Below are positions 1 through 64,000 of a DNA stretch of 64,000 bases, piece by piece. The stretch comes from an uncultured bacterium (GTDB taxonomy: Bacteria; Bacteroidota; Bacteroidia; Chitinophagales; Chitinophagaceae), in assembly GCA_903826405.1 (NCBI GenBank), contig CAIKEH010000005.1:62001-126000 (forward strand), in the 5' to 3' direction. A program made the position numbers and the translations under genes. Each line of letters begins with the position of its first letter. The stretch's first letter is position 1. The notes beneath the pieces are model-generated. The model was not told where the DNA came from. It was given only the letters and a program-made list of their open reading frames with translations, and ran no database searches.

Positions 1-862
1 CTTTGAATCTACCGAGATCAGGTCTGAGATAACCGGCAGGATCATTGGACTGAATATCAAGGAAGGTGCACAAGTGGCAAAAGGGACCGTGCTGGTGAAA
101 TTATTCGATGGAGACCTTCAAGCGCAACTCAAAAAACTGCAGGTGCAACTGGAGATAGCCCAAAAGACGGAAGAACGTCAACGCGAACTGCTCAAGATCA
201 GCGGTATCAGTCAACAGGATTATGACCTCAGCCTGCTTAATGTGAACAATCTCAAGGCGGACCTGGAATTGCTCCGGGTGAATATTTCCAAAACAGAAAT
301 AAAAGCCCCTTACCCGGGAAGATTAGGCCTACGCAATATCAGCCTTGGCGCCTATATCTCCCCCACAAATCTACTCACCACCATCAGCCAGGTTGAACAT
401 ACCAAGATCGAATTCAGCATACCGGAGAAATACAGTCCTCAGATCGTAAATGGAATGGATGTCAAATTTCTTCTGGAAGGCGTCACCAAACCTTACCATG
501 CCAAAGTAGTGGCAACGGAAAGCCGGATAGAAGAGAATACCCGAAACCTCCGGATAAAGGCTGTGGTTATGGAGAATGAAAAGGGTCTCATACCGGGGAA
601 TTTCGCCAAGGTACAGATGATACTCGGGCGGGACGACCATGCATTGATGATACCGACCGAATCGATCATTCCGATGGCTCGTAATAAACAGGTCATCGTA
701 TACAAGGGAGGCAAGGCTATTTTCCAGAATGTAACCACGGGTATTCGTGACTCCACACTCATTCAGGTCATGGATGGATTAAGAGCAGGCGACACGGTCA
801 TCACAACCGGCCTACTCTTCCTGAAACCTCAAGCTCCCGTTAAACTCACCAAGATCAATTGA
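1..862 (+). CDS. RND efflux periplasmic adaptor (5' partial)
   Basis: This is the C-terminal part of a membrane fusion protein that bridges an inner-membrane RND pump and an outer-membrane TolC channel. The frame is open from base 2, and the first visible residues (EITGRIIGLNIKEGAQVAKG) are a lipoyl/biotinyl-like hairpin, so the true start lies upstream of the window. The internal GTG at 74 is not the start. An alpha-helical hairpin follows (QAQLKKLQVQLEIAQKT...), then the returning lipoyl strand (TEIKAPYPGRLGLRNIS), the beta-barrel domain and a membrane-proximal domain. The pump gene begins 24 bases downstream and TolC follows, making a standard tripartite operon. The substrate cannot be told from sequence; drugs, solvents or metabolites are all possible. 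The family is certain. Confidence 0.93.
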   Translation, partial: FESTEIRSEITGRIIGLNIKEGAQVAKGTVLVKLFDGDLQAQLKKLQVQLEIAQKTEERQRELLKISGISQQDYDLSLLNVNNLKADLELLRVNISKTEIKAPYPGRLGLRNISLGAYISPTNLLTTISQVEHTKIEFSIPEKYSPQIVNGMDVKFLLEGVTKPYHAKVVATESRIEENTRNLRIKAVVMENEKGLIPGNFAKVQMILGRDDHALMIPTESIIPMARNKQVIVYKGGKAIFQNVTTGIRDSTLIQVMDGLRAGDTVITTGLLFLKPQAPVKLTKIN

Positions 863-886
863 TGCGCTTCCAGTAAACCGATACGG

Positions 887-3800
887 ATGAATCTTTCAGA
901 ACTCAGTATACGCCGCCCCGTTCTCGCAGTTGTTTGTTCCATCGTGATCATTATTTTCGGTGCCATCGGCTATAACTTCCTCGGAGTACGGGAATATCCT
1001 GCGATAGATCCCGCTGTGGTGAATGTCCGAACCGCATATACTGGAGCGAATGCGGAGATCATCGAGACGCAGATCACGGAGCCATTGGAAAAAGCGATCA
1101 ACGGCGTTCCAGGGGTCAAAAACATCACTTCTTCCAGCACCCAGGGCAACAGTTCCATCACGGTAGAATTCGAACTTAATGTAGAACTCGATAAAGCAGC
1201 CAATGACGTGAGGGAGAAAGTGGGGCAAGCCCTGATAAGTCTTCCTCAGGATATAGATGCCCCGCCCATAGTTGCCAAGCAGGATGCAGATTCCGATCCC
1301 ATCATCTTCATGCAGCTGCAGAGTAATATCCGAACCTTGCTCGGGCTGAGTGAGTTCGCCGAGAATGTAGTTCAGGAGCGACTGCAAACCATCCCTGGAG
1401 TGAGCTCGGTGAATGTGTTCGGCCAGCGTATAGCCATGAGGCTCTGGTTCGATCCTGCTAAACTGGCGGCATACCGACTCACAATCCAGGATGTAAGGGT
1501 GGCGCTCGACCGGGAGAACATTGAACTTCCCGGCGGAAAAGTCCGCGGCAATATGACCGAACTGACAGTCAAAGCATACGGCAAACTACTATCGGAAGAT
1601 GATTTCAACAACCTAATCATTTTACAGGATGCAGGCCGGCTAGTGAGGTTTAAGGACATCGGTTATGCCGTTATCGGACCGGAGAATGAAGAAAGCTCAA
1701 CCAGAAAGAACAACGTTCAGGCCGTCTCTTTAGCCATCATCGCCCAACCCGGATCCAACCAGATCGCGATCGCCGACGAAACATATAAAAGATTGGCTCA
1801 GATCAAGACGGACCTGCCCAAAGACATCATCCTTGAAGTGGGATTTGACCGCACGACGTTCATCCGAAAAGCTGTGGCCGAAGTGAAAGAAACCCTGATC
1901 ATCGCCATCAGTCTGGTGGTGATCATCATATACCTTTTCTTCCGCGAGTGGTCCATTGCATACCGCCCACTGATCGACATCCCCGTTTCGTTGATCGGCG
2001 CGTTTTTCATCATGTACATTTCCGGTTTTTCCATCAACGTACTGACGATGTTGTCCTTGGTACTGGCGACAGGCCTTGTTGTGGATGACGGAATCGTAGT
2101 GACGGAGAACATCTTCAAGAAGATGGAAATGGGGATGGATAAACGGACAGCGGCCAAGGAAGGTTCAAATGAAATCTACTTCGCGGTCATCGCGACATCC
2201 ATCACCCTAGCCATCGTTTTTCTCCCTATCATATTCCTGCAAGGTTTCGTGGGCAGGCTGTTCCGGGAATTCGGGATCGTAGTAGCCGGAGCCGTTCTCA
2301 TATCTGCATTCGTATCCCTTTCACTCACCCCCGTACTCAACATTTACCTCACCCGAAAAAACATCCATGACCATTCCTGGTTCTACAGAAAAACAGAACC
2401 CTTTTTCCGATGGATGGAGGATGGATACAAGAACTCCCTGAATGCCTTCATGCGCAAACGCTGGCTGGCACTCGTCATCGTAGCTATATGCATGGGCATT
2501 ATCTATTTCACCGGAAAGGGACTGCCCTCGGAATTGGCACCTCTGGAAGACAGGAACAGGCTTCGGGCAGCCGTCCTAGCTCCCGAAGGAACCGATTTCG
2601 ACTATATGGATAAGGTAACCTACGATGTATGCCAGAAGGTGCTTGACTCGGTCAACGAACGTTATATCGTTTTGTCCTTCGCCCCCAGTTTTAATGGAGC
2701 CGGCGGTGTGAATTCAGCATTCGTGAGTGTCGGACTCACTGATGCAACACAAAGAAAGAGATCACAGAATGAGATAGCCCAACAAATGTCCAGAATGTTC
2801 AAAGGGTACACCAATGTCAGGGTCCTGACCATTCAGGAACAGACCATCTCCGTTGGAACCGGTGGTCGAGGACAATTACCTGTTCAATTCGTGGTACAGA
2901 ATCTCGATTTCGACAAACTAAGAACAAGGATACCTCAATTCATGGAACAGGTTACCAAAAGCCCGGTATTCCAGGGCTTTGACGTGAACCTCAAATTCAA
3001 CAAACCAGAACTGCAGGTGACCATAGATCGTCTAAAAGCCAGCGAATTGGGTGTATCCATACTGGACATCACCAATACGCTTCAACTCGCGCTGAGCGGA
3101 CGCAGATTCGGCTATTTCATCAGAAACGGGAAACAATATCAGGTCATTGGACAGGTGGATCGGAGCAACCGGGACGAACCGGGAAACTTGAAGGCATTCT
3201 ATGTACGTAGTCGTAACGGGGAACTGATCCAATTGGACAATCTGGTCAGGATCGTGGAATCTGCCAACCCTCCCACCCTGTATCATTTCAATAGATTCAA
3301 GTCTGCCATCGTTCAGGCCGGACTTGCACCAGGAAGAACATTGGGTGAAGGAATTCAAGAGATGCGGAAGATCTCAGAGAAGGTTCTTGACGAATCGTTC
3401 ACCACGGCCCTCAGCGGACCATCAAGGGACTTTGCAGAAAGTTCCTCAAACACTTCCTTTGCCTTCATTCTGGCACTGGTGCTCATCTTCCTGGTATTGG
3501 CTGCACAATTCGAAAGTTTCGTGGATCCGTTCATCATCATGATCACCGTTCCGCTTGCACTCGCCGGAGCGGTACTCAGTCTTTCCGTCTTTGGTCAATC
3601 ATTGAATATATTCTCCCAGATCGGCATCATCATGCTGATCGGATTGGTCACCAAGAATGGTATCCTGATAGTTGAATTCGCCAACCAGATAACAGAAAAA
3701 GGAGAGAATAAGGTTAAAGCTGTCGTCGAAGCTTCAGTCGCCCGGCTGCGTCCGATCCTGATGACTACATTGGCAACAACACTTGGTGCGCTTCCGATTG

Positions 3801-3955
3801 CGCTGGCTTTCGGTTCAGCAGGCAAGGCCCGCGTACCATTGGGAATAGTCATCGTCGGAGGAATGATGTTCGCACTCGTACTCACCTTGTTCGTTGTCCC
3901 AGCATTGTACAGTTATATTTCGAGGAAAAAAACGGCGTCCGCACATGAAGAGTAG
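887..3955 (+). CDS. RND multidrug efflux permease, HAE1 (AcrB/MexB) family
   Basis: This is the proton-driven inner-membrane pump of the tripartite efflux system, 1022 residues, the usual family length. It starts at ATG with the typical short cytoplasmic N-terminus before TM1 (MNLSELSIRRPVLAVV). The TM4 proton-relay aspartates are present as a VVDDG motif (D400, D401), and the TM10 lysine is in GLVTKNGIL (K923). Two large periplasmic porter/docking loops follow TM1 and TM7, as in AcrB. The 3' end overlaps the TolC start by 11 bases, which implies translational coupling. The sequence is most like the HAE1 drug-pump branch and not the metal-exporting CusA branch, since it lacks the CusA methionine pattern. 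The substrate is unknown. No local repressor gene is visible downstream. Confidence 0.96.
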   Translation: MNLSELSIRRPVLAVVCSIVIIIFGAIGYNFLGVREYPAIDPAVVNVRTAYTGANAEIIETQITEPLEKAINGVPGVKNITSSSTQGNSSITVEFELNVELDKAANDVREKVGQALISLPQDIDAPPIVAKQDADSDPIIFMQLQSNIRTLLGLSEFAENVVQERLQTIPGVSSVNVFGQRIAMRLWFDPAKLAAYRLTIQDVRVALDRENIELPGGKVRGNMTELTVKAYGKLLSEDDFNNLIILQDAGRLVRFKDIGYAVIGPENEESSTRKNNVQAVSLAIIAQPGSNQIAIADETYKRLAQIKTDLPKDIILEVGFDRTTFIRKAVAEVKETLIIAISLVVIIIYLFFREWSIAYRPLIDIPVSLIGAFFIMYISGFSINVLTMLSLVLATGLVVDDGIVVTENIFKKMEMGMDKRTAAKEGSNEIYFAVIATSITLAIVFLPIIFLQGFVGRLFREFGIVVAGAVLISAFVSLSLTPVLNIYLTRKNIHDHSWFYRKTEPFFRWMEDGYKNSLNAFMRKRWLALVIVAICMGIIYFTGKGLPSELAPLEDRNRLRAAVLAPEGTDFDYMDKVTYDVCQKVLDSVNERYIVLSFAPSFNGAGGVNSAFVSVGLTDATQRKRSQNEIAQQMSRMFKGYTNVRVLTIQEQTISVGTGGRGQLPVQFVVQNLDFDKLRTRIPQFMEQVTKSPVFQGFDVNLKFNKPELQVTIDRLKASELGVSILDITNTLQLALSGRRFGYFIRNGKQYQVIGQVDRSNRDEPGNLKAFYVRSRNGELIQLDNLVRIVESANPPTLYHFNRFKSAIVQAGLAPGRTLGEGIQEMRKISEKVLDESFTTALSGPSRDFAESSSNTSFAFILALVLIFLVLAAQFESFVDPFIIMITVPLALAGAVLSLSVFGQSLNIFSQIGIIMLIGLVTKNGILIVEFANQITEKGENKVKAVVEASVARLRPILMTTLATTLGALPIALAFGSAGKARVPLGIVIVGGMMFALVLTLFVVPALYSYISRKKTASAHEE

Positions 3956-5252
3956 TACCCTCATCATCATCTTTTTCGCCTGCCTACTGGCAGGTCAGGC
4001 ACAGGATTCTTCGCTTACTGCCCAGGAAGCCGTAGATATCGCCCTGCAAAACAATCTTTCCATCCAGATCGCCAAGTCCGACCTGGATATCTCCAGGATA
4101 AACAACAACTGGGGGAATTCGGGCCGCTGGCCCATCGTCACCGCAGGATTTGGCAATAACGAATCACTAGTCAATCTGGACCAGAAACTGTCTAATGGCA
4201 CGGAGATCGTCAGAAACGGAACCACCCAGAACACCACCAATGCCAACATCACTGCAACTTGGAGGATATACAACGGTATGCGTGTCAGGGCCACAAAAAG
4301 CAGATTCGAAGAATTGGAGAAGATAGGATCCATAAATCTTAGACAACAGGTTTCATCGGTCACATATGATGTATTGCTCACCTATTACAATATCATTCGC
4401 AACAAACAGCAACTAGTGGCTTTGAGTGCCATCATCGATCTTTCCAAGGAAAGACTGAAGATCGCAGAAACAAGGTTCAATGTGGGTAGCGCCGCCAAGA
4501 CCGATATGCTCCAGGCTCAGACTGACCTTCATGAACAAGAAATTGCCATCTTGGATATCATCAGGCAACTGGAGCAGTCGAAGGCCACATTGAACAACCT
4601 GCTCAAAAGATATCCTAGTACACCTCTGGACACAAAGGATTCCTCATTCCATGTTCAGATGATCAAAATCGATGATTTCATAAATAAATTGGATTCACAA
4701 AACTATGACCTGCTTCGGGCGCAAAGGGACCGTGAGGTATTGGCACAGGAACGAAGAATCATCAATTCAAACCGACTACCGGTGATCTCCCTAAACAATG
4801 TGAACAGCTTCAACAGGACAATGGCAAGCGCCGGCCTTTTCCTGACCAATCAAACCTATGGACCGAATCTGGGTGTCAGCGTGGGTATTCCCATATACAA
4901 CAGCAATATCACCAAGACACAACTGAAGGTTAATGAAGCACAGCAGAAACAACAAGTGCTGCAGACAGATCTCTTGAGATCTCAATTGCAGCGAGACATG
5001 TTCATAGCTTATAGTGAATATCAAGATGCCCTGAAAACACTGGAAAAGGAAAAACTGAATGTAAAAGCCGCTGAAGAGAATAATTTCATCGCCACCGAAC
5101 GCTTCAAGAAACTACAAAGTAATTCGATCGAACTCAGGCAGGCTCAACTCAGCCTCATTGATGCTCAGGACAGACTAATCAATGCCGAATTCCGTGCCAA
5201 GGTGGCGGAGACAACCATTGAATTCCTTTCAGGGGAAGTTGGTGTTCATTAA
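3945..5252 (+). CDS. TolC family outer-membrane efflux channel
   Basis: This is the outer-membrane exit duct of the RND system, 435 residues from the chosen start. I chose the ATG at 3945, not an in-frame ATG 51 bases upstream, because it gives a clean signal peptide (MKSSTLIIIFFACLLAGQAQ) and a short 11-base overlap with the pump gene. The protein shows the two OEP repeats of the family, beginning near SLTAQEAVDIALQNN and near residue 235, with long coiled-coil helices rich in Q, E, K and R (for example ETRFNVGSAAKTDMLQAQTD, characteristic of OEP proteins). It is the last gene of the operon. A hairpin lies about 50 bases downstream, oriented for the convergent lepB gene. Confidence 0.94.
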   Translation: MKSSTLIIIFFACLLAGQAQDSSLTAQEAVDIALQNNLSIQIAKSDLDISRINNNWGNSGRWPIVTAGFGNNESLVNLDQKLSNGTEIVRNGTTQNTTNANITATWRIYNGMRVRATKSRFEELEKIGSINLRQQVSSVTYDVLLTYYNIIRNKQQLVALSAIIDLSKERLKIAETRFNVGSAAKTDMLQAQTDLHEQEIAILDIIRQLEQSKATLNNLLKRYPSTPLDTKDSSFHVQMIKIDDFINKLDSQNYDLLRAQRDREVLAQERRIINSNRLPVISLNNVNSFNRTMASAGLFLTNQTYGPNLGVSVGIPIYNSNITKTQLKVNEAQQKQQVLQTDLLRSQLQRDMFIAYSEYQDALKTLEKEKLNVKAAEENNFIATERFKKLQSNSIELRQAQLSLIDAQDRLINAEFRAKVAETTIEFLSGEVGVH

Positions 5253-5302
5253 CGGGAAAACCGGACAGAATAACACTGCAGAATTGAAGAAACTAGCATT
5301 TC

Positions 5303-5329
5303 AAAAAAAATCCCGGATGTCCGGGATTT
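5303..5329 (-). terminator. Rho-independent terminator of lepB
   Basis: A perfect 9-bp stem (AAATCCCGG / CCGGGATTT, 5308-5316 and 5321-5329) has an ATGT loop. Read on the minus strand it is followed by a run of eight T (A-run 5303-5310 on plus), so it terminates signal peptidase transcription. It may also slow the convergent efflux operon transcript. Confidence 0.85.
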
Positions 5330-5350
5330 CAAATTATCGATGCATGTGAT

Positions 5351-6877
5351 TTACTTTATGCTCCGAAAGAGTCGGCTCCACCTCGGACCATGCTGCCAAC
5401 TGAACCAGATCAGGGAAGCCTTTCCCACGATATGATCCTCAGGGACAAAGCCCCAGAAACGGGAGTCCTGGGAATTATGCCGGTTATCACCCATCATCCA
5501 GAAATAATCCATTTTGAACGTGTAACTGTCCGTCTCCACACCATTGATCCGTATTTTTCCATTCAGCTCTTCGAATCGATTCCCCTCATACACCTCGATC
5601 ACACGTCTATAGAGAGAAATATTCTCCGGTGTTAGTTTTATCGCAGTTCCTTTCTTGGGAATCCAGAGTGAACCGAAATTATCTTCAGACCATTTGAAAT
5701 GAGCGGAATCATAAGGGAAAGTGTTGCCGAAACCAGCGGTATTTAGGTCGCGAACTACCGAACCCGGAATGACAAAAGGGAAAGCCTTTACTTTATCCAC
5801 CTGTGATGCCGTCAGATTCATCCTCCAGGTATTGGGTTTCTCAGGTACCTGAATAACATCACGCTGCTCGGGGTCATCCAGACTTATGTTGAGTTCTTCC
5901 TTCAGGAAATCTTCCGAAAAAAAATCTTTACCGTTGGTTGATACGAAGTAAAAAGTCTCCGATGCCGGAGGTATATCATTGATCTTCCCATTCACGTACA
6001 AAGTACCATCAATGATACGTATCGAATCACCCGCAATGGCTACACAACGTTTTATGAAATTCTCACGTTTATCAACTGGTCTGACAAGAATATCATCCCT
6101 TTCGGCAAGCAGGGAAGCTCGATTCCCCCCTCTGGCCTCGTACATTCTCAGGTAATCGTAATAGTTCACCTCGGACTGGAATTCAGAAATGACGGTATCA
6201 CCAACTGGATAATTGAAAACAACCACATCATTGCGCTTTACAGGGCTCGCGAAAACCCTTGTATAGGGTATTTTCAACCATTCTAAATATGACTTGGAAC
6301 CCGTGACAGGCAAAGTATGGTGTACGAAGGGAAAAGAAAGTGGCGTATTCGGCAATCGAGGACCAAAGCTCGATTTGCTCACAAACAGAAAATCATTGAC
6401 CAGAAGCGTCTTTTCCATGGAACCCGTAGGTATGGTATAAGCTTCAAAGACGAAAGTCCGGATGATGGTGGCGGCAACAACGGCAAAAACCGCGGCATCA
6501 ACCCATTCCCTTGCGGCGGATTTCTTGTAGTTTTTAACGATGTTAAGACCTGCATAGCGCTCATTCTTGGAAAAGCCCAAGTAGGGGAAATAAAGGAAAG
6601 GCAGGAAAACCGCAGCAGCATGATGAAGCAGGGAAAAGCGTCCGAAGTGTTCCACAAACCGTATACAGATCCAGATGGTGACGAACTGCCCCACGATCGG
6701 GATGAACTGGAGGAAAAACCAATAGGTCCGAAGCTGCATTTTCTCCACCATGAGCCAGCCATTATAAAAAGGGACGAAGGCTTTCCAGGCGGTTATGCCC
6801 GCTTTTTTGAACATCCCATATAACCCGATGTGGAATCCTATAGTCGTGAGAATGAAAATGATCCAACCCATGCTCAT
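5351..6877 (-). CDS. lepB: Signal peptidase I, long Bacteroidota form
   Basis: Type I signal peptidase, which cuts Sec signal peptides on the periplasmic side of the inner membrane. At 508 residues it is far longer than E. coli LepB (about 324). Residues 1-100 form an extra hydrophobic module with several membrane spans, resembling DUF5684-like N-termini. The catalytic part starts near residue 120 with a further span. The nucleophile is S153 in TIPTGSMEKTL, and the general-base lysine is K276 in NFIKRCVAIAGD. The GDNRHNSQDSRFWGFVP box is near the C-terminus. An insertion of roughly 100 residues lies between the IAGD box and the final box, as seen in Bacteroidota homologues. The gene converges on the efflux operon and is followed by a strong terminator. 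Confidence 0.96.
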   Translation of the reverse strand: MSMGWIIFILTTIGFHIGLYGMFKKAGITAWKAFVPFYNGWLMVEKMQLRTYWFFLQFIPIVGQFVTIWICIRFVEHFGRFSLLHHAAAVFLPFLYFPYLGFSKNERYAGLNIVKNYKKSAAREWVDAAVFAVVAATIIRTFVFEAYTIPTGSMEKTLLVNDFLFVSKSSFGPRLPNTPLSFPFVHHTLPVTGSKSYLEWLKIPYTRVFASPVKRNDVVVFNYPVGDTVISEFQSEVNYYDYLRMYEARGGNRASLLAERDDILVRPVDKRENFIKRCVAIAGDSIRIIDGTLYVNGKINDIPPASETFYFVSTNGKDFFSEDFLKEELNISLDDPEQRDVIQVPEKPNTWRMNLTASQVDKVKAFPFVIPGSVVRDLNTAGFGNTFPYDSAHFKWSEDNFGSLWIPKKGTAIKLTPENISLYRRVIEVYEGNRFEELNGKIRINGVETDSYTFKMDYFWMMGDNRHNSQDSRFWGFVPEDHIVGKASLIWFSWQHGPRWSRLFRSIK

Positions 6878-7258
6878 GAAAACTCTTTTTTATTGAACCC
6901 GAAAATAGCATAAAAGCCCGACTAAGCCTATGGGTCGCTTAAAGGGGGCAAAAATTACAGTATAAGGGCCTCTTACCGTTAAAATAAAGTGAAGGCAGGT
7001 CAAAAAACCGTTAATCCAATCAATCCCAGGATCCATATCCGCAGACAGCGACACGAGTTCCAATACCGGTCAATCTATATGAACAATTTGCCTGTGGATC
7101 GGATGTGCATGTTAACTTTTTACAGAAAATCTAACGGAGAAAAAGTGCCGTTCATCAACTCCTGAAAATGAAATTCATTTGAATTAAACGTACTGTTGAA
7201 AGCCAATATACCCTGATGACCATCAAACCATGAAATGGCCGGACAGATAAAGTTGGCC
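6878..7258. other. Intergenic, no gene seen
   Basis: These 381 bases lie between lepB and the small membrane protein. I find no coding frame with protein-like composition, no tRNA and no strong terminator. The lepB-proximal part holds a degenerate minus-strand -7-like box (TATTTTCG, about 6900-6907) that could serve lepB, but no matching -33 element was found. The right half becomes AT-rich, continuing into the next gene. Confidence 0.5.
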
Positions 7259-7618
7259 CTAACTTTCAGTCATTGCCAATTTTACTATACTTAATGAATG
7301 AAATAAAGCAATCAATAAATTACTTATGATCACGGGATTGGTAACAGAACCTACCATTATTGGGCTTAGTAACTTATAAACAACTTGAATAAATAAAAGA
7401 GACATTACAAATTTGGGATCAAACTTGAATAATAGATATGTTGAAAATATAAGAATGGCCAGATATATGGACAAAAGAATACCGCGCGCTGGCGATTCCA
7501 TTCCAAAAGAATCAATAACCCAATTACTTTTTAGAAGCAAACCAGAACATACGGGTATTAATACAACAATATTAAGCACCAGTGATAATTTGGGGAATAG
7601 CATGTCATTTGATTTCAT
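7259..7618 (-). CDS. Small multi-pass membrane protein, unknown function
   Basis: I do not recognise this 119-residue protein. It is almost wholly hydrophobic, with about four predicted membrane spans: LSLVLNIVVLIPVCSGLLL, a middle span (GILLSIYLAILIFSTYLLF), FVMSLLFIQVVYKLLSPIM and VIISNLLIALFHSLSIVKL. A near-perfect Bacteroidota promoter lies just upstream (7644-7676), which supports it being a real expressed gene. Base composition is clearly more AT-rich than its neighbours, and the surrounding 500 bases hold no other gene. Recent acquisition or a genomic scar is plausible. Function cannot be inferred. Confidence 0.6.
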   Translation of the reverse strand: MKSNDMLFPKLSLVLNIVVLIPVCSGLLLKSNWVIDSFGMESPARGILLSIYLAILIFSTYLLFKFDPKFVMSLLFIQVVYKLLSPIMVGSVTNPVIISNLLIALFHSLSIVKLAMTES

Positions 7619-7643
7619 GATTTGTGTAACGAATATTACAGGT

Positions 7644-7676
7644 CAAAAATACCTGCCGAATCAAGTTTAACCAAAA
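7644..7676 (-). promoter_or_regulatory. Bacteroidota promoter for the small membrane protein
   Basis: Read on the minus strand, TTTTG (7672-7676) is followed after exactly 20 bases by TATTTTTG (7644-7651), matching TTTG-N17-23-TAnnTTTG. The -7 sequence TATTTTTG also occurs a second time, over the -33 box (7672-7679). The start codon of the 7259-7618 gene lies about 25 bases downstream. Confidence 0.6.
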
Positions 7677-7881
7677 ATATCCACCGACACAATTCATCGC
7701 TCATAGTCAAAATACATTCATTACAATTGATATTTGGCCGCATTCTTTGGGGAATAAAGCATTTTGAAAATGGAATGGCCATAAACGCCCCATCCCATAA
7801 ACCATAAAAGCAGAAGCCATCATAGCTGATGGCGGGATCCAAGGAACTGAAAGACGAGAATGGATATACGTCCCTTTGCCA

Positions 7882-9045
7882 TCACTTTCTGGGAAGGACA
7901 TAGGTGGAAACGTCCTGTGTGGTAATCGTATTCCCGGAAAGGATTATGAGTCGTTCCACGACGTTTCGAAGTTCTCTGATATTACCGGTCCATTCATGAT
8001 TTTTCAGAGCAGAGATGGCTTCAACATCGATCGATTTTTTTGCCGTGCCGTATTCCTGTGCGATGTCTGTAAGGAATTTGTCGACGAGTAATTGAATATC
8101 CTCTTTGCGGTCGTTCAGGGAGGGAACGTGTATGATGATCACGCTGAGTCGATGATAAAGATCTAGCCGGAATAATTTCTCCTCTACCTCACGGAGAAGG
8201 TCCTTATTGGTAGCCGCAACCACACGAACATCCACGCTGATGTCCTTATCTCCCCCTACACGGGTGATCTTTCCTTCCTGCAAAGCCCTGAGCACTTTGG
8301 CTTGAGCACTGAGGCTCATGTCGCCGATCTCGTCCAGAAAAAGCGTACCCCCATGAGCCTGCTCGAACTTTCCTATCCGCTGCTTCAGCGCTGATGTGAA
8401 TGAACCCTTCTCATGGCCGAACAATTCACTTTCGATGAGCTCACTGGGAATGGCCGCACAATTCACTTCCACGAGCGGACCCTTGGACCTGTTACTCTTC
8501 TCATGCAGCCAACGGGCCACCAATTCTTTACCGACGCCATTTTCTCCCGTAACCAATACACGCGCATCCGTAGGCGCCACTTTGTCTATCGTGTCCCTGA
8601 TCTTCATGATCGCAGGGGATTTCCCGATCATATCTTCAACCTTGGCCACTTTCCTGCGGAGGACCTTAGCCTCAGTGACCAGATTTGTCCTGTCCATGGC
8701 ATTCCTGATGGTAATGAGGAGTCGGTTCAGGTCCGGTGGTTTGGAAATATAGTCGAATGCACCTTTTTTAACAGCCTCCACTGCGGTTTCGATGGTACCA
8801 TGACCGGAGATCATGATCACAGGTACATCAGCATGAAGTTCCCCGGCCTTCTCCAGGAATTCGATACCGTCCATTTTGGGCATTTTGATATCGCAGAGAA
8901 CAACATCATATACCTTTTCACGGAATTTCTTCAACCCTTCATCACCGTCGGCGGCTTCATCTATCTTATATCCTTCGTAGGAAAGAATTTCACTGAGTGT
9001 CTTGCGGATCGCTTTCTCGTCGTCAATAATGAGGATGTTAGACAT
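7882..9045 (-). CDS. NtrC-type response regulator without a Fis DNA-binding domain
   Basis: This is a two-component response regulator with a receiver domain and a sigma-54-interacting AAA+ ATPase, 387 residues. I chose the ATG at 9045 because it opens the receiver domain directly (MSNILIIDDEKAI). In the receiver, D8 and D9 bind Mg, D52 is the phosphoacceptor (LCDIKMPKMDG) and K102 is the conserved lysine. In the AAA+ domain, Walker A is GENGVGKE (167-174), the sigma-54-contact loop reads GSFTSA (214-219) in place of GAFTGA, and Walker B is LFLDEIGD (235-242). The protein ends at TYVLPRK soon after the AAA+ lid, with no room for the usual C-terminal Fis helix-turn-helix. It lies 88 bases downstream of the TonB receptor gene. 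No histidine kinase is adjacent. Confidence 0.93.
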   Translation of the reverse strand: MSNILIIDDEKAIRKTLSEILSYEGYKIDEAADGDEGLKKFREKVYDVVLCDIKMPKMDGIEFLEKAGELHADVPVIMISGHGTIETAVEAVKKGAFDYISKPPDLNRLLITIRNAMDRTNLVTEAKVLRRKVAKVEDMIGKSPAIMKIRDTIDKVAPTDARVLVTGENGVGKELVARWLHEKSNRSKGPLVEVNCAAIPSELIESELFGHEKGSFTSALKQRIGKFEQAHGGTLFLDEIGDMSLSAQAKVLRALQEGKITRVGGDKDISVDVRVVAATNKDLLREVEEKLFRLDLYHRLSVIIIHVPSLNDRKEDIQLLVDKFLTDIAQEYGTAKKSIDVEAISALKNHEWTGNIRELRNVVERLIILSGNTITTQDVSTYVLPRK

Positions 9046-9133
9046 ATGAACGGGGTGTACAGGCTTCTTATGAGGAGGTGCTTCCAAATGTACTGAAAAT
9101 ATGGCCTTGGCTTCCTCGTTTATCTGGACCGGA

Positions 9134-11236
9134 TCATAAACGGATGACAGTGCCTGCGTAGAAGTTCCTTCCCGGCGCTGGGTTGAAATAACGTTTCCCG
9201 AAGGCATTCAGGTCGTTACCCAGACTGTATAGTACATTACCTGCATTGTCCACGCCTGCAAAAACGTCCAGCCTGGTCCTGCCGACCTGACCCTTCCATC
9301 CAGCCTTGAATTGCCAGAGCGAATAGGACCCGGCGTAAACATCATTGGCATCTGTCAGGGGGATCCGTCCCGTATAACTGAACGTGGAACTCAGATAACA
9401 ATGTATTAAGAACGAAAGGTCCATCCCTGTAACCACTTGCTGCCGGGGCACGCCGGTGAGTTCCTTTCCGGAATAGTCCGTGTTACCGGACTTGTAATCC
9501 TTGAAATGAAAATCGGACAAGGTGATGCTGGACCACAATTTGAGTGACTGGAAAGATCGTGATGACGTATTCAACCAAGGATATCCCTCGATCCAGGCTT
9601 CTATTCCTGATTGACGGGTTCCACCGGAATTGATGAAATACTCAGATCCGGATGAATTTGTGCGTCGGGCGATGGCCTGCTGAAGATCGAATCGGAATGC
9701 TGTGAGATCGACCTGTAATCGATTGTGGATGATCGATAGTTTTAACCCTGTCTCCCAACTCCATCCATACTCTGCCTGCAGGTCGGTCCGAAAGCCTCCG
9801 GCAGAGGGCCGCACCTCTGCTATGGAGGGGGGGGAGAATCCTTTACTCACCGAAGCATGCATACTCCAAGTTGAGTATGGATGAAATAGCAGCGCCACCC
9901 GGGGCACCCAACGGTTATTGAAGTCAATTGGCACCTTCCCAACCATGGGCTGACCTATTATCCTTTCCAGATCGTAACGGAAATGGTTCAAGCTTACTCC
10001 AGCCTGTACAAGAAGATTGCGGAAAGGCTCCCATTCCACTTGGGTGAAAAGGAATGCCTGCAAAGCATTCACCCTGTCGCGAACCAGGTTCCCGTCCGGA
10101 GTCCCACCGTTGTTCCCGGTCGAATCTATCCGGTACCAACCATGGTCCCATTCAGCACCCACGAGCCATTTATATGGGGTGTTTCCCAGCGAACCTGAAT
10201 GGACGAGTTTGGTACGCAAGGAAAGGTTCTTCTCGTCACGTTGCTCATAGTTGGTGATGAAAGGATTCCTGAAATCGGTATGTGAGAAAAGGGAAGACAG
10301 GGTCAGGTTCCAGGAATCCGAAATACAGAATTCATCCGTTGCACCTGCGATCAGGCTTCGGTTCCGCACGCTGGCATGTTGTGCCGATGCGGAAGGGGTC
10401 GCGGGAGTGGCCGGTCGCGCCATGCGTGGATCTGCATCCAACTGTTTCTGCGTCAGCCCACCTGGCGTTTTGTAATACAAATCGCTATACAGTAATAACG
10501 CACTGATCAGATTACGATCACCGGTTTTCCATAGCAAATCACCTTGTACGACATCACGACGCGAACTACTGTTCTCCCGATATCCATCAGACTGCTGATG
10601 TGCCTGTGTGATCTGCCATTGTACTTTCTTGCCACCACCCCTCCATGCGAGGTGTTCAGCAAATAGCCCATAACTTCCTCCAGTGATCCCGGCGGAAAGG
10701 GAATTCGATTTTCCTTGTGGATCCCTGGACAACGTATCCAACCTGGAACGCAGGACAACTACTCCCCCGGTATTGGCGCCATAAAGGCTGCCAGCAGGAC
10801 CTCTGATGATCTCGATCCCCCCGAGGGTGTTCAGATCAACGAGATTGAGATAGGTATTCCCGCCTGCGTCTGTGAAGGGAAGATCGTTCCAATAAACTTT
10901 CACGTTTCGGACACCAAAGGGTGAACGAAGCAGACTTCCTCTCATCGACAGGCGATAACTGCCTGGCGACCTCTCTTCCATCCGTGTGCCGGGAATGGAA
11001 TTCAATGAAGGGACCAGCGAAGTGGGGGCATACCTGTTTAGATCTGATATTTGAAGGATACCAATGGAAGCAGGCACCTGCATCCTCTTCTTATTGGTTT
11101 CAAAACCCTTCACAGCAACTTCACCCAAATTTTGAACGGAATCCTTTGGGGAAATTCCTGTCCTCTGAGCCAACAAGGAAGACGCTATAACCAACATGGG
11201 AAAGAAGCAAGTGAAGCGGATGGAATATTTCCTCAT
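9134..11236 (-). CDS. TonB-dependent outer-membrane receptor
   Basis: This is an outer-membrane active transporter, 700 residues from the ATG at 11236. That start gives a signal peptide (MRKYSIRFTCFFPMLVIASS); an upstream in-frame ATG adds 21 unlikely residues. After the signal peptide, a TonB-box-like stretch (NLGEVAVKGFE) leads into the plug domain, which holds the typical GGIEIIRGPAGSLYGANTGG motif near residues 130-150. A 22-stranded barrel with aromatic girdles follows. The sequence is most like the FecA/BtuB/siderophore-receptor branch. It has no SusC-type carboxypeptidase-like N-terminal domain and no SusD partner. The ligand is unknown. The response regulator gene follows on the same strand. 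Confidence 0.93.
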   Translation of the reverse strand: MRKYSIRFTCFFPMLVIASSLLAQRTGISPKDSVQNLGEVAVKGFETNKKRMQVPASIGILQISDLNRYAPTSLVPSLNSIPGTRMEERSPGSYRLSMRGSLLRSPFGVRNVKVYWNDLPFTDAGGNTYLNLVDLNTLGGIEIIRGPAGSLYGANTGGVVVLRSRLDTLSRDPQGKSNSLSAGITGGSYGLFAEHLAWRGGGKKVQWQITQAHQQSDGYRENSSSRRDVVQGDLLWKTGDRNLISALLLYSDLYYKTPGGLTQKQLDADPRMARPATPATPSASAQHASVRNRSLIAGATDEFCISDSWNLTLSSLFSHTDFRNPFITNYEQRDEKNLSLRTKLVHSGSLGNTPYKWLVGAEWDHGWYRIDSTGNNGGTPDGNLVRDRVNALQAFLFTQVEWEPFRNLLVQAGVSLNHFRYDLERIIGQPMVGKVPIDFNNRWVPRVALLFHPYSTWSMHASVSKGFSPPSIAEVRPSAGGFRTDLQAEYGWSWETGLKLSIIHNRLQVDLTAFRFDLQQAIARRTNSSGSEYFINSGGTRQSGIEAWIEGYPWLNTSSRSFQSLKLWSSITLSDFHFKDYKSGNTDYSGKELTGVPRQQVVTGMDLSFLIHCYLSSTFSYTGRIPLTDANDVYAGSYSLWQFKAGWKGQVGRTRLDVFAGVDNAGNVLYSLGNDLNAFGKRYFNPAPGRNFYAGTVIRL

Positions 11237-11349
11237 CTTAATATAAATATCGGACGACGGTGTTGAAGATGGCAGGAAGAAGTCCAGCGAAAGCTGCATT
11301 CATGAGGCAAAAAACCGGAAGCACCTAGATGTTAAAGGCTTCTTCCCGA

Positions 11350-12336
11350 TCACTTTTTCATGTACATGACTTCCTTGATCAATTTGACGGTACGAGTAAC
11401 ATCAGGCAGAAAAGCTGCGACCAGATTGGGAGCGTAATGCATGGGCGCATCAGCTGAAGTGATCCTGCGCACGGGAGCATCCAGATAATCGAAAGCCTCT
11501 TTTTGGATCCGGTATGCGATCTCTGAGGAAATGGAGGCAAAAGGCCATTGCTCCTCTACGACAACCAGCCTATTCGTCTTCTTTACGGACTCGAATATTG
11601 TGTGCCAGTCGAGCGGCCTGATGGTCCGAAGATCGATCACCTCAGCGCTTACTCCTTCTTTCTCAAGTTCATCCGCGGCCGCTAATGCCACTTTCATCAT
11701 CTTGTTGAAGGAAACGACCGTGACATCACGACCGGATTTCTTTATATCGGCCTTACCAATGGGGATCAGGTATTCCTCCTCTGGCACTTCTCCTTTGTCT
11801 CCATACATCACCTCACTTTCCATGAAAATGACCGGATCATCGTCGCGGATGGCAGACTTGAGCAATCCCTTTGCATCATAAGGATTGGATACGGATATCA
11901 CCTTGATGCCGGGTATGTTCGCATACATGCTTTCAAAGGCATTGGAGTGTTGTGCACCCAGTTGACCTGCGGAGCCGTTCGCTCCACGGAAAACGATCGG
12001 GCAACCCACTTGTCCCCCGCTCATGGCCAGCATTTTGGAAGCGGTATTGAAGATCTGGTCAAGAGAAAGCAAGGCAAAATTCCAAGTCATGTATTCCACA
12101 ATAGGGCGAAGTCCATTTTGAGCGGCACCAACGGCGACGCCAGTGAAACCCAACTCTGCAATAGGAGTGTCAATGATCCTTTTAGGGCCGAATTCTTCCA
12201 ACATGCCTTGGCTGACCTTGTAGGCACCATTGTATTCAGCAACTTCCTCCCCCATCAAAAAGACCCGCTCATCCCTCCTCATTTCCTCGGTCATTGCTTC
12301 ACGAAGGGCTTCACGGAATGCGATTACTCTTGCCAT
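11350..12336 (-). CDS. pdhB: Pyruvate dehydrogenase E1 component, beta subunit
   Basis: This is the beta subunit of the thiamin-diphosphate-dependent E1 of the pyruvate dehydrogenase complex, which decarboxylates pyruvate and passes acetyl to lipoyl-E2. It has 328 residues, the normal length. The ATG at 12336 was chosen because it begins the conserved N-terminus (MARVIAFREALREAM). The cofactor-contacting glutamate region is FLMGEEVAEYNGAYKVSQG. Other E1-beta signatures are SAGQLGAQHSNAFE and the C-terminal transketolase domain (EVIDLRTIRPLDW, VVVEEQWPFASISSE). A full Bacteroidota promoter lies 22 bases upstream of the start. The alpha subunit and E2 are not in the window, so the complex is encoded at scattered sites. 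Confidence 0.95.
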   Translation of the reverse strand: MARVIAFREALREAMTEEMRRDERVFLMGEEVAEYNGAYKVSQGMLEEFGPKRIIDTPIAELGFTGVAVGAAQNGLRPIVEYMTWNFALLSLDQIFNTASKMLAMSGGQVGCPIVFRGANGSAGQLGAQHSNAFESMYANIPGIKVISVSNPYDAKGLLKSAIRDDDPVIFMESEVMYGDKGEVPEEEYLIPIGKADIKKSGRDVTVVSFNKMMKVALAAADELEKEGVSAEVIDLRTIRPLDWHTIFESVKKTNRLVVVEEQWPFASISSEIAYRIQKEAFDYLDAPVRRITSADAPMHYAPNLVAAFLPDVTRTVKLIKEVMYMKK

Positions 12337-12643
12337 AATTATTGATTGAACAGGGGGCAAAATTATCATTTGGAAGGCATTCCCCCAAAAGTTGTTTAGT
12401 CCCCAAACTATTTCGACCAGTAAATCTTGTAGCGCCATTCCACCTTGCTTCCCAACGTTTTGCAGCTTTTGCCTGATGTCTAAAAATCAAGAATGCTGTT
12501 GAACCATTGCCAGAAAAAGGAGTGGGAAATCATTTCAGGAAAGAAAAGAAGCGGAATCAAGAAAGTGTTTACTTGTATTGAGGGAATCCGCGGGTAGGCA
12601 CAAAGGATGATGTGTCGTTCTTTCACCCGAGGATTCGGTGAAA
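12337..12643. other. Intergenic, holds the pdhB promoter and a thiolase 3' hairpin
   Basis: This gap is 307 bases. Its left end carries the pdhB promoter (12358-12390). At the right edge, touching the thiolase stop, TTTCACC (12621-12627) can pair with GGTGAAA (12637-12643). This 7-bp stem lacks a T-run, so it is only a possible transcript 3' structure. The rest holds no credible coding frame or RNA gene. Confidence 0.5.
12358..12390 (-). promoter_or_regulatory. Bacteroidota promoter for pdhB
   Basis: On the minus strand, TTTTG (12386-12390) is followed by a 20-base spacer and TAATTTTG (12358-12365), a full match to the primary sigma factor consensus of the phylum. The expected transcription start leaves a leader of roughly 15-18 bases before the pdhB ATG. 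Confidence 0.7.
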
Positions 12644-13822
12644 TCAAAGGCTCTCAATGACCATCGCGCTAGCACCTCCTCCACCGTTACAAATGCCGGC
12701 AGCACCAAATTGTTTTCCATTCACTTTGAGCACATTGAGGAGTGTGACGATGATCCGGGCGCCACTGCAACCTAAAGGATGTCCGAGGGAAACGGCTCCG
12801 CCATGTACATTGACTTTTTCAGGATCCAATTGCAAACGCTTCGTATTTTCTATACCTACCACAGAGAATGCCTCATTGATCTCCCAAAAATCGATCTCGG
12901 TCATGGTCAATCCGGATTTCTCAACTGCTTTTGGCAATGCCAACGAAGGCGATGTGGTGAACCACTCCGGTGCCTGTTCGGCGTCAGCATAGGAAAGGAT
13001 CCTTCCGATCGGATGCAGTCCAAGTGAATCTGCTTTCTCCTTGCTCATCAGGAGGACTGCAGCCGCGCCATCATTCATGGCACTGGCATTGGCCGCGGTG
13101 ACGGTGCCACCCTCCTCAAAAGCCGAACTTAGCCTGGGTATCTTGTCAAAATCCACTTTATACGGCTCTTCATCCCTGTCGACCAGGACAGGTACCCCTT
13201 TCCTCTGCGGTATCTGTACAGGGACCACTTCATTCTTGAAAAGACCCAATTCCCAGGCACGTTGGCTCCGCTTATAGCTGCCGATTGCAAAAGCATCCTG
13301 TTGCTCACGGGAGATGCCACATGAGGAAGCGCAGAATTCCGCTGCGAACCCCATCGCCTTCCCATCATAAACATCTGTCAGCCCGTCCCTTTTGAGTCCA
13401 TCTATCAATTCAGCGTTCCCGTAACGGTTGCCCCATCGCATGGTAGGAACATAAAAAGGAACATTACTCATGCTCTCCATTCCACCAGCGATAATAACAT
13501 CAGCATCGCCGAGCTGGATGGATTGTGCCCCCAGAGCGATCGACTTCATTCCACTGGCACATACCTTGTTTACAGTTGTACAGTTGACCGAATGGGGCAA
13601 ACCGGCCAAAGTGGAAACCTGACGAGCAGGTGCCTGTCCCAGGTTCGCCTGTAGAACGGAACCCATGATCAGATCCTCCACCTGATCCGCAGAAACTCCC
13701 GATCGCTCCAATGCTGCCCTGACGACCAATGCTCCCAACTGAGGAGCACTGAGATCTTTCAAGACTCCACCGAAACTTCCTATCGGCGTGCGAACGGCGG
13801 ATAGGATATAAACTTCACGCAT
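12644..13822 (-). CDS. Acetyl-CoA acetyltransferase (thiolase)
   Basis: Thiolase II-type enzyme, 392 residues, which condenses or cleaves acetoacetyl-CoA (biosynthetic type) or other 3-ketoacyl-CoAs. The ATG at 13822 gives the canonical N-terminus (MREVYILSAVRTPIGSFGG); an earlier in-frame ATG would add 32 residues with no family match. The acyl-accepting cysteine is C88 in NKVCASGMKS, the catalytic histidine is H348 in LGHPLGCSGAR, and the second cysteine is C378 in GICNGGGGAS. All are intact. The gene lies 92 bases downstream of pullulanase on the same strand, with pdhB further downstream. Its context suggests acetyl-CoA metabolism rather than a dedicated beta-oxidation operon. Confidence 0.94.
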   Translation of the reverse strand: MREVYILSAVRTPIGSFGGVLKDLSAPQLGALVVRAALERSGVSADQVEDLIMGSVLQANLGQAPARQVSTLAGLPHSVNCTTVNKVCASGMKSIALGAQSIQLGDADVIIAGGMESMSNVPFYVPTMRWGNRYGNAELIDGLKRDGLTDVYDGKAMGFAAEFCASSCGISREQQDAFAIGSYKRSQRAWELGLFKNEVVPVQIPQRKGVPVLVDRDEEPYKVDFDKIPRLSSAFEEGGTVTAANASAMNDGAAAVLLMSKEKADSLGLHPIGRILSYADAEQAPEWFTTSPSLALPKAVEKSGLTMTEIDFWEINEAFSVVGIENTKRLQLDPEKVNVHGGAVSLGHPLGCSGARIIVTLLNVLKVNGKQFGAAGICNGGGGASAMVIESL

Positions 13823-13914
13823 GTTGGATGAATGAAAGACGAAGTTAGGAATTAGTAAGATCCATGAATTCCGGATTATGAAACGCCCTTCGGAATTCGG
13901 AATCCTCTGACCAC

Positions 13915-15900
13915 TCATTGGAAAAAAACTGAACCCGCATGAGGTTTAATCATGATAGAATCTCCAGCATGCACATTCTTAACTGTTCTGTTGTTCGATA
14001 CGAAAACCTTCCATTTCCCTTTTGGCGAAGGCACCTGTTGTGATGAACCGCTTCCATTCAGGACCACTAAGATTTTTTTCCAGGTATCCCCCACCGCTCC
14101 ACCATTTATGGTATAAGCCACGACTCCGTCCTGAGTATCCAGGAAACGAATGTTTTTTTGGATGTCCGCTGAGGAAGTCATGCGAAAAGAAGGATGTGCT
14201 CTCCGCATGTATAGGATTGTACGGACGAACCTGAATAGATCTTCGTTCTTTGTCTTCATGTCCCAATCGATCGCATTGACGCCGTCGCCGGATTCAAATG
14301 AATTTTCCACTCCATGCTTGGTCCTCAGCATCTCGGTTCCCGCATGCAGGAATGGGATACCCTGGGAAGTCAGTACGATCAACAATGCTAGACGATGCAT
14401 TTCTTTCAGTGTCGATTCATCCGCATCCGGACAGGACAGTGCCAGTTTATCTCTGAGCACATGATTGTCGTGGCATTCGCAATAGGTGATGGTTTGTCCG
14501 GGTGAGGATGCATAAGGCGCTTTGGAGTAGTTGACTTTTGTATAATCCACCTGATCGTGTCTGGTTGAGGCAACGATCCCGAAACGGATACTCTGCTCCA
14601 TTCCTGATTTTCCGCTGACGAATCCCCTGTCTGCATGCTCAAAAACACTGCCTTTGATACCATCCCTGATATCATCGCTGAAAACGGCGATACCATCTAG
14701 TTTAGATGCATTTGCCTTTAGGGCACGAAGGGAATCCGGCAAAGGACAGGCGCCGGCCGTCCATCCCTCACCGTAGAGAAGCATGTCGGGGCGGAGCTTC
14801 CTGAGTTCAGACGAAATGATGTTCATGGTTTTTATGTCGTGAACACCCATCAGGTCGAAGCGGAAGCCATCCATATGATAATCCATCATCCAGTGGACAG
14901 CAGATTCCAGGATGAACTTGCGCACCATAGGTCGTTCACTAGCGGTTTCATTTCCACAAGCCGTTGCATTGGAAAAATCACCCTTTGCATCCTGGCGGTA
15001 AAAATATCCTGGCACCAATTGATTGAACGATGAAGTACTTGCGGACATAGTATGGTTGTACACCACGTCCATGACCACTTTCAATCCCTGCTGGTGCATT
15101 GCCTGGATCATCGTTTTGAGTTCACGTACCCTCGTTAATCCGTCATCAGCCCTGGTCGCGTAAGACCCTTCAGGAGCATTGTAGTTGAGGGGATCGTACC
15201 CCCAGTTGTAAGCAGGTGTATCGGGGCGGGACTCATCCACCGAGCTGAAGTCGAATACGGGCAACAGGTGTACATGGGTAACGCCGAGATCACGTATATG
15301 GTCCAGTCCAGTGGAGAGACCGGCTTTATTTCGTGTACCCGTCTCTGCTAATCCCATGTATTTCCCCTTATGCAGGATGCCAGAGGACGGATCGATGCTG
15401 GCGTCACGTACATGTAGTTCATAAATAATGGCATCATTGGGGTTCCCACTTTTCCTTGTCGAGAAAATGGCTTTGTCATTTTCCCAGCCCGAAGGATCAG
15501 CCTTGGTCGGATCGGCCACCAGGCCCCTCTTCCCATTCGTTCCCACGGCACGTGCGTAGGGATCGGGAACCTCAGCGGACCATTTGCCGTTGATCCTGAC
15601 CCGAAAAACATAGAAAGTTCCGGAAAGGTCCTCCATCAATTCTGCACGCCAGGTTCCCTGCACATCCCTTCGCAAAGATTCACGTCTTTTCGGATCACCC
15701 CCTGTACCTGAATCATAGAATATGACCTCAGCCTCCTCGGCAGGCGGGGACCATAATACGAATACGGACCTGTCCTTTGCATAAGTAAGGCCAAGATCCG
15801 AGCCCTCATAGACCGGATAGGAATCCAGATCCCTGATTTGTGCTATGGTCATCATTGATAACAGGGTCAAAACATACGATATACTCAAATGTTTGATCAT
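13915..15900 (-). CDS. pulA: Type I pullulanase (GH13), secreted or periplasmic
   Basis: Debranching enzyme that hydrolyses alpha-1,6 bonds in pullulan, glycogen or starch. It has 661 residues with an N-terminal signal peptide (MIKHLSISYVLTLLSMMTIA). A CBM48-like domain lies at about residues 35-120. The pullulanase signature YNWGYDP precedes the catalytic barrel. The catalytic triad is intact: nucleophile D349 in DGFRFDLMG, acid/base E378 in LLYGEGW, and D478 in ECHDNH. The C-terminus is a small beta domain. Its start is 21 bases downstream of the pckG stop, so the two are probably co-transcribed. The pairing with gluconeogenic PEP carboxykinase suggests carbohydrate-reserve use, which is inference. 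Confidence 0.95.
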   Translation of the reverse strand: MIKHLSISYVLTLLSMMTIAQIRDLDSYPVYEGSDLGLTYAKDRSVFVLWSPPAEEAEVIFYDSGTGGDPKRRESLRRDVQGTWRAELMEDLSGTFYVFRVRINGKWSAEVPDPYARAVGTNGKRGLVADPTKADPSGWENDKAIFSTRKSGNPNDAIIYELHVRDASIDPSSGILHKGKYMGLAETGTRNKAGLSTGLDHIRDLGVTHVHLLPVFDFSSVDESRPDTPAYNWGYDPLNYNAPEGSYATRADDGLTRVRELKTMIQAMHQQGLKVVMDVVYNHTMSASTSSFNQLVPGYFYRQDAKGDFSNATACGNETASERPMVRKFILESAVHWMMDYHMDGFRFDLMGVHDIKTMNIISSELRKLRPDMLLYGEGWTAGACPLPDSLRALKANASKLDGIAVFSDDIRDGIKGSVFEHADRGFVSGKSGMEQSIRFGIVASTRHDQVDYTKVNYSKAPYASSPGQTITYCECHDNHVLRDKLALSCPDADESTLKEMHRLALLIVLTSQGIPFLHAGTEMLRTKHGVENSFESGDGVNAIDWDMKTKNEDLFRFVRTILYMRRAHPSFRMTSSADIQKNIRFLDTQDGVVAYTINGGAVGDTWKKILVVLNGSGSSQQVPSPKGKWKVFVSNNRTVKNVHAGDSIMIKPHAGSVFFQ

Positions 15901-15921
15901 GCAGGTTCTTTCATGATTGCT

Positions 15922-17763
15922 TCATATCCGTTCTGCTTCAAGGTACCAATGTTCGGGCGAACGCCATAGAGAAGAAAGAAGCAATTGTTGCAACAGGAAA
16001 TATTCCTTGGGAAGCCTGTCATACATTCTGGAGAAGAGTTCCTCATGTGCCAGGATCTCTGTTTTCCAAGCCTCTCGGTCCACCTCCATGATCCTGTCAT
16101 ATTCCTTTCGTTCGAAGGACAGGCCTTCCCAATCTATATCATCGTATTTAGGCATCCAGCCGATGGGGCTTTCAATAGCTGAGACCTCCCCGTTGATCCG
16201 TTCCACGATCCATTTCAGGACCCGCATGTTATGGCTGAAACCTGGCCATAGGAAATGGCCTGTATCGTCCTTTCGGAACCAGTTGACCCCGAAAATACGT
16301 GGAGGCTTGGGCAAGTTGCGTCCGAACTGCAACCAATGGTTGAAATAATCTGCCATATGATAACCACAGAAAGGAAGCATGGCAAACGGATCTCGACGCA
16401 CCTTGCCGATCTCACCAAAAGCAGCTGCGGTCATTTCGGAACCCATGGTAGATGCCAGATAAACACCATAATTCCAATTGAAGGCCTGGTATAATAAAGG
16501 GACCGTATTACTTCTGCGGCCCCCGAAAACGAATGCGCTGATGGGAACCCCTTCCGGATTTTCCCAATCTGCATCTATGCAGGGGTTCTGGCGCGCTGGG
16601 GCGGTGAAACGGGCATTGGGATGTGCTACAGTTCCACCTTTTTTCGGATCGTATGGAGACCCATGCCAGTCGATCACGTCCTTCGGAACTTCATCTGTTA
16701 AACCTTCCCACCATACATCCCCTTCTGGAGTTACACCCACGTTTGTGAAGATGGCATTGCTCCTGATGGTCGCCATCGCATTGGGATTGGTTCTGGCATT
16801 GGTACCTGGTGCCACTCCGAAATAGCCATATTCAGGATTGATGGCGTAAAGGCCGCCATCCTTACCCGGCTTGATCCAGGCGATGTCATCACCCACTGTG
16901 GTCACTTTCCATCCCGACATTTCAGCGGGAGGTATCAGCATGGCGAAATTGGTCTTGCCACAAGCACTGGGGAATGCCGCTGCGATGTATTCCTTCTTTC
17001 CCTTGGGACTTTCCACGCCCATGATGAGCATGTGTTCCGCAAGCCATCCTTCTTCAGCGGCCATCACGGAAGCAATGCGCAGTGCAAGGCATTTTTTTCC
17101 GAGCAAGGCGTTTCCTCCGTATCCAGACCCGTAGGAAACGATCGACCTGTCTTCGGGATAATGAACGATATATTTGGTCTCCCGGTTGCAGGGCCAGGCC
17201 ACATCATTCTGACCCGCTTCCAGTGGGGCTCCAACGGAATGCAGACACTTGATGTAATCCCCATCTTCTCCTAATGCATCGATGACTGATCTTCCTATAC
17301 GAGTCATGATATGCATGTTCACCACCACATATTCCGAATCAGTGATCTCCACGCCAAATTTCGACAAGGGCGATCCCAACGGCCCCATACAGAAAGGGAT
17401 CACGTACATAGTACGGCCTTTCATGGCCCCACGGAACAATTCCTTCATACGGACCTTCATCTCCCGGGGTTCTACCCAGTTATTGGTCGGTCCTGCATCT
17501 TCCTTTTTCCTGCTGCAGATGTAAGTCCGATCTTCCACCCTGGCGACATCGCTGGGATCCGTATTGCAAGCGAAGGAATGAGGCCATCTATCCGGGTGCA
17601 GACGATGGAATGTGCCCTTGGCAACCATCATTTCACATAGCTCATCATATTCCGCCGGCGAACCATCACACCATCGGACTCTGGATGGTTGGCATACTTC
17701 CTCCATTTCCTTCGCGAATTGCCGGAGCTCGGCGTGTCTGACCTCTTTCATGGGATCCAACAT
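15922..17763 (-). CDS. pckG: Phosphoenolpyruvate carboxykinase (GTP)
   Basis: Cytosolic enzyme converting oxaloacetate and GTP to PEP, CO2 and GDP, the entry step of gluconeogenesis. It has 613 residues, the normal length for the GTP class. The P-loop is [10 protein letters not shown] (C268, K270), with the hyper-reactive cysteine typical of the GTP enzyme. The oxaloacetate-binding region ([13 protein letters not shown]) and the GTP-site aromatic stretch near FNHWLQFG are present. The ATP-type enzyme common in other Bacteroidota has a different P-loop, so this is clearly the GTP class. It lies downstream of a glycosidase gene (88-base gap) and immediately upstream of pulA. Confidence 0.96.
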
Positions 17764-17851
17764 AATGCGGATGGTGTTAAGGTTTTAAAAAATCTTCTCA
17801 TAGGTTCTTCAACCTGTGTTCAATTTATCTAGTGCATCGAAACCTTCATCA

Positions 17852-19189
17852 TCATTTGACGAACTGGAGGAATACGATGTATGGACAGGCCACAGTTGTG
17901 AGATACAAGGGATTCTGTACCTCTCCATTTTCTGCAAAACATTCAACGGGTGCAACGTTCGTGCGCCCTTTTCTGTAATCATGCTCACGCAGATCGGCAA
18001 TGTATTCAGAAGCCAATCTGCGAGCGGCTGCAGGATCATGCCAAGAGATCGCATAGCAGACCCAACCTACCGGAGTGCCCCAATACCCGCCATTCTGGTA
18101 TTCCCCTTTGGCTGCATAGGAAAATTCCCACATGGAATCTGCACTGAAATCATCACCGAACGCCACATGTCTGATATTCCCATTATGTGAAAGCTTTCCC
18201 TTTAAATATGCTTCGCCAAGAGCCTTTGCCGCCCTAGCCCTGTCCGAACCCTCCAAAATATGCTCAAAAATGGCCAAGGCCGTTGACCATACATCCAATT
18301 GCCTGCTTTTCCCCGTAGAAGCACGCAACATGCCTTGCGTATCCTGGAATAACTCAGGAATGGCCACCTTGATCTTTACAGCGATCTGTCGACAGGAATC
18401 CGCCCTTCCCGCTTCCCCCACCAGATCAAGGCAATATGCCATTTCCCGAGCAGCAACGTACTTCAAAAGGGAAGGCATGCATAGGTACCCTGTGATCTGA
18501 ACAGCGTCACGAAATCCGAAATCCACCGCCCGCGTAGAATCATCAGTTCTAACGATGCCCTCGGGCCCTGCATCCGGAAGAGAAAAAGCCATTTCCAAAC
18601 GGTCCATCAAGGTCCTGCCATTAACCCTTTCCCTGAGTATACCTGCATCATTCGTCCCTTTTATGTACTCATACGCCATATGAATGAAATAGTATTGGTC
18701 GCAATAGGGCGGACGAGCGCCGAACTTGCCATCTCCTTGCGTCTTGGGGTCATAGGTGCCTGGGAAAAAAATCGGGACCATGTCATCGATACGGATATGA
18801 TCTGGGATGGCACCAAGGGGCACCTTACCGCCTGCAGTAGGAAATGTTTCATCACATTGTTTTGAAGCGGTGAACAAAAGCATCTCCTTTTGCTCTTTTA
18901 GCGTAACCATTCCCGTTCCTATAGACATCGCGTAATCGCGTATCCAGAAAGCGGGATAAGCTCCTCCACCTCCGGGCCTCACCAACGTGATCCCCGATCG
19001 GTTGGGTCCGAAATCCCTGGAGATCACCTGCCCTGGCCAGATCCTCGAACTATCCATCACGGCACTCGTCATGTCGTGCAGGAACCGGAGATCCTCCCGG
19101 TTCATGAGTGCCTGCCCCGGCTGGGCTTGGCTCTGGAATATGATCAATGTAGATATCGCAAGAAGGAAATGTCGAGAATATTCGAACAT
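17852..19189 (-). CDS. Secreted six-hairpin (alpha/alpha) glycosidase-like protein
   Basis: A 445-residue protein with a signal peptide (MFEYSRHFLLAISTLIIFQS). Its composition and motifs fit the (alpha/alpha)6-barrel, six-hairpin glycosidase superfamily. These include a WIRDYAMSIG segment near residue 82-91, which often carries a substrate-contacting Asp in such enzymes, and repeated helix pairs with W, D and E such as LDVWSTALAIFEHILEG and YWGTPVGWVCYAISW. I cannot assign a CAZy family; GH15-, GH125- and GH95-like folds all share these traits. A general acid and base cannot be named with confidence. The neighbouring pckG and pulA genes suggest a role in glycan or storage-polysaccharide breakdown. 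No SusC/D pair is nearby. Confidence 0.65.
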   Translation of the reverse strand: MFEYSRHFLLAISTLIIFQSQAQPGQALMNREDLRFLHDMTSAVMDSSRIWPGQVISRDFGPNRSGITLVRPGGGGAYPAFWIRDYAMSIGTGMVTLKEQKEMLLFTASKQCDETFPTAGGKVPLGAIPDHIRIDDMVPIFFPGTYDPKTQGDGKFGARPPYCDQYYFIHMAYEYIKGTNDAGILRERVNGRTLMDRLEMAFSLPDAGPEGIVRTDDSTRAVDFGFRDAVQITGYLCMPSLLKYVAAREMAYCLDLVGEAGRADSCRQIAVKIKVAIPELFQDTQGMLRASTGKSRQLDVWSTALAIFEHILEGSDRARAAKALGEAYLKGKLSHNGNIRHVAFGDDFSADSMWEFSYAAKGEYQNGGYWGTPVGWVCYAISWHDPAAARRLASEYIADLREHDYRKGRTNVAPVECFAENGEVQNPLYLTTVACPYIVFLQFVK

Positions 19190-19452
19190 GGCTCAGGATG
19201 AATTTTCTGATCAGCTTATGCTAAAAGTAGAGATTCCATTGCAAATGCCCCCCTTAGAAAATCGCTCCTTTATTCGAACGGCACCAAACTCCGTAATTAA
19301 CCCTCATAGATCATTCATCCGTTCAAGCTGATCCATGAAAAGTCCCAAAACCTTGTACCGAAATCCCATAACGGAGCCAATCGATTTTTGATAATCGTAA
19401 CTTAATCCCTGTTGCGGTGATCCGCAGAATCTTTAAAACTTAAAAAAAAATT

Positions 19453-19653
19453 ATGGCCATTGTAAAAGTGATCGAAGTGATCTCCAGCTCGGAAAAGAGC
19501 ATCGACGACGCTGTGAAGAATGCAGTGAAAGAAGTTTCCAAGACCGTTCGCAACGTGGACTCCGTTTATGTGAAAGACATCAAAGCCCATGTGAAGGCAG
19601 GCAAGATCACCACCTGGGGTGTAATCTGCAACATTTCTTTCCGCGTCGATTGA
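19453..19653 (+). CDS. Dodecin family flavin-binding protein
   Basis: A 66-residue dodecin, a small beta-alpha-beta-beta protein that assembles as a hollow dodecamer and stores flavins. The N-terminus (MAIVKVIEVISSSEKSIDDA) and the strand-helix pattern are typical. W55 in KITTWGVICNISFRVD sits where the flavin-stacking tryptophan of bacterial dodecins is found. The length equals the family norm (65-75). It is monocistronic and followed directly by a strong hairpin. The upstream region is AT-rich, with a poly-A stretch before the ATG and no Shine-Dalgarno sequence. Confidence 0.93.
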   Translation: MAIVKVIEVISSSEKSIDDAVKNAVKEVSKTVRNVDSVYVKDIKAHVKAGKITTWGVICNISFRVD

Positions 19654-19655
19654 TC

Positions 19656-19685
19656 AATCCGGATCGTGGAAACGCGATCCGGATT
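19656..19685 (+). terminator. Hairpin terminator of the dodecin gene
   Basis: A perfect 11-bp stem (AATCCGGATCG / CGATCCGGATT) with an 8-base loop begins 3 bases after the dodecin stop. It is followed by a T-rich but interrupted tail (TCTTCAAATTT). The very strong stem and its position make a terminator likely, though the U-tract is weak. Confidence 0.7.
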
Positions 19686-19688
19686 TCT

Positions 19689-20058
19689 TCAAATTTCCTG
19701 ACATACGGCAGCCCTGCTGTATTCCTGCACCAACTTGCGCTGTTGTTCGAAACCCATCTCAGCATGGCGATCGAAGTCCAGGTTCTATTGTGCTTGTACC
19801 TTGATGAGGGAACGCGCATGGAAAGGGTTATCCTTGCCTATCGAACAAGGGCACTTTGAACATGATCCTTTGCAAAGGACTTGCACTTGCCTTGCCTTCC
19901 AACATCGCCCTGCTCTTTTGCAGGTTGTCGATCACCCTCCCGGGCAGGTCATCCGAGCAAAATACTTCGATTTGGAGGATGGCTCCAACAATAGCGGATT
20001 TGCCAATGAGGAGATAAGTTTGAATACATATTCCTTTTATCTGCCACAGTATGTTCAT
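19689..20058 (-). pseudogene. Probable decayed gene, unknown product
   Basis: The 548-base gap between dodecin and the cytochrome cluster has no intact gene. On the minus strand one frame from 20058 reads protein-like sequence ending in IMFKVPLFDRQG and stops at 19828. Shifting by one base continues with KDNPFHARSLIKVQAQ, an in-frame TAG at 19785-19787, and then NLDFDRHAEMGFEQQRKLVQ and a stop at 19689. This pattern of plausible coding text broken by one frameshift and one stop suggests a dead gene. The product is not recognised. It could instead be chance, and the call rests on composition alone. Confidence 0.33.
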
Positions 20059-20201
20059 TCATAAAAATCCTCTCATGCCGTCCTTGGTCAGTAGGAATGA
20101 TGTCTCCGATCATTTTTTTAGAGCGTTTGCGCCTCAAACTTTACCCGTTTTTGGATATATGAACCGGACAAAATGATTATATTGTATGCTGATCGCAAGC
20201 C

Positions 20202-22571
20202 ATGGAAAAAAACAATATTGATTCCTCAGGAAATCAGACACTTGGAAACAGGAAACGCCTATGGGTCGCTGGGGTTTCCTTACTGGCTTTGTTGGGCATC
20301 GGATTCTGGCTTACTGGCCGGTTAAGGGGTGCCCATGCCGGTAGCATTCCGACGACAGTGGACTTCAATTATCATGTTCGGCCCATACTTGCAGACCGCT
20401 GTTTCAAATGCCACGGTCCGGACAGTCGTTCTCGTAAAGCGGGGCTTCGTCTGGATACCGAAGAGGGACTTTATGCCGCGCTCAAAGACAACCCATCGGC
20501 ACATGTGACCGTTGCCGGTAGTCCTGAATTATCCGAAATTTATCAACGTATCAGCAGTGAGGATACCGCATATCTCATGCCTCCCCCATCCTCCAACCTC
20601 GCTCTTTCTCCCGATGAGGTGAAGATCATCAAAAAGTGGATAAGCCAGGGTGCCACATACAAAAAGCATTGGGCATTCATCAAGCCTGAAAAGCCAGCAG
20701 TGCCATCCACAGGCAATGACGGATGGTGCCAGAACGATATCGACCACTTCACGTTAAAGAAAATGGAAGAAAAGGGATTATCCCCTAATCCTGAATCTGA
20801 CCCGGAGAGGCTACTTCGCAGATTATGCCTGGACCTCACTGGCCTGCCTCCGGAGATCGCACTTCAGGATCGGTACCTGAAGGATCCTTCCCTGTCAAAC
20901 TATGAAAAGATAGTAGATGAATTGCTTGCCCGCCCACAATTTGGGGAGAAAATGGCAGCCGGATGGCTGGACCTGGCCCGCTATGCGGACAGCCATGGGT
21001 ACCAGGACGATGGACTGAGGACCATGTGGCCATTCCGCGATTGGGTCATTCACGCTTTCAATTCCAATTATCCATACGACAAGTTCGTCACTTGGCAATT
21101 GGCGGGTGACCTCTTGCCCTCTCCCACTACCGAGCAACTCCTTGCCTCCGGTTTCAACAGGAACCACAAGATCACCCAGGAAGGCGGCGTGATCGATGAG
21201 GAATACAGAGTGGAGTATGTTTCCGACCGCACGAACACCTTCAGCAAGGCTTTTCTCGCCATGACGATGGAATGCGCCAAATGCCATGATCACAAGTACG
21301 ACCCCATTTCACAACGTGATTATTATAGCACCTTCGCTTTCTTCAATCAGGTGAATGAAAAAGGCTTGTACGGCGACATTTCCATCGCCTCCCCTGGAGA
21401 TCCCCCGAATATGTTCATCCGGACCGCGGAAGCAAAAACCTCACTTCCATTCCTCAACCTCAAGGATACCGGAGGGGTTACGGTGATGGTCATGCGCGAC
21501 AGTTCGGTACAAAGGGTGACCCGACTTTTGAGGCGGGGAGTTTATGACCAGGCGGCGGATACCATGCCTTTCTCCCCGCCACGATCGATCCTGCCTTTTG
21601 ATACAAGCAAGTATGCTAAGAATCGTCTTGGGCTTGCAAAATGGCTGTTCGATCCCTCACATCCCCTCACCGCCCGAGTATACGTCAATCGGCTATGGCA
21701 GGAATTCTTCGGGCGTGGCCTGGTCAGAACCGTTGGTGATTTCGGGCTGCAGGGAGATCTTCCCTCACACCCTGAACTACTGGATTGGTTGGCTTCCGAT
21801 TTCATGCAAAACGGATGGGATATCAAAAGAATGATTCGGCTATTGGTGACATCCTCCACCTATAAACAATCCGCAAAAGAAAGCCAGAAACAAGTCAACA
21901 CGGATCCGGAGAACATCTGGCTTTCCCGATCTGCAAGGTCCAGGTTGATCGCAGAAACCGTGAGGGACCAGGCCCTCTCAAGCAGCGGATTGATGAACCG
22001 GGAGATCGGAGGGCCGAGCGTGAAACCATACCAGCCTGCCGGAATATGGGAAGCATCCACTTCCGGCCGAGGAATTCTTGCCCGTTACGAACAAGACCAT
22101 GGAGACAAACTATACAGGCGTGGACTATATACTTTCATCAAAAGAACAGCCCCACCCCCATCCATGCTCATTTTCGATGGGGGCAATCGGGACATCTGTG
22201 AAGTCCGCAGGATGAGGACTAATACGCCTCTGCAGGCCCTTGTCCAGTTGAACGATCCGCAGCTGCTCGAAGCTGCCCGAGTGATGTCCCAGAAACTGAT
22301 GGAAGATAAAAACCTCAACCCGACAGACCGATTGAAAAAAGCTTTTCGCCTGGTGGTCTGTCGCCTGCCAACGGATAAAGAGCTGAAACAAATGGAGCAA
22401 TATCTCGCATCAGAGACCGATCGATTCCGTTCGAAACCGGAAATGGCTGAAGCCTTGTTGAAAAATGGAGAATCTCCGCAGTCAAAGGAAAAGGACCGGG
22501 GCGGTATAGCCGCACTCATGGAAACTATACAGATCTTATTCAATTTGGACGAAACCCTGACAAGACCATAG
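20202..22571 (+). CDS. Planctomycete-type cytochrome c / PSCyt2-PSD1 protein
   Basis: A 789-residue protein of the architecture PSCyt1 (cytochrome c) - DUF1549 (PSCyt2) - DUF1553 (PSD1). An N-terminal membrane anchor (about residues 19-40) is followed by a haem c site, CFKCH (residues 67-71), with a likely distal methionine in LMPPPSS. The DUF1549 region carries RLLRRLCLDLTGLPP and FGEKMAAGWLDLARYADSHG. DUF1553 carries ARVYVNRLWQEFFGRGLV and the FDGGNRDICEVRR-type segment. Such proteins are abundant in Planctomycetes and Verrucomicrobia and are found in some Bacteroidota. They pair with DUF1501 proteins and are thought to act on the cell surface or periplasm in polymer or sugar metabolism; the exact reaction is unproven. 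The stop is 2 bases before the DUF1501 gene. Confidence 0.92.
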   Translation: MEKNNIDSSGNQTLGNRKRLWVAGVSLLALLGIGFWLTGRLRGAHAGSIPTTVDFNYHVRPILADRCFKCHGPDSRSRKAGLRLDTEEGLYAALKDNPSAHVTVAGSPELSEIYQRISSEDTAYLMPPPSSNLALSPDEVKIIKKWISQGATYKKHWAFIKPEKPAVPSTGNDGWCQNDIDHFTLKKMEEKGLSPNPESDPERLLRRLCLDLTGLPPEIALQDRYLKDPSLSNYEKIVDELLARPQFGEKMAAGWLDLARYADSHGYQDDGLRTMWPFRDWVIHAFNSNYPYDKFVTWQLAGDLLPSPTTEQLLASGFNRNHKITQEGGVIDEEYRVEYVSDRTNTFSKAFLAMTMECAKCHDHKYDPISQRDYYSTFAFFNQVNEKGLYGDISIASPGDPPNMFIRTAEAKTSLPFLNLKDTGGVTVMVMRDSSVQRVTRLLRRGVYDQAADTMPFSPPRSILPFDTSKYAKNRLGLAKWLFDPSHPLTARVYVNRLWQEFFGRGLVRTVGDFGLQGDLPSHPELLDWLASDFMQNGWDIKRMIRLLVTSSTYKQSAKESQKQVNTDPENIWLSRSARSRLIAETVRDQALSSSGLMNREIGGPSVKPYQPAGIWEASTSGRGILARYEQDHGDKLYRRGLYTFIKRTAPPPSMLIFDGGNRDICEVRRMRTNTPLQALVQLNDPQLLEAARVMSQKLMEDKNLNPTDRLKKAFRLVVCRLPTDKELKQMEQYLASETDRFRSKPEMAEALLKNGESPQSKEKDRGGIAALMETIQILFNLDETLTRP

Positions 22572-22573
22572 AC

Positions 22574-24022
22574 ATGACAGATCCTTTCAATCAATTTCGT
22601 TTGCAGGTCACGCGCCGTCACTTCCTCAATAAGGTCGGACTCGGACTGGGAGGCATTGCCCTTGGCTCCCTGCTCTTACCCGATCTTCTCGGCAATAAGG
22701 AAGATGCGCCCATACCATTGGGACTCGCACAGTTCGCCCCCAAAGCAAAGCGAGTGATCTACCTCTTTCAGAACGGTGCTCCGTCTCAGTTGGAACTTTT
22801 CGATTATAAGCCCATGTTGGAGAAGATGCATGGTCAGGATCTACCCGCATCCATCAGGATGGGTCAGCGTCTGACCGGGATGACCGCCAGTCAGGATAAA
22901 TTCCCTCTGGCAGCTTCCTATTTCAAATTCCAGCAGCATGGCCAATCCGGAGCCTGGATAAGTGAATTATTCCCCAATACCGCACGCATCGTCGATGATA
23001 TCGCCATCATAAAAACCATTCATACGGACGCAATCAACCACGATCCGGCACTCACCTTTTTCCAGACAGGTGCCCAACAAGGCAACCGTCCCAGCATGGG
23101 CGCCTGGCTCAGTTATGGTCTCGGCAGTGAGAACAAGAATTTACCGGCCTATTGTGTGCTCCTCTCAAAAGGCAAAGGCAATGGACAGGGCGTTTACTCC
23201 AAACTCTGGTCTAACGGATTCTTAGACAGCACTCACCAAGGTGTAGTCTTCAGCAGTGGGCATGATCCCGTCCTTTACCTGAACAACCCGGACGGACAGG
23301 AAAAAATGGACCGGAGGAACATGCTCGACCAATTGTCGAAACTCAACACCATGGGATTCGAAGATTTTGGTGACCCCGAAACCCTGGCCCGCATCAGACA
23401 ATATGAAATGTCCTATCGTATGCAAACTGCGGTTCCGGAACTGACCGACCTCAGTCGTGAACCGGACCATATCGTGAAGATGTACGGACCGGATTGCCTG
23501 GTTCCGGGAACCTATGCAGCGAATTGTCTTCTAGCCAGAAAACTCTCCGAAGCCGGAGTGCGTTTCGTGCAGCTTTATCATCAGGGTTGGGATCAACATG
23601 GCAATATGGTCGGAGACCTTCCCCTGCAGGCCAAGGATGTCGACAGGGCTTCCGCGGCACTCATCACCGATCTCAAACAAAGAGGGCTGTTCGATGAGAC
23701 TCTGGTCATCTGGGGGGGAGAATTCGGACGCACGAACTATTGCCAGGGAACCCTCTCCAAGGATAACTACGGGAGAGATCACCACCCTCGCTGCTTCAGC
23801 ATCTGGGCAGCAGGAGGTGGGATCAAAGGAGGCCAAGTGTATGGGGAGACCGATGAATTCGGTTACAACATCGTGAAGGACCCCGTGAGCGTGCATGACT
23901 TCCATGCCACGCTACTGCACCTGCTGGGCATAGACCATGAGAAACTCACCTACCGTCATTTGGGGCGCCGTTACCGGCTCACCGATGTGGAAGGGCAAGT
24001 ACTGCCCGGTCTCATAGCCTGA
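22574..24022 (+). CDS. DUF1501 (sulfatase-like) protein with Tat signal
   Basis: A 482-residue DUF1501 protein, a relative of the alkaline-phosphatase/sulfatase fold that nearly always travels with PSCyt/PSD1 proteins. The N-terminus has a twin-arginine signal (TRRHFLNKVGLGLGG), predicting folded export, likely with bound metal. Family features include VIYLFQNGAPSQLELFDYKP, the QLYHQGWDQHGN metal-site region, VIWGGEFGRT, and the C-terminal DFHATLLHLLGIDHEKLTYRHLGR. The formylglycine CxPxR motif of true sulfatases is absent, so sulfatase activity should not be assumed. It is tightly coupled to the upstream PSD1 gene (2-base gap) and is followed by the third member of the cluster 26 bases later. 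Confidence 0.93.
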   Translation: MTDPFNQFRLQVTRRHFLNKVGLGLGGIALGSLLLPDLLGNKEDAPIPLGLAQFAPKAKRVIYLFQNGAPSQLELFDYKPMLEKMHGQDLPASIRMGQRLTGMTASQDKFPLAASYFKFQQHGQSGAWISELFPNTARIVDDIAIIKTIHTDAINHDPALTFFQTGAQQGNRPSMGAWLSYGLGSENKNLPAYCVLLSKGKGNGQGVYSKLWSNGFLDSTHQGVVFSSGHDPVLYLNNPDGQEKMDRRNMLDQLSKLNTMGFEDFGDPETLARIRQYEMSYRMQTAVPELTDLSREPDHIVKMYGPDCLVPGTYAANCLLARKLSEAGVRFVQLYHQGWDQHGNMVGDLPLQAKDVDRASAALITDLKQRGLFDETLVIWGGEFGRTNYCQGTLSKDNYGRDHHPRCFSIWAAGGGIKGGQVYGETDEFGYNIVKDPVSVHDFHATLLHLLGIDHEKLTYRHLGRRYRLTDVEGQVLPGLIA

Positions 24023-24048
24023 TCGAACCAACCCCCATCCCTTCAAAA

Positions 24049-26220
24049 ATGGACATGAAGACGCTCCGGCAGTTCCTGAACAATATCGATTTCACACTGA
24101 TCATCCTGCTGGTATTCCTTTCGCTGTTCCGCGATCATCTTTCCCTACCTACCTGGCTGCAGGTCACGGGACGGATGCATCCACTCTATCTTCATTTCCC
24201 CGTTGTACTGATCGTAGCCATCTGGCCCGTGTACTTCTTTCTGCACCGGAAAGGCACACCAAAAGAGGTGCATGAATCTCTGGAGATCCTACTCTTGTTT
24301 GCAGTGCTCTTCTGCGCACTTTCCGCACTTTCCGGACTCTTTCTTTCCGTTGAAGGTGGATATGACGCGGCGATCCTGCGCCAACACAGAATGACCGGCA
24401 TTACGACCACCATTTTCGGTTATATATTGCTGTTAGTTTATACGCGCGCGCATTTTTCACGAACCTCCTTTCATATCGCCGCTTCAATAACCCTGCTCAG
24501 CCTTTTCGCCGGATCACATTATGGATCTATATTGACACACGGCGAAGGATTCATCACGGCACCTTTGACAAGAGATCAACCCGCTCAAAAGATCAAAGTC
24601 ACCGACAGCAGCGCTGTATTTACTGCAGTTGTAGATCCGATTTTGGCTTCCAAATGCTACTCTTGCCACAATGCACAACGAGCAAAAGGCGGCTTCGTCA
24701 TGACGGAACAAACTCGTTTCCTGAAGGGCGGTAAAAGCGGGCCGGCTTGGGTATCTGGTGATCCTGATAAGAGTCTGATGATCCAACGGCTCCTGCTGGG
24801 CACAGACGACAGGAAACACATGCCCCCGGTGGACCGACCTCAGTTGAGTCCGGAAGAACTGAGCCTCTTGCATGACTGGGTACTTTCCGGAGCCAGTTTG
24901 TCGCGCCGCTTCCGGGACTACGCTGTTACCGACAGTTTCAGAGGAGAAGCCATGGCATGGGCCAAACAACACCAGATTGCAGGGAAAGATTCAGTGACTT
25001 ATGATTTCAAGGAAGCCGATGCCACCATCGTGAGCAAACTGAATGGCCCAACGCGGAATATCCAACCCATCGCCATACACTCACCCGCATTGTCAGTTCA
25101 ATTCTTCATCAGGCAACTCTATCAACCCAAAATGCTGGAGGAATTGGAGCCCATTCGCATGCAAGTGGTTTATCTCAATCTTTCTGCCATGCCGGTGAAG
25201 GACGAGGAGTTGACCAGGATATCTACATTCCCCAATCTGGAAAAATTGTTGCTCAATGGGTCTGACATCACGGGCAAAACCCTTGGTGTATTGAAATCCT
25301 GCACCAAACTTCGTTCGATATCCCTTTCGTCTTCAAAAATCACTACAACCTCTTTGGAAGTTTTGACTGGCTTCCCTTCCCTGAACGAGGTCGTGGCATG
25401 GAATACTTCTGCAAGTGCATTGGAGATCACCGCACTCGAAAAGAAAAATCCTGGAATCAGGTGGTACAGCGGCTATGTTCCGGATGAATCGGAGCATCTG
25501 CAACTGACCCCGCCTATGGCTGCGGGCGATGTGTCGGTATTGGCGCCTGGCCAGACCTTTGGATTAAGACATCCCATGCCGGGGGTGACCATCCGGTATA
25601 CTTTGGATGGCAGTACACCCGACAGTGCACATTCAACGGAATACAAATCACCCATTCCCATCAATGAGCTCACCACCATAAAAGCTTTGGCGGTCAGGGA
25701 GGGATGGAATGCCAGCGGTATAACTACGATCACGCTCTACACTGCTGGCATCCCGCCACAATCAGCAAGTCTACTCAGCCTACCCGAATCAAAATATTTG
25801 GCCAACAAAGAGGCCAGTTTGACTGATGGACTGAAGGGAGATGTGAACAACCTGGCCATCAACTGGCTTGGCTTCCGGGAAAGACCTCTTGTGGCAGCTT
25901 TCACTTTTGATGGCACGAAAATGTTTAAGGAGGTCATTCTCAGTTCACAGGTGAATACTGGCGCTTATCTTTTCCCACCCGCCACCATCGAGGTCAAAGG
26001 AGGATCCGACCCCGACCACCTTACTACAATTGGCAAATTGATCCCGGTTCAGCCGACAAAACAGGAAGACACTCGAATGGTACCTTGGCGCATACCACTT
26101 AAACCCGGCTCATACCAGTATATCGAAGTAAGGGCAACCCCACTTCCAAACCTGCCGCAATGGCATCCGGGTAAAAAAGAAAAAGGGTGGTTCTTCATTG
26201 ATGAAGCCTTCTTTAATTGA
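24049..26220 (+). CDS. DUF2231 membrane / cytochrome c / LRR / chitobiase-like multidomain protein
   Basis: A 723-residue composite protein. Residues 1-175 hold several membrane spans of DUF2231-like type, including RMHPLYLHFPVVLIVAIWP and SALSGLFLS. Residues 190-285 form a planctomycete-type cytochrome c domain with haem site CYSCH (203-207) and distal-Met candidate HMPP (M258). Residues of about 350-460 contain leucine-rich repeats (LEKLLLNGSDITGKTLGVLK, LRSISLSSSKITTTSLEVL). Next is a chitobiase/hexosaminidase C-terminal-like module (GVTIRYTLDGSTPDS), then a beta-rich end that resembles a discoidin-like carbohydrate-binding fold. The protein probably anchors the cluster in the inner membrane, passes electrons and binds a glycan or partner protein. 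That role is inference from domains. Confidence 0.85.
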   Translation: MDMKTLRQFLNNIDFTLIILLVFLSLFRDHLSLPTWLQVTGRMHPLYLHFPVVLIVAIWPVYFFLHRKGTPKEVHESLEILLLFAVLFCALSALSGLFLSVEGGYDAAILRQHRMTGITTTIFGYILLLVYTRAHFSRTSFHIAASITLLSLFAGSHYGSILTHGEGFITAPLTRDQPAQKIKVTDSSAVFTAVVDPILASKCYSCHNAQRAKGGFVMTEQTRFLKGGKSGPAWVSGDPDKSLMIQRLLLGTDDRKHMPPVDRPQLSPEELSLLHDWVLSGASLSRRFRDYAVTDSFRGEAMAWAKQHQIAGKDSVTYDFKEADATIVSKLNGPTRNIQPIAIHSPALSVQFFIRQLYQPKMLEELEPIRMQVVYLNLSAMPVKDEELTRISTFPNLEKLLLNGSDITGKTLGVLKSCTKLRSISLSSSKITTTSLEVLTGFPSLNEVVAWNTSASALEITALEKKNPGIRWYSGYVPDESEHLQLTPPMAAGDVSVLAPGQTFGLRHPMPGVTIRYTLDGSTPDSAHSTEYKSPIPINELTTIKALAVREGWNASGITTITLYTAGIPPQSASLLSLPESKYLANKEASLTDGLKGDVNNLAINWLGFRERPLVAAFTFDGTKMFKEVILSSQVNTGAYLFPPATIEVKGGSDPDHLTTIGKLIPVQPTKQEDTRMVPWRIPLKPGSYQYIEVRATPLPNLPQWHPGKKEKGWFFIDEAFFN

Positions 26221-26277
26221 TCCTAAGACCCTCTTGCTGCCTCCTTTTTTCGTAATTTACCGGGTTCAACTGGAACA

Positions 26278-28215
26278 GTGATCACTCAAGAGACCATACA
26301 GCAGATCCTGAGCCGTATCGATATCGTGGAGATTGTCGGAGGGTTCGTCAAACTCAAAAAAAGAGGTACCAGCTATCTCGGACTCTGTCCATTCCACAAT
26401 GAGAAGACCCCCTCCTTCACCGTCTCGCCGGCCAAGGAGATCTATAAATGTTTCGGTTGCGGACGAAGTGGTAATACCATCAGTTTCCTCATGGAGCACG
26501 AAAAGTACTCCTATGTTGAGTCCCTTCGCTGGTTGGCCAACAAGTATAATGTGGAGGTGGAGGAAACCGCCACCAGTCCGGAATTCCGTCAGCTGCAACA
26601 GGTGGCGGACAGTCTTTATATACTGAATGGCTTCGCCCAACAATTTTTCAGCAATTCCCTCTTCGAAACCGAGGAAGGACAGAGCGTTGGACTCAGCTAC
26701 CTCAAGGAACGCGGCTTTCGAGAAGAGATCATCAGGAAATTCCAGTTGGGTTACGATCCCGAACAACGCGATGCCTTCGCCAAAGCCGCTATCGCTGCTC
26801 AATACAATACGGAATTGTTACAGAAGAGCGGATTGGTCGTTCTCCGGGATGGGCAACCCGTGGACAACTACAGGGGACGTATCATCTTCCCTGTACATAA
26901 CCAGAGTGGCAAGGTACTCGGTTTTGGAGCCCGACTCATACGGAACAACGATCGTGCCCCCAAATACATCAACACCCCGGAGAATGAGATCTATATAAAG
27001 AGCAGGATCCTCTATGGCTCCTATTTTGCACGTCACGCGATTGACAAACAGGATGAATGCCTGCTCGTTGAAGGATATACAGACGTGATCTCCCTGCACC
27101 AGGCAGGGATCGAAAATGTAGTGGCCTCAGGTGGCACATCATTGACCGTGGATCAATTACGACTAATCCGTAAATACACCAATAATCTGACCATCATCTA
27201 TGATGGGGATTCTGCAGGCGTGAAGGCTGCCCTGCGCGGATTGGACCTCGCCCTTGAGGAAGGGTTACAAGTGAGGCTTGTTCTGATACCCGACAAGGAA
27301 GATCCTGATAGCTATGTCAACAAGGTGGGCATGACCGCGTTCCGGGACTTCGTGGATTCACACAAAAAAGATGTGATCCTTTTCCAACTGGAAGCCATGT
27401 TGCAGGATGCCGGGAACGACAGCACCAAACGCGCTTCCCTCGTCAACCAGATCGCTGAATCCATCTCGAGACTAAATAAAGCCGAGGATTTCACCCGCCA
27501 ACAAGACTATATACAAAGATGCGCCGAATTGATGAAGATCGATGAGGCCGGACTAACCGCTCTGGTGAATAAATTCATTCGGGAAAGGATAGGGAAAGAA
27601 GAAAAGAAACAATTGAGGGAGACCTCAACACCAGCTTTAGACCCTTCACCCACTCCAAGCGATGACCTGCTCGAATTGGTGTCCAGGGACGAGCAGCATG
27701 AAAGGGGAACTTTAAGGGCCTTGCTGGAGTTCGGCCTGAAGCCTTGGGATGAAAATGCAACGGTTGCAGAACACGTATTCCGGGAGATGGAGGTAAATGC
27801 CCTGGAAGATCTATTCGATAACAGGGAACTGGTCCACTTGCTGCAAGCCTATCGGAACTTATATCTTCAGGGACTGGAACCAACGGCCCGAAGTTTTCTT
27901 TATCATGAGGATCATGGACTCAATCAGATTGCAGTATCTCTCATGGATTCCCCGCATGAGCTGAGTCCGAACTGGAAAGCGCATTTTGACGGACCTATGC
28001 CCACCAGAGATGAACTGTACAGACAGGAAGTATACTCCAGTTTGAATTACCTCAAACTCCGAAAAATAAAGAGACTCATCAACGAGAACCAACGAGATTT
28101 AGAAAAAGGGCAGGTTTCAGATAAGGATATGATGATGCTGTTGCAAACCCATAAGCACCTCAAAGTTCTGGAAATGGAACTCACCCGTCAGATCGGCACG
28201 GTGATACTTAGGTGA
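26278..28215 (+). CDS. dnaG: DNA primase
   Basis: Primase that makes RNA primers for replication, 645 residues. I chose the GTG at 26278 because it opens the conserved N-terminus (MITQETIQQILSRIDIVEIV); no in-frame ATG is better placed. The zinc-binding domain has CPFHNEKTPSF and CFGCGRSGN. The Toprim core contains LLVEGYTDVISLHQAG and IIYDGDSAGVKAALRG, with the acidic metal-binding residues intact. The C-terminal third is a DnaB-binding-like helical domain, as expected. The gene follows the cytochrome cluster by 57 bases and ends at a bidirectional hairpin. No rpoD or rpsU (its partners in enterobacteria) is present. Confidence 0.96.
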   Translation: MITQETIQQILSRIDIVEIVGGFVKLKKRGTSYLGLCPFHNEKTPSFTVSPAKEIYKCFGCGRSGNTISFLMEHEKYSYVESLRWLANKYNVEVEETATSPEFRQLQQVADSLYILNGFAQQFFSNSLFETEEGQSVGLSYLKERGFREEIIRKFQLGYDPEQRDAFAKAAIAAQYNTELLQKSGLVVLRDGQPVDNYRGRIIFPVHNQSGKVLGFGARLIRNNDRAPKYINTPENEIYIKSRILYGSYFARHAIDKQDECLLVEGYTDVISLHQAGIENVVASGGTSLTVDQLRLIRKYTNNLTIIYDGDSAGVKAALRGLDLALEEGLQVRLVLIPDKEDPDSYVNKVGMTAFRDFVDSHKKDVILFQLEAMLQDAGNDSTKRASLVNQIAESISRLNKAEDFTRQQDYIQRCAELMKIDEAGLTALVNKFIRERIGKEEKKQLRETSTPALDPSPTPSDDLLELVSRDEQHERGTLRALLEFGLKPWDENATVAEHVFREMEVNALEDLFDNRELVHLLQAYRNLYLQGLEPTARSFLYHEDHGLNQIAVSLMDSPHELSPNWKAHFDGPMPTRDELYRQEVYSSLNYLKLRKIKRLINENQRDLEKGQVSDKDMMMLLQTHKHLKVLEMELTRQIGTVILR

Positions 28216-28321
28216 AGGGACTGATTTCCCACCAGTAAGATATAGCAGATACACATTCGTTTGGAAGCCCTTTACCCCCTTTTTCCAACCCACTTTTTTT
28301 AAGAAAAAGAAATAAAAAAAA

Positions 28322-28342
28322 GATCGCTTTTTACAAGCGATC
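28322..28342. terminator. Bidirectional terminator between dnaG and DUF3052-like gene
   Basis: A perfect 8-bp stem (GATCGCTT / AAGCGATC) has a TTTAC loop. On plus it is followed by CTCTTTTA. On minus it is followed by a long T-rich run (A-rich 28300-28321 on plus). It sits between convergent genes and can end both transcripts, more strongly on the minus strand. Confidence 0.8.
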
Positions 28343-28368
28343 CTCTTTTATATACGGTTCAAGGACTT

Positions 28369-28878
28369 TTATATTCTGCCTGGTATCTTTTCCAAACGTT
28401 CAGCCTTCCCCGATCCGATAGGCTTCAGCGGTGCTGCCACGGGCAAGGCTGCATCTGTAAGGGCAAGGCGGGGGTTCAGATCCCTTAGCGGGATACCCAT
28501 CCGATGGAAGCGTATTGCCGTCCAGACATTGTCTATGGTGACCTCGGTATGTTGCTCATAACCCAGGGTCCGAAGGCAATTCCAACTGCTGTCGCGGTTC
28601 AGATCACTGACGATCTTAGAACTGGTTTTAGGATAGGCCACCCACAACTTCCCCTCTTCGTTCAACGCCGGAAGCACATCCTGCATGATGGAGGTGAGTT
28701 GATTCTGGTTGATGGCAAAAACCAGTGCAAAATCGATCTTCCTCGATTTCAGCAACGGTGTCACGTTTTTAGCAAAAGAAAGCTTGGTAAATTGTTTCTC
28801 AATGGAGGAGGGAATACCCTGGATCAAGAGATTCTTTTCTTCAAGAAGTTGAAGTTTTTCAAACAAGGTTTGCGACAT
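28369..28878 (-). CDS. DUF3052-like conserved protein
   Basis: A 169-residue cytosolic protein with no signal peptide. The middle part reads IDFALVFAINQNQLTSIMQD, then LPALNEEGKLWVAYPKTSSK and RDSSWNCLRTLGYEQHTEVT, which resembles the DUF3052 family. In that family a conserved WVAYPK core is followed by a D-W-L pattern and a final WTAIRFH-like strand. The last 35 residues are a low-complexity, proline- and alanine-rich tail (ALTDAALPVAAPLKPIG). Function is unknown. The gene is transcribed convergently with dnaG, and no operon partner is evident; the next gene on the strand is 126 bases away. Confidence 0.75.
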   Translation of the reverse strand: MSQTLFEKLQLLEEKNLLIQGIPSSIEKQFTKLSFAKNVTPLLKSRKIDFALVFAINQNQLTSIMQDVLPALNEEGKLWVAYPKTSSKIVSDLNRDSSWNCLRTLGYEQHTEVTIDNVWTAIRFHRMGIPLRDLNPRLALTDAALPVAAPLKPIGSGKAERLEKIPGRI

Positions 28879-29003
28879 GCTTCAACAAGATTAAGGATGA
28901 GCGGTAAAGTTACGGTTTTCCTTTAAGTTGAAGCAGCTTTCGGCTTAATTTCCTGAGCAAAATAGCCGTTAGCTGTAGTGAAATGGCTGGTATGCTACCT
29001 AAA

Positions 29004-29813
29004 TCATTGATTTTTAGGATTATAATACTTTTTTGCCTCTACTACATATATTCTAACCTGCTCAATTCGCTTCTCATCTGATGGGTGAGTGCTCAACCAT
29101 TCCGGGGATGACCTTCCTTCAGCATGTTTAGCCATGGCCTGCCAGAAAACAACCGCTTCGCTAGGATCATAGCCTGCAAGAGCAGCCATGATCAACCCGT
29201 ATCTGTCAGCCTCTAATTCTTGCTTCCTGCTGAAAGGCAGGGTCCCCCCTAAAGTGGAGCCAACTCCATATGCTTGTAGAAAAAGATCCCGGGTCAAGCC
29301 AGGTTTATTGATTAAGGCTACGGAAAGTGCCTCACCTCCCAATTGCTGCAACATGGCCTGACTCATCCGCTCATTCCCATGATCAGCCAATGCATGCGCG
29401 ATCTCATGACCCATGACTACGGCCAAAGCATCATCGTTGGAAGCAATGGGCAAAAGCCCAGTATAGACAACCACCTTACCCCCAGGCATGCACCAGGCAT
29501 TGGCCTCCTTATTCTCCACCAGATTGAATTCCCAGTGAAAATCCTTGACCACTTCAGGCTTACCCTGATTCGTATAATAAACTCCGATAGCATGGGCCAG
29601 TCGCTTGCCTACACGCTCCACCCGAGCCTGATCTGTACTGAAGCCCGGCCCTACAATCTTATTCTTGGACAGGAAATCATGATATTGCTGAAGAGACAAC
29701 TTTTGCAATTCAACTTCGTCGACAAGCAGGAGTTGGCTGCGCCCCGTAACAACATTTTTCTGGCATGAAGCTACAGATACTGAAATCAATATGAACAATA
29801 CTAAATCCCTCAT
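29004..29813 (-). CDS. M48 family metalloprotease, lipoprotein
   Basis: Periplasmic or outer-membrane-anchored zinc protease of the M48 (BepA/LoiP-like) family, 269 residues. I chose the ATG at 29813, which gives a lipoprotein signal (MRDLVLFILISVSVASC) with the acylated cysteine at residue 17; a further upstream ATG adds only a hydrophobic decapeptide. The zinc motif is HEIAH (H136, E137, H140), and the third ligand lies in the ELEADRYGL segment. An N-terminal helical region with VTGRSQLLLVDEVE is typical of the group. Homologues assist outer-membrane protein assembly and quality control; this role is inferred by family. The gene is likely monocistronic. Confidence 0.93.
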   Translation of the reverse strand: MRDLVLFILISVSVASCQKNVVTGRSQLLLVDEVELQKLSLQQYHDFLSKNKIVGPGFSTDQARVERVGKRLAHAIGVYYTNQGKPEVVKDFHWEFNLVENKEANAWCMPGGKVVVYTGLLPIASNDDALAVVMGHEIAHALADHGNERMSQAMLQQLGGEALSVALINKPGLTRDLFLQAYGVGSTLGGTLPFSRKQELEADRYGLIMAALAGYDPSEAVVFWQAMAKHAEGRSSPEWLSTHPSDEKRIEQVRIYVVEAKKYYNPKNQ

Positions 29814-30014
29814 AGCGGGTTTTATGATTATAATGCAATGCACGTACCAATCCTTACCGGAATCGATTTCAAATAGTTAAGAAAGGGTGAAAAGCCTCCC
29901 ACTTCGATACCATCCTTCAAACGAATGTGGAATCAGGATACACGAGTTGAACATCTAGTCACGCATAAAAGAAGGTCAGGAGAAATTCGATCAGGTTGTT
30001 GAATCGGGGGGTGT

Positions 30015-30665
30015 TCAATCCAAATCGCGACCCTTTCGACGGTCCCTGTAGCGGAGAATGGGAGCTTTGCTTTCACTTCCGGTTAACAGTCTGCTTATAT
30101 TTTTCTGATGGGTGAGAATCACCAATAGTGCAACTGCGATCGCGAAGATCCGGTACGTAGGATTATGAACATTGTATATGACCAGAATGAAAATAGGGAA
30201 AGCCATACTGGCTAATATCGAACTCAGGGAAACAAAACGAGTCAGATATAGAACCAGTAGGAATACGGCCACGCAACTCAGAGCGGAGATCGGCGAGATG
30301 CCCATAACCAGACCCAGAAGCGTGGCAACGCCTTTTCCACCTCTAAAATCTGCCCAAATGGGAAAAATATGACCTAAAACTGCCGCCAACCCCAAACCAA
30401 TCTGGAAATTAGTACGGGCAAAATCATTTTCAGCATAAAAAGGAAGAATGAAAGCCAGTTTTACGGCAATCAGACCCTTGACAAGGTCTATCAGCATGAC
30501 TACCGACCCCCACTTGGAACCAAGAACCCGAAAAGTATTGGTAGCACCGGCATTACCACTACCATAATCCCGAATATCGATCCGGAACATGGACCTGCTG
30601 ATCCACACCGAAGTGGGAATGCTGCCGATCAGGTAAGCCAATATGACAAGTGCAACTTCTTTCAT
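30015..30665 (-). CDS. plsY: Glycerol-3-phosphate acyltransferase PlsY
   Basis: Integral inner-membrane enzyme that transfers an acyl group from acyl-phosphate to glycerol-3-phosphate, the first step of phospholipid synthesis. It has 216 residues from the ATG at 30665 (MKEVALVILAYLIGSIPT); a Met 6 residues upstream is less likely because it sits closer to the promoter box. Three conserved cytoplasmic motifs are present: GSGNAGATNTFRVLG (motif 1), FRGGKGVATLLG (motif 2) and LTHQKNISRLLTGSE (motif 3). Five membrane spans are visible. The gene runs alone, with a -7 promoter box 25 bases upstream of its start. Its acyl-phosphate supplier PlsX is not in this window. Confidence 0.95.
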   Translation of the reverse strand: MKEVALVILAYLIGSIPTSVWISRSMFRIDIRDYGSGNAGATNTFRVLGSKWGSVVMLIDLVKGLIAVKLAFILPFYAENDFARTNFQIGLGLAAVLGHIFPIWADFRGGKGVATLLGLVMGISPISALSCVAVFLLVLYLTRFVSLSSILASMAFPIFILVIYNVHNPTYRIFAIAVALLVILTHQKNISRLLTGSESKAPILRYRDRRKGRDLD

Positions 30666-30689
30666 TTTCCGGGACTGAAACAATCAAAA

Positions 30690-30697
30690 CAAATATA
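30690..30697 (-). promoter_or_regulatory. -7 promoter box for plsY
   Basis: On the minus strand TATATTTG matches TAnnTTTG exactly, about 25 bases upstream of the plsY ATG. No convincing -33 TTTG is found at the usual distance, so the call rests on the -7 box and position. Confidence 0.45.
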
Positions 30698-30743
30698 ACC
30701 AATTCAAGCTAAACCTTTTCCTTATAACCGGTTAATTGTCAAT

Positions 30744-31559
30744 TCATCTGGTAAACGTTAGACAGAGCCAATTATTTTCCCATGCCCGGCCATCAGGGAG
30801 ATCCAGCCACTTCTGGTAACAACTGCAGATATCATGCTCATCTTCCATCAATAATCCACTGATAATCAATATACCATTTGGACTCAGGCTTTCAGCAAGG
30901 CGTTCCGCCGATTCCATCAGAATATGCTTATTTATATTAGCCAGAATGATATCATAGTGTCCTGGCGGAACCCTATCATATTGCCATAACCTTATATTAT
31001 GGCATCCATTGTCCCGAATATTTTCCTCCGAACTCAGGATGCATTGAGGGTCATTATCAATGGCATCCACGGAGAGTGCCCCTGATTTTTCAGCAAGGAT
31101 GGCCAAAATTCCTGTGCCTGTTCCAAAGTCGAGTACCTTTTTACCGACCATATTGATTTTTTGCATCCTTTGCATCATGAGGTGTGTAGTTGCATGATGA
31201 CCGGTTCCAAAACTCATCTTTGGAGTGATGATGATCTCATGCTCCACTCCTTTTACTGGGGAATGAAAATGAGCCCGAACAGAAACAAACCCTGGAATGG
31301 TAACCGGCTCGAATGAAGACTCCCATATTTCATTCCAATTTATTTCTTTTTCATATGATAATGAATACTTTATATCATTTACTTGAATAATGGAATGAAG
31401 AACTTTTTCATCAAATTCGAAACTTTCCATAAAAGCAGTCAGGCTTCCATCCTCCTCTTCAAATCCGTGATAGCCCACTTCCGATAACCATGCGATGAGC
31501 ATTTCCGCTTGAGCGGCATCCGCGGTTTCCATCTTGACCCTGATGTATTCTTTGGCCAT
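30744..31559 (-). CDS. prmA: Ribosomal protein L11 methyltransferase
   Basis: Cytosolic SAM-dependent enzyme that trimethylates ribosomal protein L11, 271 residues. The N-terminal L11-binding domain begins MAKEYIRVKMETADAAQAEM. The conserved linker NWNEIWESSFEP is followed by MSFGTGHHATTHLM and the SAM-binding core VLDFGTGTGILAILAEKSGA. The catalytic-region motif ILANINKHIL corresponds to the family NI(N/L)-type active-site loop. The start is only 9 bases from the pnp terminator region, so transcription is probably independent or by read-through. Sequence composition is more AT-rich in the first third than in its neighbours, but no sign of transfer is compelling. Confidence 0.94.
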   Translation of the reverse strand: MAKEYIRVKMETADAAQAEMLIAWLSEVGYHGFEEEDGSLTAFMESFEFDEKVLHSIIQVNDIKYSLSYEKEINWNEIWESSFEPVTIPGFVSVRAHFHSPVKGVEHEIIITPKMSFGTGHHATTHLMMQRMQKINMVGKKVLDFGTGTGILAILAEKSGALSVDAIDNDPQCILSSEENIRDNGCHNIRLWQYDRVPPGHYDIILANINKHILMESAERLAESLSPNGILIISGLLMEDEHDICSCYQKWLDLPDGRAWENNWLCLTFTR

Positions 31560-31575
31560 AACTTAACTATGAATG

Positions 31576-31599
31576 AAAAAAGCCACCCGGAGGTGGCTT
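31576..31599 (-). terminator. Terminator of pnp
   Basis: An 8-bp stem (AAGCCACC / GGTGGCTT, 31580-31587 and 31592-31599) with a CGGA tetraloop is followed on the minus strand by a run of T (A-run 31576-31580 plus more A-rich bases). It lies 10 bases after the pnp stop. Confidence 0.83.
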
Positions 31600-31608
31600 G
31601 ATTAAGAT

Positions 31609-33774
31609 TTATTCCGGCTGGCGTCCGCCTTGCGGCTTTCCACCATCAGGGTTGAAATCAGGCTTGGGTATGAGCACCTTCCTGCTGAGTTTGAATTTTC
31701 CCGTCTTATGATCAACACCTATGAGTTTGACCTTCACATCATCTCCTTCTTTCATTACCCCTTCAAGAGTTTCGAGCCTCTTCCAACTGACCTCACTGAT
31801 ATGCAGGAGTCCTTGCTTTCCGGGAAGGAATTCAACGAATGCACCATAAGGCATGATGGATTTGACTTTGGCATCGTAAACCTCATCCACCTCAGGCATG
31901 GCAACAATTCCCTTGATCCAGGCCACAGCCTTGTCCAATCCTTCTTTCGCAGGGCTGAAGATGCTGACCTCGCCCTGATTGCCCACCTCCTCGATATTGA
32001 TGGTAGCCCCAGTTTCGCGCTGGATCTCCTGGATGATCTTGCCTTGTGGCCCGATGACTGCACCGATGAATTCTTTGTCTATGAATAGCTTGACCATCCG
32101 CGGCGAATGCGGCTTGACTTCGGGCCTTGCCGCAGGCATGGCCTCATACATGGCATCGAGTATATGTAGCCTGCCTTTGCGTGCCTGCTCAAGCGCCTCA
32201 CGCATGGTTTCCATACTTAATCCATCTATCTTGATGTCCATCTGTATACCACAGATACCGTCACGTGTTCCAGTGACCTTGAAATCCATGTCTCCCAGAT
32301 GGTCCTCGTCACCCAATATATCCGTGAGAATCGCATACTTACCATCTTTTGGACGGGTGATAAGGCCCATCGCCACTCCGCCAACGTGTTTTGGAATGGG
32401 AACACCGGCATCCATCAATGCAAGGGATCCAGCACAAACGGTAGCCATGGAAGACGATCCGTTGGACTCAAGGATATCGCTCACCACCCTTACCGTGTAA
32501 GGATAATCGTTTCCTGGCATCATCTGCTTCAGGGAGCGAAGGGCCAAATTACCATGTCCTACCTCACGTCGACCAGGGCCACGTAAGAACTTCACCTCAC
32601 CCGTGGAATAGGGAGGGAAATTATAATGCAGGATGAACTTGGTATAATTGGAAACTGCCGCGCTTTCAACAAGCAGTTCGTCTAAAGGAGTACCTAAGGT
32701 AACCGTAGTAAGTGACTGTGTCTCACCGCGAGTGAACAGGGCAGCGCCGTGAGGAGAGGGCAATACGTCCACTTCCATATTCAGGGGGCGGACCACATCC
32801 AGTTTTCTTCCATCAAGACGGATCCTGTCGTCCAGGATCATGTCACGAACTACTTCCCATTTGAGGTCCTCGTAATATTTCTTGACCAACTTCTTGTCGG
32901 CATCGGCCAATTCACCTCCGAAGGAAGCAATCAACTCCTGCTTCACCGCATCATATGCGGCGCTACGTTCATTTTTGGCAGATGAGGATTTCGAAATGGA
33001 ATAAACTTTATCCTTTGCAAAAGCAAATACTTTGTTCATCAGTTCCTCATTCTGAGGAGGCTTGGGATAATCCCTTTTACCTTTGACGCCGACCTTGGCC
33101 CGGAGTTCTTCCTGCGCTTTGATCTGTTTACGGATGGCATCGTGTGCAACCTCAAGCGCCTTAATGAATTCCTCTTCGCTGCATTCACGGGATTCGCCTT
33201 CCACCATCATCAGGTTCTTTTCAGTGGCACCTACCATGAATTCCATATCGGCCTTTGCCAGTTCGCTACGAGTGGGGTTCACAACAAATGCACCGTCAAC
33301 ACGGGCCACCCTTACTTCGGAAATGATCTCCTTGATGGGAATATCGGAGACAGCCAGAGCGGCAGAAGCCGCCAGACAGGCCAGAGAATCAGGCATGATC
33401 TCAGGATCGGAAGATACCAGCGAAATAATCACCTGCACGTCGCACAAATAATCTTCAGGGAAAAGAGGACGAAGGGCTCGGTCAATGAGACGGCTGATGA
33501 GAATCTCCGAGTCGCTGAGTCGGCCTTCCCTTTTGAAGAAAGACCCGGGAATACGACCTGCAGAGGAGAACTTCTCCATATAATCCACGGAAAGCGGGAA
33601 AAAATCCTGCCCTTCCTTGGGTTCTTTATTGGCACAAACGGTTGCCAAAATGATATTCTTACCCTGACGCACCGTTACGGATCCATCGGCCTGACGAGCG
33701 AGCCTTCCGGTTTCTACTATGACTTCCCGGCCGTTGCCGAGGTCGAATGACACTTGAATAGGTTGCTGAAGCAT
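31609..33774 (-). CDS. pnp: Polyribonucleotide nucleotidyltransferase (PNPase)
   Basis: Phosphorolytic 3'-5' exoribonuclease and component of RNA turnover, 721 residues, normal length. I chose the ATG at 33774 (MLQQPIQVSFDLGNGREV); the upstream in-frame ATG adds 11 residues that overlap the rpsO terminator region. Domains in order are: first RNase PH domain (residues 1-230), alpha-helical linker, second RNase PH domain with FTRGETQSLTTVTLGTP and DILGDEDHLGDMDFKVTGT (catalytic aspartates), a KH domain (FIDKEFIGAVIGPQGKIIQE) and an S1 domain (YDAKVKSIMPYGAFVEFLPG). The C-terminal tail is Pro/Gly-rich. It is directly downstream of rpsO, the classic rpsO-pnp pairing, but a terminator separates them. 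Confidence 0.97.
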   Translation of the reverse strand: MLQQPIQVSFDLGNGREVIVETGRLARQADGSVTVRQGKNIILATVCANKEPKEGQDFFPLSVDYMEKFSSAGRIPGSFFKREGRLSDSEILISRLIDRALRPLFPEDYLCDVQVIISLVSSDPEIMPDSLACLAASAALAVSDIPIKEIISEVRVARVDGAFVVNPTRSELAKADMEFMVGATEKNLMMVEGESRECSEEEFIKALEVAHDAIRKQIKAQEELRAKVGVKGKRDYPKPPQNEELMNKVFAFAKDKVYSISKSSSAKNERSAAYDAVKQELIASFGGELADADKKLVKKYYEDLKWEVVRDMILDDRIRLDGRKLDVVRPLNMEVDVLPSPHGAALFTRGETQSLTTVTLGTPLDELLVESAAVSNYTKFILHYNFPPYSTGEVKFLRGPGRREVGHGNLALRSLKQMMPGNDYPYTVRVVSDILESNGSSSMATVCAGSLALMDAGVPIPKHVGGVAMGLITRPKDGKYAILTDILGDEDHLGDMDFKVTGTRDGICGIQMDIKIDGLSMETMREALEQARKGRLHILDAMYEAMPAARPEVKPHSPRMVKLFIDKEFIGAVIGPQGKIIQEIQRETGATINIEEVGNQGEVSIFSPAKEGLDKAVAWIKGIVAMPEVDEVYDAKVKSIMPYGAFVEFLPGKQGLLHISEVSWKRLETLEGVMKEGDDVKVKLIGVDHKTGKFKLSRKVLIPKPDFNPDGGKPQGGRQPE

Positions 33775-33798
33775 GGCATGCTTTTTTAAAGGGGGAAC

Positions 33799-33831
33799 AA
33801 AAAACAATTCCCAACCTGATGAGTTGGGAAT
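33799..33831 (-). terminator. Terminator/attenuator between rpsO and pnp
   Basis: A perfect 9-bp stem (ATTCCCAAC / GTTGGGAAT, 33807-33815 and 33823-33831) with a 7-base loop is followed on the minus strand by TTGTTTTTTGTT. It begins 18 bases after the rpsO stop. In E. coli the rpsO-pnp spacer is also an attenuating terminator, so partial read-through to pnp is expected. Confidence 0.82.
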
Positions 33832-33848
33832 CGTTCAGTATAGTTATT

Positions 33849-34121
33849 TTATTTCCTCAGACCGAGCTTCTCGATCAGGGCACGGTACCCTTCGAGGTTG
33901 TGCTTGCTGAGGTAAGAGAGCAGGCTTTTGCGGTGTCCAACTTTGGCAATCAGCCCACGATTGGTGGAGAAATCTTTCTTGTTTTTTTGCATGTGGCCGG
34001 AGATATGCTTGATCTCCTCGGTAAGCTTGGCAATCTGGCCTTCAATCGAACCCGTGTTCTTGGCATTTCCGCCGAATTCTGCGAAGATCCTTGCTTTTTT
34101 TTCCGTTGTTAACGTTGACAT
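33849..34121 (-). CDS. rpsO: 30S ribosomal protein S15
   Basis: Small-subunit protein binding 16S rRNA helices 20-22, 90 residues. It has the typical four-helix pattern with the conserved TGSIEGQIAKLTEEIKHIS, HMQKNKKDFSTNRGLIAKVG and HRKSLLSYLSKHNLEGYRAL segments. The start follows a poly-T/A stretch with no Shine-Dalgarno sequence. It is upstream of pnp, as in many bacteria. A -7 box at 34172-34179 matches the Bacteroidota consensus and is the likely promoter; the leader would be about 45 bases, with room for autoregulation. Confidence 0.98.
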   Translation of the reverse strand: MSTLTTEKKARIFAEFGGNAKNTGSIEGQIAKLTEEIKHISGHMQKNKKDFSTNRGLIAKVGHRKSLLSYLSKHNLEGYRALIEKLGLRK

Positions 34122-34171
34122 CTCAATTTTTTTTTAGGTCATCCAGTTTTTACATCTCAAATTATAGGGTG

Positions 34172-34179
34172 CAAAGGTA
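34172..34179 (-). promoter_or_regulatory. -7 promoter box for rpsO
   Basis: On the minus strand TACCTTTG matches TAnnTTTG exactly. The region upstream is AT-rich (about 34182-34200), with a TTTG only 12 bases away, short of the usual spacing. Strong ribosomal-protein genes in the phylum commonly show such AT-rich upstream tracts. Confidence 0.5.
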
Positions 34180-34243
34180 TGACTTTTATTTCAAATAAAA
34201 AGGGTCAATCCGGTTTTTCCAGCTCATTCATGAGGATGCCCTA

Positions 34244-34768
34244 TTATTCCATATGCTTGATATTCAAGGCATAAAGACCCGCCAGTACGACTCCGATGAT
34301 GGTCAGGATAACGGCAATGGACACGGCTAATAAATTATGGACACCATAAACGGCAAGTGGACTAACAATCGAAACCAAGGAGCTACACAGATAAACCCAG
34401 TACCCCGATCGTCGCAACTTGAACATCAGGTATGCCCCGACCAAAGCGATCAGGTTCGCAAGAATCTTGAACAGGGAGGACTTTTTCAGATTTGCGGGTT
34501 CCGAAAATGCAGCAGAGTGGCTCATGAGCGACTCCACTACCCTTTCAGCTCGTGCATCTCCCTTCACTTCCTCGTTCATTTTTTCTCTGGCTTGCAACAA
34601 GGACTGGTCTACTATTCCTGAAAATACGTCTGCGTTCACATAAGTGCGGATACCATCCAGAAAACCCATGCCACCGGCAACGAATGTAAGGATGCAAAGC
34701 ACCCGGAGCAAGGTAGGGCGACGATAGCTTAAACTAGTTCCATTAGGGACTTCGGGCGTCATCGACAT
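34244..34768 (-). CDS. Membrane protein of unknown function
   Basis: A 174-residue protein I do not recognise by name. After a polar N-terminus (MSMTPEVPNGTSLSYRRPTLL), a first span (VLCILTFVAGGMGFLDGI) is followed by a charged soluble loop of about 60 residues with helix-forming sequence (QSLLQAREKMNEEVKGDARA). Three more spans fill the C-terminal half. The layout matches small conserved Bacteroidota membrane proteins of unknown role. It sits upstream of rpsO on the same strand, separated by the rpsO promoter, and is divergent from the glycosyltransferase pair. Confidence 0.75.
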   Translation of the reverse strand: MSMTPEVPNGTSLSYRRPTLLRVLCILTFVAGGMGFLDGIRTYVNADVFSGIVDQSLLQAREKMNEEVKGDARAERVVESLMSHSAAFSEPANLKKSSLFKILANLIALVGAYLMFKLRRSGYWVYLCSSLVSIVSPLAVYGVHNLLAVSIAVILTIIGVVLAGLYALNIKHME

Positions 34769-34838
34769 GGCAGATTATTTGCCCAAAATTATACATTCCC
34801 ACCGATACTGACCGGCTCATCGCTTTCTGCATCGTCCG

Positions 34839-34866
34839 TTTGGATGAGGTGAAACTTATACCTTCA
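34839..34866 (+). promoter_or_regulatory. Possible promoter for the glycosyltransferase pair
   Basis: TTTG (34839-34842) is followed after 16 bases by TACCTTCA (34859-34866), two mismatches from TAnnTTTG. The distance to the TTG start at 34883 suits a leader of about 12 bases. Weak. Confidence 0.3.
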
Positions 34867-34882
34867 CAAAAATCTGCCTCTT

Positions 34883-35971
34883 TTGAGCAAACTTTGTTTT
34901 ACGGTCACCAATGATCTCGTTTATGATCAACGGATGATCCGGATCTGCACCAGCCTTCAGCAAAAAGGCCATGAGGTTACGCTCATTGGTAGAGAAGGGA
35001 GTGTGTCACCCGGTCTGTTGCCTAGGACATTCAACCAGATAAGACTAAGATGCCTGATCAAGTCAGGCCCCCTTTCCTATGCCGAATACAATGCAAGGCT
35101 TTTTATTTTTCTGCTTTTCCGATCATGGGATCTCGTTTGTGCAATAGACCTGGACACCATCCTGCCCTGCTGGCTAGCTTCAGGATTGAAACGCAAAAAA
35201 AGAGTTTATGATGCCCACGAATTGTTCTGTGAAATGAAGGAAGTGGTATCACGCCCGGCCATATATAGGATATGGAAGGCGATAGAGAGATTCACCGTTC
35301 CCCGATTCCCCGATGGATATACGGTAAGCCTTCCGATCGCTGAGATCTTCAAAAAAGAATATGGCGTAGAGTATCCTGTCATCCGTAATCTTTCCCGCAG
35401 CAACCCTTTTCCGGAATCATCGGGGAATGGAGGTTTCATCATCTATCAGGGTGCCGTGAATGAAGGAAGATCTTTCGAAACACTAATCCCTGCAATGCAG
35501 TGGGTGGATCTGCCCCTGCATATTTATGGCGATGGCAATTTTCTGGAACAAGCCAAAGCAATGGTAAATCTTCTTGGCCTTGAACAAAAAATCATATTCA
35601 AAGGGAAAATGGCCCCTGATGAACTAGCCACCATGACGCCCCGGGCTAGGGCAGGTATCACTCTTTTCGAGAACAAGGGCTTGAGCAATTACTATTCCAT
35701 GGCCAATCGTTTCTTCGATTATATTCAAGCCGGTGTCCCGCAGGTCTGCGTGGATTTTCCTGCCTACAGGGAAATCAACGAGCTTCATGAAGTCGCTTTG
35801 TTGGTGGACGACCTTTCCCCAAAGCATCTGGCGGAAGCACTGAACAAATTGATCCACGACGAGGTTTTATACAAAAGACTGCGTGATCATTGCAGGTCCG
35901 CAGCGGCAGTACTCAACTGGGGGGTGGAGGAAACCGCTCTCCTGAATTTTTATGACCGAATTTTGAACTGA
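34883..35971 (+). CDS. Glycosyltransferase, GT4-like (GT-B fold)
   Basis: A 362-residue glycosyltransferase, probably cytosolic or membrane-associated, acting in surface polysaccharide or glycoprotein synthesis. I chose the TTG at 34883 because the strand that follows (KLCFTVTNDLVYDQRMIRI) is a typical start of the GT-B N-terminal domain and no in-frame ATG lies upstream. The C-terminal nucleotide-sugar domain has GAVNEGRSFETLIPAM, LPLHIYGDGN, and the NRFFDYIQAGVPQVCV segment with following acidic residue, as in GT4 enzymes. The stop codon directly abuts the start of a second glycosyltransferase, so the pair is translationally coupled. Donor and acceptor are unknown. Confidence 0.88.
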   Translation: MSKLCFTVTNDLVYDQRMIRICTSLQQKGHEVTLIGREGSVSPGLLPRTFNQIRLRCLIKSGPLSYAEYNARLFIFLLFRSWDLVCAIDLDTILPCWLASGLKRKKRVYDAHELFCEMKEVVSRPAIYRIWKAIERFTVPRFPDGYTVSLPIAEIFKKEYGVEYPVIRNLSRSNPFPESSGNGGFIIYQGAVNEGRSFETLIPAMQWVDLPLHIYGDGNFLEQAKAMVNLLGLEQKIIFKGKMAPDELATMTPRARAGITLFENKGLSNYYSMANRFFDYIQAGVPQVCVDFPAYREINELHEVALLVDDLSPKHLAEALNKLIHDEVLYKRLRDHCRSAAAVLNWGVEETALLNFYDRILN

Positions 35972-37093
35972 TTGGAAAAACATTTACACATCGTTTGCCT
36001 CGACGTACCCTACCCACCGGATTATGGCGGAGCCATGGAGATGTTTTATAAGTTGAAGTCGCTGCACAAGTCCGAGATCATGATTCATCTGCACTGTTTC
36101 ACCTACGGTCGTGGAAGACCATTGGAATTGGAACAGTTTTGCAGATCCATCCACTACTATGAACGGGACCGATCCAACTGGCAGTTGTTTTCCTCCTTGC
36201 CAAACATCGTGCGTTCCCGGCGATCCGCCGATCTCATCAACAGGCTCCAAGCCGATACACACCCCATATTGTTCGAAGGCATACATACCACATTCCCACT
36301 ACACGCACAGAAATGGCCTGGTCGAAAAATAGTCATCCGACTACATAATAAGGAAAATGAGTATTATGCTCAGCAAAGCAGGCAAACCCGTTCCATCTTG
36401 CAGAAGTTATATTATCGTACGGAAAGCATGAAGTTGCAGTCGTATGAGAAGACCCTGATCCCCAATTATCCGGTTGCTTGCATATCTGTCCAGGAGACAC
36501 GGCATTGCAGGGAAGTGCTGGGTGCCCAAAAGGTTTTTGAACTCCCGCCATTCGTTGGATGGGAAATACCGCTTTGCCTGGAAGGAACGGGATCGTTCTG
36601 CCTCTTCCATGGAAATCTTTCCGTAGCGGAGAATGACCGTTCAGCCAGATGGCTGCTGGAAAAAGTATTCGCCAAAATGGATGTCCCGCTGGTGATCGCA
36701 GGAAAGAACCCATCTCCAAAACTGATCAAACTCGCCCACCGCTGGCAACATACCTGTATAGTCTCCAACCCTACCGCAGCGGAAATGCAGGATCTCATTC
36801 GCAAGGCACAGATCCATGTACTGCCTTCTTTTACTACGACGGGCATAAAATTCAAATTATTGAATGCCGTATTTTGCGGAAGGCACGTCGTGGCAAATCA
36901 AGCCATGGTAAAGGATAGCAGGCTCGAATCAGCCTGTCACCTCACAGAGAATGCGGCAGGTTTCCAATCTGTCATCATGCAATTATTCAGGAGATCCTTT
37001 TCAGAAGAGGAAGTGGAATTGCGATCGGGTCTTTTGCAGAACTACTACGATAACGAGGGACATGCCCGGCAACTCATCAACTGGCTATACTAG
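35972..37093 (+). CDS. Glycosyltransferase, second of the pair
   Basis: A 373-residue protein starting at a TTG that touches the previous stop codon (0-base gap). The N-terminus (HLHIVCLDVPYPPDYGGAME) matches the first strand and glycine-rich loop of GT-B glycosyltransferases, which supports this start. The C-terminal half has FCLFHGNLSVAENDRSARWL, VPLVIAGKNPSP, and the FKLLNAVFCGRHVVAN segment, where many relatives have ExxxxGxPV. The canonical acidic residue of that motif is therefore replaced (KLLNA), and catalysis by the usual mechanism is uncertain. The 3' end overlaps the convergent ftsE by 17 bases. Confidence 0.83.
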   Translation: MEKHLHIVCLDVPYPPDYGGAMEMFYKLKSLHKSEIMIHLHCFTYGRGRPLELEQFCRSIHYYERDRSNWQLFSSLPNIVRSRRSADLINRLQADTHPILFEGIHTTFPLHAQKWPGRKIVIRLHNKENEYYAQQSRQTRSILQKLYYRTESMKLQSYEKTLIPNYPVACISVQETRHCREVLGAQKVFELPPFVGWEIPLCLEGTGSFCLFHGNLSVAENDRSARWLLEKVFAKMDVPLVIAGKNPSPKLIKLAHRWQHTCIVSNPTAAEMQDLIRKAQIHVLPSFTTTGIKFKLLNAVFCGRHVVANQAMVKDSRLESACHLTENAAGFQSVIMQLFRRSFSEEEVELRSGLLQNYYDNEGHARQLINWLY

Positions 37094-37763
37094 CGTTGTC
37101 CCACACCTTGCCCTGTTCCGTCTTGATGGTCCGCGCAGGAAATTTGTTGATGACCATGTAATCATGTGTAGCCATGACGATGGTGGCATGGTAATCCCTG
37201 CAAATCTGGAACAACAGATTCATGATCTCATCGCTGGTTTCCGGATCGAGATTGCCAGTAGGTTCGTCGGCCAGAATAAGTTTGGGGGAATTCAAAAGTG
37301 CCCGGGCAATGTCCACCCGCTGTTGCTCACCCCCCGAGAGTTCGAAAGGGAATTTGAAACCTTTTGTTTTCAGACCCACCTTGCCCAACACATCACCGAT
37401 CTTCTCTTCAATCAGTTTCTCGTCCTTCCACCCTATGGCATTCAGCACGAACTTGAGGTTCTCATGCACGCTTCGATCGGTCAGCAACTGGAATTCCTGG
37501 AATACAATCCCGATATTTCGCCTCAGGAAGGGAACCGTCTTCCAGGTCAGGTCTTTGAGATTGAAACCGACCACCTGACCTTCACCTTCCGTGAGTGTCA
37601 ATTCCCCGTAAAGCGTTTTGAGCAGACTTGACTTGCCGGTGCCGGTCTTGCCCACTAGATATACGAACTCGCCTTTTTCCACTCCAATATTGACATCACT
37701 GAGGATCAGGGACTTTCCCTGGTAGATATTGGCATGCTTCAATTCCAGAATGTACTCAGCCAT
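37077..37763 (-). CDS. ftsE: Cell-division ABC transporter ATP-binding protein FtsE
   Basis: ATPase of the FtsEX complex, which links the divisome to peptidoglycan hydrolase activation at the inner membrane. It has 228 residues; the ATG at 37763 was chosen because it starts the domain directly ([20 protein letters not shown]). Walker A is [10 protein letters not shown], the Q-loop is [10 protein letters not shown], the ABC signature is [15 protein letters not shown], Walker B is LILADEPTG and the H-loop is MATHDY. The FtsE-type segment [20 protein letters not shown] is present. No ftsX gene is adjacent, unlike in many bacteria; in Bacteroidota the two are often separate. LolD-type ABC proteins are a close alternative. 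Confidence 0.88.
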
Positions 37764-37861
37764 GGATCGATCGGATTGTAGTTTCAAAGGTAACGCGAAT
37801 CAGGCTGACAACAGCCAACGCCCTTCTCCATTTCTGATTTACGTCTCCAAAATTTTCATAA

Positions 37862-37906
37862 AACTAAAAATATAGTTGATTAACTAAAATTTTAGTTTTA
37901 GGTTTG
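37862..37906 (+). promoter_or_regulatory. Promoter with two BlaI-like operator palindromes
   Basis: A 16-bp perfect palindrome (AACTAAAATTTTAGTT, 37882-37897) and an imperfect copy (AACTAAAAATATAGTT, 37862-37877) are centred 20 bases apart, two helical turns. Both keep the ACTA...TAGT arms of BlaI/MecI operators. A Bacteroidota promoter overlaps them: -33 TTG (37876-37878) touches the first operator, the second lies in the spacer, and -7 TAGGTTTG (37899-37906) follows after a 20-base spacer. The start codon is 17 bases further on. This fits repression by promoter occlusion, autoregulating the blaI-M56 operon. Confidence 0.72.
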
Positions 37907-37923
37907 CTGCATAACAAAAGAAC

Positions 37924-38295
37924 ATGTCCATCATCAAGACTCTCACCAAGGCCGAAGAGCAGATCATGCAGGCGATCTGGAAACTGGACCGCGCCTTCCT
38001 CCGCGAGATCGTGGATGAGATGCCCGACCCAAAACCGCACCAGAACACGGTGGCCACCATCGTGAAGATCCTGGTCGAAAAGGAATTCGTGGGCATCCGC
38101 GTTTTTGGTCGCACACACCAGTACCATCCCCTGATCAGCAAGGATGCTTATTCCAAGCTCACCATGAAAAGTCTGGTGAAAGGATATTTCGAAGGGTCCT
38201 TCAGCAATGCCGTATCCTTCATGGTCAAAGAGAACAGTCTGAGCGTCGAGGACCTTGAATTGCTTCTCCAACAACTCAAAAAAGGCAGAAAATGA
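37924..38295 (+). CDS. BlaI/MecI/CopY family transcriptional repressor
   Basis: A 123-residue winged-helix repressor. The N-terminal DNA-binding domain (LTKAEEQIMQAIWKLDRAFL, then a recognition helix around KPHQNTVATIVKILVEKEFV) is followed by the wing and a C-terminal dimerisation helix rich in leucine (LSVEDLELLLQQLKKGRK). In BlaI/MecI proteins the BlaR1 protease signals cleavage near the linker at an Asn-Phe or similar bond. A VSFM segment near residues 95-100 is a candidate here, but the exact cleavage residues cannot be confirmed. The stop overlaps the start of the M56 gene by 4 bases. Two palindromes upstream are the probable operators. Confidence 0.92.
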   Translation: MSIIKTLTKAEEQIMQAIWKLDRAFLREIVDEMPDPKPHQNTVATIVKILVEKEFVGIRVFGRTHQYHPLISKDAYSKLTMKSLVKGYFEGSFSNAVSFMVKENSLSVEDLELLLQQLKKGRK

Positions 38296-40010
38296 TCGTC
38301 TTCTACTCGTATCTCGTCAAGGTGATGCTTTGCTCGGGCATCCTTTTCGGATATTACCTGCTCGCGTTGCGCGACAAGCCGCACCACCGATGGAATCGCT
38401 TCTTCTTGCTGGCAGCCACAACAGTTTCCATGGTGATCCCGCTTCTGCGTTTCAGCTTCCCATGGGAAAGCCAGAGCAATTCTGGCTCCACTCAATGGGT
38501 GCAATTGCTCCAAGTGGTCAATGACAACGAACATTTCATCGAGGAGGCTTCGATCGCGGGAACAGGTTCGACCATCTCCTGGCTCTCGCTGGCCTATATG
38601 GCCTTTTCCATCATCCTGATGGTGCGCCTAATCTACCCATACTTAAGATTGACTGCACAGGTCCACCAGGCGAATTTGAAAAAAGTGGATGGATTCACGA
38701 TCGTGAGCACCACAGATGCACAGTCACCCTTCACCCTGTTCCGATACATATTTTGGAACGAACACCTGGACTTACACGAACCCGCTGCCCGCCAAGTGCT
38801 GGAGCATGAGAAGGTGCATGTACGTGAAGGACACAGTCTGGACAAACTCTTCCTCAATGCATCCCTTGTGGTGTTCTGGCCCGTGCCTTTCCTCTGGCTC
38901 ATCCGCCGCGAGCTGGGCATGGTGCATGAATTCATCGCTGACGAAAGTTCATTTCCGGGACAGGACACTGCGTCATTTGCCGCCATGGTCCTGCAAGCAG
39001 CCTACCCCGGCCATCCTCTCGACCTCACCAGCTCATTTTTTCAATCACCCATAAAAAGACGAGTCCGCATGCTCATGAAAAATCATTCCTGCAAAACCGG
39101 TCACATCGGCCGCTGGATGACCCTGCCGATTATTTTGTTGATCGCCGCAGCCTTCACGTTGAGGCCGAATACTACTCATTCTATTAATACAACCGGGCAA
39201 CATGTTCGGAAAATTACGGTCGTCATAGACGCAGGCCATGGTGGATCGGATGCGGGAGTAAACATCGCCAAAGGCACACAGGAAAAAGACCTGACCCTCT
39301 CCATCGCCAGAAAGATCAAATCCCTGAATTCGAACGACAGTCTGGACATCATTCTGACCCGATACGACGACATCACCATGGGAGTCAAGGAACGTGTGGA
39401 ATTCGCTTTGGGTCATCATGCCGATGCATTCATTTCCATTCATATGAATGCGGCACCTGAACAAAACGACCAGAGCAATGGTATGGAGATGTATATCTCT
39501 GCCCGCAATAGACAAATGGAGCAGCAGAGCATCCTGCTCGGCAGTCTGCTCGGAAAAAGATTGTCCCAATCATACACGGTTGCCAAAGACCTGAAAAAAA
39601 GAGAAAAACCAGGCGTATGGGTTCTTGATGCTCCGGATATCCTCTACCCGGCTGTTTTGCTGGAATGCGGTTACTTGACCAACCCCAAGGATCTGACCTT
39701 CCTACTTGAAGAAAAAAATCAGACGGCCATCGCCAAGGATATCCTGAAAGCTTTGGAATATTATACAGATGAGTGGGATAGGACCCTCATCTTAGACCCA
39801 AACTACAAAAACCAAGCCCTGTTCATTCTGGATGGAAAGGAATTGCCTGCTGGCACCACGGCGGACAATCTGAATAATAAGATCAAGGCGGAGGATATCG
39901 ACCGGATCGATGTGCTGAAAGGAGATAGTGCCATCCATAAATATGGGAGTAAGGGAAAATATGGAGTGATCGAGATCACTTCCAAAATAAAAGCGGCCCG
40001 GGATCAATAA
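38292..40010 (+). CDS. BlaR1/M56 metalloprotease fused to N-acetylmuramoyl-L-alanine amidase and plug-like tail
   Basis: A 572-residue fusion. Residues 1-290 form a BlaR1-like integral-membrane M56 zinc protease with several spans. It carries the HEKVH motif (H172, E173, H176) and a downstream RRELGMVHEFIADESS segment (E213 the likely third ligand). After the last span (about 275-290) comes a full amidase_3 domain with all four key residues: H316 in VIDAGHGGSD, E331 in QEKDLTLSIA, H384 in SIHMNAA and E458 in VLLECGYLTN. Residues of about 500-570 resemble a TonB-receptor plug fragment (DIDRIDVLKGDSAIHKYGSK), a tail common on Bacteroidota M56 proteins. By topology the amidase should be periplasmic. 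The gene overlaps the blaI stop by 4 bases and the convergent AIR synthase gene by 7. Confidence 0.9.
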   Translation: MIVFYSYLVKVMLCSGILFGYYLLALRDKPHHRWNRFFLLAATTVSMVIPLLRFSFPWESQSNSGSTQWVQLLQVVNDNEHFIEEASIAGTGSTISWLSLAYMAFSIILMVRLIYPYLRLTAQVHQANLKKVDGFTIVSTTDAQSPFTLFRYIFWNEHLDLHEPAARQVLEHEKVHVREGHSLDKLFLNASLVVFWPVPFLWLIRRELGMVHEFIADESSFPGQDTASFAAMVLQAAYPGHPLDLTSSFFQSPIKRRVRMLMKNHSCKTGHIGRWMTLPIILLIAAAFTLRPNTTHSINTTGQHVRKITVVIDAGHGGSDAGVNIAKGTQEKDLTLSIARKIKSLNSNDSLDIILTRYDDITMGVKERVEFALGHHADAFISIHMNAAPEQNDQSNGMEMYISARNRQMEQQSILLGSLLGKRLSQSYTVAKDLKKREKPGVWVLDAPDILYPAVLLECGYLTNPKDLTFLLEEKNQTAIAKDILKALEYYTDEWDRTLILDPNYKNQALFILDGKELPAGTTADNLNNKIKAEDIDRIDVLKGDSAIHKYGSKGKYGVIEITSKIKAARDQ

Positions 40011-41173
40011 AGTATATCTCCGGATGCGGAGCGGATCACCAATTCTTTTTTATCAGAGTGCTCCACCCTTCCGATTACACGGGCTTCCACACCCCACTTC
40101 GCCGAGATCTTGATCAAGTCGGCTGCATGTGATTCTGTAGTGTAGATCTCCATTCGGGTTCCCATATTGAAAACCTGATACATCTCCCTGTCGTCTGCAC
40201 CACTGGCTTGCTGGATCAGTCTGAATACGAGGGGGGGTGCAAACAGATTGTCCTTGACGATACGCAGATCCGATGGCAGGTACTTCATGCATTTCGTCTG
40301 CCCGCCGCCGCTGCAGTGGATCAATCCATGTACGGCATCAAAATGACTTTCAAGGATCTCCTTCAAAACCGGAGCAAAGGTCCGTGTAGGACTCAAAAGT
40401 AGTTGCCCTGCGGTGTACTGGTCATGGCCGTCCGTAAGATGGTCCTGTAGCCGATAAGGGCCGATATAAACTACCTTGTCGGACAGGCTTGATTCGTAGG
40501 TCTCTGGAAATTCTTTGGCGTAATGCTTGTGAAGCAGATCGTGCCGGGCACTGGTCAGTCCATTGCTAGCGATGCCGCTGTTCCAAAAGTCCTCATACAA
40601 TGCCTTGCCATAGCTGGCCAGTCCGACGATGACATCGCCCGCTGCGATCCTCTCGTTGGTCACCAGTCTTTTTTGGGGCCAGCGAGCGGTCATGGTGCCA
40701 TTAACGGCAATGGTCCGCACTACATCACCTACGTCCGCAGTTTCACCACCCAGATAACGTATATGTACACCTGCTGCAGAGAGTCGGTCGAAAAGTTCCT
40801 GGGTCCCGTCTATCACGGCTTTGAGCACCTCCCCTGGTATCCTTGATTTGTTACGATCTATCGTGGAACTGAAAATGATGTTGTCGTGGATACCGATGCA
40901 GAGCAGATCGTCCAGATTCATCACGACGGCATCCTGAGCGATACCTTTCCACACATTGATATCACCAGTCTCCTTCCAGTACAGATAAGCGAGTATACTT
41001 TTGGTGCCAGCACCATCAGCATGCATGATGTTGACCCAGTCCGCATCACCTCCCAGATGATCGGGATACACTTTACAGAAAGCGTAAGGATAAAGGCCCT
41101 GATCCAGTTTGCCAATCGCGGCATGCACTTCTTCTTTCTGGGCGGAAACCCCGCGCTGACTGTACAGACTCAT
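40004..41173 (-). CDS. purM: Phosphoribosylformylglycinamidine cyclo-ligase (AIR synthase)
   Basis: Purine-biosynthesis enzyme converting FGAM and ATP to AIR, 389 residues, somewhat longer than E. coli PurM (345), as usual in Bacteroidota. The N-terminal domain has IMHADGAGTKSILAYLYW (ATP/phosphate loop) and VVMNLDDLLCIGIHDNIIF. The middle has IRYLGGETADVGDVVRTIAVNGT and GDVIVGLASYGKALYE. The C-terminal domain has HGLIHCSGGGQTKCMKY and MYQVFNMGTRMEIYT. These are hallmarks of the PurM/PurL/SelD/HypE fold. The exact purM assignment is strong but a paralogous AIR synthase-related protein cannot be excluded. A -7 box 16-23 bases upstream of the start is the probable promoter, divergent from ribF. 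Confidence 0.9.
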   Translation of the reverse strand: MSLYSQRGVSAQKEEVHAAIGKLDQGLYPYAFCKVYPDHLGGDADWVNIMHADGAGTKSILAYLYWKETGDINVWKGIAQDAVVMNLDDLLCIGIHDNIIFSSTIDRNKSRIPGEVLKAVIDGTQELFDRLSAAGVHIRYLGGETADVGDVVRTIAVNGTMTARWPQKRLVTNERIAAGDVIVGLASYGKALYEDFWNSGIASNGLTSARHDLLHKHYAKEFPETYESSLSDKVVYIGPYRLQDHLTDGHDQYTAGQLLLSPTRTFAPVLKEILESHFDAVHGLIHCSGGGQTKCMKYLPSDLRIVKDNLFAPPLVFRLIQQASGADDREMYQVFNMGTRMEIYTTESHAADLIKISAKWGVEARVIGRVEHSDKKELVIRSASGDILY

Positions 41174-41188
41174 AATCTATTATTCAGG

Positions 41189-41196
41189 CAAATCTA
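41189..41196 (-). promoter_or_regulatory. -7 promoter box for purM
   Basis: On the minus strand TAGATTTG matches TAnnTTTG exactly, 16 bases upstream of the purM ATG. No -33 TTTG is seen at the expected spacing. Confidence 0.45.
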
Positions 41197-41261
41197 ACTT
41201 AACCGGCTGAATTTCCCATGAAGCAAGGCTTGCATGAATTCCCCCATTGGCCAATTTGGAT

Positions 41262-41269
41262 TAGTTTTG
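41262..41269 (+). promoter_or_regulatory. -7 promoter box for ribF, giving a leaderless transcript
   Basis: TAGTTTTG matches TAnnTTTG exactly and ends only 7 bases before the first ATG of ribF (41277). If transcription starts the usual few bases downstream of the box, the mRNA would begin at or within four bases of the start codon. No clear -33 element was found. Confidence 0.45.
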
Positions 41270-41276
41270 CACCCCC

Positions 41277-42221
41277 ATGATGCAGGTTCACACAGACATC
41301 AGCCAGTTGCCGGCATTCCGAAATGCCGTGATCACCATCGGCACCTTCGACGGTGTGCACCTCGGGCATCGGCAGATTATTGATCATTTACGATCCACAG
41401 CTGCGGGGATCGATGGGGAGAGCGTGATCATCACCTTCCACCCACACCCCCGTGTCGTAGTAGGTTCTACGCAGAGAATGGACCTGCTCACCACCATGTA
41501 TGAAAGGATCACCTTGCTGGGCGAGCAGGGTGTAGATCATCTGGTCATCATACCATTCACAGAAGCCTTCGCGGCAATGCCCGCAGCCGAATATGTGGAG
41601 AAATTCCTTGTCGACCATTTCCATCCTAAAGTACTCATTATCGGGTACGATCATAGGTTCGGAAAGGGACGTCTCGGCGATTATCATTTACTTGAAGACC
41701 TGTCCGCTCGATTCGGATATGCGGTAAGGGAGATTCCTGAGCAACTGCTCCATGAATCCGCTGTGAGTTCCACACGGATCAGAGAGAGATTGCGGTCGGG
41801 CGATATTGCTGAGGCAAATGCAGGGCTGGGTTATCCCTACTTTCTGGAAGGCACCGTGGTGCACGGGGACCAGCGTGGACGTACGATCGGATTCCCGACT
41901 GCCAACCTGCAAATGAATGAACCGGACAAACTGGTGCCGGCCGACGGCGTCTACGTAGTCTCGGCATCCCTCACGGGAACCGACGGCGTAGTCATGCAAC
42001 TGAACGGCATGATGAACATCGGTCTCCGCCCCACAGTGGATGGGAAACGAAGATCCATCGAAGTGAACCTTTTCCATTTCGATGCGGATATTTATGGGAG
42101 TACGATGCGGGTTTGGTTCCATCATCGTCTTCGCGACGAGAAACGTTTTGATTCTCTGGATGCCCTGAAAGACCAATTGGCGGAAGATGGAAGAAAAGCC
42201 AGGGAATTACTTGGTCTCTGA
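41277..42221 (+). CDS. ribF: Bifunctional riboflavin kinase / FAD synthetase
   Basis: Enzyme that phosphorylates riboflavin to FMN and adenylylates FMN to FAD, 314 residues. The N-terminal nucleotidyltransferase domain has AVITIGTFDGVHLGHRQIID (HxGH-type motif) and the VSSTRIRERL segment (STRIR substrate motif). The C-terminal flavokinase domain has LEGTVVHGDQRGRTIGFPTANL and GMMNIGLRPTVDGKRRSIEV, with the metal/phosphate-binding GxPTAN site. Two ATG codons in tandem lie at 41277 and 41280; either may be used. The stop codon abuts that of the convergent holA (TGATCA shared boundary). The supply of flavin cofactors is a functional link to dodecin and the succinate dehydrogenase genes here, though these are not linked in an operon. 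Confidence 0.96.
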   Translation: MMQVHTDISQLPAFRNAVITIGTFDGVHLGHRQIIDHLRSTAAGIDGESVIITFHPHPRVVVGSTQRMDLLTTMYERITLLGEQGVDHLVIIPFTEAFAAMPAAEYVEKFLVDHFHPKVLIIGYDHRFGKGRLGDYHLLEDLSARFGYAVREIPEQLLHESAVSSTRIRERLRSGDIAEANAGLGYPYFLEGTVVHGDQRGRTIGFPTANLQMNEPDKLVPADGVYVVSASLTGTDGVVMQLNGMMNIGLRPTVDGKRRSIEVNLFHFDADIYGSTMRVWFHHRLRDEKRFDSLDALKDQLAEDGRKARELLGL

Positions 42222-43220
42222 TCAGTTCATCATTTTAACCACCATCTCAGACATGAGCGAAGCATCAGACGAACCTATATCGCCGATACCTATACTTTTC
42301 AGATTATAATGGTGCAGGAGCATGAGTGCCTGCTCCACCCCGGCAAAGCCATATCTTTTTGCAGCATTGATATAGTCCTTGACAAAAAAGGGTGGAACCC
42401 CCAGAGCGGAGGCAATGGACTTTTCATCACCCCCCTGAACTCCGAACACGCTATATGTTTTACTAAAGAAATTATGAAGAGCGGGCAAAACCATCTGAAT
42501 GGGACCTGCCTTGGGATTTTCACCGAAATACCGGATGATCCGAATAGCCTTGACCAGGTCCTTCCTGCCTAAGGCATCCGTCAACTCGAAAACATTGTAT
42601 TCCTTGCTGATGCCCACATATTTTTCGATATCATCTTCTGTTATGTTCTGGCTACCACTCAGGTTGACCAGGAGTTTGTCGATCTCATTACTGATTCTCT
42701 GCAAGTCGTTCCCGATATGGTCCACCAAAAGCAGGACGGCTTTTTGCGTGATGGTAAAGCCCTTGGAATGAACCATATTGTTGGCCCATTCCGGCAGTTG
42801 GTTCTCGTACAGCTTCTTCGTGGTCAGCATCTCCCCTTTCTGCTTGAGGACCTTGGCCAGCTTGCTGCGGCCATCCACCTTCTTATCCTTGTAGGAAACG
42901 ACGAAAATGGTGGATGTAAGCGGACTCTCCACATAAGCATCCAGCTTTTCGACATCCCTCATCTGCTGTGCTTCTTTGAGCAGGACCACCTGCTTATCAG
43001 AGAACATGGGATATTTCCTGCAGGCATTGATGACATCCGCCCAGTTTGCATCCTTACCGTAGAATATCGACAAATTGAATCCTGCCTCCTGCTCGCTCAG
43101 AATATGGTGCTCGGCATATTCCATCACTTCATCTATGTAATAGGACTCCTCCCCTTCAAGCCAGTAGATGGGCTTGAAGATCTTTTTCTTCCATTCACCG
43201 ATGATCTTATCAGACGACAT
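42222..43220 (-). CDS. holA: DNA polymerase III, delta subunit
   Basis: Clamp-loader subunit that opens the beta sliding clamp, 332 residues. The N-terminus (MSSDKIIGEWKKKIFKPIYWL) leads to the AAA+-like domain I with PIYWLEGEESYYIDEVMEY, as in HolA. Later segments KQVVLLKEAQQMRDVEKLDA and IFVVSYKDKKVDGRSKLAKV are typical of domain I/II. The C-terminal domain III collar helices include NVFELTDALGRKDLVKAIRI and SIASALGVPPFFVKDYINAA, the most recognisable HolA motif. Length and order fit the family. The gene is convergent with ribF, sharing a boundary with no gap. Confidence 0.93.
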   Translation of the reverse strand: MSSDKIIGEWKKKIFKPIYWLEGEESYYIDEVMEYAEHHILSEQEAGFNLSIFYGKDANWADVINACRKYPMFSDKQVVLLKEAQQMRDVEKLDAYVESPLTSTIFVVSYKDKKVDGRSKLAKVLKQKGEMLTTKKLYENQLPEWANNMVHSKGFTITQKAVLLLVDHIGNDLQRISNEIDKLLVNLSGSQNITEDDIEKYVGISKEYNVFELTDALGRKDLVKAIRIIRYFGENPKAGPIQMVLPALHNFFSKTYSVFGVQGGDEKSIASALGVPPFFVKDYINAAKRYGFAGVEQALMLLHHYNLKSIGIGDIGSSDASLMSEMVVKMMN

Positions 43221-43640
43221 ATATGGGCTCCCCGGTATTCAAGCCGGCCCGCAAAGTTGTGGATTATCCTCCGTTCCCGCCCGTTCATTTTTCAACAGGT
43301 CATTACCGGGTGGACAGAAGAGACAAAATTCCTTCAGCGACCTTCTGATCCTTTAGGAAGGTCACATTATAACGAAGCTTGCTATCCCCGGGTTTTAAAA
43401 ATCGACAAAACCATGCCGGAGATCAATCAGAACGAATGTTTCCGTAGCAACCTGATTTTCTGGCATGATTTTGGAAACTAACCAGTCCAAAGATCCTTTT
43501 CATAGATCTGAAAGTCCTGAAAATGTGTTGATAGTGCGTCGAATTGATATTCAGGTGATCTATTCTAAATCGATGAAAAGCAAGTAACGAGTCAATCCAT
43601 TAATCAGTATAAACAACCTTGAACCATTAAATTCAAAACT
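43221..43640. other. Intergenic, no gene seen
   Basis: These 420 bases separate holA from the coiled-coil protein, which are divergent. A near-match -7 box for holA (CAACTTTG on minus, 43252-43259, one mismatch) lies 32 bases before its start. The right 100 bases are AT-rich, as expected upstream of a start in this phylum. I see no RNA gene, repeat or coding frame with protein-like composition. Confidence 0.5.
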
Positions 43641-44618
43641 ATGACTTCGAACTATCCCTCAGCAGCCCCTCAGACACCGGAACCCAAAAAGGACAACCGC
43701 GGTCTGATCTATGGTGTTCTGATCGCCGCATTACTGGGTACATGGGGTTACATCATCTTCGACAAAAGTAAAACCAAGGATGTCATCGAGCAAAAGGATG
43801 TGCAATACGCCCAACTCGATTCTTCCAAAAATACTGTTCAGCGCGAATATGAAGATGCCCTGCTTCGCCTTGATGCCATGACCAGCACCAACAGCCATCT
43901 CGACAGCCTGGTGAAAACCAAGAACACCGAGTTGGACGCCATGAAAAGCCGGATCAAAGGCCTCGTAGGTAAGCAAAATGCAACTGCAGCTGACCTGTCT
44001 GAAGCCCGCAAGCTCATCAGTGAATTGAATACTACTGTGGATGGTTACAAAAAGCAGATCGAGACCCTTCAGGCCGAGAATCAGCAACTCAATCAGGACA
44101 AGACACAATTGACCCAGCAAAAAGCAGAATTGGAGACCAACCTGTCCACTACTCAGGCAGAGAAAAAAGCAGCTGATGATAAGATTGATATCGGCAGCAC
44201 CCTGCATGCCTCGAATTTTCAGATCACTGCCATCAACATGAAGAATAATGGCAAGGAGAAACCCACCGTTACGGCCAAACGCGCGGACAAATTACGCGTC
44301 TCCTTCGACCTCGATGAGAACCGGATCACCAATAGCGGCCCCAAGGACCTCTATGTGATTGTGACCGACCCTGCAGGGAAAGTAGTCAGCGAGCAGGGAC
44401 TCAGCTCAGGAAATTTCTCCACCCGTGAAGATGGACAGAAGCAATACACCAACAAAGTAAGTGTGGATTATACCCAGGGTAAAAGCAAGAACGTGAGTTT
44501 CGACCTCAACAATACCGACAAGTATGTTCCGGGTGCTTACAAAGTGGAAGTCTACCAGAACGGTTTCAAAATCGGAAACGGTGGAGTGAACCTGAAAAAA
44601 GGTGGATTGTTCAGCTAA
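43641..44618 (+). CDS. Membrane-anchored coiled-coil protein with C-terminal beta domain
   Basis: A 325-residue protein not matched to a named family. A proline-rich cytosolic tail (residues 1-20) precedes one membrane span (GLIYGVLIAALLGTWGYIIF). A long coiled coil follows (about 45-180), with heptads such as KKQIETLQAENQQLNQDKTQ. The C-terminal 130 residues form a beta-rich domain (DLYVIVTDPAGKVVSEQGLS, GAYKVEVYQNGFKIGNG). A single inner-membrane anchor with a periplasmic stalk and head is the simplest topology. The layout resembles proteins of the Bacteroidota cell envelope of unknown role. It is monocistronic, closed by a strong terminator. Confidence 0.82.
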   Translation: MTSNYPSAAPQTPEPKKDNRGLIYGVLIAALLGTWGYIIFDKSKTKDVIEQKDVQYAQLDSSKNTVQREYEDALLRLDAMTSTNSHLDSLVKTKNTELDAMKSRIKGLVGKQNATAADLSEARKLISELNTTVDGYKKQIETLQAENQQLNQDKTQLTQQKAELETNLSTTQAEKKAADDKIDIGSTLHASNFQITAINMKNNGKEKPTVTAKRADKLRVSFDLDENRITNSGPKDLYVIVTDPAGKVVSEQGLSSGNFSTREDGQKQYTNKVSVDYTQGKSKNVSFDLNNTDKYVPGAYKVEVYQNGFKIGNGGVNLKKGGLFS

Positions 44619-44651
44619 GCATATTTTCCTCTTAACCGACCCCCCAATATT

Positions 44652-44682
44652 GAACTGGCCCCAAAGGCCAGTTCTTTTTTTT
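44652..44682 (+). terminator. Terminator of the coiled-coil protein gene
   Basis: A perfect 9-bp stem (GAACTGGCC / GGCCAGTTC, 44652-44660 and 44666-44674) with a 5-base loop is followed by eight T (44675-44682). This is a textbook Rho-independent terminator. Confidence 0.92.
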
Positions 44683-44748
44683 AAGGAAGTTCCGATCCAG
44701 GGGGCAACTTTGTACCCGAGAAAAATGCTTCGCCAGTTGTTTCCTTCA

Positions 44749-47700
44749 CTAAAAAAGTGCCCTCAACTGTGCCCTTCCGATATGCACCATACCTGACGTA
44801 CCGGATTTCCTGCCTTCATATTGAAGATTGACTTCGAGGAAACCGGAAAGCCTTTTCGTGAGATCCACCGTCCATAGATAGTTCTTTCCGGGAAGTAGCC
44901 CATCAAGCATAATATAAGAGACAGAGGAATTAGCCTTGGCGTTATAGCTGATATCACTGAAGGTGAACCGGCTACTCAATGAGGTGTTGGAAAGCACATT
45001 GTATTTAACCTCGGTGATGAGGGAATTATTGACAGACTCCTCCCCTCCCGTGTTCAACCTTTTATCTATTTTGTACCCCAATTGAGCACGGAAGGTGGTG
45101 CCCTTGATATAACTCAGTCGAGGTTCCAGAGAATTGCCCTCAATATGATAATTACGGTTACTGAAACTGGGGGTGATCAATTCATTGATGAAATGCCTGC
45201 CCGTGAGGTCAAAGGTCAACTTCTTCCCGGCATTCACCCTGCCCTTTAGACTCCAATCATTCAAGCGTCTTGTCTCATACCCATAGGAAAGGAATGCCCT
45301 GCCCGAATTACGGATATTGTTCAGATCAATACCCCAGACCGTGCTGAATCGATTAAAGGAGAACGTGTTGCTGTACACTTGATCCAGGGTCAGCAGTGTT
45401 GTATCACTGAGTTGGTTGCCGAAAGGATTGAAGTCGCCCAACCCATCGGCGATCTTCTTCCTGTTGATCTGCAGGGCGCTTTGCAAATACATCCGGGTGA
45501 GCAGTTTGTTGCCCCCCTTCTTTGCGACCCCGGGGTTAATCGCGGAACGAGGGCTCACGGTCACACTGTAGTTGAACTGCAGGTAATTCGCCTTGATGAA
45601 TTCCGATGTAGGGGTGAACACCCGTATGAACTTCGCCTGATCCTGAAATTTGGCCAATTCGAATTCATTCAGCTGCTGGATCCCGTCGTTGTTATAATCT
45701 ATCCAGGTGTATTCCCCTTGTCCGGCAGGCACTTCCAGATAACTGAAATTCCTGCGAGGCTCTTGGCCAGTTCCCAATTCATAAAGTACATTACCCATGA
45801 TGCCTCCCTTCCAGACATTCGCATTGTATTCGGCCCGTCCCAGAACCGTCTCATCGGCTTTCAAGGTGGTGAAGCGGCTGTCCAGAACATTCAATTTCCG
45901 ATATGTCGCATTGAGTCGGAACTGGTGGTGATCGTTGCCCATGAGTTCAGTGAATACATTGACGTTCTTGCTGCGGTCAGCGCGCACCAATGATGGACCT
46001 AGCGGATACTGGTCGGAACGGACCAGAAAACTGGCTCCCCATTTATCTGGTTTGTTGTCCGGGGAACGCACATAAACTTTCCAGGTATCGAATGAAAAAC
46101 TGTTCATGTTCAGGGAATCGTATGCCTTGTATTTGAGTTCATTTTTTTCCAGTGCATATTGGACGCCGAATTCGTAATTATGCCAAGCCTTGACCCTTCG
46201 GGAAACATCTATATTGGGTCGCAGGAAATACCCTTTCTCCCTGCTGTCGTCGATCCTGGTGTAGTGGAAAAAATTATTGAACCGCCACTCCCCTATCTCT
46301 CCCTGATGAATGATCGAATTCCGAAGTCCTTTATATCCATCACTTCGGGTGTAGCTGGTCAAGCTATATCTGGCTGAATGGTTTGTTCTGGATCTCAATC
46401 CCACTGCTCCGGAGAACAGGTTTTCGGTAGCTGATGGAGCGTCATATGCAAGACCCCAATCCCGATTGAATTCGACATTCCTTAAGCGCTCGATGGGGCG
46501 GAATTTCTCCTGAACGAACTCATAATTCAGATCGGTCTGCAGTTGGAGTCCGCTAGCTCCTTTGATCGGATGTAAATTGTTTATGATGACCCTTCCTGCA
46601 AGACCCTGATCATTTCCCTTGTCCCGTGAAGAGAAACTGTTCACATCATATCGGCTCAGCCCCATCTCAGCCTTGACCATGGTCTCGCGAGAAACCTGAT
46701 AATCGGCGCCAACCGTCATCACCTGTTGTTTTTTGGGGGCTACGAGGAATATCGCGGGCAGGTATTGCCCACGGTGCGCACCAGTAAGCGTGTCAGGCGC
46801 CACCCAGCTAAATACTTTGCCGTTGGCATTATTGCTGATATCCTGCTGATAATCGCCATGTCCAATACCTACATCGATGAAGGAAACATTGTAGAGATCA
46901 GGAGAGGGTTGACGGGCATAAACGAAAATGGAATCATGCACTCCTGTGGACACCAGTGTGTCCAACTTTTGATACAGGATCTTGTTTGAAGCGAACGTAT
47001 CCCTTACCGCGGAAGGATAGTAAGCATCCTGGATACTATCCCCGATATCCGCCAGGAATTGTTTCTGTCGTGCATCGAGGGTTTGATTGATCGGTGAGTT
47101 CTTTGCATCATTGTTATTGTAAAATGCGGCTCGCACCTTGAGCTTCTGTCCGATCGCCACTTCATCTTTAAGGTAGATCTGTGCATTCAGGTAATTTCGG
47201 TCCGCGTATTCGAACTCGATCTGTATACGCTTGTCCTTGGTGATCATCTGCTTGGGCGTGAACCGGACCTCGGCGGTGTTATAATTGATCACATAATCCT
47301 GGTCCTCTCCCCGCTGAAGCAGCACGCCGTCGATAAAAACACGCTCCGTACCGGCAAGTATGATGAAGAACTGCTCGTTATTTGCGCCACGGAGGCGGTA
47401 TGGACCTTGGTTACCTTCCAAACCCGGGAAAACATTACGCGTGAATTTACCCTTGGCAACGGCTCCACTGACAAGAACCTTGTTGGTCAGGTTTCTGGAC
47501 ACCTTCGTTTCCGTCTCAAAAGCACCGCCCTGCAAGCGTTTATAAAAATTCAGGAAATAATCCTGATTCTGACGGAGGTCGATGTCCCCCACGCTCAGTT
47601 TCCACTTGTCTTTTGAAAATTGAATGAACACTCGGTCGAACTCATTCAGATTCTGAGTGGTCCCGTCAGGTTGAATGGGTATGTTATTGTCCGTGATGGC

Positions 47701-48216
47701 CGCGGTTAACAAAATACTATCGCCGATATACCCATTGAGTTGCATGTTCAGGCTTGAATTCACCACCACATCCTGACGATTGCCGAAAGCCAATCCACGA
47801 CCAAAACTTCCATTGTAATTAATGTTGCCGAAGTCAAATAGCCCTGATCGGTCCTCAGGTCTTTTCATGGTGAGTGGTGTGACCACGAATTTTCCCATTA
47901 CCGTATCGAACTTCATTCTTTGTGCCGGGGCGTTCAAGCGGTAAGGGAAAACACGATACAGGACCTTGACTGAATCCAAAGAAGGTCGGTGGATCCACAT
48001 GAGGCTTCCGTTGACCGCATCAACGAAATAACTGGAATCAGCAACACCTGTGATGTGCAGGCTACCAGGAACGATGCTCAGCGAATCGACGATGAAGGTG
48101 CCGTTACGAACGGGTACTTTCTTCTGACGCAGGTTTGAACCGGATATGGGTTGGGCATGTAGAGACTTGAAAAAAAGCAGGATTGCCAGGAGCGATATGA
48201 CCCGCTTCAGCGTCAA
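44749..48216 (-). CDS. Very large outer-membrane beta-barrel protein, SprA-like features
   Basis: A 1155-residue protein with a signal peptide (MTLKRVISLLAILLFFKSLHAQ). The start is a TTG at 48216, since no in-frame ATG precedes it and the next Met is well inside the mature protein; the promoter box lies 29 bases upstream. The mature protein is a long series of alternating, aromatic-rich strands ending in RAQLRALF, a C-terminal phenylalanine typical of outer-membrane barrels. The region YTWIDYNNDGIQQLNEFELA followed by FIRVFTPTSEFIKANY closely resembles a conserved stretch of SprA, the giant barrel of the type IX secretion system. It is about half the length of SprA and carries no recognisable T9SS partner. 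It may be a paralogue. Function is unknown. Confidence 0.83.
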   Translation of the reverse strand: MTLKRVISLLAILLFFKSLHAQPISGSNLRQKKVPVRNGTFIVDSLSIVPGSLHITGVADSSYFVDAVNGSLMWIHRPSLDSVKVLYRVFPYRLNAPAQRMKFDTVMGKFVVTPLTMKRPEDRSGLFDFGNINYNGSFGRGLAFGNRQDVVVNSSLNMQLNGYIGDSILLTAAITDNNIPIQPDGTTQNLNEFDRVFIQFSKDKWKLSVGDIDLRQNQDYFLNFYKRLQGGAFETETKVSRNLTNKVLVSGAVAKGKFTRNVFPGLEGNQGPYRLRGANNEQFFIILAGTERVFIDGVLLQRGEDQDYVINYNTAEVRFTPKQMITKDKRIQIEFEYADRNYLNAQIYLKDEVAIGQKLKVRAAFYNNNDAKNSPINQTLDARQKQFLADIGDSIQDAYYPSAVRDTFASNKILYQKLDTLVSTGVHDSIFVYARQPSPDLYNVSFIDVGIGHGDYQQDISNNANGKVFSWVAPDTLTGAHRGQYLPAIFLVAPKKQQVMTVGADYQVSRETMVKAEMGLSRYDVNSFSSRDKGNDQGLAGRVIINNLHPIKGASGLQLQTDLNYEFVQEKFRPIERLRNVEFNRDWGLAYDAPSATENLFSGAVGLRSRTNHSARYSLTSYTRSDGYKGLRNSIIHQGEIGEWRFNNFFHYTRIDDSREKGYFLRPNIDVSRRVKAWHNYEFGVQYALEKNELKYKAYDSLNMNSFSFDTWKVYVRSPDNKPDKWGASFLVRSDQYPLGPSLVRADRSKNVNVFTELMGNDHHQFRLNATYRKLNVLDSRFTTLKADETVLGRAEYNANVWKGGIMGNVLYELGTGQEPRRNFSYLEVPAGQGEYTWIDYNNDGIQQLNEFELAKFQDQAKFIRVFTPTSEFIKANYLQFNYSVTVSPRSAINPGVAKKGGNKLLTRMYLQSALQINRKKIADGLGDFNPFGNQLSDTTLLTLDQVYSNTFSFNRFSTVWGIDLNNIRNSGRAFLSYGYETRRLNDWSLKGRVNAGKKLTFDLTGRHFINELITPSFSNRNYHIEGNSLEPRLSYIKGTTFRAQLGYKIDKRLNTGGEESVNNSLITEVKYNVLSNTSLSSRFTFSDISYNAKANSSVSYIMLDGLLPGKNYLWTVDLTKRLSGFLEVNLQYEGRKSGTSGMVHIGRAQLRALF

Positions 48217-48244
48217 GTGTTGGGCATTATTGAATATAAATGCC

Positions 48245-48272
48245 CAAAATTAGGATTTATTGCATAAGGCAA
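48245..48272 (-). promoter_or_regulatory. Bacteroidota promoter for the large barrel gene
   Basis: On the minus strand TTG (48270-48272) is followed after 17 bases by TAATTTTG (48245-48252), a full -7 match. The leader before the TTG start codon would be about 24 bases. The box supports the TTG start at 48216. Confidence 0.6.
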
Positions 48273-48365
48273 TGGAAATGATACCACTTATGAGGTTTTC
48301 AACCCTTTATGAGACCCTGATCGCAAGCTTTTCACCGGTTGGACTTAACATCGTAATTTGACGGG

Positions 48366-50564
48366 ATGATACTTACCTGGACCAGTTTGAAGCAATGTTT
48401 TTTAGCTGCAGTGCTGTGTATAGCTCTGCAATCCCTGACCGCGCAGGAGAAAGGGCTTCCTATATGGAAAGATGATGGTGAACAACTTCGGTCAGATTGG
48501 CTGCTGAATCCACCGCCGGCAACTGCTGCAGCTTACCGGACCACGGATGGAGACATCGTATTGGACAATGGCCTCCTATCCCGTCGTTTCCGTTTATCAC
48601 CCAACCTGGCCTGTGTAGGATTCAGGAACAAGGTGACTGGCGAAGAACTTCTCCGCGCTGTAGGGCCGGAGGCCCGGATCACGGTGGATGGAAAGACCAT
48701 GAATGTCGGCGGGTTGTATGGCCAAAAGGAAATGGCCTATCTCAAGGAAGAATGGATGGGAAGGCTTCATGATGCGCCTGAAGACCTCCATTATAAAAGT
48801 TACAACATCAGGAAGATGGAACCGTTGTTGCCTTGGAAGACCCGAGCCTGGATGCCAGAACAATCTGCCGCAAACGGCATCATCCTCAGCTTTTTCCTTG
48901 AAACCTCGGATGCCGGGATCCAGGTAGAGGTTTGCTACGCCCTCTACGATCATGCGCCCCTCATCAGGAAATGGATCATCGTGAGCAATACCGGCACTCA
49001 TGCTATCCGGGTAGATCAGGCTGTCAACGAAGTATTGCGCATGCATGAGGAGGAAAGCGCCGTCGTGGGTTCCGCTGAAAAGATGAAGAAGCCCCAGGGG
49101 ATTTATGTTGAAAGCAATTTCGCCTTCAACAATGCCATGCAATATGAGCTCAGCGACCAGACCACACACTGGAAAACGGACAGCGCTTACACTTCACAGG
49201 TCAATTACAATTATACCACTCCCTGCGTGCTTGAAGTTTATCCTGAACATGGACCGGGATTTACCCTTCAACCGGGTGGCAGGATGGAATCAGTAAGTAC
49301 GCTCGAAATTCTTATGGACAGCTACGATCGTCAGCGTCGAGGAATGATCAAACAGAAAATGTATTCGATCGTGGCTCCATGGACCCGCGCCAATCCGATA
49401 TTCATGCACTTGGTGAGTCGTCACGATCTTGAGGTCAAGGAAGCGATTGATCAATGTGCGGAAACGGGATATGAGGCGCTCATCTTGAGTTTCGGAAGCC
49501 ATTGCGACATGGAGGACAGTTCCGCCCAGAATATGGCCAGATGGAAACTCCTCGCGGATTATGCACATAGCCGCCATGTACTCATCGGCGCCTATTCCCT
49601 ACTCAGCTCAAGAAGGATCAGCGATGCCGATGATGTCGTGGATCCCAAGACAGGTAGGCCCGGTGGGGCATTCTTCGGGAATGCACCTTGCCTGGGCAGT
49701 AAATGGGGATTGGAATGGCAGTTCAAGATCCGATACTTCCTGGAGCAGACCGGTTTCGATATGTTCGAGAACGACGGTCCCTATCCGGGGGATGTATGTG
49801 CATCCACGAATCATCCCGGTCACAAGGGTCTGGAAGATTCACAATGGACTCAAATGATCATGATGAAATCCCTTTACCATTGGTGTGCAGAAAAAGGAAT
49901 ATATGTGAATGCACCCGACTGGTATTTTCTTGATGGGACCAACAAGATCGCGTTGGGTTACCGTGAAGTGAATTTCTCTCTGCCTCGTGACCAGCAGGCG
50001 ATATTGAACCGTCAGAACATCTACGATGGAACTTGGGATAAGTCACCGTCGATGGGATGGGGTTTTGTGCCGCTCACGAAATATCAGGGCGGTGATAGTT
50101 CGGCAGTCCTGGAACCACTCAAAGACCACCTGAATGACTATGAACGACTGATGGTGCAGTATTACGGTGCCGGAGTTCAAGCCTGTTATCGTGGGCCAAG
50201 ACTTTACGATGGCCCTGAGACAAAAGCATTGGTATCGAAGACCATCGGGTGGTACAAGAAATACAGAAATATATTCAACGCCCCGGTGATTCACCTGAGA
50301 AGGCCCGATGGAAGGGATTGGGATGGCATCATGCATGCCGATCCGCAAGGCAGGGATAAGGGCATGATCATGCTTTACAATCCTCTTGACAAAAGCATCA
50401 CCAGAACAATCAAGATACCTGTGCATTACCTGGGGCTCTACAACAAAGTCATCATCTCGGAAAAAGATGGCAAGCCTGTTTCATATCAGGTCGACCGGGA
50501 TCATATCGTGCACCTCAAAGCAACCATACCTGCGAACAGTCATAATTGGTTCACGGTAAGATGA
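48366..50564 (+). CDS. Secreted glycosidase-like protein, possible clan GH-D fold
   Basis: A 732-residue protein with a signal peptide (about residues 1-26, TSLKQCFLAAVLCIALQSLTA). An N-terminal beta-supersandwich-like half (LDNGLLSRRFRLSPNLACVG, then aromatic strands) is followed by a TIM-barrel-like half with FDMFENDGPYPGD (D465, E468, D470) and a C-terminal beta domain (GMIMLYNPLDKSITRTIKIP). This order resembles GH36/GH27-type alpha-galactosidases of clan GH-D, where the nucleophile lies in a short acidic motif at a strand end. I cannot confirm the family, and the nucleophile and acid are not assigned. It is divergent from the large barrel gene. A TTTG just before the start (48357-48360) has poor promoter context. 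Confidence 0.68.
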   Translation: MILTWTSLKQCFLAAVLCIALQSLTAQEKGLPIWKDDGEQLRSDWLLNPPPATAAAYRTTDGDIVLDNGLLSRRFRLSPNLACVGFRNKVTGEELLRAVGPEARITVDGKTMNVGGLYGQKEMAYLKEEWMGRLHDAPEDLHYKSYNIRKMEPLLPWKTRAWMPEQSAANGIILSFFLETSDAGIQVEVCYALYDHAPLIRKWIIVSNTGTHAIRVDQAVNEVLRMHEEESAVVGSAEKMKKPQGIYVESNFAFNNAMQYELSDQTTHWKTDSAYTSQVNYNYTTPCVLEVYPEHGPGFTLQPGGRMESVSTLEILMDSYDRQRRGMIKQKMYSIVAPWTRANPIFMHLVSRHDLEVKEAIDQCAETGYEALILSFGSHCDMEDSSAQNMARWKLLADYAHSRHVLIGAYSLLSSRRISDADDVVDPKTGRPGGAFFGNAPCLGSKWGLEWQFKIRYFLEQTGFDMFENDGPYPGDVCASTNHPGHKGLEDSQWTQMIMMKSLYHWCAEKGIYVNAPDWYFLDGTNKIALGYREVNFSLPRDQQAILNRQNIYDGTWDKSPSMGWGFVPLTKYQGGDSSAVLEPLKDHLNDYERLMVQYYGAGVQACYRGPRLYDGPETKALVSKTIGWYKKYRNIFNAPVIHLRRPDGRDWDGIMHADPQGRDKGMIMLYNPLDKSITRTIKIPVHYLGLYNKVIISEKDGKPVSYQVDRDHIVHLKATIPANSHNWFTVR

Positions 50565-50652
50565 ATCCTCAACGGACCATCCCGCGAAGCCATTCCGGGC
50601 ATTGCGCTATCGTCCATTTTCAAAATTTCGCCTCAACAGGCATGACGGATGA

Positions 50653-50679
50653 GTGAAAAAAAAGCCCCTGAAGGGCTTT
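50653..50679 (-). terminator. Terminator of the succinate dehydrogenase operon
   Basis: A 7-bp stem (AAAGCCC / GGGCTTT, 50661-50667 and 50673-50679) with a CTGAA loop is followed on the minus strand by a run of T (A-run 50656-50663 on plus). It is 25 bases downstream of sdhB, the last gene of the operon. Confidence 0.82.
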
Positions 50680-50704
50680 GAAAGTATGACATAGGCCGGG
50701 AACC

Positions 50705-51469
50705 TCAGTCTCCGCTTCCTAATGCAGCAGAGAGGAACTCGCGATTGAGCCTTGCAATGTTAGTCACAGAGATCTCCTTGGGGCATTCCGCCTCACAAGC
50801 GTATGTATTGGTGCAGGATCCGAAACCTTCCTTATCCATCTGATCGATCATTTCGACCACGCGCTGCCTTTTCTCTGGCTGTCCCTGTGGAAGTAGCGTC
50901 AAATGAGAAACCTTGGCGGACAAAAAGAGCATGGCGGATGAATTTTTGCACGCTGCCACACAAGCACCGCATCCGATGCAGGCAGCCGCTGCAAATGCCG
51001 AATCCGCATGATCCTTTTCAATGGGGATCGCATTGCCATCTACTGCATTGCCTGTATTCACGGAAATATAACCTCCGGCCTGGATGATACGGTCAAATGC
51101 GCTGCGGTCAACCATCAGGTCCCTGACCACCGGAAAGGCATTGGCACGCCAAGGCTCAACGGTGATCGTATCTCCATTTTTGTATTCCCTCATGTGCAGC
51201 TGACATACCGTAGTTCCCTTCCAGGGGCCATGGGGGCGACCATTGATCACCATGGAACACATCCCGCAAATCCCCTCCCGACAATCGTGATCGAAAGCAA
51301 TGGGATCCCTTCCCTCAGCTATGAGCCGTTCATTTAGCACATCGAACATTTCCAGGAAGGACATCTCCGTGGAGATACCGGGGACGGGATACGTTTCAAA
51401 ACCACCGCTCGCCTTGCTGTTGCGCTGGCGCCAGACTTTCAGAGTAAGGTTCATGGTACTGTGTTGCAT
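50705..51469 (-). CDS. sdhB: Succinate dehydrogenase / fumarate reductase iron-sulfur subunit
   Basis: Iron-sulfur subunit that passes electrons between the flavoprotein and the membrane anchor, 254 residues. A second ATG 15 bases downstream (MNLTLKVW) is also possible. The [2Fe-2S] ligands are in [12 protein letters not shown] with a later cysteine in GTTVCQLH. The [4Fe-4S] and [3Fe-4S] sites are in [16 protein letters not shown] and [15 protein letters not shown]. The long sequence and cluster spacing match the Bacteroidota/epsilon-type SQR-QFR (class B-like) enzymes. It is the third gene of sdhC-sdhA-sdhB, 40 bases after sdhA, and is followed by the operon terminator. Confidence 0.96.
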
Positions 51470-51509
51470 ATGGAGGCGGGTATTATGATTATTCTAGTTG
51501 GCTTTAAAT

Positions 51510-53483
51510 CTATTTATAACTTCGCTGGCTTGGCTTCATCACGTCATATATGAGTGGCTCCTTATGGAGTGTCCATGACGAATCCCCTTTGTATTCCCAT
51601 GCTGCGACATGCATGAAATGGGCATCGTCCCGGAGGGCCTCGCCATCAGGAGTCTGGTATTCCTCGCGGAAGTGACCGCCACAACTTTCATTGCGTTCCA
51701 GCGCATCCAGACACATGAGTTCTCCCAGTTCTATGAAGTCGGCGACTCTCCCTGCCTTGTCAAGCTCAGGATTCATCTCGTTGATATTGCCGGGAATACG
51801 AACATCGCTCCAGAATTCTTTCTTGAGTGCCCTGATCTCTTCAATGGCCTGTTTCAAGCCTTGCTCATTTCTGGCCATTCCACACTTGTCCCAAATGATT
51901 TTTCCAAGGCGTTTGTGGAAACTTTCGACGGTCTGACTACCCTGGATATTCATGAATGTGCGGATCCTATCGTCTGCATGCTTTTCCGCTTCCACAAAAG
52001 CCGGATGATCTGTGGATATGGCATTGGTGCGGATCTCATCAGCCAGATAATTACCTATCGTATACGGCACAACGAAGTATCCATCGGCCAGTCCCTGCAT
52101 GAGCGCGGAAGCACCCAGCCGGTTGGCACCATGATCGCTGAAATTGGCTTCACCGAGCGCATAGAGGCCGGGTATATTGGTCATCAATTCATAATCGACC
52201 CAAAGTCCACCCATCGTATAGTGTACGGCGGGATAGATGCGCATGGGCACCTCATAAGGATTCTCGCCGGTGATCTTTTCATACATGTCGAACAGGTTTC
52301 CGTACTTCTCCTTTACGACCTCCCGACCCAGACGGTTGATGGTGGCGGCATCAACATGCCCCAAATTATGCTTATTGACCTCTGCCTTACCATACCGCTC
52401 TATCGCATACGCATAGTCGAGATACACGGCCTGACGGGATGTTCCGACACCATATCCCGCATCACATCTTTCCTTGGCAGCCCTGGATGCCACATCCCGA
52501 GGGACCAGGTTACCGAAAGCAGGATAACGACGCTCCAGATAATAATCCCTTTCCTCTTCAGGAATGTCATATGGCTTGCGGGTATCCCCCTGCTTTTTAG
52601 GGACCCAAATCCGTCCATCGTTCCGAAGCGACTCGGACATGAGTGTCAATTTGGACTGATGATCCCCACTCACCGGTATACAGGTAGGATGGATCTGCGT
52701 GAAACAGGGATTTCCGAAGTACGCGCCCTTTTTATGTGCCTTCCATGCAGCGGTCACGTTGGAGCCCATGGCATTGGTGGAAAGATAGAAGACATTACCA
52801 TAACCCCCAGTGCAGAGCAATACCGCGTGGCCGAAATGCCTTTCGAGTTCTCCTGTCACCAGATTACGTGCAATGATACCCCGTGCCTTTCCGTCGATCA
52901 TCACGATCTCGAGCATCTCATGCCGCGTATGCATTTCCACCGTTCCCAGTGCTACCTGACGTTCCAAAGCCTGATAAGCCCCGATCAGCAACTGCTGCCC
53001 GGTTTGTCCCGCAGCATAAAAAGTCCGTTGTACCTGAGTGCCCCCGAAGGATCGGTTGCTCAGCAGCCCACCATATTCACGGGCAAAAGGAACACCTTGG
53101 GCTACACACTGATCGATTATGCTTGTACTCACTTCGGCAAGACGATGCACGTTTCCTTCCCGGGCTCGATAGTCGCCCCCCTTGATCGTATCATAAAAAA
53201 GTCTGAAGACCGAGTCCCCATCATTCTGATAATTCTTTGCCGCATTGATGCCGCCCTGTGCAGCAATGGAGTGTGCACGGCGTGGGGAATCCTGAAAGCA
53301 GAAAGCCTTCACTTTGTAGCCCATTTCACCAAGGCTGGCAGCAGCAGAAGCTCCGGCGAGTCCAGTACCCACAATGATGATCTCCAATTTTCTCTTGTTC
53401 GCAGGATTGACCAGACGGACATGCCCTTTGTAATCATTCCACTTGTTTTCAAGAGGACCAGATGGTATTTTGGCGTCAAGCAT
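51510..53483 (-). CDS. sdhA: Succinate dehydrogenase / fumarate reductase flavoprotein subunit
   Basis: FAD-containing catalytic subunit oxidising succinate to fumarate (or the reverse), 657 residues. The FAD-binding dinucleotide fold is [17 protein letters not shown] near residue 38, and the FAD-attachment region is [18 protein letters not shown] with its covalently linking histidine. The substrate-binding segments include [12 protein letters not shown] and the arginine-rich active site near [10 protein letters not shown]. The C-terminus ([21 protein letters not shown]) is of the Bacteroidota type. The gene has a complete open frame on its antisense strand, which I take as chance. It lies 30 bases downstream of sdhC. 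Confidence 0.97.
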
Positions 53484-53513
53484 AAGATCGGTTATAATGT
53501 TTAGGTTTCTTGA

Positions 53514-54224
53514 TCAGAACAAAAGGGTCAGGCCACCCGAGGGTATCTCCCAACCAAAATACAGGAACACGGGCATCAGTGCAAAAATCAGTGGCACGAT
53601 CACGGAAAACCCGACTCCAACCGAACGGATCAGTCCCTTATAAGCACTGTGGCTCCAACCCAAAGTCTGAAAAGCGCTCTGGAAACCATGCAGTAAGTGC
53701 CAGGAAAGGGAAAAACAGCCCAGTACGTATAGCACGACGACCCAAGGTTGACTGAAAACTTCTTTCATCTGGCTATAAAGATCATGATACGGTTGATTCC
53801 CATAAGTGATCTCGGATAACCCTCCGAAACGGGATGGCACCCAGAATTGTTTGAGGTGAATGATAAGGAAGAGCAGGATCAGGGTTCCCAATAGAGCCAT
53901 GGAGCGGGAATACCAGGTACTGGTCGCGCCACCAGCCTTTACGGCGTATTTGGACTTGCGGGCTGCACGATTCTTCAATTCCAAGCGATAGCCTTGCAGA
54001 ATATGCAGCAGCAACCCGGCGAACAATCCGACCTCCATGATCCTGACAAGAATGTTGGTACCCATGAAATGAGCCGCCCTATTGAAATTCTCTGCCCCAT
54101 TGCTGAACAGTACATTCGCATTGACATAGCAATGGACAAGCAGAAAAACGATCAGGAAAAGCCCCGTCAAGGCCATCACCAGTTTTTTGCCTATGGAGGA
54201 ATGAAGGACTTTTTGCCAATTCAT
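53514..54224 (-). CDS. sdhC: Succinate dehydrogenase cytochrome b subunit
   Basis: Membrane anchor that binds haem b and menaquinone, 236 residues, of the single-subunit (class B) type. Five membrane spans are visible, starting with KLVMALTGLFLIVFLLVHCYVN, where the GK(x)(x)MALTG motif is typical. Histidines likely to bind the two haems lie in VHCYVN, AAHFMGTN, LLHILQGYR, LFLIIHLKQF and LSWHLLHGFQS. The C-terminal span VGFSVIVPLIFALMPVFLYF is followed by a short tail. It is the first gene of the operon. A -7 promoter box lies 34 bases upstream of its ATG. Confidence 0.95.
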   Translation of the reverse strand: MNWQKVLHSSIGKKLVMALTGLFLIVFLLVHCYVNANVLFSNGAENFNRAAHFMGTNILVRIMEVGLFAGLLLHILQGYRLELKNRAARKSKYAVKAGGATSTWYSRSMALLGTLILLFLIIHLKQFWVPSRFGGLSEITYGNQPYHDLYSQMKEVFSQPWVVVLYVLGCFSLSWHLLHGFQSAFQTLGWSHSAYKGLIRSVGVGFSVIVPLIFALMPVFLYFGWEIPSGGLTLLF

Positions 54225-54257
54225 GAGGGATCCAATTAAGGGTTTTCAAAATTCACA

Positions 54258-54265
54258 CAAAATTA
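54258..54265 (-). promoter_or_regulatory. -7 promoter box for sdhCAB
   Basis: On the minus strand TAATTTTG matches TAnnTTTG exactly, giving a leader of about 28 bases before sdhC. An AT-rich stretch lies upstream, but no clear TTTG occurs at 17-23 bases. Confidence 0.45.
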
Positions 54266-54354
54266 CTCAGGCAAACTTCATAAAAAACTATTTTTTATGC
54301 CCTAAGCTGAATCCATGCCCAAGTTGAACATAAACCAGGAAAATCAACTGCCGA

Positions 54355-54921
54355 TCAATTGTTTAACCTACGGAGCATCTGGTTGTCGAGAGCGGCAAAC
54401 AAGTGCTGTGGCTGGAGGGTCCTCCAGGTCGGGAATTCTGCCCATTCCAGGTATCTGTTCAGACGGGCTTGCCGAAAATCATGCTGCGACTGTATAGGCA
54501 GGTTGAGCAATACTACCCAGCCTCCCTGCTCCTGGATATCTTCCTGCCATTCCTCGTAATAACTGCTGTCACTGCTGTGGAAGTTGAGGACATTCTCCGT
54601 AATGACTATATACTTGCTGATCCCTTCCCTGATCATCAGATCAATGACATCACGTTTGAGGGTCATGATATCGTTCTCAATGGCATCATTCCATTCCCCG
54701 ATAAGTTCAAAGATCGAATACCCGGACTCATAATCAACGAAAAGGACCTTGATGTACAAAGTCTTTGACCCGAAATCATCCCACTGAGGGTGTATATAAT
54801 AGTTGTAAACGGTCTGACTGAACTCAAATTCGCTGTGCTCCACTCCAAAAAAGGGAGAACGATCGTCTTCTTCGGCCGTATAGAGGTGCCTCCAGTTGTA
54901 AAAAGGTTCGATCTCGTGCAT
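54355..54921 (-). CDS. Conserved Bacteroidota protein, unknown function
   Basis: A 188-residue cytosolic protein with no signal peptide or membrane span. It opens MHEIEPFYNWRHLYTAEEDD and is rich in aromatic and acidic residues, with VYNYYIHPQWDDFGSKTLYI, VDYESGYSIFELIGEWNDAI and a C-terminal WRTLQPQHLFAALDNQML. I recognise the overall pattern as a conserved hypothetical of the phylum but can give no activity. It lies between the sdh operon and murQ on the same strand. A -7 promoter box at 54973-54980 overlaps the murQ stop codon, so it probably has its own promoter. Confidence 0.78.
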   Translation of the reverse strand: MHEIEPFYNWRHLYTAEEDDRSPFFGVEHSEFEFSQTVYNYYIHPQWDDFGSKTLYIKVLFVDYESGYSIFELIGEWNDAIENDIMTLKRDVIDLMIREGISKYIVITENVLNFHSSDSSYYEEWQEDIQEQGGWVVLLNLPIQSQHDFRQARLNRYLEWAEFPTWRTLQPQHLFAALDNQMLRRLNN

Positions 54922-54972
54922 GCGTTGGGTAGCGGTTTCAGGTCTGGCTTAGAGTTAAATTTTAGGAAAAGT

Positions 54973-54980
54973 CAAAATTA
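54973..54980 (-). promoter_or_regulatory. -7 promoter box inside the murQ 3' end
   Basis: On the minus strand TAATTTTG matches TAnnTTTG exactly and overlaps the murQ stop codon (54978-54980). It would drive the 54355-54921 gene with a leader of about 48 bases. No -33 match is evident. Confidence 0.4.
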
Positions 54981-55823
54981 AGACAAACCGGCGGATCCGA
55001 TTTTCCCTGCCTCCACAGCCAATTTCACCGATCCATGTCGGAGCAGCAGTTCCTTGGCCACTTCATAATACTCCAGCCCCAATGCAGACATGACCATTTT
55101 CGCTCCCCTGTCCACCAGTTTATCATTGGTCAGTTGCATGTGGACCATCTTATTATCCTGTACCCTTCCCAATTGGATCATGACGGCGGTGGAGATCATG
55201 TTCAGGACGAGCTTCTGGGCAGTTCCACTCTTCATGCGTGTGCTGCCTGTAACAAACTCGGGACCTACAACCACTTCGATCGGAAAATCCGATGCTTTCG
55301 AAACAGGTGCATGTGGATTACAGGTGATCGACCCAGTGATGATACCATTTTCCCGACAGGCCTCCAAAGCACTGATGACGTATGGTGTTGTTCCACTGGC
55401 GGCAATCCCGATCACCACATCATGACTGCTTATTCCATGATTCTTCAGATCTTTCCAACCATCTTCCGTACTATCCTCGGCGAATTCGACGGCTTTGAAC
55501 ATGGCATCCTCACCACCGGCAATGATACCGACCACTAGCCCATGGGGAACACCGAATGTGGGTGGGCATTCACTGGCATCCACCACGCCGAGGCGACCGC
55601 TTGTTCCTGCACCGATATAAAAAAGCCGGCCACCCGCAAGCAAGCGGTCCGTCACAACGGAAACCAAAGCACCGATCTGAGGAAGTACGCGTTGGACTGC
55701 TTTGGGCACTTCATGGTCCTCCTGATTGATGTGAAAGAGTATGTCTTGCACCGACATTTTCTCCAAATGGCGATAAGGCGAATCTTTCTCGGTCAGTTTA
55801 TGGATCTCATCCATGGATTTCAT
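54978..55823 (-). CDS. murQ: N-acetylmuramic acid 6-phosphate etherase
   Basis: SIS-family lyase that cleaves the lactyl ether of MurNAc-6-phosphate to GlcNAc-6-phosphate and D-lactate in cell-wall recycling. It has 281 residues from the ATG at 55823; a Met 3 residues on (MDEIHKLTEKDSPYRHLEKM) is equally possible. The conserved N-terminal segment, the sugar-phosphate loop LFYIGAGTSGRLGVVDASEC, the GPEFVTGSTRMKSGTAQKLV signature and LMLNMIST-like helix are present, with the catalytic glutamate in that region. The start is 13 bases downstream of the kinase-like gene stop, so the two are co-transcribed. This supports a muropeptide-recycling operon. Confidence 0.95.
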   Translation of the reverse strand: MKSMDEIHKLTEKDSPYRHLEKMSVQDILFHINQEDHEVPKAVQRVLPQIGALVSVVTDRLLAGGRLFYIGAGTSGRLGVVDASECPPTFGVPHGLVVGIIAGGEDAMFKAVEFAEDSTEDGWKDLKNHGISSHDVVIGIAASGTTPYVISALEACRENGIITGSITCNPHAPVSKASDFPIEVVVGPEFVTGSTRMKSGTAQKLVLNMISTAVMIQLGRVQDNKMVHMQLTNDKLVDRGAKMVMSALGLEYYEVAKELLLRHGSVKLAVEAGKIGSAGLS

Positions 55824-55836
55824 TTTTCCGGGGTCA

Positions 55837-56679
55837 TCAACGATGGTATTCAAGCAAACCCTCCATGGGATTGCGCAGGATCTTCCCCAGGGTGAATTCG
55901 TAAGTGGACGCAAGTTCTTCTATCACATCCTTGAATCCCCAGGCAACACCACCCACGAAGTGAATGGGCATTGTCCAACTTTCCCGGTACTTGCAGAGAT
56001 GATTAAAGAAGAAATCATTCAGGCCATCCTCTATGATGTTCTCAATCATAAAATGTCCGCGGTTATCAGCAAGGAATCTGGCGAAACCGGCAAGATACCT
56101 GTTGGCCAACGGTTGCTTATAGACATTGTCCAAGATCTCAGAAGGCGTGGTCACGTATCGGGCATCGAAACGGGAACGGATGTCCTCGTCGAAGGTATGA
56201 TATAGGTAATATTGCAAAACCCGTTTACCCAAGTAGGAGCCACTTCCTTCATCACCCAGAACATAGCCCAGACCTGGACTGTTGCTCACGATCTTTTTCC
56301 CATTGTAATAGCAGGAATTGGACCCAGTGCCCAAAATACATGCAATCCCTTTTTCCCTTCCACAAAGAGCACGAGCTGCACCGGTCAGGTCATGATCCAC
56401 TTCGATCCTTGTCTGGGGGAACACTTGAGATAGCGCTTTTTTGACCGATCGCTTGTTCAGTGGATTCAGGCAACCTGTCCCATAATAATGGATCTCTGCT
56501 GGTATCTTTCGGCCTAGGTAAGGTTTGAGCTCTGTGGAAAGGATATGGGCAATGGCTGCCGTATTCAAAAAGTAAGGACTGATTCCCTGTGTGAAGATGG
56601 TGATGGTTTTCCTGCCGCTGACCAGGCACCATTCACTTTTCGTGGAGCCGCAGTCCGATATCAATTTCCATGCAGGCAT
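55837..56679 (-). CDS. BadF/BadG-type amino-sugar kinase
   Basis: An ASKHA-fold ATPase, 280 residues, of the BadF/BadG/BcrA/BcrD family that includes N-acetylglucosamine kinases. I chose the ATG at 56679 because the phosphate-1 loop begins right after it (LISDCGSTKSEWCLVSG). Other features are the IHYYGTGCLNP segment, EVDHDLTGAARALCGREKGI, the phosphate-2 motif ACILGTGSNSCYYNGKKI, LGYVLGDEGSGSYLGKRVLQ (characteristic of GlcNAc kinases of this family) and the adenosine-region HFVGGVAWGF. With murQ immediately downstream, the likely substrate is GlcNAc or MurNAc, acting in muropeptide recycling. The exact sugar cannot be fixed by sequence. Confidence 0.9.
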   Translation of the reverse strand: MPAWKLISDCGSTKSEWCLVSGRKTITIFTQGISPYFLNTAAIAHILSTELKPYLGRKIPAEIHYYGTGCLNPLNKRSVKKALSQVFPQTRIEVDHDLTGAARALCGREKGIACILGTGSNSCYYNGKKIVSNSPGLGYVLGDEGSGSYLGKRVLQYYLYHTFDEDIRSRFDARYVTTPSEILDNVYKQPLANRYLAGFARFLADNRGHFMIENIIEDGLNDFFFNHLCKYRESWTMPIHFVGGVAWGFKDVIEELASTYEFTLGKILRNPMEGLLEYHR

Positions 56680-56741
56680 GTAATATTCAGGTTTATTCAA
56701 GACCTTTGTGTGCAAATCCCTAAGCAAGTTAAGCAATCAAG

Positions 56742-58337
56742 ATGGAGAATAAAAGACCGCTGATCTGGCTTCCATTGGCATTCGCCTTCATCATGATCGC
56801 AGGCATGTTCCTGGGCTATCAGCTCAGGGGCAATATGCCTTGGTCGGCAAATGCGCTTCAACTATCCAGGAAAGGGACACTGGATCAGGTGATCGAACTC
56901 ATCCGGAATCGGTATGTGGACAATGTCGATACGGATTCGCTGAATGATGCGGCCATAGATGCCATGCTGCAAAGGTTGGATCCTCATTCTGTATATATTC
57001 CGGCCCGGCAACTCCAGGGGGTCAATGAGGATCTTGCCGGACGATTTGAAGGCATTGGTGTAGAATTCAACATTTTCGATGACACGGTCCACATCATCAA
57101 TGTATTGAAAGATGGGCCCAGTGACAAAGCAGGGATACATGCGGGTGATAGGATCATCGCCGTGGGTGATTCGGCCGTTGCAGGCAATGGAATCACTTCA
57201 GACAAGATACGTTCCCTGTTGCGTGGACCAGGTGCATCCAAAGTCGAAGTGACCATGTTACGCGGAAATGAGAAAAAACCATTCACCATCTCACGTGGTT
57301 TCATACCTCTCCGGGCACTTGATGCCGCTTATATGCCCGAACCCGGCACCGGTTACATCCGGGTGAACAAATTCGCAGAGACAACTTATCGGGAATTCAT
57401 GGAAGCCTTGGATACCCTTGAGCAAAGGGGCATGAAGAACCTGATCCTTGACCTCAGGGACAATGGTGGTGGGATACTTGAGGAGGCCATACAGATGGCT
57501 GATGAATTCCTTTCCGGTGACAAACTCATCGTGTATACGGAAGGCAAACACAATCCAAGAAAGGAATATCGATGTCAACGAAATGGCATCTTCGAGGACG
57601 GCAAACTCATTGTGCTCATCAATGAAGGATCCGCATCAGCCAGTGAAGTACTGACCGGTGCGCTTCAGGATTGGGGAAGGGCCACCATCATAGGAAGGCG
57701 GAGTTTCGGAAAGGGGCTTGTCCAGGAGCAATACAACTTGCAGGATGGCGGTGGCCTCAGGCTGACCGTCGCTCGCTACTTCACCCCTCTTGGACGCAGC
57801 ATACAGAAGCCCTACGACAAGGGAGTGGAAGTTTATCAGGAAGAGATCCTGCAACGTTACCATAATGGCCGACTGGTCAATGCGGATAGCAACAAGTTGG
57901 AGACTGGAGAAAAATTCACCACTGCAGGTGGGAAGATCTTATTTGGCGGGGGCGGCATCACCCCTGACCTGTTCGTTGCCTTGGACACCACCAACTTCGA
58001 CAGTTCAATGGTTTTACTCTACCGGAAAAATACGATGGGCAATTTCGTATACCGTTATTACATTTCACACCGCAGCGCTTTTGATGTCTTCAAAGATCCT
58101 GCTGCTTTCGACAAAGGCTTTGTAGTGAATGACGCGCTGCTTCGTGAGTTCGATGCCTTCGCCCAGCAGGATAGTGCGAACATCCATTTGAACAATGAGA
58201 AGAGCAAGCATTTACTATCCCTGCGCCTGAAAAGCCTTTTGGCTCGCCAGATCTGGAGGACTGAAGGCTATTACGAGATGGTCAATGCACAGGATCCGGT
58301 ACTGCTTAAGGCATTGGATTTTGCACGTGGGAAATGA
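56742..58337 (+). CDS. C-terminal processing peptidase, S41 family
   Basis: Periplasmic serine protease of the CtpA/Prc type, 531 residues, anchored by an N-terminal span (LIWLPLAFAFIMIAGMFLGY). A PDZ domain lies at about residues 85-180 (GRFEGIGVEFNIFDD, DGPSDKAGIHAGDRIIAVGD). The S41 core holds NLILDLRDNGGGILEEAIQM, the nucleophile S299 in EGSASASEVL and the base K324 in SFGKGLVQ; the 25-residue S-K spacing fits Prc. A C-terminal region of about 150 residues has an unclear role. It is divergent from the kinase/murQ genes and may modulate cell-wall hydrolases, as Prc does elsewhere. The stop lies 2 bases from the convergent methyltransferase gene. Confidence 0.95.
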   Translation: MENKRPLIWLPLAFAFIMIAGMFLGYQLRGNMPWSANALQLSRKGTLDQVIELIRNRYVDNVDTDSLNDAAIDAMLQRLDPHSVYIPARQLQGVNEDLAGRFEGIGVEFNIFDDTVHIINVLKDGPSDKAGIHAGDRIIAVGDSAVAGNGITSDKIRSLLRGPGASKVEVTMLRGNEKKPFTISRGFIPLRALDAAYMPEPGTGYIRVNKFAETTYREFMEALDTLEQRGMKNLILDLRDNGGGILEEAIQMADEFLSGDKLIVYTEGKHNPRKEYRCQRNGIFEDGKLIVLINEGSASASEVLTGALQDWGRATIIGRRSFGKGLVQEQYNLQDGGGLRLTVARYFTPLGRSIQKPYDKGVEVYQEEILQRYHNGRLVNADSNKLETGEKFTTAGGKILFGGGGITPDLFVALDTTNFDSSMVLLYRKNTMGNFVYRYYISHRSAFDVFKDPAAFDKGFVVNDALLREFDAFAQQDSANIHLNNEKSKHLLSLRLKSLLARQIWRTEGYYEMVNAQDPVLLKALDFARGK

Positions 58338-58339
58338 AA

Positions 58340-59242
58340 TCAAGACTTGGACTTGACGGCAAGGTATATCAATGAACTGCATGATGACCGGTTCATCAAA
58401 GCCTGAGCATTCGAAAGTCCCCCTTCAAATAACGCTCTGACCAGGGAAGATCTTCCGCTCTTGTATTTTTCACTCAACAAGCTAACATAGAAACTGTCGT
58501 ACCACATGCGCCGCTGGTCATACATGGACAAACCATGCTTTTCCAATAACACCCTCATGGCATTGGGGGAAAAATGATACAGGTGACGGGGAACGTCCCA
58601 GGCAGCCCAGTACTCACCGTAATGCATCGCATCGCCGGAAGTGAAGTTCGGGACGGCGACGAACAGTCTGCCACCAGGTTTCAAAACCCTGACCAGTTCA
58701 TCCAGGGTCGAGTGCAGATCATGAACATGCTCCAAAACATGCCAAAGTGTAATAACATCAAATGTCCCGGAAGTCAAAGTATGCAATGAACCAGAATCAC
58801 TGACATCGATACCGTATCTTTCTTTAGCCACCCTGCGCGCATCAGCATCTGGCTCCAATCCAGTCACTTCCCATCCCGCTTTTTTCATGACATCCAGAAA
58901 AGCGCCGGTACCACATCCCAGATCCAGTAATCGCCCAGCCTTTTGAGCGGATTCTTTCTCAACAAGACGATGTTTGCCCACCAATGTATGACGACGGACA
59001 AGATGATAGAGTCGGTTGACCATTCCCTCACGGGTATCGGTATGCGAAATATAGGATTCAGCTTTGTAATACCCAGCTATAGAGGCAGCATCAGGCGCGT
59101 TCTGGGTGAATCGCCCCTGGCAACCGTTACAATGGTTGATCCCGAAGAGTTCGCCGCTAACTGTATGATCCTTTACCGACAATACCTGCCTGGTATCAGC
59201 AGAACCACAGATGGGACATGAAGTATGAATGATCGGGGGCAT
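58340..59242 (-). CDS. Zinc-ribbon class I SAM-dependent methyltransferase
   Basis: A 300-residue methyltransferase with an N-terminal zinc ribbon (CPICGSADTR...CNGCQG). The SAM-binding motif I is LLDLGCGTGAFLDVMKKAG, followed by VTGLEPDADARR (motif II acid) and TLWHVLEHVHDLHSTLDELV. The pattern YWAAWDVPRHLYHFSPNAM is typical of methyltransferases acting on surface sugars or on small molecules, often in glycan clusters. The substrate is unknown. The start is 7 bases from the stop of the HU-like gene on the same strand, suggesting one operon; its 3' end nearly touches the S41 protease. Confidence 0.9.
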   Translation of the reverse strand: MPPIIHTSCPICGSADTRQVLSVKDHTVSGELFGINHCNGCQGRFTQNAPDAASIAGYYKAESYISHTDTREGMVNRLYHLVRRHTLVGKHRLVEKESAQKAGRLLDLGCGTGAFLDVMKKAGWEVTGLEPDADARRVAKERYGIDVSDSGSLHTLTSGTFDVITLWHVLEHVHDLHSTLDELVRVLKPGGRLFVAVPNFTSGDAMHYGEYWAAWDVPRHLYHFSPNAMRVLLEKHGLSMYDQRRMWYDSFYVSLLSEKYKSGRSSLVRALFEGGLSNAQALMNRSSCSSLIYLAVKSKS

Positions 59243-59249
59243 AGGTTGG

Positions 59250-59912
59250 TCAAGGTTGGCTGAAGTGGGTCTCAGCAGCCTTCGACGGGTGGATTGGATC
59301 CATCCTTCCGGCGGGTATACCCTGATCAGCGAGAAAGATCCTTGCGGCGATCAAAAGAACGGCGATGGCGGAAATTATGGCGGCATGAATCCACCATCCT
59401 TCTTTTTCAAGAGTATAGTCTTCGCCAGCCAGTATATCCTGCATTTCCTGAGTTCCCAACTCGCGATCGCCCACGCGCATACGATGGCTGATGCCCTGAC
59501 GTACCACCCTGAAGGCGGGCACCGGTGCTCCAAAACCATAGTAGACAGGCTTCGGTTCAAAAAAAAGGTCGTCACCCGTATTCGCCATAAGTTGGCCGAT
59601 ACCATCCAGATTCACTTTCCGGCCTGCCCTTATTTCGGTTTTGAGTTCCCGGGCGAAATCATTCACCTCCTTGATGGCCTCCCATTCCGGGATATCCCTC
59701 TTTCTGGATATGTAATCGAACAAGTCCTTCTGAGGCGAGTCGTTCATACTGTCATAGTTGATGTCATAGCCAGGAGCAAGTATCTTCCTGTTGGCGAAAT
59801 CGGTCTGGGCAGAAATGCGGGAAAGTTCGAACGTACCGATTCCAGGTACACTCAGAGATCGGTTCTGAATGAAGTAATCATACAATAGGTCTTGAAGTGA
59901 GATGGAGGTCAT
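59250..59912 (-). CDS. HU-CCDC81-like protein with C-terminal membrane span
   Basis: A 220-residue protein from the ATG at 59912 (MTSISLQDLLYDYFIQNRSL); a Met 6 residues upstream is less likely. The N-terminal 60 residues and the next 70 form two HU/IHF-like (CCDC81-type) beta-ribbon modules (SVPGIGTFELSRISAQTDFA, KVNLDGIGQLMANTGDDLFF). A single span (WWIHAAIISAIAVLLIAARIF, residues 173-195) follows. In many Bacteroidota this family carries a C-terminal SPOR peptidoglycan-binding domain; here the protein ends after 25 further residues, so SPOR is absent. It may link DNA or a cytoplasmic partner to the membrane. The domain call is by pattern. Confidence 0.8.
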   Translation of the reverse strand: MTSISLQDLLYDYFIQNRSLSVPGIGTFELSRISAQTDFANRKILAPGYDINYDSMNDSPQKDLFDYISRKRDIPEWEAIKEVNDFARELKTEIRAGRKVNLDGIGQLMANTGDDLFFEPKPVYYGFGAPVPAFRVVRQGISHRMRVGDRELGTQEMQDILAGEDYTLEKEGWWIHAAIISAIAVLLIAARIFLADQGIPAGRMDPIHPSKAAETHFSQP

Positions 59913-59927
59913 ACGTACTGGATAGGT

Positions 59928-59935
59928 CAAATATA
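59928..59935 (-). promoter_or_regulatory. -7 promoter box for the HU-like/methyltransferase operon
   Basis: On the minus strand TATATTTG matches TAnnTTTG exactly, 16 bases upstream of the start codon, giving a leader of about 10 bases. No -33 partner is clear. Confidence 0.45.
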
Positions 59936-59977
59936 TGGCTTTAGGGATATGGGGTGTTCCAAAGATTTCCCCATCGT

Positions 59978-61606
59978 TCAGAAGGTGAACCGGGCCCCAG
60001 CGAGCATGTTGAATCCATATCGGTCATAGTGGTACCAACGCTGGTATCGGGAATTCGTGATATTGTTGAACTGGGTCCATAGGCTGATCTTTGATGCTAT
60101 TCTGAATTCCAGCCCTGCATTCAGGTCGATGCCTCCACCCACGCGGCCATTGCCACCACGGGCATCCTTGTAAACCGACCCATCCCAAATATAAAGATCA
60201 CTGGTCAGCCAAAGGTCCTTGATGATCATCCAACGAAGCTTAGCCGTCAGGTCGAAGGGCACCATTCCCCAAGGCCTGGGTTCTGTGGACTGGCTGTTGT
60301 AACTGAACCAGTCCATACCGGCATGAAGGGAAAAGGTCTCCCCCTGCACATAACCGAGTTCACCGTGTATCTGCACCGCCTTGAGGAGTTGCTCGTAAAT
60401 GATGCGGTACGATTTACCCGAACCAGTATCATTGACAAATAATGGAAGATTACGATATTCCACCCCGGCTATCTTGGCACTATACGTGAAATGACCTAGC
60501 AGGGTCCCACGGAATCCGACAAAACGCTCCGTCATCCTGTTGTTCCTGAACACGGTCGGGACACTGAGATACGGGTTGACACTTTCAAAATGTTGATAGG
60601 TGCCTTTATTGTAATACCCTATCCAACCCGCCTGGATCACCCATTTCTGGTGCAAAATGGGAAATTCAAACAGGAAATTAGGCAGGAGTTTGAACTGCCC
60701 ATTATCCCAGGATGGTGTGGCCCCACCCTGTATCCGTGCATTTGGCGTATTGAAATTAAGGGCAACTGGAAAAGTGTAGAGGTTGTTGGTGATGGATTTG
60801 CCAGCATCCGGCGAGAAACGCGACATGTCTGCACGAAATCCGAGTTTGAAGGTATAGACCCTTCCCAAGGTTTTTTCCAGAGGCAGGTCAAGAACTGCGT
60901 TGCTTTCCTTATTTCTCCGAGAATCTGCGAACAACGATATCTTGAGGTCAGGCTTGTACCAGATACCAAATTTCGTGGCAGCGGTGTTCCTTATCCCGGC
61001 CTGCATGGCTACCGTGGAAAACCGATTTAGCAGTTCGGATCGTGTGAATGCATACTGGGAATGATCGTAGCCATACAAAAAATATTTATCCTGTTGAAAG
61101 GAAGCTGCCGCATGCAGCTCCAGATCCGAAGAAACCGGAGTGTACATGTCTCCCCTAAGATAGGTTCGGCCGTATTCCTGATTTTCGATCTTGCCTTTTG
61201 AAGATATATGGTCCGCGTGAATGGCGATACGCGTCTGCTGATCACCGAAACTGAATCCTCCCTGTAAAAAGGGCGTTCGCAGGTTACCATATCCCAATTT
61301 GATCGTATTGCGATTGGACCAATCGCCCAGAGAATCCACTTTAAAAGGTATAGGCGTAAGGGATGCCGGTTGCAGCGCAGGCAGAATGCCCTGATCTGGT
61401 ATGGTGTAAGAGAATCGCGGCCTTGTGGTATCTGCAGACGGAGGAGCCGCATGGAAATTTATTTTAGCTGCATTCCGGAGCACAGGCTTGAAAGAAGAAG
61501 TGATATCGATGGTCCGTTTTGTTGTATCCTTTTGCTGCGCCTGCGCATGCAACAAAGGGAAGATCAACCCGAAGATGAAAATGGTGCTATGGATGTATCT
61601 GATCAT
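59978..61606 (-). CDS. Outer-membrane beta-barrel protein
   Basis: A 542-residue protein with a signal peptide (MIRYIHSTIFIFGLIFPLLHA). After a short periplasmic part (TIDITSSFKPVLRNAAKINF), strands rich in aromatics and alternating residues fill the remainder, ending in NMLAGARFTF with a terminal Phe, the BAM-recognition signature. The barrel resembles TonB-dependent receptor barrels, but no plug domain or TonB box is visible. It follows the TPR gene by 16 bases on the same strand, so the two are co-transcribed and may act together at the outer membrane. The function is unknown. Confidence 0.85.
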   Translation of the reverse strand: MIRYIHSTIFIFGLIFPLLHAQAQQKDTTKRTIDITSSFKPVLRNAAKINFHAAPPSADTTRPRFSYTIPDQGILPALQPASLTPIPFKVDSLGDWSNRNTIKLGYGNLRTPFLQGGFSFGDQQTRIAIHADHISSKGKIENQEYGRTYLRGDMYTPVSSDLELHAAASFQQDKYFLYGYDHSQYAFTRSELLNRFSTVAMQAGIRNTAATKFGIWYKPDLKISLFADSRRNKESNAVLDLPLEKTLGRVYTFKLGFRADMSRFSPDAGKSITNNLYTFPVALNFNTPNARIQGGATPSWDNGQFKLLPNFLFEFPILHQKWVIQAGWIGYYNKGTYQHFESVNPYLSVPTVFRNNRMTERFVGFRGTLLGHFTYSAKIAGVEYRNLPLFVNDTGSGKSYRIIYEQLLKAVQIHGELGYVQGETFSLHAGMDWFSYNSQSTEPRPWGMVPFDLTAKLRWMIIKDLWLTSDLYIWDGSVYKDARGGNGRVGGGIDLNAGLEFRIASKISLWTQFNNITNSRYQRWYHYDRYGFNMLAGARFTF

Positions 61607-61622
61607 TTATGGAAGTACCTGT

Positions 61623-64000
61623 TTATTGTTTGCCACTTTTTTCGAGCATCTTTACTTGATCCAACTTTTCCTGAGCTTCGTTTTTCAACTCCGTGATCTT
61701 ACAGTTGTCGACCACACTCTGCAAAGTGGCTTTCGCATTGAAATAATCTTTCTGCCGAATGAAAAGATCTCCCAATAAGATATAAGCTTTCGTGATCCAG
61801 TAATCGTAAGAGCCGGACTTGCTGATGGTCTCGAATGCGGCTTTTTCTGCATTCGTCCAATCCTGTAACTGGAAATAGGTTTCGGCTATACGGTAGCGTG
61901 CCTCTGCACCCAGAACAGCCTTGTTGACGGCCACAACTTCCCGGTAGGCGGACTGGGCTTCTGCAAACCTTCCCTGAGCTCCCAATGAATGAGCGACCAC
62001 CATGCCGGCAAGCGCCTTGTCATCCGTACTGATGGATCTTTCCCGGAGGAGTTCCTGGGCGTTACCTTCCGCTTCTTTCCATTTCTGCTGCTGGTACTGA
62101 CTGCGTAAGAGACCCCGCATGGCATCGAGCCGTTGCTCACGGTTACCTGTAACTGATTTAGACAGGGCGAAATACCTCTCGGCATCGGGATAATCCTGCA
62201 ATTCGAAATAGTATACATGTGCGGCTTGCTGGCTGGACTTTTCCAGGTATTTGCCGGATCCCTGATCCGCAAGTCTGGCATAGCTGGCAGCCGCATTCTT
62301 CCAATCCTTCCTTGTGGCATAGATACCAGCGCGCATATTCTCGGCATCCTGATGGAATTGACCATCGGGATATTTTTGCAGGTAACTATTTATGGATTCC
62401 AGCGCAGTTCCCGGATCTGAAGCATATCGGCTTTCAACGGATGCGAATGCCAGTGAATCTTCCTGATCCTTAGTCACGGTTTGATTGGCGGAACGGAGAA
62501 ACTCCACATATTCCGATGTCTTTCCTTCCTCAACATAAATGGCTTTTGCGTTCTCCAAAGCCTCATTTGCTTCGGAGGAATGGGGATAATCAGCGATGAG
62601 TTTCTTATAGCTGTTCAGCGACTCCTTATTATTATCCAGATTGAACCAGGCGATTCCCTGCTTAAGTAAAGCCTTGGGCTTCAGACCATCCTGGTTGCCG
62701 TCAGACCTGACCACACGAGCCAGATAAGGAAGTGCATCCCTGAATTTCTCATCCCCCATGTAGGTATTCGCGATCTCCATGTTTACGGTGGTCACCAGAT
62801 CGGAAGCGGGATACTTCTGTTCGAATGTCTTCAGAATATTCAACTTTTCATTACCGTTTGCAACACCTGCGATCAGGGCATTCTGGTAAGTCGCATAGTC
62901 GGCGGAAGGCCAGGAATAGGTAAGGGCATTGCTATAGTAGCTCTTGGCCTTGGTGAAATCCCTGCTCATGAAATAACAATCCGCAGTCCGCATAAAGGCA
63001 TCCTGAACCAATTCCGGAGATCGCAGAGCAGCACCCTTTGCGATCGGCTCAAATAAACCTGATGCCGCCTTGTAATTCTCCTTGCGCAGATAGCAATAAC
63101 CTAGATTATACTGGGCGTGTGAAACACTGGCATCGCCTTCAGCTGACGGGGAAGCCAGATAAGCATTGTACGATCGAATGGCGTCGTCCACCCTGCCTTG
63201 CCTGTAAGCGATCTCTCCTTTCCAGAAATGGGATGCCCCTGTGATAGATGGGATGGTGCTGCTTTTCAACGACCTATCCAACAGCGCATCTGCACCGTCG
63301 AGGTCCTGATCGTTGATGAGTTCCATAGCACGTCCGAATGCCACCTTCCCATATACATTCTTCGTGCTCTCCGAAGGATCTTTGACGGACCCCAACATGG
63401 TCATGGCTTCACGATAATTATTCGTGTTGGCGAGAAGGCTGACCATCAATTCGCGTGCCTCTTTATTATAAGCAGAACCGGGGTATTCTTCGATGAATAT
63501 CCTGAGTTCGTTCAACGCAATATCCTGATGACCCAGTTCATAGGAAAGTTTGGCATATTGGAATCGGGAGATCTCACGTTGACCGGGGTTGCTGCTGTTC
63601 GAGGCACAGAAAGCGAAAGCATTCCTGGCCTGGGCACGGTCACCCAATTTCAGGTAGGCATCACCGAGTAGATACATGGCACTCTGACTGAGCGAATCCT
63701 CACTGCCACTCAGCTTCCTGAAGCCTTCGGTGGACTTGGCATATTTACCTGTGGAATAGTAGGCATAGCTGAGTTCATAGAGCGACTCTCTACTGGGGTT
63801 TGCTGCACTTTTGACGGTCTGTTCCAGATAAGGGATCGCCTTTTCGTATTGTCGGCTCTCGAAGTATGCATGCCCCATCAGTTGCTTGAGTTCAGGGTCA
63901 TATACCGCGGACCCTTTACCGATGGTGGACTCCGCATATTCCAGTGCCTGCTTCTTCTTGCCTTGCATGTAGTAGATGCTGGCAATGTAATAAGGGACGA
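61623..64000 (-). CDS. Large TPR-repeat protein (5' partial)
   Basis: At least 791 residues of tetratricopeptide repeats, running beyond the right window edge; the ATG at 63968 is internal because the frame continues upstream as VPYYIASIYYMQGKKKQALE. The repeats have the canonical TPR pattern (for example FRKLSGSEDSLSQSAMYLLG, LYELSYAYYSTGKYAKSTEG), at least 15 to 20 of them. The C-terminal tail is charged. The family resembles periplasmic TPR proteins of outer-membrane assembly and lipoprotein complexes. It lies upstream of the barrel gene by 16 bases, and a shared role in envelope assembly is plausible. Confidence 0.9.
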   Translation of the reverse strand, partial: VPYYIASIYYMQGKKKQALEYAESTIGKGSAVYDPELKQLMGHAYFESRQYEKAIPYLEQTVKSAANPSRESLYELSYAYYSTGKYAKSTEGFRKLSGSEDSLSQSAMYLLGDAYLKLGDRAQARNAFAFCASNSSNPGQREISRFQYAKLSYELGHQDIALNELRIFIEEYPGSAYNKEARELMVSLLANTNNYREAMTMLGSVKDPSESTKNVYGKVAFGRAMELINDQDLDGADALLDRSLKSSTIPSITGASHFWKGEIAYRQGRVDDAIRSYNAYLASPSAEGDASVSHAQYNLGYCYLRKENYKAASGLFEPIAKGAALRSPELVQDAFMRTADCYFMSRDFTKAKSYYSNALTYSWPSADYATYQNALIAGVANGNEKLNILKTFEQKYPASDLVTTVNMEIANTYMGDEKFRDALPYLARVVRSDGNQDGLKPKALLKQGIAWFNLDNNKESLNSYKKLIADYPHSSEANEALENAKAIYVEEGKTSEYVEFLRSANQTVTKDQEDSLAFASVESRYASDPGTALESINSYLQKYPDGQFHQDAENMRAGIYATRKDWKNAAASYARLADQGSGKYLEKSSQQAAHVYYFELQDYPDAERYFALSKSVTGNREQRLDAMRGLLRSQYQQQKWKEAEGNAQELLRERSISTDDKALAGMVVAHSLGAQGRFAEAQSAYREVVAVNKAVLGAEARYRIAETYFQLQDWTNAEKAAFETISKSGSYDYWITKAYILLGDLFIRQKDYFNAKATLQSVVDNCKITELKNEAQEKLDQVKMLEKSGKQ

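Follow-up and report, generated by a model that had tools for sequence, protein, structure and literature searches.

A BlaR1-type membrane protease fused to an Amidase_3 domain behind blaI: a candidate self-inducing peptidoglycan receptor of the Chitinophagaceae

Architecture of the operon

The window, namely the whole 64,000-nucleotide stretch of DNA analysed here, comes from an uncultured bacterium of the family Chitinophagaceae and contains a two-gene operon on the forward strand. The first gene (37924–38295, +) encodes a 123-residue BlaI/MecI-type repressor, which scores 102.7 bits against Penicillinase_R and matches the solved MecI structure (1okr); it is the only PF03965 match over the cut-off in the source genome, where a second match scores 18.6 bits, under the cut-off. 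The second gene (38292–40010, +) is one uninterrupted ORF of 572 residues in the ORF list and its translation, and its start overlaps the stop of blaI (ATGA overlap). Pfam domains and the alignments of relatives confirm that this gene encodes a real fusion of an M56/BlaR1-type protease with an Amidase_3 domain. An earlier note, made from the DNA letters, had described a single continuous 572-residue frame and a BlaI partner, and both were found, with blaI directly upstream.

The membrane protease part spans residues 1–294 (38292–39173, +), as judged from Pfam, conservation, and hydropathy. The HEKVH motif lies at residues 172–176 and the EFIAD motif at residues 213–217, with the partner residue E213 located within HEFIAD. 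In the window protein, the Peptidase_M56 match at residues 167–261 scores 25 bits, under the Pfam cut-off of 31, and the relatives L001–L010, which are 35–38% identical to the window protein, score 37.5–51.9 bits. C-terminal to this part, the Amidase_3 domain occupies residues 310–489 (39219–39758, +). It scores 130 bits (cut-off 27), and the amidase part of the AlphaFold model matches CwlV with a TMt of 0.87. The zinc ligands H316, E331, and H384 and the catalytic E458 are all present, and are invariant in our first alignment of 11 proteins. Pfam and the alignment bear out the earlier description of an HEKVH protease joined to a four-residue Amidase_3 site, and the amidase, together with a Plug fragment, does stand where BlaR1 has its penicillin sensor. 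The source genome (3.585 Mb in 55 contigs) contains three Amidase_3 matches and one M56 match, the latter under the cut-off.

A plug-like tail had also been noted. A Plug match does exist at residues 507–559 (39810–39968, +): it scores 24.3 bits against a cut-off of 23.9, and its 53 residues correspond to the second half of the Plug model. The match ends 13 residues before the C-terminus of the window protein, with no beta-barrel and no full plug domain. In L001–L010, Plug matches accompany M56 and Amidase_3, and TonB_C is found in nine of the ten, some of these matches being under the cut-off. Among the 125 fused ORFs described below, 36 end no more than 25 residues past the amidase (one of the 36 is cut by a contig end). 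On account of these almost tailless members, we reject a TonB receptor or energy transducer as a general feature. The tail is a short optional module and no TonB receptor, and it does not define the protein.

How is the protein arranged in the membrane? BlaR1 is reported to be N-out/C-out, with its protease facing the cytoplasm (accessible part of PMC9834060). In the fusion, hydrophobic stretches lie at residues 8–26, 38–56, 96–114, 186–204, and 272–290, and the hydropathy agrees with an N-out/C-out layout with four full membrane helices, which would place the amidase in the periplasm. The basic residues within 26–36 and 262–275, and their absence from 54–97, fit this layout; residues 291–308, which would be outside, carry three basic and no acidic residues, and are a misfit. 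An outer loop of about 40 residues lies between the second and third helices of the window protein, and among the fused proteins the linker between the M56 profile match and the amidase has a median length of 14 residues. Phe249, located shortly before KRR, is conserved in 118 of the 125. AlphaFold modelled the M56 part poorly, with a mean pLDDT of 56.7 in the whole protein and 49.5 for M56 alone.

The pairing with blaI is general. It lies directly upstream of the fusion in 120 of the 125 loci, four loci have no adjoining BlaI gene, and the fifth is at a contig edge. On the other side of the promoter, a divergent FtsE-like ABC ATPase gene (37077–37763, −; TIGR02673 FtsE, 228.8 bits, cut-off 264.85) is a neighbour only, which could share control with the operon; such a gene occurs in at least 37 of the 125 fused loci, a lower bound given that some loci are short. 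Clustering of 29 neighbourhoods revealed no conserved third partner gene common to them all. The commonest neighbour besides blaI, which from its sequence we take to be lpxB-like, appears in 15 of the 29.

Distribution and origins of the fusion

How widespread is the fusion? We searched 394 sampled genomes of the window's family, Chitinophagaceae, with a profile built from 27 fused amidases (E ≤ 1e-30), fetched the regions of 98 matches with long frames (open frame ≥480) and of 20 chosen from an earlier search, and inspected their ORFs. Full-span HMM matches came split, and the fusion counts rest on the amidase-only profile and the ORF inspection. At least 115 of the 394 genomes carry an M56–amidase ORF, a lower bound that leaves out G044, G230, and G151 (partial, at contig ends), G203 (split in frame), and G079 (the frame ends inside the amidase); 279 genomes have no verified fusion. 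Over all of the loci inspected, the fused frames number 125, of which 115 are from different genomes among the 394, and the set includes ten contigs possibly from the same strains as other sampled genomes, so that not all are from different species. The earlier note had proposed looking for the same domain order elsewhere. Because M56–Amidase_3 recurs in these 125 loci, single-contig genomes among them (e.g., G216, G353, and G141), a frameshift, an assembly join, and a chance read-through are excluded.

G203 is of the same genus as the window's source genome. Its M56–amidase gene lies in two frames (L359, 2400–3892), and the broken gene adjoins a second BlaI–M56 operon, intact in one frame.

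Twenty relatives came from a scan of named genome contigs, and most of them bear the label Chitinophagaceae, Sediminibacterium, or Bacteroidetes. In a phylum sample of 395 genomes, the fusions recognised among the matches listed were all in the window's family. In a class sample outside the family, one-frame fusions occur in at least seven of 395 genomes, and an eighth, G1018, has its M56 part broken in frame; this count is also a lower bound, with loci from the amidase-profile search and two further regions fetched. Two of the class-wide fusions (family code f59) have an M23 endopeptidase domain between M56 and the amidase. In both (L369 and L370, from G954 and G1086), BlaI is followed by this M56–M23–Amidase_3 triple fusion, with two wall-hydrolase domains on one putative receptor.

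Ten further proteins were scanned, nine of them M56 proteins from eight other loci and the tenth a separate amidase after the M56 gene of L011. Neither an Amidase_3 match nor a penicillin-binding domain match was found in the nine unfused M56 proteins, which match Plug and, in most cases, TonB_C, some of these matches being under the cut-off. At L011 (8194–9135) and L017, a separate Amidase_3 gene, of the standalone kind that bears an insert, comes after an unfused BlaI–M56 operon.

Did the fusion arise once? The family's fused amidases form one clade (124 different sequences, SH-aLRT 90), which includes one of the 81 standalone amidases; the gene of this one has blaI, M56, and FtsE-like genes as neighbours (L275/L358). 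The class-wide tree, a quick tree with SH-aLRT only, was built from 61 of the 125 fused amidases, 35 of the 84 family standalones, 20 class standalones, and six class-wide fusions. Four of these six group with standalones across a branch with 97% SH-aLRT, and the other two group with the family fusions. Because the four fall with standalones, the tree is most simply explained by the fusion having arisen at least twice, and one common origin is not favoured. The amidase seems to have been gained and lost often, because the M56 tree contains 16 fused/unfused changes (at least eight by the starred branches), counts that do not tell gains from losses.

Two loci show amidase genes in other arrangements. 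In L358 (G013, 2023–5157), the amidase belongs to the fused lineage and is encoded by a gene of its own, as an anchored protein with one N-terminal hydrophobic stretch; this gene stands between the FtsE-like gene and blaI–M56, and three operator dyads lie between it and blaI. In L367 (G222, 3258–3902), a lipoprotein-like amidase-like gene, with Gln at the first zinc His, lies about 65 bp after the M56–amidase fusion.

Conservation of the two active sites

The protease residues H172, E173, H176, E213, and D217 are each conserved in all 125 fused loci, and so are the amidase zinc ligands H316, E331, and H384. The catalytic residue E458 is kept in 116 of the 125 and is otherwise replaced by Gln (four), Ala (two), or His, Gly, or Asn (one each); its catalytic role is taken from CwlD Glu199, called putative in the accessible part of PMC8496864. 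All protease and amidase residues are kept in the eight fusions outside the family. On the amidase tree, a quick tree, the nine Glu losses are nine separate changes. The Glu is absent in nine of 125 fused frames versus one of 84 standalone Amidase_3 frames (81 different), with a one-sided Fisher p of 0.04 for rows that are not independent and a standalone control that is not random (the best-scoring rows of a search, plus L011 and L017). In the hmmalign alignment, 12–14 of the 84 standalone rows are gapped at key columns; there the Glu was judged by regular expression and by eye, and the zinc ligands are uncounted by the alignment. We read this pattern as zinc binding being essential to the fused proteins, with turnover presumably kept in most and able to be given up. 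The conservation of the catalytic residues favours an active enzyme in most members, which as Amidase_3 proteins would be expected to hydrolyse the MurNAc–L-Ala bond.

Tandem dyads at the promoter

Which genes would the repressor control? Two operator-like dyads precede blaI. Dyad 1, ACTAAAAATATAGT (extended, AACTAAAAATATAGTT), lies at 37863–37876 (+); dyad 2, ACTAAAATTTTAGT, lies at 37883–37896 (+), 20 bp after dyad 1. They are followed by TAGGTTTG at 37899–37906 (+), a match to TAnnTTTG, which we take to be the Bacteroidota −7 element; among 119 promoters, there are 31 such matches 15–17 bp past the start of the last dyad.

The promoter set comprised up to 250 bp before blaI from 120 fused loci, and all gapped 4-bp palindromes with gaps of 0–8 were scanned in the last 150 bp. 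ACTA-N6-TAGT ranks first, occurring in 116 of the 120 loci; the average over five base-shuffled sets is 0.2. Of the promoters, 119 are 60 bp or longer; 94 of these contain two copies, 21 three, two one, and two none, and the spacing is most often 20 bp (69 loci). In the 3.585-Mb source genome, the exact 16-bp AACTA-N6-TAGTT occurs at two places, both at the fusion promoter, and the tandem pair occurs once. One-mismatch boxes give 41 forward matches including the two exact ones, and the reversed-pattern control gives 21 exact and 393 one-mismatch forward matches; the box is therefore under-represented, and the comparison is no enrichment test. A wide BlaI regulon was not seen in this exact and one-mismatch search of the source genome, and further BlaI targets may lie at the one-mismatch boxes.

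The tandem box was found in 19 of 20 chosen genomes, and by coordinates most sites are just upstream of an M56 gene, in G164 and G295 an unfused one. Six further tandem sites were fetched, of which three (L257, L258, and L260) precede a further BlaI–M56 operon without an amidase; L262 lies before an M56 gene with an unconfirmed repressor, and L259 lies inside an ORF. In L261 (G141, 3001–5439), the tandem operator stands before a MacB/FtsX-like permease gene, which is followed by blaI and the fusion, with a divergent FtsE-like gene alongside. The BlaI–M56 operon of L258 (G094, 1621–4011) has three dyads; the gene divergent from it encodes an Nramp transporter with a fused Usp domain.

Because the exact dyad was found only at the fusion promoter, the fusion protein is the predicted target of its own signal. 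This DNA switch site suggests that the protein mainly turns on its own gene, and because the predicted output in the window is the operon itself, the sensor is also the likely effector.

A proposed self-inducing receptor

We lean towards the view that the fusion is an autoregulated, self-inducing receptor of the BlaR1 type, with a peptidoglycan amidase on the periplasmic side in place of the penicillin sensor. The cycle would proceed in the following manner.

Resting state: BlaI would occupy the two dyads over its own promoter, and the operon would be kept low.

Sensing: The amidase would meet its wall substrate, either un-crosslinked or damaged peptidoglycan or stem peptides, and the occupancy of the zinc site, or turnover in it, would be relayed along the fourth membrane helix to the M56 protease on the cytoplasmic side. 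BlaR1 signalling is proposed to start when an outer loop is displaced from the sensor active site (accessible part of PMC9834060); by analogy, a ligand in the amidase site may displace the outer loop, releasing the protease.

Induction and reset: The M56 protease would then cut BlaI, and blaI and the fusion gene would be derepressed, thus producing more amidase. Sensor and effector would be one protein in a closed loop, which BlaI would reset.

The receptor reading is supported by the strong constraint on both active sites in the 125 fused loci, by the blaI gene directly upstream in 120 of them, by the dyads at the blaI promoters, with the exact box of the source genome at this promoter only, and by the probable repeated origin of the fusion. 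Several points count against it. Nine members lost the Glu with the zinc ligands kept, so that catalysis is not needed everywhere. No verified fusion exists in 279 of the 394 family genomes, and M56–BlaI operons without an amidase share the tandem box. The BlaR1 sensor signals by acylation, whereas an amidase makes no lasting covalent adduct that could hold the on state. The topology support is mixed, the M56 models are poor, four loci are BlaI-less, and the BlaI cleavage site is inexact: the site is reported as Asn101–Phe102 (PMC9834060, accessible part), and the window BlaI, aligned to MecI by eye, has no exact Asn–Phe match, with S–F one residue earlier.

Could the amidase be an effector only? 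In this alternative, the protein is a tethered autolysin with a homeostatic brake, and M56 and BlaI adjust the amidase amount in response to another cue, such as the state of the membrane or its lipids, or damage suffered by the protein. The operon being its own only predicted target agrees with this, and the module seems to signal without an amidase in L257, L258, and L260, which bear the same tandem box. Against it stand the place of the amidase, which occupies the sensor position of BlaR1 behind a linker with a median length of 14 residues, and the tree, most simply explained by two or more origins of the fusion; we consider this explanation, with its cue, unlikely.

More doubtful still is a role of the amidase as a ligand maker, in which freed stem peptides would be taken up and trimmed to the gamma-D-Glu-diamino-acid dipeptide, which would loosen BlaI from the DNA. 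Amidases are the enzyme class that frees stem peptides, and in Bacillus licheniformis this peptidoglycan dipeptide is reported to bind BlaI/MecI and destabilise the DNA complex (accessible part of PMC3305447). Nevertheless, this route would make the fusion unnecessary, the nine Glu-less members keep the architecture, and BlaR1 is reported to cleave BlaI directly, with no added component (PMC9834060, accessible part).

The earlier note had also allowed that the amidase fold only binds muropeptides, as a receptor without turnover. The nine separate Glu losses with intact zinc ligands (9/125 fused versus 1/84 standalone) make this fit the Glu-less members better than the window protein, which keeps E458 together with 115 other loci, and as a general account we find it improbable. 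An artefact, whether frameshift, assembly join, or read-through of two genes, has a negligible chance, given the fusion in at least 115 of the 394 family genomes.

Returning to the self-inducing receptor, we tentatively raise the broader possibility of a receptor class. In such a class, the peptidoglycan turnover of the receptor's own amidase would be the signal, and the only regulated operon would encode the receptor-enzyme itself: a self-amplifying, wall-reading autolysin set by BlaI proteolysis. It would have had at least two origins in Bacteroidia, and some members would since have become pure zinc-dependent sensors by decay.

What do BlaR1-like receptors sense outside antibiotic resistance? 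In the present case, the sensor-position domain names a substrate, the exact box is at one promoter, and the circuit consists of two genes. Whether M56–BlaI is at root a system of peptidoglycan surveillance is therefore directly testable. Such a receptor would also show a possible way for a cell to make a lytic enzyme serve as its own gauge.

Comparison with known systems

Our literature search, which had most subscription journals outside its scope, gave no paper on an M56–Amidase_3 fusion among the matches listed. The accessible part of PMC9662197 describes rare M23 proteins that carry another catalytic domain besides M23, namely an Rpf-like, amidase, M56, or NlpC/P60 domain; all of these taken together make up less than 1% of hits. 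The two f59 genomes with M56–M23–Amidase_3 behind BlaI resemble these proteins, whereas the M56–Amidase_3 combination and a sensor role are absent from that part of the account.

In Escherichia coli, FtsEX–EnvC–AmiA/AmiB is a known system linking FtsE and amidases. The amidase beside an FtsE-like gene in at least 37 of the 125 loci is reminiscent of it, but the FtsE-like neighbour is not general. With the Amidase_3 wall amidases of about 180 residues (CwlV, CwlD, LytH, and Nostoc AmiC2), the fused domain shares the fold and the four active-site residues; unlike them, it shares a chain with an M56 protease and has BlaI as a partner.

BlaR1 is the membrane switch that sets off penicillin resistance in staphylococci. 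The BlaR1/MecR1–BlaI/MecI systems of Staphylococcus aureus and Bacillus licheniformis share with the fusion the HExxH...ExxxD gluzincin protease part, the membrane helices followed by a C-terminal domain, the neighbouring BlaI, and the repeated dyads at the promoter. By eye, F249 before KRR also resembles the Ser283–Phe284 autocleavage loop of BlaR1. In contrast, the sensor-position domain of the fusion is Amidase_3 instead of a penicillin-binding domain, the window's two-gene operon includes no beta-lactamase or PBP gene, H181 stands where BlaR1 has Asp210 (by distance from HExxH), and the predicted output is the receptor itself. Lacking the penicillin-binding sensor, which is a defining part, the fusion falls outside BlaR1 in the strict sense; it probably works like one.
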